Of a stretch of 50,453 nt of DNA, positions 1-50,453 are shown in pieces; the first letter of the stretch is position 1; each line of letters begins with the position of its first letter. A program made the position numbers and the translations under genes. This DNA is from Lysobacter sp. Root690 (GTDB taxonomy: Bacteria > Pseudomonadota > Gammaproteobacteria > Xanthomonadales > Xanthomonadaceae): contig NZ_LMHM01000013.1 of the NCBI RefSeq assembly GCF_001427785.1, positions 218,955-269,407 of the forward strand, written 5' to 3'. The notes beneath the pieces are model-generated. The model was not told where the DNA came from. It was given only the letters and a program-made list of their open reading frames with translations, and made no database searches.

Positions 1-338
1 AAGGGGCTTCGCAGCGCTGGAAGCGAAACCTGACCTCGGACGAAAGCCACATGGCCACCCTGTAGGAGCAAGCCGCGACCACGCCATAACGCCGACATCG
101 CAACTCGACGCAGTCGTAAACTCACGGCTGGAGATCGAACAAACTTCTTCATGGGACACCTGCCCAGGCGCCAGCGCATGAGATGCCCCGGTCGCCTGAT
201 CATGGCAAGATCCACAGCGCCGCTTAAGACAAAATCGAGCACGCGGCCCGAAGCTGCGTAATCCGCCAAGCGCGCGTGTTCCGCTACCGACACCATCGCA
301 ACGACACAACGAATACCCACGTGGTCATGGAGACAACG
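1..338. other. Left-edge non-coding stretch
   Basis: No open frame here has a convincing start and ribosome binding site. The stretch holds one copy of the GTAGGAGC-type repeat (58-85) and the leader of the lipoprotein gene that starts at 339. Nothing else is recognised. Confidence 0.5.
58..85 (+). repeat. GTAGGAGC-type REP-like repeat, single copy
   Basis: The sequence matches the core CTGTAGGAGC...GCCGCGACC also seen at 48861-48893 and 50218-50250, but with a short deletion: the GGCGC before AAGCCGCGAC is missing. Such short palindromic intergenic repeats are common in Xanthomonadaceae and related bacteria. This copy is unpaired within the window, although a partner could lie outside it. 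Confidence 0.6.
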
Positions 339-890
339 ATGCGATTTAAATCATGGATGCTCAGCGGCTGCGTGGTGATGTTGAGCGCCTGCGCCAGCGC
401 GCCGCCGCACAGCGCGGCGCAGGACGATCCGCACACCGGCGCGGTCGGCGTGCGCTCGATCGACAAGCTACTGACCGCGCCCGAGCGCATGCAACTGGGC
501 GACAACGAAACCTTCCAGATGCCGTTGGCCGAACGCGACAACGCCGCGCCGGCCTATCCGCGGGAATTGCTGGCGCAGCGACTGGCGCCGCAGACGGTTT
601 GCCTCAATGTAGCGATCGGCGCGGACGGGCGGGTCAGCGGCAGCCGTCCGGTCGGGGTGGAGCAGGGTTGTCCGGCGTCGACGGCCGCGGCGCCGCAGTT
701 CGTCGAAGCCGCGCAGGCGGCGGTGCTGCAGTGGCGGTTCGATCCGGCGTTCCGCTGCGTTTATCCGGGCGCCAAGCCGCAGGAGGAAGGCTGCGTGACC
801 GGCAAGGAAGAAGCGGTCGCGGTGAGCCTGGCTTTCAGCTTCGTGTTCGAACAGAAGGAAGGCAAGGGCACGGTGCGTGTCGGTGGTTGA
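339..890 (+). CDS. Lipoprotein with TonB C-terminal-like domain
   Basis: The product has 183 residues. I chose the ATG at 339 rather than an upstream ATG at 276 because GGAG lies just before it and it gives a proper lipoprotein signal (MRFKSWMLSGCVVMLSACAS, lipobox LSAC). After a short linker, the C-terminal half has the TonB-C pattern: AYP near the start, then an ADGRV turn and the AAVLQWRFDPA helix-strand. TonB-C domains contact TonB-dependent receptors, but this protein has no N-terminal TonB membrane anchor or Pro-rich spacer. It probably sits as a lipoprotein in the envelope rather than acting as an energy transducer. Two extra Cys residues in the loop after FDPAF may form a disulfide. 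The role is inferred from the fold only. Confidence 0.7.
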   Translation: MRFKSWMLSGCVVMLSACASAPPHSAAQDDPHTGAVGVRSIDKLLTAPERMQLGDNETFQMPLAERDNAAPAYPRELLAQRLAPQTVCLNVAIGADGRVSGSRPVGVEQGCPASTAAAPQFVEAAQAAVLQWRFDPAFRCVYPGAKPQEEGCVTGKEEAVAVSLAFSFVFEQKEGKGTVRVGG

Positions 891-1047
891 ATGCACCGGC
901 ATGGCGGTCGCCGGCAACAACGATGCAGCGGCGATGGTGCGTCTGCGCGCGTGACTGCGCCGGAGCGCGCCGGCCGCCCAGGCGCTTTACCCGTGTCGGG
1001 TTTTTGCTGAAAGCACTGGATGCTGCTGGACACACGGAGGTACGAGC

Positions 1048-1800
1048 ATGGTGGCGCGCACGACAATGGTGGCGATGACGCAGGACGAGCGCGGCAGGCT
1101 CGAGCTGATAGTGCCCAGGGCGGACGAGTTGATGGCGTCGACGGACCAATCGCCCGACCAGGTGCCCGCCCACATACGCCACTGGCGAAGGGAGTGGCTG
1201 AAGAGCTGCGCCGCGGTCACCGGTTTTTTTCTGGTCGTGCTGACGATTTCGGTGCTGAGCCTACGTAGCGGGAGCGCGCTGGCCGGCTGGGTCGCGGCCT
1301 ATTGGCCGTACCTGCTCGCGGCCTGCCTGTTGCTGGGCATGGTGCATGCCTCGGTCAATGCCTGGACCTTCGCGCGACAATGGCGCGCGATCAAGCGCAG
1401 CACGCTTGGCGCCTTTCAGATCGATGCCCGGGCCGGAGTGGTGCGCGAGGAGCGCCATGCGCTGCGCGATTGCCGCGCCGTGCATGAGCCCGAACAGGGC
1501 GGGCGCATTTATCTGCTGCGCACTGAGGACTCGCGCTGCCTGGTGGTGTTCGACTCGCAAAGCTTCGATCTGGCGCAGAGCGGTGGCGATCCGGCGCAAA
1601 GCCCGCTACGGCCGGCGCGCGAGGCGATCCTGCGTTGGGCGCCGGTATCGGGAATATTGTTGAACCTGGAATTTCGCGGCCCGATATTCCCGCACGGGCC
1701 GGCCGAACGCGTGAGCGGTTCGCTGCCGGACTGGGCCTGCCATGGCCGTATCTGGGAATTGGACTGGGGCGAGGTCGAACGGCTTTTATCGAAAGGGTAA
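1048..1800 (+). CDS. Hypothetical membrane protein with two TM segments
   Basis: A 250-residue protein begins at an ATG preceded by a strong GGAGGT six bases upstream (1036-1041). It has a soluble N-terminus of about 50 residues, two hydrophobic segments (about 52-72 and 82-102), and a soluble C-terminal domain of about 145 residues containing patterns such as GRIYLLRTED and CLVVFDSQSF. The layout of two helices followed by a beta-rich cytoplasmic domain resembles the YcxB-like group, but I cannot recognise the family with confidence. It is encoded alone between the TonB-C lipoprotein and the convergent Nudix gene. Confidence 0.65.
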   Translation: MVARTTMVAMTQDERGRLELIVPRADELMASTDQSPDQVPAHIRHWRREWLKSCAAVTGFFLVVLTISVLSLRSGSALAGWVAAYWPYLLAACLLLGMVHASVNAWTFARQWRAIKRSTLGAFQIDARAGVVREERHALRDCRAVHEPEQGGRIYLLRTEDSRCLVVFDSQSFDLAQSGGDPAQSPLRPAREAILRWAPVSGILLNLEFRGPIFPHGPAERVSGSLPDWACHGRIWELDWGEVERLLSKG

Positions 1801-1875
1801 AGCGGGCTTGCCGTTGTTCCGACTCGCCGCGTCGATAGGCGAGTTCCGACTCCAGCAAGTCCCCAGCTCAGCCGC

Positions 1876-2364
1876 TCAAACCCGCGAATACTTCCACGAC
1901 ACCATCCGCCCGTCGCGGTACGGCATCACGCCGTGGAACGCGCGCGGGTCGGCGTCGAACACCAGCGGCAGGAACTCGCGGTCGCCTTCCCACATCGGCA
2001 GTTCGTGCAGGCGGTCGAGATCGACCCACTCCAGCGAACCCTCGGGATTGCTCGCGAACGGCATGCCTTCGAACGCGGTGATGGTGAACACGAACCCGAG
2101 CCAGTCCTCGCCGCGCTTGCCGAACCCCGGCCAGCTGATGGTGCCGCGCAGCTGCAGCGCGGTGCAGTCGATGCCGGCTTCCTCGAAGATCTCGCGGCGC
2201 ATGCCGGCGACCACGTCCTCGTCGGCCTCGAGCTTGCCGCCCAGGCCGTTGTACTTGCCGAGCTGATGATCGTCGGGACGGGCGTTGCGATGCACCATCA
2301 ACACTTGGCGGCCATCGGGCGAAAGCACGTAGCCCAGGGTGGCCACGATAGGCGTGTACGGCAT
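1876..2364 (-). CDS. Nudix hydrolase, 8-oxo-dGTP diphosphatase type
   Basis: The protein has 162 residues and likely hydrolyses a nucleoside triphosphate to monophosphate plus pyrophosphate. A complete Nudix box G-x5-E-x7-R-E-U-x-E-E-x-G-U is visible (GKLEADE ... REIFEEAGI, about residues 44-66). The N-terminus MPYTPIVATLGYV and the C-terminus with PYRDGRMVSWKY resemble MutT-family sanitation enzymes such as NUDT1/MutX-like proteins. The ATG at 2364 starts just before the fold; the open frame extends upstream but without family-like sequence. The gene is convergent with the membrane protein at 1048 and divergent from the M16 operon at 2612. Substrate preference is inferred. Confidence 0.8.
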   Translation of the reverse strand: MPYTPIVATLGYVLSPDGRQVLMVHRNARPDDHQLGKYNGLGGKLEADEDVVAGMRREIFEEAGIDCTALQLRGTISWPGFGKRGEDWLGFVFTITAFEGMPFASNPEGSLEWVDLDRLHELPMWEGDREFLPLVFDADPRAFHGVMPYRDGRMVSWKYSRV

Positions 2365-2611
2365 CGGCGGGTCGGTGGGGCAAGGACGCGGGGCGCACAG
2401 TGTCGGCGATTCGCGCGGCGACGGCCAGCGCCGGGCCGTGCGCGCCATCCCCCTACGTGACTTTCGACCCGCATGCGCGGCCCGCCCGGGCAGGTTAAGG
2501 TGCGCGGGCCCGGGGCGCGTCGAGGGGCTCGACGCCATTCGCGATACCCGCACCAGAAGCATCATCCGACTCATCTCGACACAACATCTCGACAAAGACA
2601 GGGAGCCACCC

Positions 2612-4012
2612 ATGCGCACGCGTCATCTGAGCGTACTGCTGGCCGGACTGACCACGATCACGACCGCCGCGTTCGCTCCTGCGTCCGCGGCCGAGAGCGA
2701 TCGCTGGCAGGTGCCGGTGGCGGTCAAGAAACTCGACAACGGACTGACCGTGGTCGTGTCCGAGGATCACAGCTCGCCGACCGTCGGCGTCAGCGTGGTC
2801 TATCACGTCGGCATGCGGCTGGAGCCCAAGAACCGCACCGGCTTCGCCCATCTGTTCGAACACCTGATGTTCCAGGGCACGCCGACCGCGCCCAAGGGTG
2901 TGTTCGACCAGGTCATCAGCGGCGGCGGCGGCCGCAACAACGGTTCGACCCGCGCCGACTTCACCAACTACATCGAGGTCGCGCCGGTGTCGGCGCTCGA
3001 CCGCATCCTGTGGCTCGAAGCCGATCGCATGAAGACGCTCGACTTCAATCCGACCACGCTGAAAAACCAGCAGGACGTGGTCAAGGAGGAAATCCGCGTC
3101 AACGTGAAGAACCAGCCCTACGGCGGCTTCATGTGGATCGACATCGGCCAGCACGCGTTCCAGAAGTGGGAGAACAACCACGACGGCTACGGCAGTTTCC
3201 AGGATCTGGAAAACGCCAGCCTGGCCGACGTGCAGTCGTTCCATCGCGACTACTACGGCCCCAACAACGCCGTGCTCGGCATCGCCGGCGACATTACGCC
3301 GGCCGAGGCTTTCAAACTGGCCGACAAGTACTTCGGCGCGATTCCCGGCCGTTCCACTCCGCCGCCGCCGGATTACAGCGAAGGCCTCAACACCCAGGAA
3401 AAACGCGTCAACCAGACCGACGCATTGGCGCAGGTGCCGGCGATCGCCGCGGCCTGGAAGATGCCCGCGCGCGGCAGCCGCGATCACGCGCCGATGGCGG
3501 TGCTCGGCAGCGTGCTGGCCGGCGACGAGGCTTCGCGTCTGTACCAGAGCCTGGTCAAGCGCAAGCAGCTCGCGCTCAGCGTCGAGGCGCTGTACGGCCT
3601 GACCGATCCGTGGACCTACAACGGCCCGACCCTGTACACCCTGTTCGCGCTGTACAAGCCCGACAGCAGCGCCGACGCGGTGCTCGCGGCGATCGACGAG
3701 GAAGTGGCGAAGATCGCCCAGGGCGGGGTGGATGCGGCCACGCTCAAGCGGGTCAAGACCAAGATGCTGGCCGATTGGTACAACGGCCTGGAAAGCTATA
3801 TCGACCGCGCCGACACCGTCGCGCGCATGCAGACCTTGTGGGGCGACGCCAACGTGGTCAACAAGATTCCCGGCTGGATCGAAGCGGTGACCTCCGCCGA
3901 TCTGCAGCGCGCGGCCAAGACCTATCTGACCCGCGCCAACCGCACCGTGATCGACCGCCGCCCGACCGCGATGGCCGCGCCCGCCGCCGCCGCGCCGTCC
4001 GGCCAGAACTGA
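2612..4012 (+). CDS. M16 family zinc metallopeptidase, catalytic subunit
   Basis: A 466-residue secreted or periplasmic pitrilysin-type peptidase. A signal peptide covers about residues 1-27 (ending SAA before ES). The inverted zinc motif H-x-x-E-H is intact (H80, E83, H84 in HLFEHLMFQG), and a downstream acidic helix VVKEEIR supplies the third ligand, as in the M16 family. The ATG at 2612 follows GGGAG. The stop is separated by 13 bases from the next M16 gene, whose product lacks the zinc motif, so the two probably form a heterodimer like other M16B alpha/beta pairs. The C-terminal tail is Ala/Pro-rich. Confidence 0.9.
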   Translation: MRTRHLSVLLAGLTTITTAAFAPASAAESDRWQVPVAVKKLDNGLTVVVSEDHSSPTVGVSVVYHVGMRLEPKNRTGFAHLFEHLMFQGTPTAPKGVFDQVISGGGGRNNGSTRADFTNYIEVAPVSALDRILWLEADRMKTLDFNPTTLKNQQDVVKEEIRVNVKNQPYGGFMWIDIGQHAFQKWENNHDGYGSFQDLENASLADVQSFHRDYYGPNNAVLGIAGDITPAEAFKLADKYFGAIPGRSTPPPPDYSEGLNTQEKRVNQTDALAQVPAIAAAWKMPARGSRDHAPMAVLGSVLAGDEASRLYQSLVKRKQLALSVEALYGLTDPWTYNGPTLYTLFALYKPDSSADAVLAAIDEEVAKIAQGGVDAATLKRVKTKMLADWYNGLESYIDRADTVARMQTLWGDANVVNKIPGWIEAVTSADLQRAAKTYLTRANRTVIDRRPTAMAAPAAAAPSGQN

Positions 4013-4025
4013 GCGAGGAGACGAC

Positions 4026-5450
4026 ATGAACATGCATAAGAATCTGCTCGCCGTGGCGACCTCGCTGGCCATCATCGCGATCAGCGGTGCCGCGCTCGCC
4101 GGCCCGGCCGCCAAACTGCCTTCGCAACTGCCGCCGTTGGCCGCCGACAAGGCGTTGCCGGTGCCGCAGATCGCGCAGAAGACGCTCGCCAATGGTCTGG
4201 AAGTTTGGGTCGTGCCGCGCAAGGGTCTGCCGCGGGTCGACTACGTGCTGGCGGTGCGCAATGCCGGCTACGCCGCCGATGCGGCCGACGCCTCGGGTTT
4301 CGCCTCGCTGTATGCGCAATTGCTGACCCAGGGCACGCCCAAGCGCGACGCCAAGGCGATCGCCGAGGCCGCGCAGGGCTACGGCGGCACGCTCGCCGCC
4401 AATGCGCTCAACGACGGCGTGATCCTCAGCGGTTACGCGCTGCCGACCCAGTCCGAGGCGATGCTGCGGCTGCTGGCCGAAGTCGCCCAGCAGGCGAACT
4501 TCCCCGACGCCGAGGTCAAGCTCGCGCAGGCGAACGCACTGCAGGAATTGAAGGTCTCGCAGGCGCAGCCGGGCTTCAAGGCCACCCGCGCCTTGCTCGC
4601 GGCGACCTACGGCGATCATCCTTACGGCCACACCCAGCCGACCGAGGCCGCGATCAATGCGGTCAGCGCCGACAAGGTTCGCGCCGAACACGCGCGCCGG
4701 TTCCGTCCCGAACGCGCGTTGTTGATCGTCACCGGCCGGATCAGCGCCGACGAGGGCTTCAAGTACGCCGAAGCCGCGTTCGGTGGCTGGAAGGGCAGCG
4801 GCGAGCCGATCGCCGACACCGCGCCGGCGCGGCGCGAGGCCAAACCGCAACGCCTGTTCGTGCAGCGCGACGGCAGCGTGCAGTCGGCGGTGCGATTTGG
4901 CCGTCCGGCGATCGCCGCCACCGATGCCGACTACATTCCGGCGCAACTCGCCGGCATCGTGCTCGGCGGCGGTTTCAGCAGCCGGCTGATGCAGAACCTG
5001 CGCGAGGACAAGGGCTACACCTACGGCGCGCGCGGCGGACTCAACGCCTTGCGCGCCGGCGGCATCGTCCAGGCCTCGGCGGATGTGCGCAACGAAGTCA
5101 CCGGCGCGGCGATCGGCGAATTCATTTACGAATTCGGCAAGCTCAACGACTACCCGGTACCGGCGCAGGAACTGGAAGACACCAAGCGCTATGTGGCCGG
5201 CGGTTATCTGATCGGCAACCAGATGCAGGCATCGGTGGCGGCGTCGCTGGCGAGCAACTGGCTGTACGGCCTGCCGCCGCAGTTCCTCGGCGAGTACGTG
5301 CCGAAGGTGCGCGCGGTCGGCGCCGAGCAGGTCCAGGCGGCGGCGAAGAAGTACTACGCGACCAAGGACCAGTCGATCATCGTGGTCGGCGACTACAAGG
5401 CCGTGCAGAGCCAGCTCAAGGAGTACGGCGAGTTCAAGCTGGAGAAGTGA
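4026..5450 (+). CDS. M16 family peptidase-like protein, non-catalytic subunit
   Basis: A 474-residue protein with a signal peptide (about 1-25, MNMHKNLLAVATSLAIIAIS). The position of the zinc motif reads ASLYAQLLTQG, so the H-x-x-E-H residues are absent. The C-terminal half keeps the substrate-contacting R/Y feature of M16 proteins (NLREDKGYTYGARGG). In characterised M16B heterodimers one subunit binds zinc and the partner supplies this arginine/tyrosine pair. The gene directly follows the catalytic subunit with its own AGGAG, and a hairpin terminator at 5506-5531 follows, which suggests a two-gene operon. Confidence 0.88.
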   Translation: MNMHKNLLAVATSLAIIAISGAALAGPAAKLPSQLPPLAADKALPVPQIAQKTLANGLEVWVVPRKGLPRVDYVLAVRNAGYAADAADASGFASLYAQLLTQGTPKRDAKAIAEAAQGYGGTLAANALNDGVILSGYALPTQSEAMLRLLAEVAQQANFPDAEVKLAQANALQELKVSQAQPGFKATRALLAATYGDHPYGHTQPTEAAINAVSADKVRAEHARRFRPERALLIVTGRISADEGFKYAEAAFGGWKGSGEPIADTAPARREAKPQRLFVQRDGSVQSAVRFGRPAIAATDADYIPAQLAGIVLGGGFSSRLMQNLREDKGYTYGARGGLNALRAGGIVQASADVRNEVTGAAIGEFIYEFGKLNDYPVPAQELEDTKRYVAGGYLIGNQMQASVAASLASNWLYGLPPQFLGEYVPKVRAVGAEQVQAAAKKYYATKDQSIIVVGDYKAVQSQLKEYGEFKLEK

Positions 5451-5505
5451 GCGCCGTTTGAACTTGCGCGCGGCCGCGCAGGCCGCCGCATTGCCTGAAA
5501 ACGAC

Positions 5506-5531
5506 AACGCCCCGGCTTCGGCCGGGGCGTT
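5506..5531 (+). terminator. Rho-independent terminator after the M16 operon
   Basis: An 11-bp perfect stem (AACGCCCCGGC / GCCGGGGCGTT) closes on a TTCG tetraloop and is followed by the T-rich TGCTTT. It lies 56 bases after the M16 stop and before the FMN reductase start. Confidence 0.8.
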
Positions 5532-5604
5532 TGCTTTGGGGCATGCGCTCACCCGGCTGCCGGGCGGCTCGCGCATAATCGGGCGATTCGCCACGGAGCA
5601 CCGC

Positions 5605-6216
5605 ATGTCCGCCAGCCCGATCGACCCGTCCCCGCGCCTGCTCGCCTTCGCCGGCAGCCTGCGCGCGGGGTCCTACAACCGCCGCCTGATCCCGGTGCTG
5701 GCCGAGGGCGCGCGCGCCGCCGGCGCGCAGGTGACCCTGGTCGAACTGCGCGATTACCCGCTGCCGATCTACGACGGCGACATCGAGGCCGAAGGCCTGC
5801 CCGAGAACGCGCTACGCCTGCAGGCCCTGCTCGGCGAACACGACGGCCTGTTGATCAGCACGCCCGAATACAACGGCTCGATGCCGGCGCTGGTCAAGAA
5901 CACCCTCGACTGGATCTCGCGGCCGATGCCCGGCGGCCGGTCCGGCACCACGCTGTTCGCCGACAAGGTCGCCGGCATCGTTTCGGCCTCGCCCGGGCCG
6001 CTCGGCGGACTGCGTTCGCTGCTGGTGCTGCGCGACGCGCTGGCCAAGCTCGGCCTGATCGTGGTGCCGCAGCAGGTCGCGGTCGGCCAGGCCGCCGAAA
6101 AGCTGCACGACTACGGCCAACTCGACGACGAACGCGCGCGCGAAGCGGTGCATCGGGTCGGCGCGGCGGTGGTGCGGCATCTCAAGGTTTACACGCCGAT
6201 CGGAGCCAGCGCATGA
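5605..6216 (+). CDS. NADPH-dependent FMN reductase family protein
   Basis: A 203-residue flavodoxin-like protein of the ChrR/NQO-like NADPH-dependent FMN reductase family. The N-terminal FMN phosphate loop is visible (AGSLRAGSYNRRL), as are the flavin-contact segment TPEYNGSMPALVKNTLDW and the SASPGPLGGLRSLL strand-loop. It likely transfers two electrons from NAD(P)H to flavin, quinones or oxyanions in the cytoplasm. The start at 5605 comes after the M16 terminator and a weak CGGAG; an open frame runs further upstream through the terminator hairpin, so the longer start is not believable. It overlaps the next gene by 4 bp (ATGA), so the two are probably translationally coupled. Confidence 0.85.
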   Translation: MSASPIDPSPRLLAFAGSLRAGSYNRRLIPVLAEGARAAGAQVTLVELRDYPLPIYDGDIEAEGLPENALRLQALLGEHDGLLISTPEYNGSMPALVKNTLDWISRPMPGGRSGTTLFADKVAGIVSASPGPLGGLRSLLVLRDALAKLGLIVVPQQVAVGQAAEKLHDYGQLDDERAREAVHRVGAAVVRHLKVYTPIGASA

Positions 6217-6722
6217 AAGGCCAGCAACGCGAATTGAACCTGCGCTTCCTCGCCCAGCCCACCGACGTCAACTACGGCGGCAAGGTGCACGGCGGCATGG
6301 TGATGAAATGGATCGATCAGGCCGGTTACGCCGCCGCGGTCGGCTGGAGCGGCAAGTACAGCGTGACCGTCGCGGTCGGCGGCATCCGCTTCGTCGCCCC
6401 GATCCGGATCAGCGATCTGGTCACCGTGCACACCAAGCTGATCCTGACCGGCAACAGCAGCATGCATTTCGCGGTCGACGTGAAAGCGCGCGACCCGGGC
6501 CTGGACGACGGCGAGCCGGACGAGCGGCTGTGCACGCACTGCGTGATCGTGTTCGTGGCGATGGACCAGGTCGAAGGCAAACCGACCGCGGTGCCTTCAT
6601 GGACGCCGGAAACCGAGGACGACAAGCGCCTGGCCGAATACGCGCTCAAGGTGATGGAACTGAGCAAGGGCATCGAGGCGACGGTGGAGCGGTATGTGCA
6701 TGAGGGCGATGCGGGGAAGTGA
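6213..6722 (+). CDS. Acyl-CoA thioesterase, hotdog fold (YciA/BACH type)
   Basis: A 169-residue protein with the hotdog thioesterase signature NYGGKVHGGMVMKWIDQAGY (about 19-38), which contains the long helix and catalytic Asp of the YciA/BACH group. The strand IRFVAPIRISDLV is also typical. It should hydrolyse acyl-CoA to free acid and CoA in the cytoplasm. The ATG overlaps the TGA of the FMN reductase. The C-terminal 30 residues are helical and charged. The chain-length preference cannot be read from the sequence. Confidence 0.85.
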   Translation: MKGQQRELNLRFLAQPTDVNYGGKVHGGMVMKWIDQAGYAAAVGWSGKYSVTVAVGGIRFVAPIRISDLVTVHTKLILTGNSSMHFAVDVKARDPGLDDGEPDERLCTHCVIVFVAMDQVEGKPTAVPSWTPETEDDKRLAEYALKVMELSKGIEATVERYVHEGDAGK

Positions 6723-6786
6723 GTCCGCGGATTGAGGTTTGCTTGGCTCAGGCGCAGGTCATTTCCGGCGCGCGTTACTCAGACGC

Positions 6787-6828
6787 AGGTAGCAGGTGGC
6801 AGGTAGCAGGTAGCAGGTAGCAGGTAGC
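6787..6828 (+). repeat. Heptamer tandem repeat, AGGTAGC x6
   Basis: Six consecutive 7-base units AGGTAGC (the second is AGGTGGC) lie 64 bases after the thioesterase stop. No gene covers them. The unit length of 7 recurs at other intergenic repeats in this window with unrelated unit sequences. Confidence 0.9.
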
Positions 6829-6864
6829 ACCACCCGCGCACCCTACGTTTACTCCCGCCCCAGC

Positions 6865-7114
6865 TTTTGCATTTCCCCCCTTTGGAAAAGGGGGGCAGGG
6901 GGGATTCGCTTTTGATCTTGTTCTTGCACTTGCTCTTGCTTCACTCCACCTCCGGCCGCCTGAAAGCGAATCCCCCGCGCACCGACCGCCACCCAGGATC
7001 GAGCCACGCCGGGCGCTCGCCCCCTTTTCCAAAGTGGGCGCTGATTTCAGCCGCGGCTTCATGCGAAAAACGGTTGGCTTCGTTATCCATCCGGAGCGAC
7101 CTGCTTTTCGGCAA
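6865..7114. repeat. Palindromic intergenic element, copy 1
   Basis: This is a roughly 250-bp element with complementary arms. The left arm carries CCCCCCTTTGGAAAAGGGGG followed by GGGGGGATTCGCTTTT; the right arm carries AAAGCGAATCCCCC and then CCCCCTTTTCCAAAGTGGGC. A second copy lies at 7321-7552. The shared right portion (6964-7092 against 7402-7530) differs at only a few positions. Frames that run through it on both strands are by-products of its composition. It could be a non-autonomous inverted-repeat element, since no transposase is present. Confidence 0.75.
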
Positions 7115-7149
7115 ACACGATCTGCTTGTTCGCAGCAGCTCATCAGCAC

Positions 7150-7320
7150 CAGTACCGGCATCAGTAACCGCACCCGCCCCGCACCCCGTCCCCGGCACCC
7201 GCACCCGCACGAGCACCCGCATGAGCACGAGCAGGCGCACGAGCAGAGGTGCTCGCGCGGGTGTACGAGCAGACGCACGAGCAAAAGCAGGCGCAGGCAT
7301 GCGTGTGCTCTCGCCTTTGC
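7150..7320. repeat. Low-complexity degenerate GCACGAGC-type tandem repeats
   Basis: The spacer between the two palindromic elements is made of degenerate 6-mer-like units such as GCACCC, GCACGA and GCAGGC, with one purine strand. It encodes Arg/Ala/Thr-rich nonsense in several frames. No gene is supported. Confidence 0.6.
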
Positions 7321-7552
7321 TTTTGCATTTCCCCCCTTTGGAAAAGGGGGGCAGGGGGGATTCGCTTTTGCTCTCGCTTAAACACATTGGCGACCGCCTC
7401 AAAGCGAATCCCCCGCGCACCGACCGCCACCCAGGATCGAACCAAGCCGGGCGCTCGCCCCCTTTTCCAAAGTGGGCGCCGATTTCAGCCGCGGTTTCGT
7501 GCGAAAAACGGCCGGCTTCGTAATCCATAAGGAGCGAGCTGCGTCTCGGCAA
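7321..7552. repeat. Palindromic intergenic element, copy 2
   Basis: Second copy of the element at 6865-7114, in the same orientation. It has the same arms (CCCCCCTTTGGAAAAGGGGG and CCCCCTTTTCCAAAGTGGGC) and the same conserved stretch CGCACCGACCGCCACCCAGG. It differs from copy 1 by scattered substitutions and a different central loop (7373-7401). Confidence 0.75.
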
Positions 7553-7622
7553 CCGCAGTCTCCTTCCAGACACGCCACCCTCGACGCGCGGCAAGCCAAA
7601 CCGCAAAACCCATCCCCACAAC

Positions 7623-7652
7623 GCAACAGGCCGCCCGAAGGCGGCCTGTTGC
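7623..7652 (-). terminator. Hairpin terminator downstream of the NlpC/P60 gene
   Basis: A perfect 13-bp stem (GCAACAGGCCGCC / GGCGGCCTGTTGC) has a 4-base loop and lies 22 bases past the stop of the minus-strand peptidase gene. The T-tract on the minus strand is weak, so termination may be partial. Confidence 0.6.
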
Positions 7653-7674
7653 GCTTGAATCTTGAACCGCGACC

Positions 7675-8418
7675 TTAGATCCCGTCGACCCGGCGCGCTT
7701 CCATGAACTTGCCGCTCCAGTAGCCGCTGTCCAGGCTGGACACGGTCACGTCCTTGCCGGTGCGCGGGGCATGCACGAAGCGGCCTTCGCCGAGGTAGAT
7801 GCCGACGTGGTCGACCCGGCCGCGACGGCCGAAGAACACCAGGTCGCCTTCGGTCATCGAATCGCGGGCGATCACTTCGCCGGTCTTGGCCATCTCGCGC
7901 GAGACGCGCGGCAGTTCGATGCCCAGGGCGTTGCGGAACACGTAGCCGACCAGGCCGCTGCAATCGAAGCCCTGGTCCGGCGAGGTGCCGCCCCAGCGGT
8001 ACGGCGTGCCCAGCAGGGCCAGCGCGCGCTGCAGCATGCCCTTGATGCGGCCTTGTTCGGCCACCGGCATGTCGGTCTTGCTCAGGGCCACGTCCTGGCC
8101 CTGGCCCAGCAGGCGGTTCAGGTCGGTCGCCAGCAGCAGGGCGCGATCGGACAGGGTCATCGCTTCCGGCAGCATGTTGCTGGCCGACGGTTGCGGCGCG
8201 TCGGCCGAATCGTTGCGCAGCGAGGTCGCGGACGGGAGGGCGCCGGCGGTCGCGGCCAGCGCGGAAGACTGCTGGGCGAAGGCGGGCAGAGCGCAAACCG
8301 CCAGCGAGGCGGTCAGCAGAAGTCGTTGAGTAGCCCGGGCCGAGAGGCCTTGGGCGGTAGCGCGCGGTGCTTGGGGGGTGGCAGCCTTGCGGTTGTGGCG
8401 ATTGGTTTGGGTCGTCAC
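7675..8418 (-). CDS. Secreted NlpC/P60 (C40) cell-wall peptidase
   Basis: A 247-residue protein with a GTG start at 8418. A signal peptide ends near residue 48 (CALPAFA before QQ). The C-terminal NlpC/P60 domain (about 125-247) has all catalytic residues: C153 in FDCSGL, H204 in VDHVGIY and H216 in FVHAPR. Such enzymes cleave the D-Glu to diamino-acid bond of peptidoglycan stem peptides. The residue 50-125 region is a low-complexity linker with a short helix. A perfect CRP-like operator lies about 100 bases upstream of the start (8510-8525). A second NlpC/P60 gene lies 150 bases upstream on the same strand, and the two domains are clearly paralogous. Confidence 0.9.
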   Translation of the reverse strand: MTTQTNRHNRKAATPQAPRATAQGLSARATQRLLLTASLAVCALPAFAQQSSALAATAGALPSATSLRNDSADAPQPSASNMLPEAMTLSDRALLLATDLNRLLGQGQDVALSKTDMPVAEQGRIKGMLQRALALLGTPYRWGGTSPDQGFDCSGLVGYVFRNALGIELPRVSREMAKTGEVIARDSMTEGDLVFFGRRGRVDHVGIYLGEGRFVHAPRTGKDVTVSSLDSGYWSGKFMEARRVDGI

Positions 8419-8509
8419 TTAGTCATCACGAAGTCGTCACCGGTAGGGGATCATGCCCGTGAAGCGCGAGAGGTTGGTTCAAATTTCGTTAGAGGCTCGT
8501 TAACAGGTA

Positions 8510-8525
8510 TGTGATTTTTCTCACA
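8510..8525 (-). promoter_or_regulatory. Perfect CRP/Clp-type operator upstream of NlpC/P60 gene
   Basis: The sequence is TGTGA-N6-TCACA (N6 is TTTTTC), with flanking A and T extending the dyad. This is the exact CRP-family consensus half-site pair. It lies in the 150-bp gap between two minus-strand peptidase genes, centred about 100 bases upstream of the downstream gene's start codon. Xanthomonadaceae carry Clp, a CRP homologue that controls secreted hydrolases. That this site is bound by Clp is inferred. Confidence 0.65.
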
Positions 8526-8568
8526 TTTCTGACGAGTATGAGAGGCTTCCCGCATTCAGGAAGTGATC

Positions 8569-9222
8569 TCAGTTCTTCCTGAGAACCCGTTTGGCGCCGC
8601 TGTAGTGGTCGCGCCAGTAGGGGCCGTCGAGCCGGTCCAGGCGAACCGTGCCGCCGCTGCTGGGGGCGTGGACGAAGCGGCCTTCGCCGACATAGATGCC
8701 GACATGGCTGACGTTGCCCGAGCTGCCGAAGAACACCAGATCGCCCGAGGCCAGCCGGGTCGGCTCGATCTTCGGGCCCTGGTAGCCGGCCAGGTCGCGC
8801 GAGGTGCGCGGCAGGTTGAGCGCCAGCATGTCGCGGTAGACGTAGTTGACCAGGCCGCTGCAGTCGAAGCCGCTGTCAGGGGTGTTGCCGCCGTAGCGGT
8901 ACGGCGTGCCGACCAAGCTGATCGCCCGCATCAGCACCGCGTTGGAGGCGCCAGGGTTTTCCGGCTCGACGTGCGGCCAGACCCGCGCGGGCGGCTGCGG
9001 GACCGGGCCGCGACGGACGACCTGCTTGCCGCCGCCGCAGGCCGCGAGCAGCAGGCACAGGCTCAGCCCCATGGCCAGCGCCGGCCACGGCAGTGGCCCG
9101 CGTGCTGGCGCGGGAGCGGTGTTGCCGGGATAATGCGCGGCCTTCGTCACGGCCGATAGCTTGGCGGCTAACGGCAGCGGCGACAAGACAATCGATGTCA
9201 CCTTTTGTGGCGGCCCGCTCAT
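8569..9222 (-). CDS. NlpC/P60 (C40) lipoprotein peptidase
   Basis: A protein of up to 217 residues. The NlpC/P60 domain (about 97-217) keeps C121 (FDCSGL), H173 (VSHVGIY) and H185 (FVHAPS). A hydrophobic stretch MGLSLCLLLAAC ends in a lipobox-like LAAC with C62, which suggests an outer-membrane-anchored peptidoglycan hydrolase. The start is uncertain: the ATG at 9222 gives an unusually long N-terminus before the lipobox, while the ATG at 9072 (residue 51) lacks basic residues in front of the hydrophobic core. No good ribosome binding site decides between them. It pairs with the paralogous gene at 7675-8418 and resembles Spr/MepS-type endopeptidases. Confidence 0.85.
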   Translation of the reverse strand: MSGPPQKVTSIVLSPLPLAAKLSAVTKAAHYPGNTAPAPARGPLPWPALAMGLSLCLLLAACGGGKQVVRRGPVPQPPARVWPHVEPENPGASNAVLMRAISLVGTPYRYGGNTPDSGFDCSGLVNYVYRDMLALNLPRTSRDLAGYQGPKIEPTRLASGDLVFFGSSGNVSHVGIYVGEGRFVHAPSSGGTVRLDRLDGPYWRDHYSGAKRVLRKN

Positions 9223-9281
9223 TGCGGCACCGCCGTTCCTTTCCTGATCGCCACGGGGCGGTCTTCCCAGCCGGATTTGCC

Positions 9282-9761
9282 ATGAAAATCGAGAAAGATC
9301 GCGTCGTTCAATTCCACTACACCGTTTCCGAGCAGGGCAGCGAACCGCTCGAGAGCTCGGAAGGCCGCGATCCGCTGGCGATCCTGATCGGCCACAACAA
9401 CATCATCCCGGGCCTGGAAAAGGCGATGGAAGGCCACGAGGCCGGCGACAAGTTCGAAGTCGACGTGGTCGCGGCCGACGCCTACGGCGTGCGCCAGGAC
9501 GGCCTGACCCAGCGCGTGCCGAAGAAGTATTTCAAGGACACCAAGCTGGAAGTCGGCATGCAAGCGGTGCTGCAGACCAATTTCGGCCCGCGCGCGGTGA
9601 CCATCCAGAAGATCGGCATGAGCGTGGTCGACGTCGACCTCAACCACCCGATGGCCGGCAAGGACCTGCATTTCGCGGTCGAGATCGTCGAAGTGCGCGA
9701 AGCGGCCAAGGAAGAGATCGAGCACGGCCACGTCCACGGCGACGGCGGTCACGCCCACTGA
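9282..9761 (+). CDS. slyD: SlyD-type FKBP peptidyl-prolyl isomerase
   Basis: A 159-residue cytoplasmic prolyl isomerase and chaperone. The FKBP core (MKIEKDRVVQFHYTV ... DPLAILIGHNNIIPGLEKAM) is split by an insert-in-flap domain, as in SlyD, followed by VVDVDLNHPMAGKDLHFAVEIVEV. The C-terminal tail is His-rich (HGHVHGDGGHAH), shorter than in E. coli SlyD but consistent with nickel binding. The ATG at 9282 was chosen over upstream in-frame ATGs because it begins the fold exactly. A strong terminator follows at 9798-9828. Confidence 0.9.
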   Translation: MKIEKDRVVQFHYTVSEQGSEPLESSEGRDPLAILIGHNNIIPGLEKAMEGHEAGDKFEVDVVAADAYGVRQDGLTQRVPKKYFKDTKLEVGMQAVLQTNFGPRAVTIQKIGMSVVDVDLNHPMAGKDLHFAVEIVEVREAAKEEIEHGHVHGDGGHAH

Positions 9762-9797
9762 TCCATGCGCGGCGGTCGCTGACCACGCCCAGACCGG

Positions 9798-9828
9798 ACG
9801 GCCCGCGCGAGCGGGCCGTTCGTTTTTT
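9798..9828 (+). terminator. Rho-independent terminator after slyD
   Basis: A 9-bp stem (ACGGCCCGC / GCGGGCCGT) with a GCGA loop is followed by TCGTTTTTT. It lies about 37 bases past the slyD stop. Confidence 0.85.
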
Positions 9829-10029
9829 CGCGGTCGCGATGGCGCGTCGGACGGAGCGCGACCGCCGCGCGGTATCTTCTGGAGACGGGCTTCAGCCTCG
9901 ATCTCTTCGATCCGCGCACGCCAGGCCCGGATTTCCTGATCGCTGGCACGATCCGAAAACAAGGCGCCGGGACTGAAGTTCCGCCCCCCAATAGCTGCCC
10001 GTTATAGAGAAGCTGTCGTTTCACAGCGC

Positions 10030-11328
10030 ATGGGTTTGGCGGTCACCGCGCAGACCGATGCCGATCCCCGTTTACCCGAGAAGCCGCGCGAACCGATGCG
10101 TCCCGTCCCGACCGAACTCGCGCCCATCCCCGAACGCGACCGCCTGCAAGCGCTCGACGCGCTGCGCGGGATCGCGCTGCTCGGCATTCTGCTGAGCAAT
10201 GTGTCGGGCTTCGCCGGGCCGTTGAACGAATTGCGCGAAGGCATCGATCCGGCCTTGCGCGGTTCGGATCGCGTGCTGTCGGCGTTCGTGTATGTGGTGG
10301 TGCGCGACAAGTTCTGGACCTTGTTCGCGCTGCTGTTCGGCATGGGCTTCGCGGTCATGCTCGAACGCGCGCGCAGCGCCGGACGCGGTTTCGGCGCGGT
10401 CTATCTGCGTCGCAGTTTCGGCCTGTTGGCGCTCGGCCTGATTCACGCCTGGCTGATCTGGGGCGGCGACATTCTGGTCACCTATGCCTTGAGCGCGTTC
10501 GCGTTGCTGGCGCTGCGTTCGTTGTCGCTGGATTTCTGGCTGAAGTTGGGCCTGACTCTGTACCTGGGCACGATCGGCTACATGCTGATCATCGCCGCGG
10601 CGCTGACCCTGCCGGGCGTGGCCGAGGGCGATGCGGCCGATCTGGCCCAGGCGCAGGCGCTGCGCGCGGCCGAGGTGGCCGCGTACGCGCATGGCGATTA
10701 CGCCGCGGTCACCGCGCAGCGGCTGCAGTTCTTTTTCGAGAGCACGATCGCCGGCTGGAGCATGATGCTGCCGCTGTCGCTGGGCCTGTTCCTGATCGGC
10801 GCCTCGCTGGTGCGCGGCGGCGTGATCGCCGATCCGGCGCGGTATCGCTGGGTCCTGCGCGCATTGATCGTGCACGGCCTGCCGAGCGGCATCGTGCTGA
10901 CCGCGATCAGCGTGGCGATCGACAGCGCGCCGTCGCTGGCGTTGTTCAGCGCGTCGTCGATCTTCGCCCAGGCCCTGCACATGCTCGCCGGCCTGCCGGT
11001 GGCGCTGGCGCTGATCGCGGCGGTGGTGCTGCTGTTGCACGACGGCGCGCGCTGGCCGCGCGCATTCGCGCCGGCCGGGCGGATGGCGCTGAGCAATTAC
11101 TTGGGGCAGTCGTTGATCGCGACCTGGGTGTTGTATCACCACGGTTTGAATCAATGGGGACGCTGGTCGTATACGACGCTGATCGTGGCGGCGCTGGTCT
11201 TGTTCGCGGCGCAGCTCGCGGCGAGTGCGTGGTGGCTGCGGCGGTTTCGTTTCGGACCGGTGGAATGGCTGTGGCGCGCGTTCGCGTACGGCCGCTGGCC
11301 GCCGTTGCGGGTGCGCGATCAAGCTTGA
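10030..11328 (+). CDS. DUF418 family membrane protein (YeiB-like)
   Basis: A 432-residue polytopic inner-membrane protein. It opens with the DUF418 family motif LQALDALRGIALLGILLSN, has about eight to ten hydrophobic segments, and ends with the characteristic C-terminal DUF418 segment (GRMALSNYLGQSL ... FRFGPVEWLWRAFAYGRWPPLR). The function of the family is not established; it has been linked to acyltransferase-like membrane folds. The ATG at 10030 has no clear ribosome binding site, and an in-frame ATG at 10096, closer to the first motif, is an alternative start. The gene is convergent with the M4 peptidase, and both share the terminator at 11371-11400. Confidence 0.87.
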   Translation: MGLAVTAQTDADPRLPEKPREPMRPVPTELAPIPERDRLQALDALRGIALLGILLSNVSGFAGPLNELREGIDPALRGSDRVLSAFVYVVVRDKFWTLFALLFGMGFAVMLERARSAGRGFGAVYLRRSFGLLALGLIHAWLIWGGDILVTYALSAFALLALRSLSLDFWLKLGLTLYLGTIGYMLIIAAALTLPGVAEGDAADLAQAQALRAAEVAAYAHGDYAAVTAQRLQFFFESTIAGWSMMLPLSLGLFLIGASLVRGGVIADPARYRWVLRALIVHGLPSGIVLTAISVAIDSAPSLALFSASSIFAQALHMLAGLPVALALIAAVVLLLHDGARWPRAFAPAGRMALSNYLGQSLIATWVLYHHGLNQWGRWSYTTLIVAALVLFAAQLAASAWWLRRFRFGPVEWLWRAFAYGRWPPLRVRDQA

Positions 11329-11370
11329 TGTGCGCCGATGCGGCGCCGATGCGGCGCGCGCGGATGGAGC

Positions 11371-11400
11371 AAAAAAACGGCCCGCAATGCGGGCCGTTTT
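11371..11400. terminator. Bidirectional terminator between DUF418 and M4 genes
   Basis: A 12-bp stem (AAAACGGCCCGC / GCGGGCCGTTTT) with a 3-base loop is flanked by seven A residues on the left and four T residues on the right. It can therefore stop transcription from both converging genes. Confidence 0.85.
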
Positions 11401-11419
11401 CGTATCGCGTGACGATGGA

Positions 11420-13213
11420 TCAGTTGACGCCGGCCGCCGACCAGGCGCGAGCCACGGTCTGGTACTCGGTCGAGTTGGCGCCGTACAGGTCGGTCGCGGC
11501 CTGCAAGGTGCCGGCACGCGCCTGCGGATAGGTGGTGCTGGAAACGAAGTAACGGGTCAGCGCGCGATACCAGATCGCGCCGGCCTTGGCCCGGCCGATG
11601 CCGACGATGGTGGTGTCGCTGTTGCAGACCAGTTGCGCCTTGGTGTAGTTGAAGCCGGTCTGCGGGGTGACGCCTTCGGCGAACAGGAAGAACGCGCGGT
11701 TGCCGACGCCGGAGGTGAAGTGCGGGTCGTACTTGCCGCCGCGGCCGGTCTGCGAGGCGGTGAAGCCGCCGGTGGGGTAGCACGAGATCGAACGGCCGTC
11801 GGCGTCCTGCTTGAACATCAGGCGCAGCGCCTTGGTCGCGCCCTGCGACGCCGGATAGACCTCCTCGCCGATCAGATAATCGCCCTTGTCGATGGCGTTG
11901 CCGACGCTGTATTCGACCAGGGTGCCGAGGATGTCGGAGTTGGCTTCGTTGATGCCGCCGGAATCCTTGATGTTGTAGTAACCCAGGTTCGCGGTGGCGC
12001 TGTTGACGCCGTGCGACATCTCATGGCCCGCCACGTCCAGCGCGACCAGCGGCGTGTTGCCGTTGCTGGAGTCGCCGTCGCCGTAGACCATGTAGCTGCC
12101 GTTCCAGCCGGCATTGAAGTAGTTGCTGCCGTAGTGGACGTAGCTCTTGACGCCCCGGCCGTCGTTGAAGATGCCGTTGCGGGCATGCACGGTCTTGAAA
12201 TAATCCCAGGTCGCGGCGACGCCGTAGTGCGCGTCGGCCGCGGCGGTGGCGCGGTCGCTGATGGTGTTGTTGCCCCAGATGTTGTCGGTGTCGTTGAACG
12301 CCACGGCGCCGGAGGTGCTGGTGCCGTTGCGCGCATCCAGGGTCTGGCCGCTGCCGCGGCTGGGGTCGGTGAGCTGGAAACCGCCGCTGACCGAGTTGGA
12401 GACGATGCCGACGTTGCCCAGGGTCAGGGTCTTTCCGGTGCCGTTGGCGGCCGCGGTCTGGAAGTGGTCTTCGGCTTCCAGCAGCGCGCCGGTGCGCGCG
12501 TCGAGGAAGTACGACATCACCCCCGGCGCCTGATCGCCGTTGCGCGCGCCCTGCACACCGACCTGATAGGCCAGGGTCGGTTCGGCGCCGCCGCGTGCGT
12601 ACACCACGAGCTTGGCCGGATCGAGCGAAGCGACGGTGCCGTCGAACTTGGCGCCGGCTTCGACCTGCGCCTGCTCGGCGCTGATGCCGGGCTTGAGCGA
12701 CGGGCGCATGGTGGTGCGCATGTTCTCGCCCTGGGTGATCGAGGTGAGCTGACCGTTGTGCGAATGCACGACCATGTCGCCGCCGATCACCGGCAGGCCT
12801 TCATAGGTGCGTTCCATGCGCACGTGTTCGGTACCGTCGCGGTCGATCATCACGTCGCGCGCGACGAAGCCGTCGGCCGCGGCCAGGTTGACGTCCTTGG
12901 CCGCGGTGTTACGCAGCAATTGGCGGGCGCGTTCGGCCGCCGAAGTGGTATCGGCCTGTGCCGGCGAGGTGCTGGAGAACGCCAATTCGCTGCCTGCGCG
13001 CGCGCCGGTGTCGCCGAGCGCCGCCATATGCGAACTGACATGCTTCGTGCTTGTGTTGACGTGTGCGTTTTGCGCGACGACGGATGCGCTGCCGGCGACG
13101 GACGCGGCGGTCGCGAGATGGCCGGCCGGAACGTCGGAGCGAGCGGAGTGGAACGCCACGCCGGCCAGAGCGGCGGCGACGGCGGTGCTCAACAGAGCGG
13201 TCTTCAACTGCAT
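11420..13213 (-). CDS. Secreted M4 (thermolysin-type) metallopeptidase preproprotein
   Basis: A 597-residue preproenzyme. The signal peptide is about 1-20, followed by a propeptide with FTP and PepSY-like sections (about 85-250, e.g. ERTYEGLPVIGGDMVVH). The catalytic domain begins near 255. Zinc ligands are H397 and H401 in HEMSH with catalytic E398, plus E423 in GGINEANSD; the transition-state His is H498 in DPHFTSGVGN. The protein ends at the thermolysin core with no C-terminal PPC or P domain. The ATG at 13213 has AAGGGG eight bases upstream. A weak CRP-like half-site pair lies at 13421-13436. M4 proteases of this type are secreted virulence or predation enzymes in Lysobacter relatives. 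A decayed second copy of the 5' end lies upstream. Confidence 0.93.
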   Translation of the reverse strand: MQLKTALLSTAVAAALAGVAFHSARSDVPAGHLATAASVAGSASVVAQNAHVNTSTKHVSSHMAALGDTGARAGSELAFSSTSPAQADTTSAAERARQLLRNTAAKDVNLAAADGFVARDVMIDRDGTEHVRMERTYEGLPVIGGDMVVHSHNGQLTSITQGENMRTTMRPSLKPGISAEQAQVEAGAKFDGTVASLDPAKLVVYARGGAEPTLAYQVGVQGARNGDQAPGVMSYFLDARTGALLEAEDHFQTAAANGTGKTLTLGNVGIVSNSVSGGFQLTDPSRGSGQTLDARNGTSTSGAVAFNDTDNIWGNNTISDRATAAADAHYGVAATWDYFKTVHARNGIFNDGRGVKSYVHYGSNYFNAGWNGSYMVYGDGDSSNGNTPLVALDVAGHEMSHGVNSATANLGYYNIKDSGGINEANSDILGTLVEYSVGNAIDKGDYLIGEEVYPASQGATKALRLMFKQDADGRSISCYPTGGFTASQTGRGGKYDPHFTSGVGNRAFFLFAEGVTPQTGFNYTKAQLVCNSDTTIVGIGRAKAGAIWYRALTRYFVSSTTYPQARAGTLQAATDLYGANSTEYQTVARAWSAAGVN

Positions 13214-14410
13214 ATGTGATCCCCTTCAAGAAAGAGCGAGCAATGAGTGATGACGGACGCCGCGAGGCAGATGCAGGCGCGATGGATCGCGCTCGTTGCG
13301 CACGCAGCGGACGAATCGTCATGCGCTCTTCATGGTGGAGCGCGCGCGATGCGTCGACACAACCTTAGGTCGTCGTCCAGGCCGGAAGTCGTTCATACGA
13401 AGGCGATAGCGGGACGTTAATGCGGGGCTTATCACAGAACCGGATATTGCCGTTTCGCCCGCGCAATTCGCTGCTTTCCGGCACCGCGCGGCGTCGCGAT
13501 AGAGCATCAACACAAGCGGTGCTGACACGGTGAGATGGAGGTGTCTGTCGGTGTTGTGACGAGAATCCGATTGCGTAGGGTGGCCTGGCGCGGTTGTGAT
13601 AAGTGGACACCGCTGTGCGTGCAAGGCATGCAGTGCGGTGGTGTTCCGCGCGGCGGCGCGGGTGTGAGCCGAGGCGGCCAGCACGGTGAGCGAGCGACCT
13701 TGCATGGTCGCGGGGCGAGGGTGGAGTTCGAATGCGTGCGATACACCGCCAAACCGGCGAGTCCGGCGATCGCGGCGGTGCTGAGTAATGCGGTCTTCTA
13801 CTGCATCGAGGCGATTCCCCCGGGACCATTGCAGACGACACTCTCGCGGTCGGCCTGGGACGCGGCGTTGAGATGTCGGTGTGACCGGCTCGGTTTTCTC
13901 GGTGGCGTCGGCGCGCCGGGATCAACGTTAGAGACCTGCGCCACCGTGGCGGTGGGAGAGGTCAATTTTTCCGAAATAGAAAATTCGGACAAAGTCACAA
14001 AACATCGGATTCGAGACAGTCTTAGGACCCATAGACCGCGGCGCAGGAACCGCCATCGTTCGCGCGCGAGACGCCGATGCCCTGATGGCTTTGCCGATTG
14101 CGGCGTCGGATTGCTGGGCTGGCGCCTGTGAGCCTCGCGCGATCGTTGCCTGGCCGCCGGTTCGCGATACGGGCCGGCGGACCGGTTTCGCTCGCCGTCG
14201 ATCCGGTGGGATTGCGTTGCGGCACCGGGCGGGAGCTTCGCCGCCGCGCTCCGTCTCAGCGTAACCCCACGTCGCCGAAACCCTGTATCCGATCCACATC
14301 GCGATCACATCCGCGCATGCTCGTTACTATGTCGGCGGCGCCGCACGAAACGGCCCATGCAGTGCCGCGCCGCCGCGCGCGGATCGGTTCGAACCAGGCG
14401 ACGGAGCACA
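13214..14410. other. 1.2-kb gap with an M4 gene relic and an AT-rich patch
   Basis: The only gene trace I can support is the minus-strand M4 signal-peptide relic (13620-13806). Around 13962-14030 there is a locally AT-rich stretch with a 6-bp inverted repeat, TCCGAA-N8-TTCGGA (13970-13989), which may mark an operator or promoter for the plus-strand run starting at 14411. Frames covering 13535-14131 and 14098-14433 lack family-like sequence. Confidence 0.5.
13620..13806 (-). pseudogene. Relic of a second M4 peptidase gene (signal-peptide end)
   Basis: Read on the minus strand from 13806 the frame is M-Q-stop-K-T-A-L-L-S-T-A-A-I-A-G-L-A-G, against MQLKTALLSTAVAAALAG of the intact M4 protein at 13213. 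The third codon is TAG instead of TTG. About 20 codons align well; beyond that the similarity continues only loosely and in a shifted frame, then fades. No catalytic domain follows. The relic lies about 590 bp upstream of the intact gene, on the same strand, which suggests a tandem duplication whose second copy was largely deleted. Confidence 0.6.
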
Positions 14411-15709
14411 ATGGGCGCAGTGCAGGTGGGTGAGGATTCGGCGGCCGCCGTCGCGGGCCGCCGCGAGGACGTGATCGTGGTCGGCGCCGGCGTGATCGGG
14501 CTGACCTGCGCGCTGGCGCTGCTCGACAGCGGCCGCCCGGTGCGGGTGATCGATGCGCGCGCGGCCGGCGCCGGCAGCTCGCACGGCAACTGCGGGACCA
14601 TCACCCCGAGCCACGCCACGCCGCTGGCCGCGCCCGGGGTGATCGCGCAGGCGCTGCGCTGGATGCTGACCCCCGACGCGCCGCTGTACGTGCATCCCAA
14701 GCTCGATCCGCAGCTGTGGCGCTGGCTGCTGGGCTTCGCCGCGCGCTGCAATCCGCGCGACTGGCGGGCCAGCGCGCAGGCCAAGGCGGCGTTGTTGAAC
14801 GACTCGCGCGCGCGCCTGGAAGACTGGGTGACGCGGTATGGCCTGCTCTGCGAGTTCGACAGCTCCGGTGTGGACTACGTCTTCCGCGATGCCGCCGCGT
14901 TCGCCGCCGGCCAGCACGAACTCGATCTGCTGCGCGAATTCGGCGTGGGCATCGAACTGATCGACGGCGCCGCGTACAACGCCCAAGACCCGGCGTTCAG
15001 GCCCGGCCTCGCCGGTGCGATCCGCTTCGACCACGACGCGGTGCTGCGCCCGGACAAATACGTCGACGAACTCGCGCGCAGCGTGCGCGAGCGCGGCGGC
15101 GAGATCGTCGAGCAATGCGGCCTGCGCGGCGTGCAGCGCCGCGACAACGCGCTCGAACTGGACACCACCCGCGGGCCGATGCGCGCGCGCGACGCGGTGA
15201 TCGCGCTGGGCGCGTGGTCGCCGCAATTGTCCGACGCGATCGGTCTGCCCTCGCTCAAGCGGGTGATGCAACCGGGCAAGGGCTATTCGATCACCTACGA
15301 CCGGCCCGCGCTGACCCCGCGCCGGCCGGTGGTGCTGCGCGAGCGCAAGGTCTGCGTGACCATGTGGGACAGCGGTTTCCGCCTGGGCAGCACGATGGAA
15401 TTTTCCGGCTTCGACGACAGCCTCAACCCGCGCCGGCTGGCCGCGCTGGAGCGCGGCGCGGCCGAATACTTGCATCAACCCGTCGGCCCGGTCGAGCGCG
15501 AGCGCTGGCAGGGCTGGCGGCCGATGAGTCTGGACGACGTGCCGCTGATCGGCCGCGTGCCCGGCCGCGACGGCCTGTGGCTGGCGACCGGCCACGGCAT
15601 GATGGGCGTGAGCATGAGCGCCGGCACCGGCCAGCTAATCGCCGACCTGATCGCCGGGCGTACGCCAGCGATCGACCCGCATCCCTATCGACCGGAGCGT
15701 TTCGCTTGA
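14411..15709 (+). CDS. FAD-dependent D-amino acid dehydrogenase-like oxidoreductase (DadA family)
   Basis: A 432-residue protein of the DadA/DAAO family. The FAD-binding Rossmann motif VIVVGAGVIGLTCALALL covers about residues 21-38. The family motif SSHGNCGTITPSH contacts the flavin, and the C-terminal G-W-R-P-M...PLIGRVPGRDGLWLATGHGMMGVSMSAG closes the FAD site. It would oxidise a D-amino acid (or a D-hydroxyproline-like imino acid) to the keto/imino acid and pass electrons to the respiratory chain. The ATG at 14411 follows GGAG and was preferred to an in-frame ATG at 14357. The next gene's TTG start overlaps its stop. The substrate cannot be told from sequence; close relatives include D-hydroxyproline dehydrogenases. 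Confidence 0.85.
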   Translation: MGAVQVGEDSAAAVAGRREDVIVVGAGVIGLTCALALLDSGRPVRVIDARAAGAGSSHGNCGTITPSHATPLAAPGVIAQALRWMLTPDAPLYVHPKLDPQLWRWLLGFAARCNPRDWRASAQAKAALLNDSRARLEDWVTRYGLLCEFDSSGVDYVFRDAAAFAAGQHELDLLREFGVGIELIDGAAYNAQDPAFRPGLAGAIRFDHDAVLRPDKYVDELARSVRERGGEIVEQCGLRGVQRRDNALELDTTRGPMRARDAVIALGAWSPQLSDAIGLPSLKRVMQPGKGYSITYDRPALTPRRPVVLRERKVCVTMWDSGFRLGSTMEFSGFDDSLNPRRLAALERGAAEYLHQPVGPVERERWQGWRPMSLDDVPLIGRVPGRDGLWLATGHGMMGVSMSAGTGQLIADLIAGRTPAIDPHPYRPERFA

Positions 15710-17097
15710 ACGCAGACCAATCACAACTCAAGGCAGACCCCGCCCACTTCGACCTGATCGTGATCGGCGGCGGCTCCGGCGGCCTGGCCGGCGCGTTCCG
15801 CGCCGCCGAATACGGCGCGCGCGTGGCCTTACTGGAACCGCATCTGCTCGGCGGCACCTGCGTCAACGTCGGCTGCGTGCCGAAGAAGGCGATGTGGCTG
15901 GCCGCCGACATCGCGGGCAAATTGCGCATGGCGCAGTCGCTGGGCTTCGCTATCGACAGCCCGCCGAACAAACCCTGCGAACTGGACTGGCCGACCTTCA
16001 TCGTCCATCGCCAGCGCTATATCGCCAACATCCACGACAGTTACCGGCGGCGCCTGGATGCGGCCGGGATCGTGGTCCAGCCGATGCGCGCGCACCTGAT
16101 CGACGCCAACACGATCGAATGCGAGAACGGCGTACGCCTGCAGGCCGCGCGTTTGTTGATCGCGACCGGCGGGCATGCGGTCAAACCGTCGATTCCCGGC
16201 GCCGAACTCGGCGACACCTCGGATGATTTCTTCAACTGGCGCGCCGCGCCCGAACGCGTGGCGATCGTCGGCGCGGGCTATATCGCGGTCGAACTGGCCG
16301 GGGTGTTGCAGGCGCTCGGCAGCCGGGTCGAGGTGTTCGCGCGCGGCCAGCGTTTTCTCGAAGGCTTCGATGAAGAACTGACCAAGCAACTGGCCGACGA
16401 TTACACCCAAAGCGGCGTGCATCTGCATTTCGGTCATGCCGTCGCCGCGCTGGAAGCCGATGGCGGGCGAGTGCGGCTGCGCGGCGTCGACGGTTCGCTC
16501 AGCGAGGCCTTCGACAAGGTGCTGTTCGCGACCGGGCGGCGGCCGAACACGGCGAACATCGGCCTGGAACGGGTCGGCATGGCGCTCGATCCGCTCGGCC
16601 ACATCCTCGTCGACGGCCTGCACGCGACCAATGTCGACGGCGTCAACGCGATAGGCGATGTCACCACCGATCTGCCGCTGACGCCGGTCGCTATCGCCGC
16701 CGCGCGCCGGTTGATGGATCGTGTCTACGGGAAGCGCGAGGGCCGGCTCGATCCCAACGATATTCCGACCGTGGTGTTCTCGCATCCGCCGATCGGCAAG
16801 GTCGGCCTGACCGAAGACGAGGCGCGGGCACGACATGGTGACAATCTGCACATCTATCACGCCGGGTTTCGGCCGATGCTGTACGCCCTGGCCGAATCGC
16901 CGCAGCGCAGCCTGTTCAAGCTGATCTGCGTCGGCGAGGAACGCCGCGTGGTCGGCATCCATCTGCTCGGCGACGCCGCCGACGAGATGCTGCAGGGCTT
17001 CGCGGTCGCGCTCAAGCGCGGCATCACCCTGGACGACCTGCGCGATACGGTCGCCATCCATCCGACCAGCGCCGAAGAAGTCGTGCTGATGCGCTGA
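15706..17097 (+). CDS. gor: Glutathione-disulfide reductase
   Basis: A 463-residue class I flavoprotein disulfide reductase that reduces GSSG with NADPH. It shows the FAD motif GGGSGGLAGA (21-30), the redox disulfide C52 and C57 in GGTCVNVGCVPKK, the NADPH motif GAGYIAVELAGVLQALGS followed by the Arg-rich specificity loop FARGQRFLEGFDEE, and the catalytic His in IHPTSAEE near the C-terminus. I place the start at a TTG (15706) overlapping the TGA of the upstream oxidoreductase, with GGAG nine bases before it; no ATG fits the N-terminus. Pairing with an FAD dehydrogenase may reflect shared handling of oxidative load. Confidence 0.9.
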   Translation: MNADQSQLKADPAHFDLIVIGGGSGGLAGAFRAAEYGARVALLEPHLLGGTCVNVGCVPKKAMWLAADIAGKLRMAQSLGFAIDSPPNKPCELDWPTFIVHRQRYIANIHDSYRRRLDAAGIVVQPMRAHLIDANTIECENGVRLQAARLLIATGGHAVKPSIPGAELGDTSDDFFNWRAAPERVAIVGAGYIAVELAGVLQALGSRVEVFARGQRFLEGFDEELTKQLADDYTQSGVHLHFGHAVAALEADGGRVRLRGVDGSLSEAFDKVLFATGRRPNTANIGLERVGMALDPLGHILVDGLHATNVDGVNAIGDVTTDLPLTPVAIAAARRLMDRVYGKREGRLDPNDIPTVVFSHPPIGKVGLTEDEARARHGDNLHIYHAGFRPMLYALAESPQRSLFKLICVGEERRVVGIHLLGDAADEMLQGFAVALKRGITLDDLRDTVAIHPTSAEEVVLMR

Positions 17098-17124
17098 ACA
17101 CACGAAGCGACAGGAGCAGGCGGC

Positions 17125-19290
17125 ATGAAGGGTAGGGATCGCGGGAACACACGGCCGTGGCGCTTGCGCGGCGCGGTTCACGCGGCGCTGGCGTTGGCGT
17201 TGGCCTTTGCCTGCGCGGGTCTCGCGCAGGCCGCCGATACGCATGCCGCCAAGCCCGGCGCGGGCGAGTTCGATATCGCCGACCTGCTCAGCGCGCCGCA
17301 ACCCGAACAGCTCGTGGGCGCCGGCGATGCGCCGGTGATCGCATGGGTGTCGAACGAACGCGGCGTGCGCAACCTGTGGTCGGCGCGCGCGCCGCAATTC
17401 GCGCCGCGTCAGTTGACCGCGTTCGATGAGGACGACGGGCAGTTGCTCAGTGCGCTGCGACTCAGCCGCGACGGCCGTTGGCTGGCCTATGTGCGCGGCG
17501 GCGGGCCCGACGCGGCCGGCAACAACAGCAATCCCACCGGCGATCCGGACGGGCAGGAGCAGGCGGTGTGGCTGGTGGCCAGCGACGGCTCGTCCAAGCC
17601 GCAGCGCATCGCCGCCGGGCGCTCGGTGCAGTTCGCGCCGCAGGGCGATGGCTTGATCGTGCAGGGCCGCGGCGTCGGCTGTTATCCGTTGCCGGGCGCG
17701 ACCGCGCCGGCGTGGTGCAAGGAAGCGCTGATCAAGACCCGCGGCGCCAATGCCGCGGCCGGGTTCTCGCCCGACGGCAAACTGCTCGCGTTCGCCAGCA
17801 ACCGCGGCGATCACGGCTTCATCGGCGTGCTCGACCTGGGCAAGCGCGAAGTGCGGTGGCTCGGCGCGGATTTCTACAACGACAGCAACCCGGTGTTCTC
17901 GCCCGACGGTCGCCGGGTCGCGTTCCTGCGCAGCGCCGCCAATCGCCCGGGCGAGCAGTTCGACCTGACCAAAGCCAATCCATTCGAAATCTGGACCGCC
18001 GACGTCGCCACTGGGCGTGCGCAGAAAGTTTTTCGCTCCAGCGACACCGCCGGCGGCTACGCCCAGTTCAACGGCGCCGTGCCCTTGCTGTGGAGCCGCG
18101 ACAACCGCCTGATCTTCGCCTCCGAACAAAGCGGCTGGCTGCATTGGTACGCGATCGTGCCCGAAGGCGGCGAGCCCACATCGCTGAGCCGCGGCGAATG
18201 CGAGGCCGAAACCGTCGCCCTGGCCGACGACGGCGCGTTCGTGTTCAGCGGCAACTGCGCGCAGATCGATCACCGGCAGCTCTTCAGCGTCGACGCGAAG
18301 GGCGCGGGGCAGACCCTGCTCAGCGCGAAAGACGAAATTTCCACCGAACCGGTGCTGCTCGGCGGCCAGTGGATCGCGTTCCGCCACGCCGATGCGCGCC
18401 GGCCGACCGCGATCGCGGTGATGCCGCGCGGCGGTGGCGAGCCCAAGCGGATTTTTCCGGCGAGCTTGCCCGCGCAGTTCCCGATCGATCGTCTGGTCGT
18501 GCCCAAGACACTGAGCCTGCGCGCCAGCGACGGCGTGACCTCGCATGCGACCGTGTTCGAGCCGCCGGCGAGTTTCAAGGGCAAGCGCGCGGCGCTGATC
18601 TATGTGCATGGCGGCCCGATCCGGCAGATGCTGCCGGGCTGGCACTACAGCAGCTACTACTACAACGACTACGCCAGCAACCAATGGCTGGCCAGCCGCG
18701 GTTACGTGGTGCTGGCCTTGAACTACCGCGACGGCACCGGTTACGGCCAGCGCTTCCGGCTGGCCGCCAAACAAGGCCCACGCGGCGCCAGCGAATACCA
18801 GGACGTGCTCGCCGCGCAGGCCTATCTGGCCAAGCGCGACGACGTCGACGCGCGCCGCATCGGCATCTATGGCGGCTCCTACGGCGGGTTCCTGACCGCG
18901 TCGGCGCTGTCGCGCAATTCCGATCTGTTCGCGGCCGGGGTCGATCGCCACGGCGTCCACGACTGGCGCGAGAGCGCCAAGGGCGGCGACAACAGCGGCC
19001 TGTGGGGGCTGGGGCCGGACGAGTTGGACCTGGCGTTCAAATCCTCGCCGGTCGCCTTCGTCGACGGCTGGCGCTCGCCGGTGCTGTTCGTGCATGGCGA
19101 CGACGACCGCGCGGTCAAGTTCTCGCAGAGCATCGATCTGGTCGAACGCCTGCGCGCGCGCAAGGCGCCGGTGGAAACCCTGGTGATTCCGGACGAAGAC
19201 CACTTCTTCCTGCGCCACGCGACCTGGCTTGCGGTGCATCGCAGTACCATGGACTTCTTCCGCCGGCACTTGCAGTCCGGCGCCGACTGA
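17125..19290 (+). CDS. Secreted S9 family peptidase (prolyl oligopeptidase/DPP-IV-like)
   Basis: A 721-residue protein with a long signal peptide (about 1-36, ending AQA). An N-terminal WD40-like beta-propeller (about 50-450, with repeated FSPDGxxLAFxS patterns) gates a C-terminal alpha/beta-hydrolase domain. The catalytic triad is visible: S585 in YGGSYGGF, D661 in HGDDDRAV and H693 in DEDHFF. The ATG follows AGGAG. It probably trims peptides in the periplasm. It lies 9 bases before the N-formylglutamate deformylase gene, which suggests one transcript. Confidence 0.9.
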   Translation: MKGRDRGNTRPWRLRGAVHAALALALAFACAGLAQAADTHAAKPGAGEFDIADLLSAPQPEQLVGAGDAPVIAWVSNERGVRNLWSARAPQFAPRQLTAFDEDDGQLLSALRLSRDGRWLAYVRGGGPDAAGNNSNPTGDPDGQEQAVWLVASDGSSKPQRIAAGRSVQFAPQGDGLIVQGRGVGCYPLPGATAPAWCKEALIKTRGANAAAGFSPDGKLLAFASNRGDHGFIGVLDLGKREVRWLGADFYNDSNPVFSPDGRRVAFLRSAANRPGEQFDLTKANPFEIWTADVATGRAQKVFRSSDTAGGYAQFNGAVPLLWSRDNRLIFASEQSGWLHWYAIVPEGGEPTSLSRGECEAETVALADDGAFVFSGNCAQIDHRQLFSVDAKGAGQTLLSAKDEISTEPVLLGGQWIAFRHADARRPTAIAVMPRGGGEPKRIFPASLPAQFPIDRLVVPKTLSLRASDGVTSHATVFEPPASFKGKRAALIYVHGGPIRQMLPGWHYSSYYYNDYASNQWLASRGYVVLALNYRDGTGYGQRFRLAAKQGPRGASEYQDVLAAQAYLAKRDDVDARRIGIYGGSYGGFLTASALSRNSDLFAAGVDRHGVHDWRESAKGGDNSGLWGLGPDELDLAFKSSPVAFVDGWRSPVLFVHGDDDRAVKFSQSIDLVERLRARKAPVETLVIPDEDHFFLRHATWLAVHRSTMDFFRRHLQSGAD

Positions 19291-19299
19291 GTCGCCTTC

Positions 19300-20109
19300 A
19301 TGACCATTGCGCACCCGACCGAGCCCGTATTCCAGTTGCATCGCGGCATCGCGCCGCTGCTGATCAGCCTGCCGCACGACGGCGAGTTGATTCCCGAGGC
19401 GCTCAAGGCGCGCATGGTTGAGTCGGCGCGACGCGCGCCCGATACCGACTGGCACGTCTCGCGCTTGTACGATTTCGCGCGCGAACTCGGCGCATCGATC
19501 CTGGTGCCGCGCTACTCGCGTTACGTGGTCGATCTGAACCGGCCGCCCGACGACACCTCGCTGTATCCCGGCCAGAACACCACCGGCCTGTGTCCGGCGG
19601 TGCAGTTCAGCGGCGAGGCGGTGTATCTGGACGGCCAGTCGCCGGATGAGGCCGAAGTCGCCGAACGCGTCGAGCTGTATTGGCGCCCGTACCACCAGAC
19701 CCTGGTCGCCGAACTCGACCGCATCCGCGGCGAACACGGTCGCGCGGTGTTGTGGGAAGGCCATTCGATCCGCGGCGAAGTGCCGTTCCTGTTCGACGGC
19801 CGCTTGCCTGATCTTAACCTCGGCACCTCCGGCGGCAAGACCTGCCTGCCCGAGTTGCAGGCCGCGCTGGAAGGCCTGCTGGCCGCGCAGACCGACTACG
19901 ACTGGATCGCCAACGGCCGCTTCAAGGGCGGTTACATCACCCGTCATTACGGCGACCCGGAGATCGGCGTGCAGGCGGTGCAGTTGGAGCTGAGCCAGCG
20001 CAACTACATGGACGAAGACTCCTTCGCCTACGACGAAGCCAAGGCCGCGCGTCTGCAGCCGTTGCTGCGCAAGCTGCTGAGCGCGACCCTGGCCTCGCAG
20101 GACGCATGA
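19300..20109 (+). CDS. hutG: N-formylglutamate deformylase
   Basis: A 269-residue protein of the N-formylglutamate amidohydrolase family, which releases formate and L-glutamate in the last step of one histidine-degradation route. The N-terminal SLPHDGELIP, the conserved DWHVSRLYDFARELGAS, the RYVVDLNRPP segment, VLWEGHSIRGEVP and the later GGYITRHYGDP are family hallmarks. No hutH, hutU, hutI or hutF is present in the window, so the gene is separated from the rest of the hut pathway here. It overlaps the next gene by 4 bp (ATGA). Confidence 0.85.
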   Translation: MTIAHPTEPVFQLHRGIAPLLISLPHDGELIPEALKARMVESARRAPDTDWHVSRLYDFARELGASILVPRYSRYVVDLNRPPDDTSLYPGQNTTGLCPAVQFSGEAVYLDGQSPDEAEVAERVELYWRPYHQTLVAELDRIRGEHGRAVLWEGHSIRGEVPFLFDGRLPDLNLGTSGGKTCLPELQAALEGLLAAQTDYDWIANGRFKGGYITRHYGDPEIGVQAVQLELSQRNYMDEDSFAYDEAKAARLQPLLRKLLSATLASQDA

Positions 20110-21458
20110 GCCTGAAGCGCGTGGCCGCTGCCGGCGTCGCGCGCGCAACCGCGGACGCTGCGGTGGACGCGACGGCGTCCGGCGATCCGGCGTCGCAAAC
20201 GATCGCGCCGGCTTCGCCCATTTCACCGCTCTCGCTGACCCAGGCGCGCGCCCTGCACCTGCACGCGCAGGGCCTGCTGACGCGGCCGCGCAAGCGCGCG
20301 ACCCGCGCCGACGCGCTGGCCGCGATCGCGCGCATGCAGTTGCTGCAGATCGACACCATCCACGTCGTCGCGCGCAGCCCGTATCTGGTGCTGTTCTCGC
20401 GACTGGGCGACTACCCGGCGCCGTGGCTGGAGGAGTTGCTGGCGCAGCGCGCGATCTTCGAGATCTGGGCGCACGAAGCCTGCTTCGCGCCGATGGACGA
20501 TTACCTGTTGCATCGCAACGCGCTGGAGCAGCGCGCGCACCACTGGGCGATCCGCAACGCACGCCAGCATCGTCAGGACAACGGCGAGCAGATCGATCGC
20601 CTGCTGGCGCATATCCGCGACCTGGGTCCGGTCAAGTCATCGGACTTCGAACGCGAAGAGCGCGGCGGCGGCGGTGGCTGGTGGGGCTGGAAAGACGAAA
20701 AACGCTGGCTGGAAACCGGGTTCGCGCTCGGCGAGCTGATGGTCGCGCGGCGCGAGAATTTCCATCGCGTCTACGACCTGAGCGAACGCGTGGCCGGCGT
20801 CGCCGTGCCGGGCTGGGACACGGATGTGCTTGACGCCACACAGGTGCGGCGCGAAACCGTGCTCAAGTCGGTCAAGGCGCTGGGCATCACTCAGGCGCGC
20901 TGGGTCGCGGACTACTACCGCACCAAGCCGCGCCTGCGCGATGCCGACCTAGATGGCTTGGTCGACGAAGGCGTGTTGCTGCGAGTCGCGGTCAAAGGCT
21001 GGAACGCGCCCGGTTACGTGCATGTCGATCATGCCGCCGCGCTGGCCCAGGCCGCCGCCGGCCGTTTGCGCGCCAGTCATTCGACTCTGCTGTCGCCATT
21101 CGACCCGGTGGTCTGGGATCGCGAACGCGCCAGCGAATTGTTCGACTTCGATTACACCCTGGAGTGCTACACGCCCGAGCCCAAGCGCCGCTACGGCTAT
21201 TTCGTGTTGCCGATCCTGGTGCGCGGCCGGCTGGTCGGACGCCTGGACGCGAAAGCGCATCGCGCTCAGGGCGTGTTCGAGGTCAAGGCGCTGTATCTGC
21301 AAGAAGGCCTCGACGGCGACGAAGCGCTGGCCGCCGACATCGCCCGCGCGATCGACGACTGCGCGCGCTGGCATCAGACCCCAACGGTAAAGCTGACGCG
21401 TTGCCGGCCGGCGGCGTTCGCCAGGCCGCTGCGAGCGGCGTTGGCGGCGCTGGGCTGA
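20106..21458 (+). CDS. YcaQ/AlkX-type winged-helix DNA glycosylase
   Basis: A 450-residue protein of the HTH_42 (YcaQ/AlkZ-like) family. These enzymes carry tandem winged-helix domains and unhook interstrand DNA crosslinks or bulky alkylated bases. The catalytic motif here reads Q-I-D (in LLQIDTIHVVAR, about residue 80), which is the Q-phi-D form of the E. coli AlkX group rather than the Q-phi-Q form of the Streptomyces AlkZ group. SPFDPVVWDRERASELFDFDYTLECYTPEPKRRYGYF is spread over the C-terminal part and is diagnostic of the family. A Gly/Trp-rich loop (about 190-198) is inserted after LGPVKSSDF. The N-terminal 35 residues are low-complexity. It is translationally coupled to hutG. Confidence 0.82.
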   Translation: MSLKRVAAAGVARATADAAVDATASGDPASQTIAPASPISPLSLTQARALHLHAQGLLTRPRKRATRADALAAIARMQLLQIDTIHVVARSPYLVLFSRLGDYPAPWLEELLAQRAIFEIWAHEACFAPMDDYLLHRNALEQRAHHWAIRNARQHRQDNGEQIDRLLAHIRDLGPVKSSDFEREERGGGGGWWGWKDEKRWLETGFALGELMVARRENFHRVYDLSERVAGVAVPGWDTDVLDATQVRRETVLKSVKALGITQARWVADYYRTKPRLRDADLDGLVDEGVLLRVAVKGWNAPGYVHVDHAAALAQAAAGRLRASHSTLLSPFDPVVWDRERASELFDFDYTLECYTPEPKRRYGYFVLPILVRGRLVGRLDAKAHRAQGVFEVKALYLQEGLDGDEALAADIARAIDDCARWHQTPTVKLTRCRPAAFARPLRAALAALG

Positions 21459-21535
21459 GCGATCGGCGCGCAAGCTGCGTCGCGGCGGGCGACGATCAGC
21501 GCGGCCGCGGCCCGCGGACCGGCGTCATGCGCGAC

Positions 21536-21844
21536 TCAACACGCCATGAAGGCCATCAGCACGACCACATCGTCGTCCTGCAGCGGCAGGTCGCGATCCT
21601 GGCGCGCGCAGAATTCGTCGTCGCCGCGCCGCACGTGGATGTCGATCAGATGCTCGTTGCCGCTGTCGAGTTCGAGATAGAGAAAATAACGTCCGTCGTA
21701 ACCGACCGCCGGAGCGATCCGCGTCCGGAACGCATGTTGATACGCGTCCAGCGCTTCGCCCAAGCTCGCGGCTCGTACCCGTAGGCTCTGATCGGGTGAG
21801 CCGAGGAATTCATCCAGATGATAGGGGCCGTGTACGACGGGCAT
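21536..21844 (-). CDS. Small MoaD/ThiS-like (beta-grasp) protein lacking the Gly-Gly tail
   Basis: A 102-residue protein. The order of elements suggests a ubiquitin-like beta-grasp fold: strand (LRVRA), helix (LGEALDAYQHAFRTRI), strands (RYFLYLELD, LIDIHVRRGDD), and a terminal LPLQDDDVVVLMAF that resembles the L-x-DGDEVxxLPP end of MoaD. The last residues are MAC instead of GG, so it cannot be activated as a sulfur carrier in the usual way. No ribosome binding site is clear, and no moa or thi gene is near. The assignment rests on pattern only and may be wrong. Confidence 0.5.
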   Translation of the reverse strand: MPVVHGPYHLDEFLGSPDQSLRVRAASLGEALDAYQHAFRTRIAPAVGYDGRYFLYLELDSGNEHLIDIHVRRGDDEFCARQDRDLPLQDDDVVVLMAFMAC

Positions 21845-21931
21845 GGCGATCGTCTTGGAAAGTGGCGCTGGCGCCGACTCGCGGCGGTCGTCGGCGCGTT
21901 GGGATGCGCGGTAAGCCCCAAGAAACCTGGC

Positions 21932-22273
21932 TTATATGCCCTTGGCGATCAGCACATACGCAGCGACCAGCCCCATCAGCGGAATCATGTTGAGCACCAG
22001 CGCCGGCACCGCGATGCCGCGCTGCTCGCCGCGGAACAGCGCGGTGATCGCCAACAAGCTGCCGAACAGCCAACTGGCCGCGCTGTACATGATCGCCTTG
22101 CCGCTGCAGTGCAGACTCCAGTCGCCGCACTGGTTCTGCGGGGTCAACCCGAACACGATCGCCCACGCCAGCAACGGCCCGAGCAGCAGGGCGAACCAGG
22201 CGAGCACGCCGAACAGGCGGCCGGCGGTGTCGACCGGCGGTTTGCGTCGGATCGCGTCGCTGTCAGTGACCAT
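21932..22273 (-). CDS. Hypothetical three-TM membrane protein
   Basis: A 113-residue protein with three hydrophobic segments (about 19-41, 60-80 and 88-110). Two Cys residues (CGDWSLHC) lie in the loop between segments 1 and 2, which could form a disulfide if that loop is periplasmic. GAGG stands about 10 bases before the ATG on the minus strand. No family is recognised. It sits downstream of parE but beyond a terminator, so it is probably expressed separately. Confidence 0.65.
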   Translation of the reverse strand: MVTDSDAIRRKPPVDTAGRLFGVLAWFALLLGPLLAWAIVFGLTPQNQCGDWSLHCSGKAIMYSAASWLFGSLLAITALFRGEQRGIAVPALVLNMIPLMGLVAAYVLIAKGI

Positions 22274-22483
22274 GGCGGCGGACCTCGCGAGGGGCTGGGC
22301 TTGCGGCCCACGAGTGGGCGGGGTGGCGTCCTGTCATGTCGATCTCCTTTGAAGCCGAATCGATGCGGGAACATTGCCGCATCGCCACGCTGGGCCGCGT
22401 GATTATGCGCCGCGCGGCGCGACGGCGCGAATCGCGGCGGCGCGGGTCGATACAAGGTCGATCCATGCGCCGCGAATCGAGGC

Positions 22484-22507
22484 GAAAACGCCGCCCGGAG
22501 GCGGCGC
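22484..22507 (-). terminator. Rho-independent terminator after parE
   Basis: On the minus strand a CGCCGCC / GGCGGCG stem with a 4-base loop is followed by TTTTCG. It lies about 30 bases beyond the parE stop. Confidence 0.75.
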
Positions 22508-22536
22508 TTCGTGAGCCGAGGCGGCGATGCCCGAGA

Positions 22537-24456
22537 TCAGACTTCCAACGTCGCCAGATCGCCCTTGGTTTCCAGCCAGGCCTTGCGGTCGCTGGCGCGC
22601 TTCTTGGCCAGCAGCATGTCCATCAGCGAGTGGGTCTGGGCGTTGTCGTCGATGGTCAGCTGGACCAGGCGGCGGGTGTCGGGGTGGATGGTCGACTCGC
22701 GTAGCTGCGAGGCGTTCATCTCGCCCAGGCCCTTGAAGCGGGTGACGTTGACCGCGCCGCTCAGGCCCTTCTTGCGATCGCCTTTCTCGCGCTCGATCTT
22801 TTCCAGCAGGATGCGCTTTTCCTCTTCGTCGAGCGCGTAGAACACGGTCTTGCCCACGTCGACGCGGAACAGCGGCGGCATCGCCACGAAGATGTGGCCG
22901 GCCGCGACCAGCGCCGGGAAGTGGCGCAGGAACAAGGCGCTGAGCAAGGTCGCGATGTGCAGACCGTCGGAGTCGGCGTCGGCCAGGATCACCACCTTGC
23001 CGTAGCGCAGGCCGCCGATGTCTTCCTTGCCCGGATCGCAGCCGATCGCGACCGCGAGGTCGTGCACTTCCTGCGAACCCAGCACGCTGCCCGAGGCGAC
23101 TTCCCAAGTGTTGAGGATCTTGCCGCGCAGCGGCAGGATCGCCTGGAAGTCCTTGTCGCGCGCCTGCCGCGCGCTGCCGCCGGCCGAGTCGCCCTCGACC
23201 AGGAACAGCTCGGTGCGCGACAGGTCCTGCGAGGAACAGTCGGCGAGCTTGCCGGGCAGGGCCGGGCCCTGGGTGATCTTCTTGCGGGTGATCTGCTTTT
23301 CGGTCTTCAGGCGCGCGGCGGCGCGCTCGATCGCGAGCTGGGCGATTTTTTCGCCGAGTTCGGTGTGCTGGTTGAGCCACAGCGAGAACGCATCGTGCGC
23401 GGCGCCTTCGACGAAGCCGGCGGCTTGGCGCGAGGACAGGCGTTCCTTGGTCTGACCGCTGAACTGCGGGTCGGTCATCTTGATGCTGAGCACGAACGCG
23501 ACCCGGTCCCACACGTCTTCCGGCGCCAGCTTGACCCCGCGCGGCAGCAGGTTGCGGAAGTCGCAGAACTCGCGCAGCGCGTCGGTGAAACCGGTGCGCA
23601 GGCCGTTGACGTGGGTGCCGTGCTGCGCGGTCGGGATCAGGTTGACGTAGCTTTCCTGGGTCAGCTCGCCGTCCGGCGCCCAGGCCACGGCCCAGTCGGC
23701 GACTTCGTTTTCTTTCTTGAGCTGACCGACGAACAGGTCCGGCGGCAGCAGCTCGCGCTGCGGCTGGCCGTCGCGCAGTTCGCTGGACAGGTAATCGCGC
23801 AGGCCGTCCTCGTAATACCACTCGGTGCGTTCGCCAGTGGCTTCGTCGAACAGCTTGACGTTGAGGCCCGGGCAGAGCACCGCCTTGGCGCGCAGGATGT
23901 GCTTGATCGAGCGCAGGTTGAACTTGGGCGTGTCGAAGTACTTGGCGTCGGGCCAGAAGCGCACGCGGGTGCCGGTGTTCTTCTTGCCGACATTGCCGAC
24001 CACTTCCAACGGGGTGGCGCGGTCGCCGTTGTTGAAGGTCATGCGGTATTCGTTGCCGTCGCGCTTGATGTGCACTTCGACCAGCTTGGACAGCGCGTTG
24101 ACCACGCTGACGCCGACGCCATGCAGGCCGCCGGAGAAGGTGTAGTTCTTGTTGCTGAACTTACCACCGGCGTGCAGGCGGGTCAGGATCAGCTCCACGC
24201 CGGGGACTTTCTCCTCCGGGTGGATGTCGACCGGCATGCCGCGGCCGTCGTCGGAGACCTCGCAACTGCCGTCGGCGTGCAGGACCACCTCGATGCTGCG
24301 GGCGTGGCCGGCCAGGGCCTCGTCGACCGAGTTGTCGATGACTTCCTGGGCCAAGTGGTTCGGCCGGCTGGTGTCGGTGTACATGCCCGGGCGGCGTTTG
24401 ACCGGGTCCAGGCCGGAAAGGACTTCGATGTCGGCGGCGTTATAGCGACTGCTCAT
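22537..24456 (-). CDS. parE: DNA topoisomerase IV subunit B
   Basis: A 639-residue ATPase subunit of topoisomerase IV, which with ParC decatenates daughter chromosomes. The GHKL ATP site is seen in E38/N42 (QEVIDNSVDEA), DDGRGMP (about 69-75) and the glycine-rich SGGLHGVGVSVVNALS. The TOPRIM domain has EGDSAGG and DADSDG metal-binding motifs, and the C-terminus matches ParE rather than GyrB in length: there is no long insert in the TOPRIM region. The ATG at 24456 begins MSSRYNAADIEVLSGLDPVK. No strong ribosome binding site is visible. Confidence 0.95.
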   Translation of the reverse strand: MSSRYNAADIEVLSGLDPVKRRPGMYTDTSRPNHLAQEVIDNSVDEALAGHARSIEVVLHADGSCEVSDDGRGMPVDIHPEEKVPGVELILTRLHAGGKFSNKNYTFSGGLHGVGVSVVNALSKLVEVHIKRDGNEYRMTFNNGDRATPLEVVGNVGKKNTGTRVRFWPDAKYFDTPKFNLRSIKHILRAKAVLCPGLNVKLFDEATGERTEWYYEDGLRDYLSSELRDGQPQRELLPPDLFVGQLKKENEVADWAVAWAPDGELTQESYVNLIPTAQHGTHVNGLRTGFTDALREFCDFRNLLPRGVKLAPEDVWDRVAFVLSIKMTDPQFSGQTKERLSSRQAAGFVEGAAHDAFSLWLNQHTELGEKIAQLAIERAAARLKTEKQITRKKITQGPALPGKLADCSSQDLSRTELFLVEGDSAGGSARQARDKDFQAILPLRGKILNTWEVASGSVLGSQEVHDLAVAIGCDPGKEDIGGLRYGKVVILADADSDGLHIATLLSALFLRHFPALVAAGHIFVAMPPLFRVDVGKTVFYALDEEEKRILLEKIEREKGDRKKGLSGAVNVTRFKGLGEMNASQLRESTIHPDTRRLVQLTIDDNAQTHSLMDMLLAKKRASDRKAWLETKGDLATLEV

Positions 24457-24908
24457 TAACTGTTGGGTCTGGCCGTGGGGTTCGGAGCGGCGAGGATGAA
24501 GACGGCGGGCGGGGTGGTCAAGCCGGCCGGGGCGATGGGCGAATGAAAAGCTTGGCGGGCCGGCGTCTCGCCGGCTGCGACGCTCGCGCTGGCGGGTGTC
24601 GGCGGTGGCGCGGCGCGCGGTGGCGGGTCGCGCTGAGGGCCGCTCAGCGGCCTGGGCGGACTGCGTCCGATCGTCGCAGCGGTGGCGGCGACGCGGCCGG
24701 GTTCGCGTGGCGATCGTCGGTCATGCACACCGAAATCGGCGGTCTAGGCCGCGAACGTGGCGCCAACGCGCCGCCGAACCGGCCGCGCGGCAACCCGCGC
24801 GCGCAATTCAACGGCGGTTTTCGGCACGCCCGGAACTGATCTGGCGCTAGGTGGGCCGGGTCGGACGCTGCCATCCTGCGCGCCGTTTTCACCCATGCAG
24901 GAGGCACC
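24457..24908. other. Gap between divergent parE and globin genes
   Basis: This 450-bp stretch should contain the parE promoter (minus) and the globin promoter (plus). Open frames on both strands here are Arg/Gly/Pro-rich composition artefacts. I see no repeat, RNA gene or convincing operator. Confidence 0.5.
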
Positions 24909-25319
24909 GTGTCGGTCCAGAATTCCTACGACGATTTGCAGCAAAGCTACGGACGCTGTCTGGTCCGCAAGGGCTTCATCGAACGGTTCTACGAGATTTT
25001 CATGGCCAGCCACCCGGACGTGGCGCCGCTGTTCGAACGCACCGATTTCCAGAAACAGCGGCTGGCGCTGCGTCGCGGCATCAGCGTGGCGATCTGCCAC
25101 GCCGCCGGCAGCGCTGTGGTGCGGCGGACCTGCGAGGAAATGGCCGACGCGCACTGCCGGCGTGGCCGCACCCCGGTCGCGCCGGGTCTGTATCCGTACT
25201 GGATCAACAGCCTGCTGCTGGCGGTGCGCGAATACGACGAGCAGGCCGACGACGCCCTGCTGGGGCGCTGGCGCACGGCGATGCAGTCGGTCACGGGGAT
25301 GTTCAGCGCGCGCTATTGA
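24909..25319 (+). CDS. Single-domain bacterial globin
   Basis: A 136-residue heme protein with a GTG start at 24909 behind a strong AGGAGG (24898-24903). The globin pattern is clear: FYEIFMASHPDVAPLFERTDFQKQ for the B-E region, and the proximal His H82 in MADAHCRRG, followed by the F-H helix block LYPYWINSLLLAVREYD. There is no reductase domain (as in flavohemoglobin) and no sensor output domain. It likely binds O2 or NO. It stands alone, so its redox partner is unknown. Confidence 0.85.
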   Translation: MSVQNSYDDLQQSYGRCLVRKGFIERFYEIFMASHPDVAPLFERTDFQKQRLALRRGISVAICHAAGSAVVRRTCEEMADAHCRRGRTPVAPGLYPYWINSLLLAVREYDEQADDALLGRWRTAMQSVTGMFSARY

Positions 25320-25549
25320 TGCCTGGCCCGTTGCGATGTCGGTATCGTTGAAGTCGCGCGCATCCAGCCTTATATCCATACAGGTCCGCGACGCCCCGGC
25401 CGACCGGACCCCTCATTCAGGCCGCAGCGAGGGTAGCGGGGCTAGGGTTCGCGGCGTCGACGCATGCGTTGCACGCCCCGACCGCCCCGCAACGGGCCAG
25501 GCGCGTCCCGCGCCGGCCCGGCGCCGGTTTCACTTGTCAGGAGTCCACC

Positions 25550-25774
25550 ATGAAGATCCGCTCGCTGTTGCTGCCCGCCGTCATCGCCGCCGCCCTGACC
25601 GTACTGATCGCGCCCGCCGCGTTCGCCCAGCAGGACCCGCAGGCCGACAAGAAGGCCGAAGACGCCAAGAAGGCCGAGGACGCGAAGAAGGCCGAGGCTA
25701 AGAAGAAGGCCGACGCCGAGAAGAAGAAGTCCGGCGACCGCGGCGTGGAGCCGGAGGAAGAGGGCGACAAGTAA
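25550..25774 (+). CDS. Small secreted Lys/Ala-rich peptide
   Basis: A 74-residue product. A signal peptide covers 1-26 (MKIRSLLLPAVIAAALTVLI..AFA), followed by a highly charged tail with DAKKAE and KKAEAKKKADAEKKK repeats and an acidic end (EPEEEGDK). The ATG follows AGGAG (25539-25543). A terminator follows directly at 25806-25833, so this is a complete monocistronic unit. Function is unknown; such Lys/Ala coiled peptides may bind the envelope or nucleic acids. The repeat nature makes homology weak evidence. Confidence 0.75.
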   Translation: MKIRSLLLPAVIAAALTVLIAPAAFAQQDPQADKKAEDAKKAEDAKKAEAKKKADAEKKKSGDRGVEPEEEGDK

Positions 25775-25805
25775 GTCGGCTGCGCCGGTTTATCATTCGT
25801 GTGCC

Positions 25806-25833
25806 AAAAGCCCCGGTCCGCCGGGGCTTTTTT
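25806..25833 (+). terminator. Rho-independent terminator after the Lys-rich peptide gene
   Basis: An 8-bp G+C-rich stem (AGCCCCGG / CCGGGGCT) with a TCCG loop has A residues before it and a run of six T residues at its 3' side. Confidence 0.9.
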
Positions 25834-26045
25834 GTGCCTATCGATCAAAGTCTCGCCAGGATGCATTTAGATCATCAGCTGGTAAGGCCGCGGAAAGCGG
25901 AGGCCAGGTAGCCGATAACACCGCTTCGGGTGGATTCATGCGCTACTTTGCGCGCGTAGTCTCGATCCTTGGTCCACGGCAATGGGGCCGGACTAATATC
26001 GTCGCTGCCGGTGCCTGAGCCGGACATCGATTCAAGGGGCGATGA

Positions 26046-26465
26046 ATGAAACGGATATTGTTCGCGGCGATGCGCGTCGTTGGCGGTTTGTGCCTGCAGA
26101 TGGTTGGACTGCTGTGCGCGTTTCAGGTTTTGACGTTGGGTGGAGAGTTCGATCAGGTTGAGTTTGGCTTTGTGCTGCTGTTTTTCGTGATCGTAAGTCT
26201 GGCCGGCGTAATCGGTGGAGTCATCGGTCGCTTATACGTCCTGCCGCCGACGCTGCTGCTGTTCTGGTTAGTCTGGGCCGCTTTCATCAGTCTCGATCAA
26301 TGGCCTGAAATAAAGCTGGGTGAAGAAACCTACATGGATGGCGTGGTCGAACGTCTGCTGCAAATCGTGATTTCCAGCGCCGCCCTGGTTGGCGGCATCT
26401 TCGCTGGCGAGCGATGGGCGCGGCGCTTGTGGCCCGCCTCTCGCGTCGAAGCAAAGCTTGAGTGA
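26046..26465 (+). CDS. Hypothetical four-TM membrane protein
   Basis: A 139-residue protein with about four hydrophobic segments (6-30, 42-64, 66-84 and 105-122). AAGGGG precedes the ATG by six bases. Base composition looks less G+C-rich than the flanking core genes (codons such as TTG, GTT and AGT are common), which may mean more recent acquisition. No family is recognised. It is followed by a 420-bp gap. Confidence 0.65.
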   Translation: MKRILFAAMRVVGGLCLQMVGLLCAFQVLTLGGEFDQVEFGFVLLFFVIVSLAGVIGGVIGRLYVLPPTLLLFWLVWAAFISLDQWPEIKLGEETYMDGVVERLLQIVISSAALVGGIFAGERWARRLWPASRVEAKLE

Positions 26466-26887
26466 GGGGCATCGTGGGGCAGACAGGTCGCGGGTGTGCC
26501 GATCGATCGGTTTCGCCACGCCGGCCAGTCGCGACGGTTGATGGAAATCGCGATGGCGCCGAATTCTCCGGTCAGCGCTCTTCCTGCGGCCTAATGATCG
26601 TATGCGGCGACGGTTGATACTGGAGTTATCAAGACAGACGTAATGTCCTTCGGCGCTGCGCAAACCGAACATCTCATCGTGATTGGAGCGGGCGCGATCG
26701 AAGCCGTTTTCGCGACGAGCTGCAATCCCGCGACGCCTTGTACCTGGACGGCACGGTGTCAGTCTGTATGCGCCGCAGTTGCGCAGGGAGGACGCGCGCG
26801 CCAGGCTGGGTCCGATGTTCGGCGTGATCGAATAGCGCGATCGGGTAGATAATCGCTTCAGTCGATTCCGAAGCGAATGGAGGCGTC
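26466..26887. other. Gap with a possible decayed reading frame
   Basis: No intact gene is supported. Near 26690-26835 two overlapping plus-strand frames read RFRDELQSRDALYLDG and then, after a one-base shift, SLYAPQLRREDARARLGPMF before a stop at 26833. They look more protein-like than chance frames here, and could be the end of a frameshifted gene. The rest shows nothing. Confidence 0.3.
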
Positions 26888-27280
26888 ATGGATCCGTACA
26901 ACGCGAACGCAGTGAGGAACGCGGCGAAATCAGCCGTGGTATTGGACAGAACCATGGTGACCACGGCGATGGAACTGCCCGGATACCGGGTCGTGCGCAG
27001 TCTCGGCATGGTCCGCGGCATCGTCGTGCGTTCGCGCTCGATCGTGGGCAATTTTCTCGGCGGCATCCAGACCCTGTTCGGCGGCAACATCACCATTTAT
27101 ACCGAGCTGTGCGAACAGGCTCGGTCCGACACCTATCGCGACATGGTCAAGCACGCCGGCGAGATGGGCGCCAATGCCATCGTCTGCGTTCGTTACGACG
27201 CCACCGAGCTGATGGCCGGGCTCACCGAGGTGCTGTGCTACGGCACGGCGGTGGTCGTCGAGCGCGGTGGCGGCGATTGA
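26888..27280 (+). CDS. YbjQ family protein (UPF0145)
   Basis: A 130-residue protein of the YbjQ/UPF0145 family (dodecin-like pentamers of unknown role, sometimes named heavy-metal-binding domain proteins). Family features: the N-terminal strand [25 protein letters not shown], the [16 protein letters not shown] loop, the helix [22 protein letters not shown] and the final strand CYGTAVVVE. It starts with ATG after GGAGG. The role of the family is not established. Confidence 0.85.
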
Positions 27281-27415
27281 GCCGATGCGCGCCATCGCTG
27301 GTTTCGATGGCGATCCCGGGTTGCCGCTTTGGGCGCAGGGCAATGCGCCTGCGCATCGTTATATTCGGTAACCCGTGCGGCACTTAGCGCCAGACTTGTC
27401 CGAGGGCAGCGGTCG

Positions 27416-28000
27416 ATGAGAAGCCAGATCCGCTTCGTGATGAACGCCGAGGACGAGCGCGCGTTCGCCGCGCAGATATTGTCCGATCCAGGCATCGAGT
27501 TGATCGACGGGCCGCGTTGGTCCTCGTCCGAGCCTGTCGCGCATCGGACGTTCGAGTCGCTGACCGACTACTACTGCATCGTCTGGCCACGCTCGCAGGT
27601 CCCCACCTTGAGCGCCCGTCCGCTCGACAACGGCGAGTGGTATTGCGATTCGCAGGCGCAGACCCTGCAGTGGCTGCGTTCGCGTTCGCTGCCGGGGCTG
27701 CTGACCGAAGGCAGGCTGGCGATTGGGTCTTCGCCGGAACTGGCGGGCGCGGCGCAATTGGAGCGGCGTTACCGGGCCTGGTCGCGCTGGCTCAAGGCGG
27801 CTTATCGCAATCGCCAGTTGTGTTGGCGAAACCCGACGCTGCCGATGCTGCCGGCCGCTCCCGGGCGTTCGGCCAATCCCGGCGAGCCCGACCCGCAGAT
27901 CTGGGTAGGCCCCGGAGCGCTGGATTGGCTGCGGGCGGACCTCAGCCGCCGGGTCAAGGCGTTTCCCGCGGCCGCGGTCGAAGGGGTGCTGGTCGAATAA
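27416..28000 (+). CDS. Hypothetical protein of 194 residues
   Basis: Starts at MRSQIRFVMNAEDE (ATG 27416, preceded by GAGGG). No signal peptide or membrane segment is seen. It is Trp- and Arg-rich, with a conserved-looking core (TDYYCIVWPRSQ, RYRAWSRWLKAAYRN, PDPQIWVGPGALDWL). The alternation of hydrophobic strands and the well-formed N-terminus suggest a real cytoplasmic protein. I do not recognise the family. It ends 164 bases before pyrG and could be an independent unit. Confidence 0.65.
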   Translation: MRSQIRFVMNAEDERAFAAQILSDPGIELIDGPRWSSSEPVAHRTFESLTDYYCIVWPRSQVPTLSARPLDNGEWYCDSQAQTLQWLRSRSLPGLLTEGRLAIGSSPELAGAAQLERRYRAWSRWLKAAYRNRQLCWRNPTLPMLPAAPGRSANPGEPDPQIWVGPGALDWLRADLSRRVKAFPAAAVEGVLVE

Positions 28001-28065
28001 GCCGCCGTTCCCGCGAGCGGTTTTCGCCGCGCTCGGGCCAAATTCGCGCAAATCCTCGCCGTTGA

Positions 28066-30113
<2,048 letters not shown>

Positions 30114-30155
30114 TCCAGCCCCCTGAGCGGCCCCCTGTTCAATTGGAAACACACC

Positions 30156-32805
<2,650 letters not shown>

Positions 32806-32825
32806 GCGCGGCCGGGTCCGCCACG

Positions 32826-33302
32826 ATGAGCGAGAAGACGGGTAGGGGCTGGCTCGGCGTGCTGGTACTGGCGCTGCTGGGCCTGCTCGCCTTCCTGCAG
32901 TACCGCTTGTGGTGGGCCAGCGGCAACGGCGGCGGCGTGTCGGCGTTGCAGGCCCAGGTCGACGGGCAGGTCCGCGAAAACCAGGGATTGCAGCAGCGCA
33001 ACGATGCGCTCGCGGCCGAAGTCGAGGACCTCAAGTCCGGCGAAGCCGCGGTCGAGGAACGCGCGCGCAGCGAGCTGGGCATGATCAGGCCGGGCGAGAC
33101 CTTCTATCGCGTGGTCGAAGCGCGGCCGTCGGCGCCCGGTCCCAACGCGGCGGCGGCGGTCAGCGCGGTCCAGAACGGTCCGGTGCAGGACGTGCCCGAT
33201 GCGGACGCCGAGCCGGGCCTGGAAGAGCAGGTCGATGAACCGCCGACCGAACTGCCGCCGGCCGCGCCCGAACCTCACCCCGCGCCGGCTCCCGCGCATT
33301 GA
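32826..33302 (+). CDS. ftsB: Cell division protein FtsB
   Basis: A 158-residue bitopic membrane protein of the divisome FtsQLB complex. Transmembrane helix about 9-26 (WLGVLVLALLGLLAFLQY), then a coiled coil (about 38-75, with heptad LQAQV...NQGLQQRNDALAAEVEDL) and the conserved ARSELGMIRPGETFYRVVE. After this core the protein carries a Pro/Ala/Glu-rich tail of about 60 residues that typical FtsB of about 100 residues lacks. It lies between eno and ispD as in many gammaproteobacteria. Confidence 0.92.
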   Translation: MSEKTGRGWLGVLVLALLGLLAFLQYRLWWASGNGGGVSALQAQVDGQVRENQGLQQRNDALAAEVEDLKSGEAAVEERARSELGMIRPGETFYRVVEARPSAPGPNAAAAVSAVQNGPVQDVPDADAEPGLEEQVDEPPTELPPAAPEPHPAPAPAH

Positions 33303-33377
33303 TCCGATCGATGCCGCCCGCGCTCGGGCGGTTCGATCCGATCAAGGCGGACCGAGCATGATCTTCTGGAGCGCCGC

Positions 33378-34073
33378 ATGATCTGGGCCGTGATTCCCGC
33401 CGCCGGCAGCGGCCGGCGCTTCGGCGGGCCAACCCCGAAGCAATACCTGCAGGCGGCCGGCAAGCCGCTGATCGAACACGCCCTGAGCGCGTTGCTGTCG
33501 CATCCGCGCATCGCCGGGGCGATGGTCGCGTTGTCGGCCGACGACGAACGCTGGCCGGGCTGGACCCAGTTGTGCGGCAAACCGGTGCTGCGTTGCGTCG
33601 GCGGCGGCGAACGCGCCGATTCGGTGCTGGCCGCCTTGCGCGCCTTGCCGGCGCAGGTCGACGAGCACGCGCTGGTGCTGGTGCATGACGCGGCGCGGCC
33701 CAACCTGCGCGGCGAGGATATCGACCGGCTGATCGCCGCGGCCGAGTCGGGCGCCGACGGCGCGGACGGTGCGGTTCTGGGCGCACCGCTGCGCGACACC
33801 CTCAAGCGCGCCGAGTCCGGCCGCATCGCGAGGACCGAACCGCGCGACGGCCTATGGCGCGCGTTCACCCCGCAGGCGTTCGCGCGCGGCGCGCTGACCG
33901 CGGCGCTGAACGACGCGGCGGCGCAAGGCGTGATCGTGACCGACGAAGCTTCGGCGATGGAGCGTGTCGGCGCGAAGCCGGTGCTGGTCGAGGGGCGCGA
34001 GGATAATTTGAAGGTGACGACGCCGGCGGATCTGGTGTTGGCGGAGTTTTTGTTGAGGGCTGGGCGGGGGTGA
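33378..34073 (+). CDS. ispD: 2-C-methyl-D-erythritol 4-phosphate cytidylyltransferase
   Basis: A 231-residue MEP-pathway enzyme that joins CTP and MEP. The nucleotide motif is intact: AVIPAAGSGRRFGGPTPKQY (about 4-23), followed by the ARPNL/HDAARP segment and VTDEASAMERVG near the end. GGAG precedes the ATG at 33378 by seven bases. Unusually, ispF is not fused or directly adjacent but lies 468 bp away behind a repeat-rich gap. Confidence 0.95.
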   Translation: MIWAVIPAAGSGRRFGGPTPKQYLQAAGKPLIEHALSALLSHPRIAGAMVALSADDERWPGWTQLCGKPVLRCVGGGERADSVLAALRALPAQVDEHALVLVHDAARPNLRGEDIDRLIAAAESGADGADGAVLGAPLRDTLKRAESGRIARTEPRDGLWRAFTPQAFARGALTAALNDAAAQGVIVTDEASAMERVGAKPVLVEGREDNLKVTTPADLVLAEFLLRAGRG

Positions 34074-34150
34074 TTGGTGGGGTGTTGAGAGAAGTGATGC
34101 TTGGTTTGCTGGTTTGCTTGTTTGATGATCGAACGCCGAACGCCAACGTT

Positions 34151-34227
34151 GAATGTTGAATGTTGAATGTTGAATGTTGAATGTTGAATGTCGAATGTCG
34201 AATGTCGAATGTCGAATGTCGAATGCT
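34151..34227 (+). repeat. Heptamer tandem repeat, 11 units GAATGTT/GAATGTC
   Basis: Five GAATGTT units, five GAATGTC units, then one GAATGCT. The sharp switch from T-ending to C-ending units suggests expansion in two blocks. No coding frame uses it. Confidence 0.95.
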
Positions 34228-34344
34228 CGACAAGTCGACAGTTTGAAAAACCGATAGATCGGCACTTTGCTTTGCCGATGGATCATTTGGGTGTTGCGCC
34301 GTTGGCATTTCCGTCTCAGAGACTTCAGCGCGTTCCAACCAGCC

Positions 34345-34379
34345 CGTCATTCCCGCGAAGGCGGGAATCCAGAGACTTC
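34345..34379 (+). repeat. REP-like palindrome, copy 1
   Basis: CGTCATTCCCGCGAAGGCGGGAATCCAG-type element with an internal TTCCCGC / GCGGGAA hairpin. Short palindromes of this type are widely dispersed in Xanthomonadaceae. It is in direct orientation to copy 2 (34398-34432). Confidence 0.85.
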
Positions 34380-34397
34380 AGCACCATGCCTCCAGGT

Positions 34398-34432
34398 CGT
34401 CATTCCCGCGAACGCGGGAATCCAGCGACTTT
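34398..34432 (+). repeat. REP-like palindrome, copy 2
   Basis: Same element as copy 1 with C in place of G at the hairpin loop (GAACGCGGG). It forms an inverted pair with copy 3. Confidence 0.85.
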
Positions 34433-34448
34433 CGTGCGAGAACGTTTG

Positions 34449-34482
34449 AAGTCACTGGATTCCCGCCTTCGCGGGAATGACG
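34449..34482 (-). repeat. REP-like palindrome, copy 3 (inverted)
   Basis: CTGGATTCCCGCCTTCGCGGGAATGACG is the reverse complement of the copies at 34345 and 34398. Copies 2 and 3 face each other with a 16-base spacer, giving a large potential hairpin upstream of ispF. Confidence 0.85.
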
Positions 34483-34500
34483 ATAGGTGAGTACGCTGTT

Positions 34501-34521
34501 CCCAATCCCCAATCCCCAATC
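34501..34521 (+). repeat. Short heptamer repeat, CCCAATC x3
   Basis: Three units CCCAATC immediately before the ispF leader. It matches the AATCCC(C/G) repeat family seen near 36224 and 45575-45688. Confidence 0.75.
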
Positions 34522-34541
34522 CCACCCCAGAGACCCCAACC

Positions 34542-35015
34542 ATGCGCATAGGCCAAGGCTACGACGTCCACGCATTCGGCGACGGCGACCACGTCATGCT
34601 CGGCGGCGTGCGGGTGCCGCACGATCGCGGCGTGCTGGCGCATTCCGACGGCGACGTGGTCCTGCACGCGCTGTGCGATGCGATGCTCGGCGCGCTCGCG
34701 CTCGGCGACATCGGCCAGCACTTTCCGCCCAGCGACGAACGCTGGCGCGGCGCCGACAGCCGTACGTTCCTGCGTCACTGCAACAGCTTGATCGGCGAAC
34801 GCGGCTATCGCCTCGGCAATGCCGACATCACCGTGGTCTGCGAGCGGCCGAAGGTCGGCCCGCATGCGCTGGCGATGCGCGAGGCGATCGCGGCCGATCT
34901 GGGCGTCGAGGTCGATGCGATCAGCGTCAAGGCCACCACCTCGGAACAATTGGGATTCACCGGCCGCCGCGAAGGCATCGCGGCGATGGCGGTATGTCTG
35001 CTGCTGCGCGCCTGA
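34542..35015 (+). CDS. ispF: 2-C-methyl-D-erythritol 2,4-cyclodiphosphate synthase
   Basis: A 157-residue MEP-pathway enzyme forming the cyclic diphosphate. Zinc ligands are visible in YDVHAF (D8, H10) and AHSDGD with H42; the C-terminus has [25 protein letters not shown], a family hallmark. The ATG at 34542 is preceded only by a weak CAGAGA. It is followed after 73 bases by truD. Confidence 0.95.
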
Positions 35016-35088
35016 GCGCGCCGCGTCGCGAATAACGCCGCGCGATTACGCTACTTCACTGCAATACGCTTCCACGGATCAGCACGAC

Positions 35089-36213
35089 TTGAATTTCCCC
35101 GACCAAACCTCGCACGACCCCTCGCACGACGCGTCGACCATCAACATCGAAGCGACGTCCGCGCCCGAGCACAGCCTGCCGCGCGCCCACGGCGCGCCCG
35201 CGCTGCGCGCGCGCATCCGCAACGCGCCCGAGGATTTCCGGGTCGAGGAACTGCCCGGTTTCGCCGCCAGCGGCAGCGGCGAGCATCTGCTGCTGACCAT
35301 CGAAAAGCGCGGCATGAACACCGCGTTCGCGGCCAAGCGGCTGGCGGCCTGGGCCGGCATCGGCGAGGTCGGCATCGGCTATGCCGGGATGAAGGACCGC
35401 CACGCGGTCACCGTGCAGCGTTTCAGCGTGCATCTGCCCAAGCGCGTCGCGCCCGATCTGGCCTTGCTGGAAAGCGACGACCTGCGCGTGCTCGAACACC
35501 AGTGGCATGCGAAGAAACTGCCGCGCGGCGCGCTGGCCGGCAATCGCTTCGTGTTGACCCTGCGCAACGTCGAAGGCGAGCGCGAGGCGATCGAAGCGCG
35601 ACTGGCGCAGATCGCCGCGCACGGTGTGCCCAACTATTTCGGCGAACAACGTTTCGGCCGCGGCGGCGACAACGTCGCCAATGCGCTGGCGATGTTCGCC
35701 GGCCGCCGCATGGGCCGCGAGCAGCGCAGCATGCTGCTGTCGGCGGCGCGTTCGGAATTGTTCAATCGGGTGCTGGCCGCGCGCGTCAACGACCGCAGTT
35801 GGAGCGGTCTGCGCGAGGGCGCGCCGCTGGCCGGCGAGGTCTGGGCGCTGGCTGGCAGCCGCAGCGTGTTCGGTCCGGAGCCGTGGAACGACACCTTGGC
35901 CCAGCGTCTGGCCGAATTCGACCTGCACCCCAGCGGCCCGTTGTGGGGCCGCGGTGAACTGCGCAGCCAGGACGAAGTGCGCGAACTGGAGCTGTCGGCC
36001 CTGCACGGCGAACAGGCGGTGGCCCTGCGCACCGGCCTGGAACTGGCCGGTCTGGATCAGGAGCGCCGCGCGCTGCGGCTGCGCCCGGACGCACCGGCGT
36101 GGCGCTGGCTCGAGGACGATGTGCTGGAAGTCGGCTTCGCCTTGCCGGCCGGCGCCTACGCGACCGTGGTCCTGGCCGAACTGGGCGAGATCGAATCCGG
36201 CGCCCACGCCTAG
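35089..36213 (+). CDS. truD: tRNA pseudouridine(13) synthase
   Basis: A 374-residue enzyme that makes pseudouridine at position 13 of tRNA-Glu. The catalytic Asp is D103 in [36 protein letters not shown] and the [19 protein letters not shown]-terminal block are family-typical. No ATG precedes the first conserved block, so I place the start at TTG 35089 (LNFPDQ); the ribosome binding site there is weak. The next possible ATG (MNTAF) would remove the N-terminal fold. Confidence 0.9.
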
Positions 36214-36223
36214 CCAAAGCGCA

Positions 36224-36251
36224 AATCCCGAACCACGAATTCCTGATCCCG
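36224..36251 (+). repeat. Degenerate heptamer repeat after truD
   Basis: Four units AATCCCG, AACCACG, AATTCCT, GATCCCG follow the truD stop. They share the 7-base period and the AATCCC core with the repeats near 45575-45688. Confidence 0.65.
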
Positions 36252-36402
36252 GCCTCAAACCCGACCGCTCGTCGGGTGGTATCGGCCGGCACTGGATCAC
36301 GGTTTCAGCGGGCGTATAAGCCAAGTAACAGTCGGCAGGGGCCGGCTGCCGCCCGGCTCCGGTTTCGGGACCGGGTTCCATGCACGTCAGGGAGCCCAGG
36401 TC

Positions 36403-36648
36403 ATGAACGCTCTATCGCGTATTGCCGTCCTGTCGTTGTCCGTTCTGGGGTTGGCCGCTTGCGCCGGCACCCAGGCCCGCAGCAGCTATGTCGAACCCGC
36501 CAGCGTCGCCCCGCAGGCCTCTTCGGAAATGAGCCGCGACGATCGCTACATCGCCACGGTCGAGCGCATCGCCCGGCGCCGCGGCATCGGCGTGGTGTGG
36601 ATCAATCCGCCCAATCGCGAACGCGCCGTGGCGCAGCAGGTCGAATAA
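36403..36648 (+). CDS. Small lipoprotein, 81 residues
   Basis: Signal peptide with lipobox (MNALSRIAVLSLSVLGLAAC, C20). The mature part is 62 residues: a polar linker (ARSSYVEPASVAPQ) and a helical end (MSRDDRYIATVERIARRRGIGVVWINPP) that looks conserved. AGGGAG lies about 14 bases before the ATG. No family is recognised. It sits after truD and is convergent with smr. Confidence 0.75.
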   Translation: MNALSRIAVLSLSVLGLAACAGTQARSSYVEPASVAPQASSEMSRDDRYIATVERIARRRGIGVVWINPPNRERAVAQQVE

Positions 36649-36666
36649 GCGCGATCGCCGCGCCGC

Positions 36667-37245
36667 TCAGCGCCGCCGCTGCGGCGGCGCGAGCAACACC
36701 AGCACCGCGCCGGTGCCGCCCTGCGCGGGCGGCGCGGAGTGGAAGGCGAGGATGTCCGCGCGCTGGCGCAGCATCCGGTCGACCAGATTCTTGAGCACCG
36801 GCAAACCGCGGCTGTCCACATAGTCGCTGCCGCCGTTGCGGCCCTTGCCGTGGATCACCCGCACGCAGCCCAGACCGTGTTCGCGCGCGTCGTTGAGGAA
36901 GGCGCGCAGCAGCGCTTCGGCTTCGCGCGCCGGGCTGCCGTGCAGGTCGAGTTCCTCTTGCGCCGAGATCTCGCCGCGGCGCAGGCGCGCGAACACCCGC
37001 GGCGGCAATTCGTCGCGGCGATAACTCAGCGCGTCGCCGGCCTCGAGCAGACTCTCGTCGAGGGCGTGACGGAATTCCTCGCGCGCCAGGGCTTCGTCGC
37101 GTTCGGCCATGCGCGCGCGCGGCCGCGGCTTGGGCGCGGTCGGCGGCAGGACCGCATCGGGCAGGCGGCGGACCTCGCCGATCGCGGCGCGGAACAGGGC
37201 CGCGTCGTCGCTGTCGTCGTCGGGGCGGTCGGGCGGGGGCGTCAT
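36667..37245 (-). CDS. Smr domain protein (SmrA/YfaL-type, DUF1832-like)
   Basis: A 192-residue protein. The C-terminal Smr domain (about 95-185) carries LDLHG (99-103) and IHGKG (131-135), the two family motifs of MutS2-C/Smr nucleases. The N-terminal 90 residues are charged and probably helical. Known Smr proteins nick branched DNA or act on ribosomal RNA. I place the start at ATG 37245, which begins the typical MTPPP...DDAALFRAAIGEVRRLP block; no good ribosome binding site helps. A lux-box dyad lies 276 bases upstream. Confidence 0.87.
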   Translation of the reverse strand: MTPPPDRPDDDSDDAALFRAAIGEVRRLPDAVLPPTAPKPRPRARMAERDEALAREEFRHALDESLLEAGDALSYRRDELPPRVFARLRRGEISAQEELDLHGSPAREAEALLRAFLNDAREHGLGCVRVIHGKGRNGGSDYVDSRGLPVLKNLVDRMLRQRADILAFHSAPPAQGGTGAVLVLLAPPQRRR

Positions 37246-37799
37246 GGCCACAGGATAGTCGGCGCGGGGCCGTGGTGCAGGCAACGGGCGGGTCATCGGG
37301 CCGCGTCGTCGAAACCGGGCCATCGAACCCAGCGCGATCAGACGCCGCGCCATTAAAAGCCCCGGCCCTTCCTTGGGACTTGCGGACCGTCGGTATCGGG
37401 CCGGCACCGGGGAAAACTGCTGCCGCGGAGTCGGTCGGCAAGTCCCCTCGCGCAAGCGCGCATGCCTCGACGTGTACCGCGGTGCGAAGTTGAACATGGC
37501 GCACGCGGCACCGATGCGGCGCCTGTAAGAACTGACAGGCGCATGCACGAGCGGGCAGGGCAGTGCGAACGCGCCGCATCGCCGATGAGGCCAACGCGCC
37601 GCGAGTACGCAGGCTTAAGGCGAAAGCTTGATGTGCTTTGGATAACGCATCGGCCGAGCGATCCTTCTGGATACGGCTCGGACCGGTCAGTCCTGACGCA
37701 GGCCATCGTCAGTTATCGACGAAACGGCAGATTCGGCAAAGTGTCGATTGATCGTGTAACCCGGACATCAAGCGCGGCGCGGAGCGCGCCGTCACCGCC
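37246..37799. other. Gap between smr and luxR holding a lux-box dyad
   Basis: This 554-bp stretch has no convincing gene on either strand. I looked specifically for a LuxI-type synthase, which is often next to luxR and of about this length, and found none in six frames. The 24-bp palindrome at 37519-37542 is the clear feature. Confidence 0.6.
37519..37542. promoter_or_regulatory. lux-box-type dyad (CCTGT-N8-ACAGG)
   Basis: A perfect inverted repeat of 8 bases each side (GCGCCTGT / ACAGGCGC) with an 8-base spacer AAGAACTG. The core CCTGT-N8-ACAGG within 20 bases is the geometry of the classical lux box bound by LuxR-type regulators. It lies 260 bases downstream of the luxR stop and 276 bases upstream of the smr start, on DNA with no other recognised feature. 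Binding by the local LuxR is inferred. Confidence 0.65.
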
Positions 37800-38543
37800 T
37801 CACAGCAGGATCAACCCCAGCGCCACCGCGCGCGCGCAGGCCGCGCGCCGGCCCTTGACGCCCAATTTGCGCGAGACCTGCTGCAGATGGAAATTCACCG
37901 TGCGCTCGCTGATGCGCAGGATCATCGAGATCTCCCACGAGGTCTTGCCGACCGCCGACCAGCGCAGCACTTCGCACTCGCGCTCGCTCAGGCGCGGTGC
38001 GCTGCGCGGCCGCCGCAGCAGGCGATCGATCGCGGCGTGCATGCAGCTGACGAAATACACCGACTCGCCGATCAGCGGGATCAGCTCGCGCGGATCGAGC
38101 ACGGCCTTGTGGGTGAAGGTGGTGAAAGCCCAATGGGTCGACGGCGACCAGCTCGGCACGGTGATGCCGCCGTGCAGGCCGAATTCGCCGGCCTGGATCA
38201 GGGTCTTGCGGGTGCGCTGGGCCAGCGAGGCGCCGGGCGGTTCGTAGTTGGTGCGGCCGCGCGAATTCCAGGCCGCCGCCGGAAAACCTTCGCGCGACAT
38301 CACGATGCGAGGATCGGTCTGCTCGGCCTGCGGCGTGAACAGGCGCGGATAGGTCTTGGACCAGTCGCTGTCGAAATCCTCGAAGAACAGGAAGTCCGCG
38401 CCGCCGCTCAGCGGTTCGCGCAGTTTCGTCGCATAGCCGTGATGCTCGAAGCCGATGGCCTTGGTATACGCCGCGGTGAACGACTTCACCTCGTCCATCG
38501 TGTTGGCGCGCATCACGCGATCGATATGATCCCAATACTCCAT
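37800..38543 (-). CDS. LuxR family quorum-sensing-type regulator
   Basis: A 247-residue transcription factor with an N-terminal autoinducer-binding domain and a C-terminal LuxR helix-turn-helix. Ligand-pocket positions can be matched: W61 and Y65 in DWSKTY, D77-P78 in TDP, and W92. These match AHL-type LuxR proteins rather than plant-responsive solos, which change the W/Y pair. There are three extra residues between Y65 and D77 compared with TraR. The HTH reads [20 protein letters not shown]...[19 protein letters not shown]. It interrupts a truD-smr-surE order and has no luxI in the window, so it behaves as a LuxR solo here. Confidence 0.9.
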
Positions 38544-38679
38544 GCCGTGCTGTGTACCTGCGTCCCGGCGGTCGTGGGCTCATCATAACGCCGCTCGGCC
38601 GCCGCGTGCGGCGCGGGGGCGCCGGCCATATCGGGTATCATCTGGGGCTGGTTTGCCAGCTTTTTACTTGCGGAGTCTC

Positions 38680-39492
38680 ATGCGCGTATTGGTCTCCAAC
38701 GACGACGGTGTCGACGCCCCCGGCATTCGCATCCTCGCCCAGGGCCTGCGCGACGCCGGTCACGAAGTGCTGGTGGTCGCGCCCGACCGCGACCGCTCCG
38801 GCGCGAGCAATTCGCTGACCCTGGACATGCCGGTGCGCGTGAGCAAGCTCGACGACAGCACCTGGCGCGTCTACGGCACGCCGACCGACTGCGTGCATGT
38901 GGCGATCACCGGCATGCTCGAGATCGAGCCCGACATCGTCGTGTCCGGCATCAACAACACCGCCAACATGGGCGACGACGTGATCTATTCGGGCACCGTC
39001 GCCGCGGCGATGGAAGGCCGCTTCCTCGGCCTGCCCGCGGTCGCGGTGTCGCTGGCGACCGCCGATCACGTCGGCCATCACTACGAAAGCGCCGCGCGCG
39101 CGGCGGTCGAGATCATCGCCCGCCTGCGCACCGACCCGTTGCCGGCCGACACCATCCTCAACGTCAACGTGCCCGATCTGCCGTGGAGCGAGATCGCCGG
39201 GTTCGAAGTCAGCCGCCTGGGCAATCGCCATCGCGCCGAAGCCTGCGTGCAGCAACAAGATCCGCGTGGCCGCCAGTGGTGGTGGATCGGCGCGGCCGGC
39301 GCCGAGGCCGACGCCGGCCCGGGCACCGATTTCAACGCGGTGCGCACCGGCAATATCTCGATCACCCCGATCCATGTCGATCTGACCCGTTATCAGGCCC
39401 TGGAGCAGGTCGCCAGTTGGGTCGGCGGCCTGGCCAGCGCGCTCGATGACGCGGTGGCTGTTGTAACTCCGGACGCGGAGCGCTCGCAATGA
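38680..39492 (+). CDS. surE: 5'/3'-nucleotidase, survival protein SurE
   Basis: A 270-residue metal-dependent phosphatase acting on nucleoside monophosphates. The N-terminal metal site is NDDG (8-11), with S40-type DRDRSGASN and the later [25 protein letters not shown], the family's hallmark. GGAG is four bases upstream of the ATG. It overlaps pcm by 4 bp (ATGA), as in many gammaproteobacteria where surE-pcm are stationary-phase survival genes. Confidence 0.95.
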
Positions 39493-40169
39493 TCCAGCGC
39501 ATGCGTCTGCAGCCCGAGGCGATCGGCAGCGGGCTGACCTCGCAGCGGGTCCGCGACCGCCTGGTCGAGCGCCTGCGCGAATCGGGCCTGCGCGACGAGC
39601 GCGTGCTCAACGCGATCCGCACCGTGCCGCGGCATCTGTTCGTCGACGAAGCGTTGGCGATGCGCGCCTACGAAGACACCGCGCTGCCGATCGGCCACGG
39701 CCAGACCATTTCGCAGCCGTGGGTGGTGGCCAAGATGACCGAGGCCCTGCTTGAGGACGGCATTCCCGGCAAGGTGCTGGAAATCGGCACCGGTTCGGGT
39801 TATCAGGCCGCGATCCTGGCCGCGCTGGGCCTGGAAGTGCATACCGTCGAACGCATCGGCGAACTGCTGCGTACCGCGCGCAAGCGCTTTCGCCAATTGG
39901 GCTTGAACGTGCGCAGCAAGCACGACGACGGCCGCATCGGCTGGCCCGAGAACGGCCCGTTCGACGCGATCATCGTCACCGCCGCGGCGCCGGCGCTGGT
40001 CGACGCGCTCACCGACCAGCTCGCGCCCAACGGCACCCTGATCGCGCCGGTCGGCGCGGCTTCGTCGCAGTCGCTGCTCAAGCTGCGCAAGGACGCCGAC
40101 GGCACCATCAGCCAACACACGCTCGCGCCGGTGGTCTTCGTGCCGCTGCTGTCGGGCATGATCGACTGA
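39489..40169 (+). CDS. pcm: Protein-L-isoaspartate O-methyltransferase
   Basis: A 226-residue SAM-dependent enzyme that methylates abnormal L-isoaspartyl residues to start their repair. Family motifs: [17 protein letters not shown] (substrate and cofactor region) and [18 protein letters not shown] (SAM binding). Length fits the family. It overlaps surE and is 25 bases before yqaA. Confidence 0.95.
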
Positions 40170-40194
40170 ACACGATTCGCGACAGAGGCACGAT

Positions 40195-40806
40195 TTGAAG
40201 ATCTTCGGACCGCTCTACGAGCGCACCATCACCTGGGCCCGGCACAAGCACGCGCCGGCCTACCTCACCGGCCTGAGCTTCATCGAGGCGATCATCTTCC
40301 CGGTGATGCCGGAGGTGATGCTCGCGCCGATGAGCGTCGCTCAGCCGCGGCGTGCGTTCTGGTTCGCGACCTTGAGCCTGATCGGCTCGATGGCCGGCGC
40401 GCTGGTCGGTTATGCGCTGGGCCATTACGCGTTCGAAGCGCTCAAGCCGGTGTTCGCCTCGCTGGGCATGCTGACCAGCATCGAAGCGGGCATCGCCACG
40501 GTCCAGGCCAAGATGGTCGAGTCGCCGTGGGCGGTGTTCACCTTCCTGGTGCTCGGCGGCTTCATGCCGATTCCGATGAAGGTGTTCACCTGGGCGTCGG
40601 GCATCGTCGGCGTGCCTATGCTGCAATACATCCCGAGCATGTTGATCGGCCGCGGCAAGCGTGTGTACCTGCTGGCGCTGGCGATCCGCATCGGCGGCGA
40701 ACGCGCCGAGCAGGCGTTGCGGCGCTACATCGAGCCGATCGGCTGGATCGCCACCTTGATCGTGGCCGGCGCGATCGCCTGGCTGGTGTGGCGTTCACAG
40801 CAATAA
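40195..40806 (+). CDS. YqaA family (DedA/SNARE-associated) membrane protein
   Basis: A 203-residue membrane protein with a TTG start at 40195 after AGAGG. About four to five hydrophobic segments. The motif SFIEAIIFPVMPEVMLAPM and FLGGFMPIPMKVFTWASGI (as LVLGGFMPIPMKVFTWASGI) with a Pro-Ile-Pro re-entrant loop is typical of DedA-like proteins that flip or move lipid carriers. In this clade it sits between pcm and nlpD. Confidence 0.85.
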   Translation: MKIFGPLYERTITWARHKHAPAYLTGLSFIEAIIFPVMPEVMLAPMSVAQPRRAFWFATLSLIGSMAGALVGYALGHYAFEALKPVFASLGMLTSIEAGIATVQAKMVESPWAVFTFLVLGGFMPIPMKVFTWASGIVGVPMLQYIPSMLIGRGKRVYLLALAIRIGGERAEQALRRYIEPIGWIATLIVAGAIAWLVWRSQQ

Positions 40807-40903
40807 GCCGCGCCTGCCGCCAGACTGTTCGCGACGGCTGCATCTAATTCAGGATTTAACCCGAGGCGATCGGCGCGACGATCGACGCGGCACGAGGACA
40901 GGC

Positions 40904-41716
40904 ATGACCCATACGACCCGAACCCCGACCCTGGCGATGGCCGCTTGCGTGCTGGCCGCGCTCGCCCTGATCGGTTGTTCGAGCACGGTCGTGCGCGAGC
41001 CCTCGCGCGGCGGCCACAGCCGTCCGGGCTCGTCGGCGCGTCCCGGCGGCTCGCGTCCGTCCACCCCGTCGCAGCCGGCGTCCAAGCCCAAGTACGGCGC
41101 CACCTACACCGTGCAGCGCGGCGAAGGCCTGTATCGCATCGCCGCCAACAACGGCATCCAGCTGGCCGACCTGGCCGCCTGGAACAACCTGTCGCCGCCG
41201 TACAATCTGTACCCGGGGCAGCGCCTGCGCCTGTATCCGTCCAACGGCAGCCGCCCACCATCGTCTTCGGGTTCGTCCTCGGCCGGCACCACACCGCCGC
41301 GCACCAGTACGCCCGCGCCGACGCCGGCCGCGCCGATCAACAGCGGCATCCGCTGGCGCTGGCCCGCCGACGGCCCGCTGCTGGGTCGCTACGTCGCCAA
41401 CGAACCGACCAAGCAGGGCGTCGACATCGGCGGCGCCAGCGGCACCCCGGTGCGCGCCGCGGCCGATGGCGTGGTCGTGTATTCGGGCACCGGCCTGGTC
41501 GGCTACGGCGAACTGATCATCGTCAAGCACAACGAACAATGGCTGTCGGCCTACGGCCACAACCGCAAGCGCCTGGTAAACGAAGGCCAGTTGGTCAAGT
41601 CCGGCGAGCAGATCGCCGAGATGGGCCGCAGCGGCGCCGCGCGCGACATGCTGCACTTCGAAGTGCGCTACAACGCCAAGCCGGTCGATCCGTTGTTGTA
41701 CCTGCCGGCGAAGTGA
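40904..41716 (+). CDS. nlpD: NlpD-type LysM/degenerate LytM lipoprotein
   Basis: A 270-residue outer-membrane lipoprotein (lipobox LIGC, C25). A LysM domain (about 66-112) binds peptidoglycan; a Pro/Ser/Thr-rich linker (113-145) leads to a LytM (M23-like) domain (148-270). The LytM site is degenerate: the first ligand pair reads Q171-G-V-D174 in place of H-x-x-x-D, and the H-x-H motif reads M249-L-H251. NlpD proteins of this kind do not cleave but activate cell-wall amidases such as AmiC at division. No rpoS follows within the window. A second copy of its last 105 bases lies at 44319. Confidence 0.92.
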   Translation: MTHTTRTPTLAMAACVLAALALIGCSSTVVREPSRGGHSRPGSSARPGGSRPSTPSQPASKPKYGATYTVQRGEGLYRIAANNGIQLADLAAWNNLSPPYNLYPGQRLRLYPSNGSRPPSSSGSSSAGTTPPRTSTPAPTPAAPINSGIRWRWPADGPLLGRYVANEPTKQGVDIGGASGTPVRAAADGVVVYSGTGLVGYGELIIVKHNEQWLSAYGHNRKRLVNEGQLVKSGEQIAEMGRSGAARDMLHFEVRYNAKPVDPLLYLPAK

Positions 41717-41757
41717 CCGATCGCACCCGCCGTCGCGGCGGGGCGCCGGGCGAGCCG

Positions 41758-42087
41758 ATGGATTTCGCGACTTTGAAAGCGGCCTGGCCATGGACCGACA
41801 TCGTCGACTGTCCGGGCCGGTTCGTGCTCAAGCATGCCGATCCCGCGCTGATGCCCGCGGACCTGCTCGGTTCCGATATCCCCGTGTCCGAACACCGCAG
41901 CGCCTTGGCGCGCGACGTGGTCCTCGTCGCGTGGCTGACCGATGGCGGCCTGATTTCCTATCGACGGGCCGATGGCGGCTGGCTGCATACGCTCAATACG
42001 CCCGAAGGCATGGCGCGAAAACTGTCGCAGTTGGGTCTAGCGCCGCCTCAAGCGCCGACGCGGATCGTTGCCGCGTCGGTTCTTTGA
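41758..42087 (+). CDS. Hypothetical protein after nlpD, 109 residues
   Basis: An ATG at 41758 gives MDFATLKAAWPWTDIVDCPGR; the frame also opens at a GTG (41713) that overlaps the nlpD stop (GTGA), adding 15 Arg-rich residues. No signal peptide or TM segment. The sequence alternates short strands (GRFVLKHADP, RDVVLVAWLTDGGLISYRRADG, WLHTLNTPEGMARKLSQLGL). No family is recognised. Its position suggests translational coupling to nlpD. Confidence 0.6.
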   Translation: MDFATLKAAWPWTDIVDCPGRFVLKHADPALMPADLLGSDIPVSEHRSALARDVVLVAWLTDGGLISYRRADGGWLHTLNTPEGMARKLSQLGLAPPQAPTRIVAASVL

Positions 42088-42188
42088 CGGTACGCCGCGG
42101 CGCGATGTTGGAGTGCGGAAGCATCCGCCAGCGTGCGGTGAGCCGGATCGGTGCAGAATAAGCCGGCGAAACAGCCTGAAGGATCAGC

Positions 42189-42821
42189 ATGTCGACATCG
42201 CCGCGTGAAGCCCAGATCGAGCCACTGCCGGATTCGCTCGAAGATGGCGATGAGCTTCAATGGGACGTCGCGGACGGCAGCGATGCCATATCGGGGCAAA
42301 TTCAGAGCCGGCCACTCAACCCGCACGACCGGGTGGTGTTGGCGTCCATGCGCGAAGGCTGCGATGGAATTATCGGCTTTCTGGGCGCGATGGCTCTGAT
42401 CATCGCGATCTGCTTAGGTCTGAGCGGGATTTACACCCTCGATGTGGGTGCGATCGCGGCCGTCGCGTCGGTCGTCGTCTGCCTTCTGGCCGCGGTGGGT
42501 TTCCTGCTGTCGAAAGAGGACGGCAAGCTGCAGTCCGATCTGAATGCCGGCATCAAATTGATCGTCTCCGGCCGCATCGTCCGCATGGACTCCGAAGAGA
42601 CCAGCGGTCCAGGCTTCCTCACCGTGGCCGTCGACGAGACGCCCGCCCGACAGATCAAGTTCTTCGTGGAAAAACGCTTGTACCTGCAGGTCAAGCCGGA
42701 CGACCTCGTGCGCATCGCCTATGTCCCGCTCAGCAAGACGATCCTTCAGTTGAGGACCGGGCATTGCCGCTATGGCCGGCGTCCAGATCCAGACAAGGTC
42801 CGGGCGGGCACCTCGGCATGA
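42189..42821 (+). CDS. Membrane protein with one DxxxGIK/VRIxYxP module
   Basis: A 210-residue protein. After an acidic N-terminus of about 50 residues it has two hydrophobic segments (about 62-80 and 86-106), then SDLNAGIKL (117-124) and a beta-rich domain to residue 190 with VDETPARQIKFFVEKRLY and VRIAYVPLSKTILQLRT. The same module occurs in 42818-44017 (twice) and 44539-45111. The soluble part resembles DUF3592-type domains in topology, but I do not recognise the family. AAGGA lies six bases before the ATG. It overlaps the next gene by 4 bp (ATGA). Its G+C content looks slightly lower than in the core genes nearby. Confidence 0.75.
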   Translation: MSTSPREAQIEPLPDSLEDGDELQWDVADGSDAISGQIQSRPLNPHDRVVLASMREGCDGIIGFLGAMALIIAICLGLSGIYTLDVGAIAAVASVVVCLLAAVGFLLSKEDGKLQSDLNAGIKLIVSGRIVRMDSEETSGPGFLTVAVDETPARQIKFFVEKRLYLQVKPDDLVRIAYVPLSKTILQLRTGHCRYGRRPDPDKVRAGTSA

Positions 42822-44017
42822 CGGCATCGTCCGACGAAAGCAAGACGCAGCCGCTGAGCCAGGACGAGATCGCTCGCCTGGATGCCCTCAAATCCAACGG
42901 AGCGTTGGGTGCGATAGCGATCGTCGTGATCACGCTGTTGATGGTGTGGATGACATGGGAGCGTTACGGCGCTTTCTTGAGCGCGGTGGCCGTAGTCCTT
43001 GGCTTGGCACTGGCGGCGTTGACGGCGCTGGGCAGCTGGGCCACCAACGCGAACCTTCAGGCCGATATGGACGGCGGCATCAAGCGGCTCGCCGTGGCGA
43101 CGGTGGCGAAAGTAACTCACGACGGCGAGCGATCGCGCTACCGCATCGAGCTGCGAACCGAGGAAACGCCGCCGTGCTCGCTCGAATTCGACCCACCGGC
43201 CCTCGTGTTTTTCGAGGTTGAATACGGCGAGCAAGTCCGGGTCGCCTATGCGCCGGCCAGCAAGACCGTCATCAGCGTCGTCGCGGTGGGATGCGAGTAC
43301 GATTTCGCCGCGCCGGACGTGGCTCTGCAGGCCGCGTTGGCGCCCGCGAGCTCGGCCGATTCGCGTTTGCAACAACGCAGGGCGCAGCGTGATGCGGCGC
43401 GTGCACTGCGTCGGAAAACCTTGTCCGCGCCCTCGGATCCCGATCTCCAGCAGGCGTCTGCAGCGCTTCGCGCGGAAGAGCCCGCGGCGAGCAGCGAAGA
43501 CACGCCGCGGCGCCAGACCGGATCGCTCAACGAACACGAGCGGAAGATCTTGACCGCGAGGCGGACGAGTGGCTGCGGAATGATCGCTTCGTTGGGCGTC
43601 GTGGGCCTGGTTTTCGCGGCGGTGCTGATGTTGGCCGGCGTGAAGGACATGGGCGCAGGCGCGATCTCGGTCGTTGCGGTCGCCGCTCTAGTGGCGGTGG
43701 CCCTGATGGTGTTCATCACATCGAACGAGGACGACAAGATGCAATCCGATCTCGACACGGGGATCAAGCTCAGCGTCCGCGGCCGCATCAGCCACATGCG
43801 GACCGAGAGTTCCGAAGGCGGCAGTCCTTATTGCTTCATCACGGTGACGGTCGATGAGTCGCCGCCGCGGACGATCGTGTTCCTGGTGGAAAGTCGCTTG
43901 TTTCATGCGTTGCTGCCGGAGGATGCGGTGCGCATCGTCTACGCGCCAGTCAGCAAGACCATTCTGCATCTGCGGACCGACTCGTACAGCTACTCGTTGC
44001 GCCAGAAATCGGATTGA
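42818..44017 (+). CDS. Membrane protein with two fused DxxxGIK/VRIxYxP modules
   Basis: A 399-residue protein made of two copies of the module found in the preceding gene. Module A: TM segments about 31-48 and 52-73, ADMDGGIKR (82-90), VRVAYAPASKT (140-150). Module B: TM segments about 254-272 and 280-300, SDLDTGIKL (310-318), VRIVYAPVSKTILHLRT (371-387). An Ala/Arg/Gln-rich linker (about 165-235) joins them. Module B is closer to the single-module protein upstream than to module A. The four TM segments place both soluble domains on the same side of the membrane. Its ATG overlaps the upstream stop by 4 bp. Function is unknown. Confidence 0.78.
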   Translation: MTASSDESKTQPLSQDEIARLDALKSNGALGAIAIVVITLLMVWMTWERYGAFLSAVAVVLGLALAALTALGSWATNANLQADMDGGIKRLAVATVAKVTHDGERSRYRIELRTEETPPCSLEFDPPALVFFEVEYGEQVRVAYAPASKTVISVVAVGCEYDFAAPDVALQAALAPASSADSRLQQRRAQRDAARALRRKTLSAPSDPDLQQASAALRAEEPAASSEDTPRRQTGSLNEHERKILTARRTSGCGMIASLGVVGLVFAAVLMLAGVKDMGAGAISVVAVAALVAVALMVFITSNEDDKMQSDLDTGIKLSVRGRISHMRTESSEGGSPYCFITVTVDESPPRTIVFLVESRLFHALLPEDAVRIVYAPVSKTILHLRTDSYSYSLRQKSD

Positions 44018-44156
44018 CCGCGGTCGGCGGTGCTTGCTTGTTCGCGACGATGGGTGCGTGCGTCGACTGGATGCTTCCACCGCACATCGGCGTCGGCGCG
44101 CGGCCCGGATGCCGAGGTCGTGGATACCCGAGTGGCTTACGCCGACTGCGAGGTGG

Positions 44157-44265
44157 TTAAGTGTAGTCGTGGCCCCAGATGCGGAACCTGGCGGTGTCGA
44201 TGTGCAGATGGTGCGCATCGTAAAACCCGAGGTCGACGTCGCTCGCCGGGCCGTAGCGATGTCAG
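44157..44265 (-). pseudogene. Relic of a zinc-peptidase-like gene, C-terminal part
   Basis: On the minus strand the frame reads HRYGPASDVDLGFYDAHHLH then IDTARFRIWGHDYT before TAA, and is stopped directly upstream by TGA. The pattern of F-Y-D-A-x-H-x-H-I-D-T...W resembles the end of YcbK/M15-like murein peptidases, where a G-x-Y...H-I-D-x-G...R-x-W block closes the zinc site. Only about 35 codons survive. The family call is a guess from this pattern. Confidence 0.35.
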
Positions 44266-44318
44266 AACACGCACAGCGACAAAAGCCGCGTCGGGACGAA
44301 TCGAATGTTCAGGGCCTT

Positions 44319-44423
44319 ATCGCCGAGATGGGCCGCAGCGGCGCGGCGCGCGACATGCTGCATTTCGAAGTGCGCTACAACGCCAAGCCGGTCGATCCGT
44401 TGCTGTATTTGCCAGCGAAATGA
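44319..44423 (+). pseudogene. Second copy of the nlpD 3' end (34 codons plus stop)
   Basis: The 105 bases match 41612-41716 at 98 positions. All seven differences are synonymous (Ala, His, Leu, Tyr, Leu, Pro and Lys codons), so the encoded 34 residues (IAEMGRSGAARDML...LLYLPAK) are identical to the NlpD end. Similarity stops sharply to the left of the ATC at 44319; to the right it may go on for about eight bases past the stop. There is no start codon or ribosome binding site for it, so it is a fragment, not a gene. Confidence 0.85.
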
Positions 44424-44538
44424 GCCGTTCGGGCGATGAGCGGTGGGCGAAGCCTGTGCGCGATGGTGTGCGCCCAGGCTGGCTTCAATCCGCCTTCGAT
44501 TGTCGGCCCGATGTTTCGGCTACGGTATTGGATGACGG

Positions 44539-45111
44539 CTAGGTGGATGCGCCGTGCCTTTCGGCGGCGATGTATCGGTAATCGCCGTCGATCAAGTCGA
44601 GCAGGTGGCGGCCGTGCGGCGAGTAGGCGATGCGGACCCGGTCGCCTTTCTCGATGGCCTCGTAACAAGTCGAGGAAATCGTGGAAACGATCAGTCTTGC
44701 CGGATCGGGATCGATCGCGATTTCGACATGATAGATCGATCGCCCGGAGTCGGGGTCCTCGCGTATCCGCATCGCATGCACGCGGCCGTCGCGCCAAAGC
44801 TTGATGCCGTCGGCTACATCTGCGCGCAGTGTCCGTTGATCGCGATTGATCCACCGTGCCACCCATAGCCCAATCAGCGACAGCATGCCGAAGCAGAGCA
44901 GCCACCCTCCACGGTCCAAGTCCGGCGCAGCCATCACGATGACAGTTACGCCGAGGGTGATCGCCGCCAAGCCGCCGATCAGGGGCGCTGCAGTCGATGT
45001 TTTCGAACGCAGATAATCCAGCTCGCGCGAGTCCAGCGGCGCACTATCGATTTCGTAGGCACTGCAGGTTGCGGTCAAGTCGAGCCCTCGATGCAATTCA
45101 CGGTCGTCCAC
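44539..45111 (-). CDS. Membrane protein with one DxxxGIK/VRIxYxP module, opposite strand
   Basis: A 190-residue protein with a GTG start at 45111. It has two hydrophobic segments (about 42-61 and 68-86), then ADVADGIKLWRDGRV (97-111), a beta-rich stretch (IYHVEIAIDPDPARLIVS) and VRIAYSPHGRHLLDLI (159-174). This is the same module as in the plus-strand genes 42189-42821 and 42818-44017, though more diverged. It faces them across the relic zone. The ribosome binding site is weak, and the function is unknown. Confidence 0.7.
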   Translation of the reverse strand: MDDRELHRGLDLTATCSAYEIDSAPLDSRELDYLRSKTSTAAPLIGGLAAITLGVTVIVMAAPDLDRGGWLLCFGMLSLIGLWVARWINRDQRTLRADVADGIKLWRDGRVHAMRIREDPDSGRSIYHVEIAIDPDPARLIVSTISSTCYEAIEKGDRVRIAYSPHGRHLLDLIDGDYRYIAAERHGAST

Positions 45112-45191
45112 TGCGATGTGATCGTAGCGCTATCGGCGCGCAGTCGCATTCTCGTAATTTACGGTCAGCGCCAAACGGGCCGCTTAAATGC

Positions 45192-45566
45192 TCACCCGCC
45201 CAGCACGAACCCCGCGACCACTTTGCGGCCTTCGCCGGCCAGCACGTTGAAAGTGCGCGCGGCGGCCGAATTGGTCATGGTTTCCAGGCCGACCCCGCGG
45301 CGCAGGCAGGCGGCCAGGGTCGCGGCGGGCGGGAATGCCTGGGTGGCGCCGCCGCCGAGCACGATCAACTCCGGCTCCAGCGCGAACAGCGGTTCCAGGT
45401 CGTCGATCGTCAGGGTGCGCACGTCGCTCACCGCCCAATCCTCGATCAACTGGTTCGGGGCGAGGACGAAACTGCGCTGCAGCCGCCGGTCGTTGACCAG
45501 CGCGACCTGGCCGTCGGCCCCGCGCAGGAAGAATTCGTGGTCGGGGCGTTCCAGGGTCAGTTGCAT
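45192..45566 (-). CDS. Mth938-like (NDUFAF3/DUF498) domain protein
   Basis: A 124-residue protein of the Mth938-like fold. Recognisable parts: LVNDRRLQRSFVLAPNQLIEDW, ELIVLGGGATQAFPPAATLAACLRRGVGLETMTNSAAARTFNVLAGEGR, which is the conserved alpha/beta core. The bacterial role is not established; the eukaryotic relative NDUFAF3 assists complex I assembly. No signal peptide. It is followed by a heptamer repeat upstream of its start, between it and yhbY. Confidence 0.82.
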   Translation of the reverse strand: MQLTLERPDHEFFLRGADGQVALVNDRRLQRSFVLAPNQLIEDWAVSDVRTLTIDDLEPLFALEPELIVLGGGATQAFPPAATLAACLRRGVGLETMTNSAAARTFNVLAGEGRKVVAGFVLGG

Positions 45567-45574
45567 GGGGCGGA

Positions 45575-45688
45575 GATTCGGGATTTGGGATTCGGGATTG
45601 GGAAAAGCAGGGCGGAAGCCGGTTTTAGCTGGCTGTACGGAGTTCAGGCTTTTGCCAAATCCCGAATCCCTGATTCCGAATCCCGGCC
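45575..45688. repeat. Inverted pair of heptamer repeats between Mth938-like gene and yhbY
   Basis: The left block (45575-45603) is GGGATTT, GGGATTC, GGGATTG units; the right block (about 45656-45688) is AATCCCG, AATCCCT, GATTCCG, AATCCCG units. The two are near reverse complements separated by about 52 bases, so the region can fold into a long hairpin. The same AATCCC heptamers occur at 34501 and 36224. Confidence 0.75.
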
Positions 45689-45689
45689 G

Positions 45690-45995
45690 TCAGGACCGCG
45701 GTAACACGATCTGGCGCTTTTCCTTGCTCGGGCGGTACAGCACGGCGGTGTGGCCGATCCGCTGGACCAGGGCCGAGCCGGTCCGTTCAGCTATGTCGGC
45801 GATCATGGCGTCGCGGACCTCGCGGTCGTCGGCGCCGACCTTGACCTTGATCAGCTCGTGGTGCTCGAGCGCATGGTCGATTTCGGCCAGCAGCGCATCG
45901 GTAATGCCCTTGCCGCCGACCTGCAGCATGGCCTTGAGGTCGTGGGCCTGTCCGCGCAGGAAACGGGTCTGGGCGGAGGTCAACAGGGTGGGCAT
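45690..45995 (-). CDS. yhbY: CRM-domain ribosome-associated RNA-binding protein YhbY
   Basis: A 101-residue protein consisting of a single CRM domain, which binds pre-50S ribosomal particles. The pattern [40 protein letters not shown] and the final [18 protein letters not shown] match the family. It is divergent from rlmE by 78 bp, the arrangement seen in many gammaproteobacteria. Confidence 0.93.
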
Positions 45996-46073
45996 CGGGT
46001 CACACGTACTAAGCGTAAAGGGCGCTCAGGGTATCATGGCGTCCCTAACCCCCACCGGGACGGCCGCCCGCTC

Positions 46074-46721
46074 ATGGCGACCCGAAGCAAATCCAGCCAG
46101 CGCTGGCTCAAGGAACACCACTCCGACCCCTTCGTGAAGAAGGCCAAGGCCGAAGGTCTGCGCTCGCGCGCGGCCTACAAACTCGAGGAACTGGTCGAAC
46201 GCGACCGCCTGCTCAAGCCCGGGATGATCGTGGTCGACCTGGGCGCCGCCCCGGGCGGCTGGTCGCAATGGCTGCGCAGCGAGCTGGACCGGCTGAACGC
46301 GCGCCAGCCCGGGCGGGTCATCGCCCTGGACATCCTCGACATGCCCAGCCTGGCCGGGGTCGAGTTCATCCTCGGCGATTTCCGCGAAGACGAGGTCCTG
46401 GCCCAACTGGAGGCCAGCGTGGGCGGGCAGCCGGTGGACCTTGTTCTGTCCGACATGGCCCCCAATATGAGCGGTGTGGACGCGGTGGACCTGCCGCGAG
46501 CGATGCACCTTTCGGAGCTGGCGATGGATTTCGCCGACCGGCACCTGAAGGTCGAGGGCACGTTCCTGATCAAGCTGTTCCAGGGCGTGGGCTTCGACGA
46601 TTTCGTGCGCGAACTGCGCCGTCGCTACGCCAAGGTCTCGATCCGCAAGCCGGCGGCGTCGCGCAAGCGCTCGCCGGAGGTGTACGCGCTGGCGCAGGGC
46701 AAGAAGGCGGCGATGACCTGA
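46074..46721 (+). CDS. rlmE: 23S rRNA (uridine-2'-O-)-methyltransferase
   Basis: A 215-residue RrmJ/FtsJ methylase that modifies U2552 of 23S rRNA. SAM-binding [14 protein letters not shown] (about 54-67) and the K-D-K-E type residues ([18 protein letters not shown]) are visible. The N-terminal basic stretch [30 protein letters not shown] contacts RNA. It lies 158 bp upstream of ftsH. Confidence 0.94.
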
Positions 46722-46879
46722 TCCATGACGATCGGGTGATTGCGCCGAGGGTCTGACCGGCCGAATCTCGGCAGGTGCGCGGCGTGGCTGTATGGCAATC
46801 TGGGCGTTACCGCCGGCGCACAAGGCGCCGGAGGACACGAGACTTCCCACTTCGGGTGGGGTCGCAGGGTAGGAAATAC

Positions 46880-48775
<1,896 letters not shown>

Positions 48776-48802
48776 CCGAAGTTGCGTTCAACGCGTTCCA
48801 AC

Positions 48803-48836
48803 AAAACGCCGGGCACCCCCCGGCGTTTTTGTTTTT
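48803..48836 (+). terminator. Rho-independent terminator after ftsH
   Basis: An 11-bp stem (AAAACGCCGGG / CCCGGCGTTTT) with a 5-base loop is followed by TTTGTTTTT. It is 28 bases past the ftsH stop. Confidence 0.9.
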
Positions 48837-48860
48837 CCACGCCGCCGTTTCCCCATTCCC

Positions 48861-48893
48861 CCCTGTAGGAGCGGCGCAAGCCGCGACCACGCC
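48861..48893 (+). repeat. GTAGGAGC-type REP-like repeat, direct arm
   Basis: CCCTGTAGGAGCGGCGCAAGCCGCGACC-type element with an internal GCGGC / GCCGC hairpin. An inverted diverged partner lies at 48966-48991, so the pair frames the 70 bases upstream of folP. Confidence 0.8.
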
Positions 48894-48965
48894 ACACACT
48901 CAACGACGCGGGCGCGAAGTCCGCCTGTAGAACGAGAGCTTCCGCCGCACATGGCCGGCTGGCAC

Positions 48966-48991
48966 CCCGCGACTTGCGCCGCTGCCACAAG
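48966..48991 (-). repeat. GTAGGAGC-type repeat, inverted diverged arm
   Basis: CCCGCGACTTGCGCCGCTGCCACA is the reverse complement of the direct arm with several substitutions (for example GGCAGCGGCGCAAGTCGCGG). It forms a REP-pair-like structure with 48861-48893. Confidence 0.65.
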
Positions 48992-49054
48992 AGCCCAGCC
49001 CGCCCCACGCCAAGCGGTTAGCATTCGGGATCTCCACGTCCCCCGGAACCGCCC

Positions 49055-49954
49055 ATGTTCGACCTAGCCCCGACCCTGGACTGCAACGGCCGCCGCCTGC
49101 TGCTCGATCGCCCGCGCGTGCTCGGCATCGTCAACGTCACGCCCGATTCGTTCTCCGACGGCGGCGCGCACGACACCACCGACGCCGCGGTCGCGCACGG
49201 CCTCAGGCTGGCCGAAGAGGGCGCCGATGCGCTCGACATCGGCGGCGAATCCACCCGTCCCGGCGCCGACGAGGTGCCGCTCGAAGAAGAACTGCGCCGC
49301 ACCATCCCGGTGATCGAACGCCTCGCGCGCGAAACCGCGCTGCCGATCAGCATCGACACCTCCAAGCCCGAGGTCATGCGCGCCGCGGTCGACGCCGGCG
49401 CCAGCATGATCAACGACGTCTACGCCCTGCGCCGCGACGGCGCGCTCGACATGGCCGCGTCGCTGCGCGTCCCGGTGGTGCTCATGCACATGCAGGGCGA
49501 GCCGCGTTCGATGCAGCACGAGCCGAGCTACGACGACGTGGTGTCCGAAGTGCACCGCTTCCTGGCCGAGCGCATCTTCGCCGCCGAGATGGCCGGCATC
49601 GACAAGAAGCGCATCGTGGTCGATCCCGGATTCGGTTTCGGCAAGACCCTGCAGCACAACCTGACTTTGCTCGCGCAGCTCGAACGCTACGCCGAACTCG
49701 GCGTGCCGGTGCTGGCCGGGCTCTCGCGCAAACGCAGCATCGGCCAGATCACCGGCCGCGACGATCCGCGCGACCGCGTAGCGGGCTCGGTGGCCGCGCA
49801 CCTGATCGCGGCCCAGCGCGGCGCCAGGCTGCTGCGCGTGCACGACGTCGCCGCGACCGTCGACGCGCTCAAGGTGTGGGCCGCCGTGGCCGAACAACAA
49901 ACGCCCAAGCGCGCCGCAACGCCTTCGATGCCGAAGTGGCCGGACGACGAATAA
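49055..49954 (+). CDS. folP: Dihydropteroate synthase
   Basis: A 299-residue enzyme joining para-aminobenzoate to dihydropterin pyrophosphate in folate synthesis; target of sulfonamides. Motifs: VLGIVNVTPDSFSDGG, DIGGESTRPGADEV, SIDTSKPEVM, VDPGFGFGKT and GLSRKRSIGQITGR. The C-terminal 20 residues form an unconserved tail (KRAATPSMPKWPDDE). The ATG at 49055 has only a weak CCCCGGAAC before it. Confidence 0.95.
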   Translation: MFDLAPTLDCNGRRLLLDRPRVLGIVNVTPDSFSDGGAHDTTDAAVAHGLRLAEEGADALDIGGESTRPGADEVPLEEELRRTIPVIERLARETALPISIDTSKPEVMRAAVDAGASMINDVYALRRDGALDMAASLRVPVVLMHMQGEPRSMQHEPSYDDVVSEVHRFLAERIFAAEMAGIDKKRIVVDPGFGFGKTLQHNLTLLAQLERYAELGVPVLAGLSRKRSIGQITGRDDPRDRVAGSVAAHLIAAQRGARLLRVHDVAATVDALKVWAAVAEQQTPKRAATPSMPKWPDDE

Positions 49955-50042
49955 GCCGGCGTCGGGAATGCTCGGGCTTGTCGCCGATGAGGTAGGCCAC
50001 GGTGGTCGCTCCACGCGTGGAGGCGCGCGTCGATGCGCGTGG

Positions 50043-50128
50043 CTAAAAATTAGCCAATATTGCGCATGCCTTGCGGCGTAACGCGTGGAACCCGATTCGA
50101 GGCGTATGTCCGCAGGCTTGTCCACAGG
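50043..50128 (+). repeat. Diverged direct repeat, copy 1
   Basis: Shares with copy 2 (50371-50453) the order AAAAATTAGCCAA, CTTGC, ACCCGATT, GTCCGCAGG, TTGTCCACA (TATCCGCAGGTTTGCCCACA in copy 2). About two thirds of positions match. Copy 1 runs into the TGTCCACA dyad. Confidence 0.7.
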
Positions 50129-50139
50129 CGTTGTGGACA
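50119..50139. repeat. TGTCCACA-N5-TGTGGACA dyad
   Basis: A perfect 8-base inverted repeat with a GGCGT spacer. It overlaps the end of the first direct repeat. One half looks like a DnaA box with one mismatch (TTGTCCACA), but see the rejected list. Confidence 0.7.
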
Positions 50140-50217
50140 TAGCGTCGGCCCGACGAGCGTTGCCCGTCGGATTCGAACATCGCCTTGCTTGCATGCAGCC
50201 GCGAAACTTTGAGTGAC

Positions 50218-50307
50218 CCCTGTAGGAGCGGCGCGAGCCGCGACCGCGACATCGCACCTGCGTCGCGGGCATAGTTCGCGGCCGTGGCTTTTGCCGCTCC
50301 TGCAGGG
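50218..50307. repeat. Inverted pair of GTAGGAGC-type REP-like repeats
   Basis: Direct arm CCTGTAGGAGCGGCGCGAGC at 50218-50250; inverted diverged arm (GGCTTTTGCCGCTCCTGCAG) ending near 50307. It is the same family as at 58-85 and 48861-48893. Confidence 0.75.
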
Positions 50308-50370
50308 ATATACGAAACGCTTGACTGTCTTGACGGAATTTGGGTTGCGACCCGATATCTGCGAGTGATC

Positions 50371-50453
50371 AAAATTTAGCCAAACTTGTCCGGCCCTTGC
50401 CCCGCAAGGCGTGAAACCCGATTGCAAGGTGTGTATCCGCAGGTTTGCCCACA
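50371..50453 (+). repeat. Diverged direct repeat, copy 2, cut by the window edge
   Basis: Matches 50043-50128 with substitutions (AAAATTTAGCCAA, CCTTGC, ACCCGATT, TCCGCAGG). It ends at the last base of the window with TTTGCCCACA, so the rest of the element is not visible. Confidence 0.65.

Follow-up and report, generated by a model that had tools for sequence, protein, structure and literature searches.

Four copies of one membrane module, carried by three small genes of Lysobacter sp. Root690, occupy the interval between nlpD and a DUF498/Mth938-like gene, and they belong to what is apparently an undescribed membrane protein family restricted to the genus. The whole stretch of DNA analysed (henceforth referred to as the window) is 50,453 nucleotides long, and the features of the interval are listed in Table 1. 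Within the sets searched, the modules are homologous, confined to Lysobacter, constant in their place between nlpD and the DUF498 gene, and variable in copy number; they are unbroken, a fusion of two of them (M2 and M3) is shared between genomes, and their dN/dS ratios lie below 1 but above those of conserved neighbours. The family looks both real and fast-changing. We propose, with moderate confidence, that its members are small inner-membrane proteins in which an N-terminal helix and a membrane hairpin precede a C-terminal OB-like barrel, that both ends are probably cytosolic, that the proteins may serve as membrane-tethered binding or adaptor domains, and that the gap which holds them is a site of recombination.

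Table 1. Features of the interval between nlpD and the DUF498 gene in the window (nt positions)
Feature	Position	Strand	Description
nlpD (LysM + M23)	40904..41716	+	Left border of the variable interval
109-aa ORF (hypA)	41758..42087	+	No Pfam match; 8 of 20 Lysobacter genomes, including this one, have a match at this position
Gene 1, P0001 (210 aa)	42189..42821	+	Single module M1: two predicted TM helices, then a C-terminal beta (OB-like) domain
Gene 2, P0002 (399 aa)	42818..44017	+	M2 and M3 fused via a linker with a predicted helix (low-confidence model)
M15-type peptidase gene remnant	about 44160..44297	-	Matches residues 150-193 of the G001 relative at 67%; other Lysobacter genomes have longer copies
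nlpD 3' end duplicate	44319..44423	+	Last 105 nt including the stop; 98/105 identical
Gene 3, P0003 (190 aa, GTG start)	44542..45111 (44539 including stop)	-	Single module M4
DUF498/Mth938-like gene	45192..45566	-	Right border of the variable interval

The modules, their neighbourhood and their distribution

The initial annotation had described four homologous modules in three genes, and the open reading frames, the mutual E-values and the profile all agree with it. When P0001 was used to query the 6.3-Mb genome, the other three modules were the only further matches at E <= 0.001 (1.7e-37, 6.7e-11 and 3.5e-9). In every module a short helix precedes two TM helices, after which come a D-x3-G-x-K turn and a beta domain, and the motifs originally quoted are present (SDLNAGIKL, ADMDGGIKR, SDLDTGIKL and ADVADGIKL; VRIAYVP, VRVAYAP, VRIVYAP and VRIAYSP). 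Since the start of P0002 and the stop of P0001 overlap as ATGA at 42818-42821, these two genes look co-translated; promoter- and terminator-like sites were no commoner than in shuffled sequences (0 vs 0.6 and 2 vs 2.4, respectively), and Rfam gave no match. A profile started from the four modules retrieved 41 modules in 21 loci, with four columns invariant across all of them. Two hydrophobic stretches were present in 39 of the 41 (best 19-residue windows 1.7-3.3, with the boundary set by motif search), G015_9835m and G006_10448p having been left out of both this and the K/R analysis after the motif search missed them. The 40 modules that lie between nlpD and the DUF498 gene matched 156-168 of the 170 profile positions, and none contained a stop.

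Contrary to the initial annotation, the cluster does not lie directly after nlpD, because the 109-aa ORF intervenes. Across 20 Lysobacter genomes (one per species), in all of which nlpD was located, the distance from nlpD to the DUF498 gene ranged from 682 to 6809 bp and the interval held 0-5 modules. Its other guests are the 109-aa ORF, an M15-type peptidase gene (Peptidase_M15_3 in G001, E 6.9e-11), an ORF of 159-165 aa and an ORF of 457-460 aa. The last of these carries a HELFH motif and was seen inside the interval of G009 (L083:10732-12105) and at the same place in G014 (L086); the G009 copy had no Pfam match at E <= 0.01. The 159-165-aa ORF stands directly after nlpD in G008, G016 and G019 (L092, L093 and L090), where others have the 109-aa ORF, and its G016 copy had no Pfam match. 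Just outside the interval of the window, between the DUF498 gene and yhbY, lies an inverted repeat (45569-45688) with 38-nt arms (82%) that consists of GGGATTC-like heptamers; a heptamer pattern of this kind has 123 exact occurrences genome-wide (57 forward and 66 reverse, overlaps counted) vs 0 for the reversed control.

A search with a single sequence matched 14 of the 20 Lysobacter genomes (that of the window among them), and the profile applied to the nlpD regions detected modules beside nlpD in 16 of the 20, at 1-5 copies per carrier. These profile searches of Lysobacter loci bear out the proposal in the initial annotation of a paralogous cluster formed by duplication and fusion, and they show that the cluster adjoins nlpD elsewhere in the genus and varies in copy number. 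The genomes G007, G011, G012 and G018 had no module in the nlpD region, nor in the whole-genome profile search, which covered 18 of the 20 genomes (G004 and G009 were covered by the single-sequence search and the nlpD regions). A pattern scan of contigs located module loci in at least two genomes, L. antibioticus 13-6 and Lysobacter sp. ISL-50. One lone, diverged module of G015 lies away from nlpD (L088:6258-6764), near ORFs that by eye resemble queE, queC and a hybrid kinase.

In the family, the P0002 query matched 8 of 247 genomes, all within the genus, and the profile matched 15 of 297, of which 14 belong to the genus and the fifteenth gave a 65-position match (E 8.8e-4). This genome aside, the profile matched 3 of 369 genomes searched in the class and 5 of 398 in the phylum, and these matches were short, scored 16-22 bits and fell in the TM part. 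As the out-of-genus matches covered the TM part alone, we did not count them as modules. No relatives were found in plasmids (P0002 query) or in viral contigs. We located the DUF498 gene in 57 of 60 genomes of the family and examined 30 loci, 28 of them from other genera, for the state of the interval in relatives. Within the 1.5-kb flank of these 28 loci, nlpD was present in 24 and an M15-type gene in 2, and a module in none; the 24 loci with nlpD in view represent intervals seen whole. The modules are therefore a genus-specific expansion and not a general NlpD partner, and, given the module-free interval of other genera, the likeliest history is that the Lysobacter line gained them between two long-standing convergent genes.

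Divergence and exchange of modules

In the module tree, in which 9 of 38 inner branches are open, the modules fall into groups M1, M2, M3, M4 and M5 that are common to several species. Genes of the M4 type point toward nlpD, and those of the M1, M2, M3 and M5 types point away from it. The M2-M3 fusion occurs in 7 of the 20 Lysobacter genomes and is thus no peculiarity of the present genome. dN/dS was estimated by simple counting, the pairs among G000 (this genome), G003 and G004 not being independent; module values were 0.19-0.81 (median 0.42; below 1 in all 20 comparisons), and those of seven neighbours were 0-0.25 (49 comparisons). Hence the modules are under purifying selection that is weaker than that on the conserved neighbours. 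Ratios were also raised for the 109-aa ORF (0.13-0.30, four pairs) and the M15 gene (0.25-0.40, three pairs). Among 17 orthologue pairs of modules, the N-terminal tail was the most variable part, with 97 of 264 positions differing (0.37), followed by the C-terminal tail (47 of 213), the TM part (166 of 811), the helix before TM1 (51 of 340), the barrel (157 of 1213; 0.13) and the DxxxGxK region (24 of 238; 0.10).

A trace of exchange was found in the window itself; within the span that it described, the initial annotation had passed over both the duplicated nlpD end and the M15 gene remnant. The duplicate of the nlpD end lies directly after this remnant and before M4, and none of the other 19 nlpD regions has it. 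Its similarity to nlpD stops at both ends (6/30 and 10/30 bases match beyond), and its 7 differences are all synonymous, so that 34 of 34 residues are kept; the chance of this, had the changes fallen freely, is about 3e-5 for any change and 7e-4 for transitions only. That the nlpD end was duplicated locally and its copy then decayed is disfavoured, since all 7 differences are synonymous. Between G000 and G004, dS was 0.55 for M4 compared with 0.03-0.12 for surE, pcm, yqaA, nlpD, DUF498, yhbY and rlmE; M1 (0.29), M3 (0.35) and the 109-aa ORF (0.22) also exceed these flanks, whereas M2 (0.11) does not. That a near-identical nlpD end abuts a broken M15 gene, before M4, points to import; most simply, another lineage would have supplied DNA that carried an nlpD end together with an M4 gene, and this DNA would have taken the place of part of the M15 gene. 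Gene conversion is a possible alternative, as is, in the case of M4, hidden paralogy. The M4 of G000 is sister to that of G004 in the tree, and no distant donor is called for; the order nlpD-M4-DUF498 in G010 serves as an example only of a fitting donor arrangement. With the locus mapped, the module-free state known from relatives and a recombination scar in view, it becomes possible to trace at a single site how an orphan family is gained, fused and exchanged.

Predicted architecture and candidate roles

A single-module structural model of middling quality suggests that the C-terminal domain is an OB-like barrel (block pLDDT 72-81 in the barrel), and the K/R bias of 39 of the 41 modules indicates that this beta domain is probably in the cytosol. 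No PDB sequence matched P0001. Foldseek matches of the model include the DUF2500 structure 3q6c; we regarded those to telomerase, complement and clamp proteins as matches to small barrels of a generic kind, and a model of the fused M2-M3 pair was too poor for use. The modules are most likely membrane-tethered cytosolic proteins of OB type with a putative binding or adaptor role, multiplied and traded in a permissive gap: the barrel would bind a protein or a small ligand, and recombination in the nlpD-DUF498 gap would duplicate copies, delete them and pass them from one lineage to another.

The main rival, which we consider unlikely, is that the modules form an array for conflict, giving immunity or defence against the toxins of competitors or against phages, and that this conflict drives the change in copy number, the divergence and the import of alleles. 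The range of copies among carrying genomes, a divergence in excess of conserved neighbours and the signs of an imported M4 allele are consistent with such an array. Against it, no toxin or mobile gene was recognised among those interval ORFs that were scanned, the absence of relatives extends to plasmids and viral contigs, and the defence and phage collections gave little: PADLOC matched 1 of 41 modules (E 0.022) and PHROGs at most 2 of 41, the best being a phage family with 1 of 41 (E 8.2e-4). Moreover, variation is concentrated in the N-terminal tail, with the barrel and the DxxxGxK region more conserved, and no dN/dS above 1 was obtained. Should the modules prove to act in conflict, the genus, which is used for biocontrol, would have in this locus a new variable store. 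A bolder reading, quite improbable in our estimation, would make the gap a genus-specific, recombination-fed store of membrane-anchored OB-barrel recognition modules; its content would vary between strains and be traded by way of homology in the nlpD end, and it would serve kin recognition, phage defence or self-protection in these predatory, antibiotic-producing bacteria.

From the location of the modules the initial annotation had hinted at a link with the divisome, and they could assist NlpD and the divisome, or cell-wall hydrolysis, as accessory factors. The constant place adjoining nlpD and the frequent presence of an M15-type gene in the same interval fit this idea, which we nevertheless hold to be very unlikely. 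Four of the 20 Lysobacter genomes and all 24 whole intervals of other genera have nlpD and no module, the modules of G005, G009, G010 and G015 lack an M15 match in the interval and those of G000 and G006 have a piece only, and the barrel is predicted to be cytosolic. NlpD is an envelope protein. A direct partnership with NlpD is unlikely, and the hint of a divisome link is weak.

A further alternative, to which we attach small probability, is that the modules are near-neutral orphan genes under relaxed constraint, kept by chance. It would account for the raised dN/dS and for the gain and loss of copies; against it stand the near-complete, stop-free modules of the interval, the dN/dS below 1 in 20 of 20 comparisons and the four invariant columns.

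Comparison with known families

The initial annotation knew of no described system with this arrangement, and the modules have no good match to a described family: Pfam, NCBIfam, PHROGs and PADLOC yielded no well-fitting family, only weak matches to changing families, and a limited search of the literature found nothing on this module family. P0002 gave its best matches to DUF6594, Wzy_C and DUF2207_C (E 4.9e-4 to 9.5e-4), and each fell short of the cut-off of its model. Across the 41 modules, the weak Pfam matches included DUF4131 (16/41), Phage_holin_3_6 (13/41, best E 3.4e-4), TOBE_2 (7/41), DUF2500 (2/41, best E 0.0098) and NfeD_membrane (2/41), and a symporter model matched 1 of 41 (E 4.6e-4).

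The initial annotation had likened the soluble part to DUF3592 domains, and this assignment fails by domain order, by the Pfam model and by profile comparison. DUF3592 is also a membrane protein, and its beta domain has a V-x-Y-x-P strand (18 columns aligned by hhalign) that is the sole likeness found; however, its beta domain lies by eye between TM stretches, whereas that of the modules follows both TM helices. At E <= 0.001 the sole genome match of DUF3592 (PF12158) is on contig 11 and that of NfeD (PF01957) on contig 18, with none at the modules, and DUF2500 (PF10694) has no match in this genome. DUF3592 is also absent among the best 25 of 58 weakly matching families. With small family alignments of 9 and 14 sequences, hhalign gave probabilities of 1.5% (barrel) and 0.8% (whole module) for DUF3592 and of 0.2% and 2.7% for NfeD. 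The short form of NfeD resembles the modules in its order, with TM helices ahead of a C-terminal domain; in NfeD this domain is an OB barrel, and in the modules a barrel is predicted by the model. TOBE/Mop domains (ModG, MopII) are, by their titles, cytoplasmic molybdate binders, they lack TM helices, and they share 6% identity with the module. That the family is a diverged branch of DUF3592, DUF2500 or NfeD, as the resemblance of VRIxYxP to the DUF3592 strand, the fold match to 3q6c and the weak Pfam matches might suggest, is already disfavoured and has little probability, given the profile results above and the fact that unrelated TM families weakly match more members.
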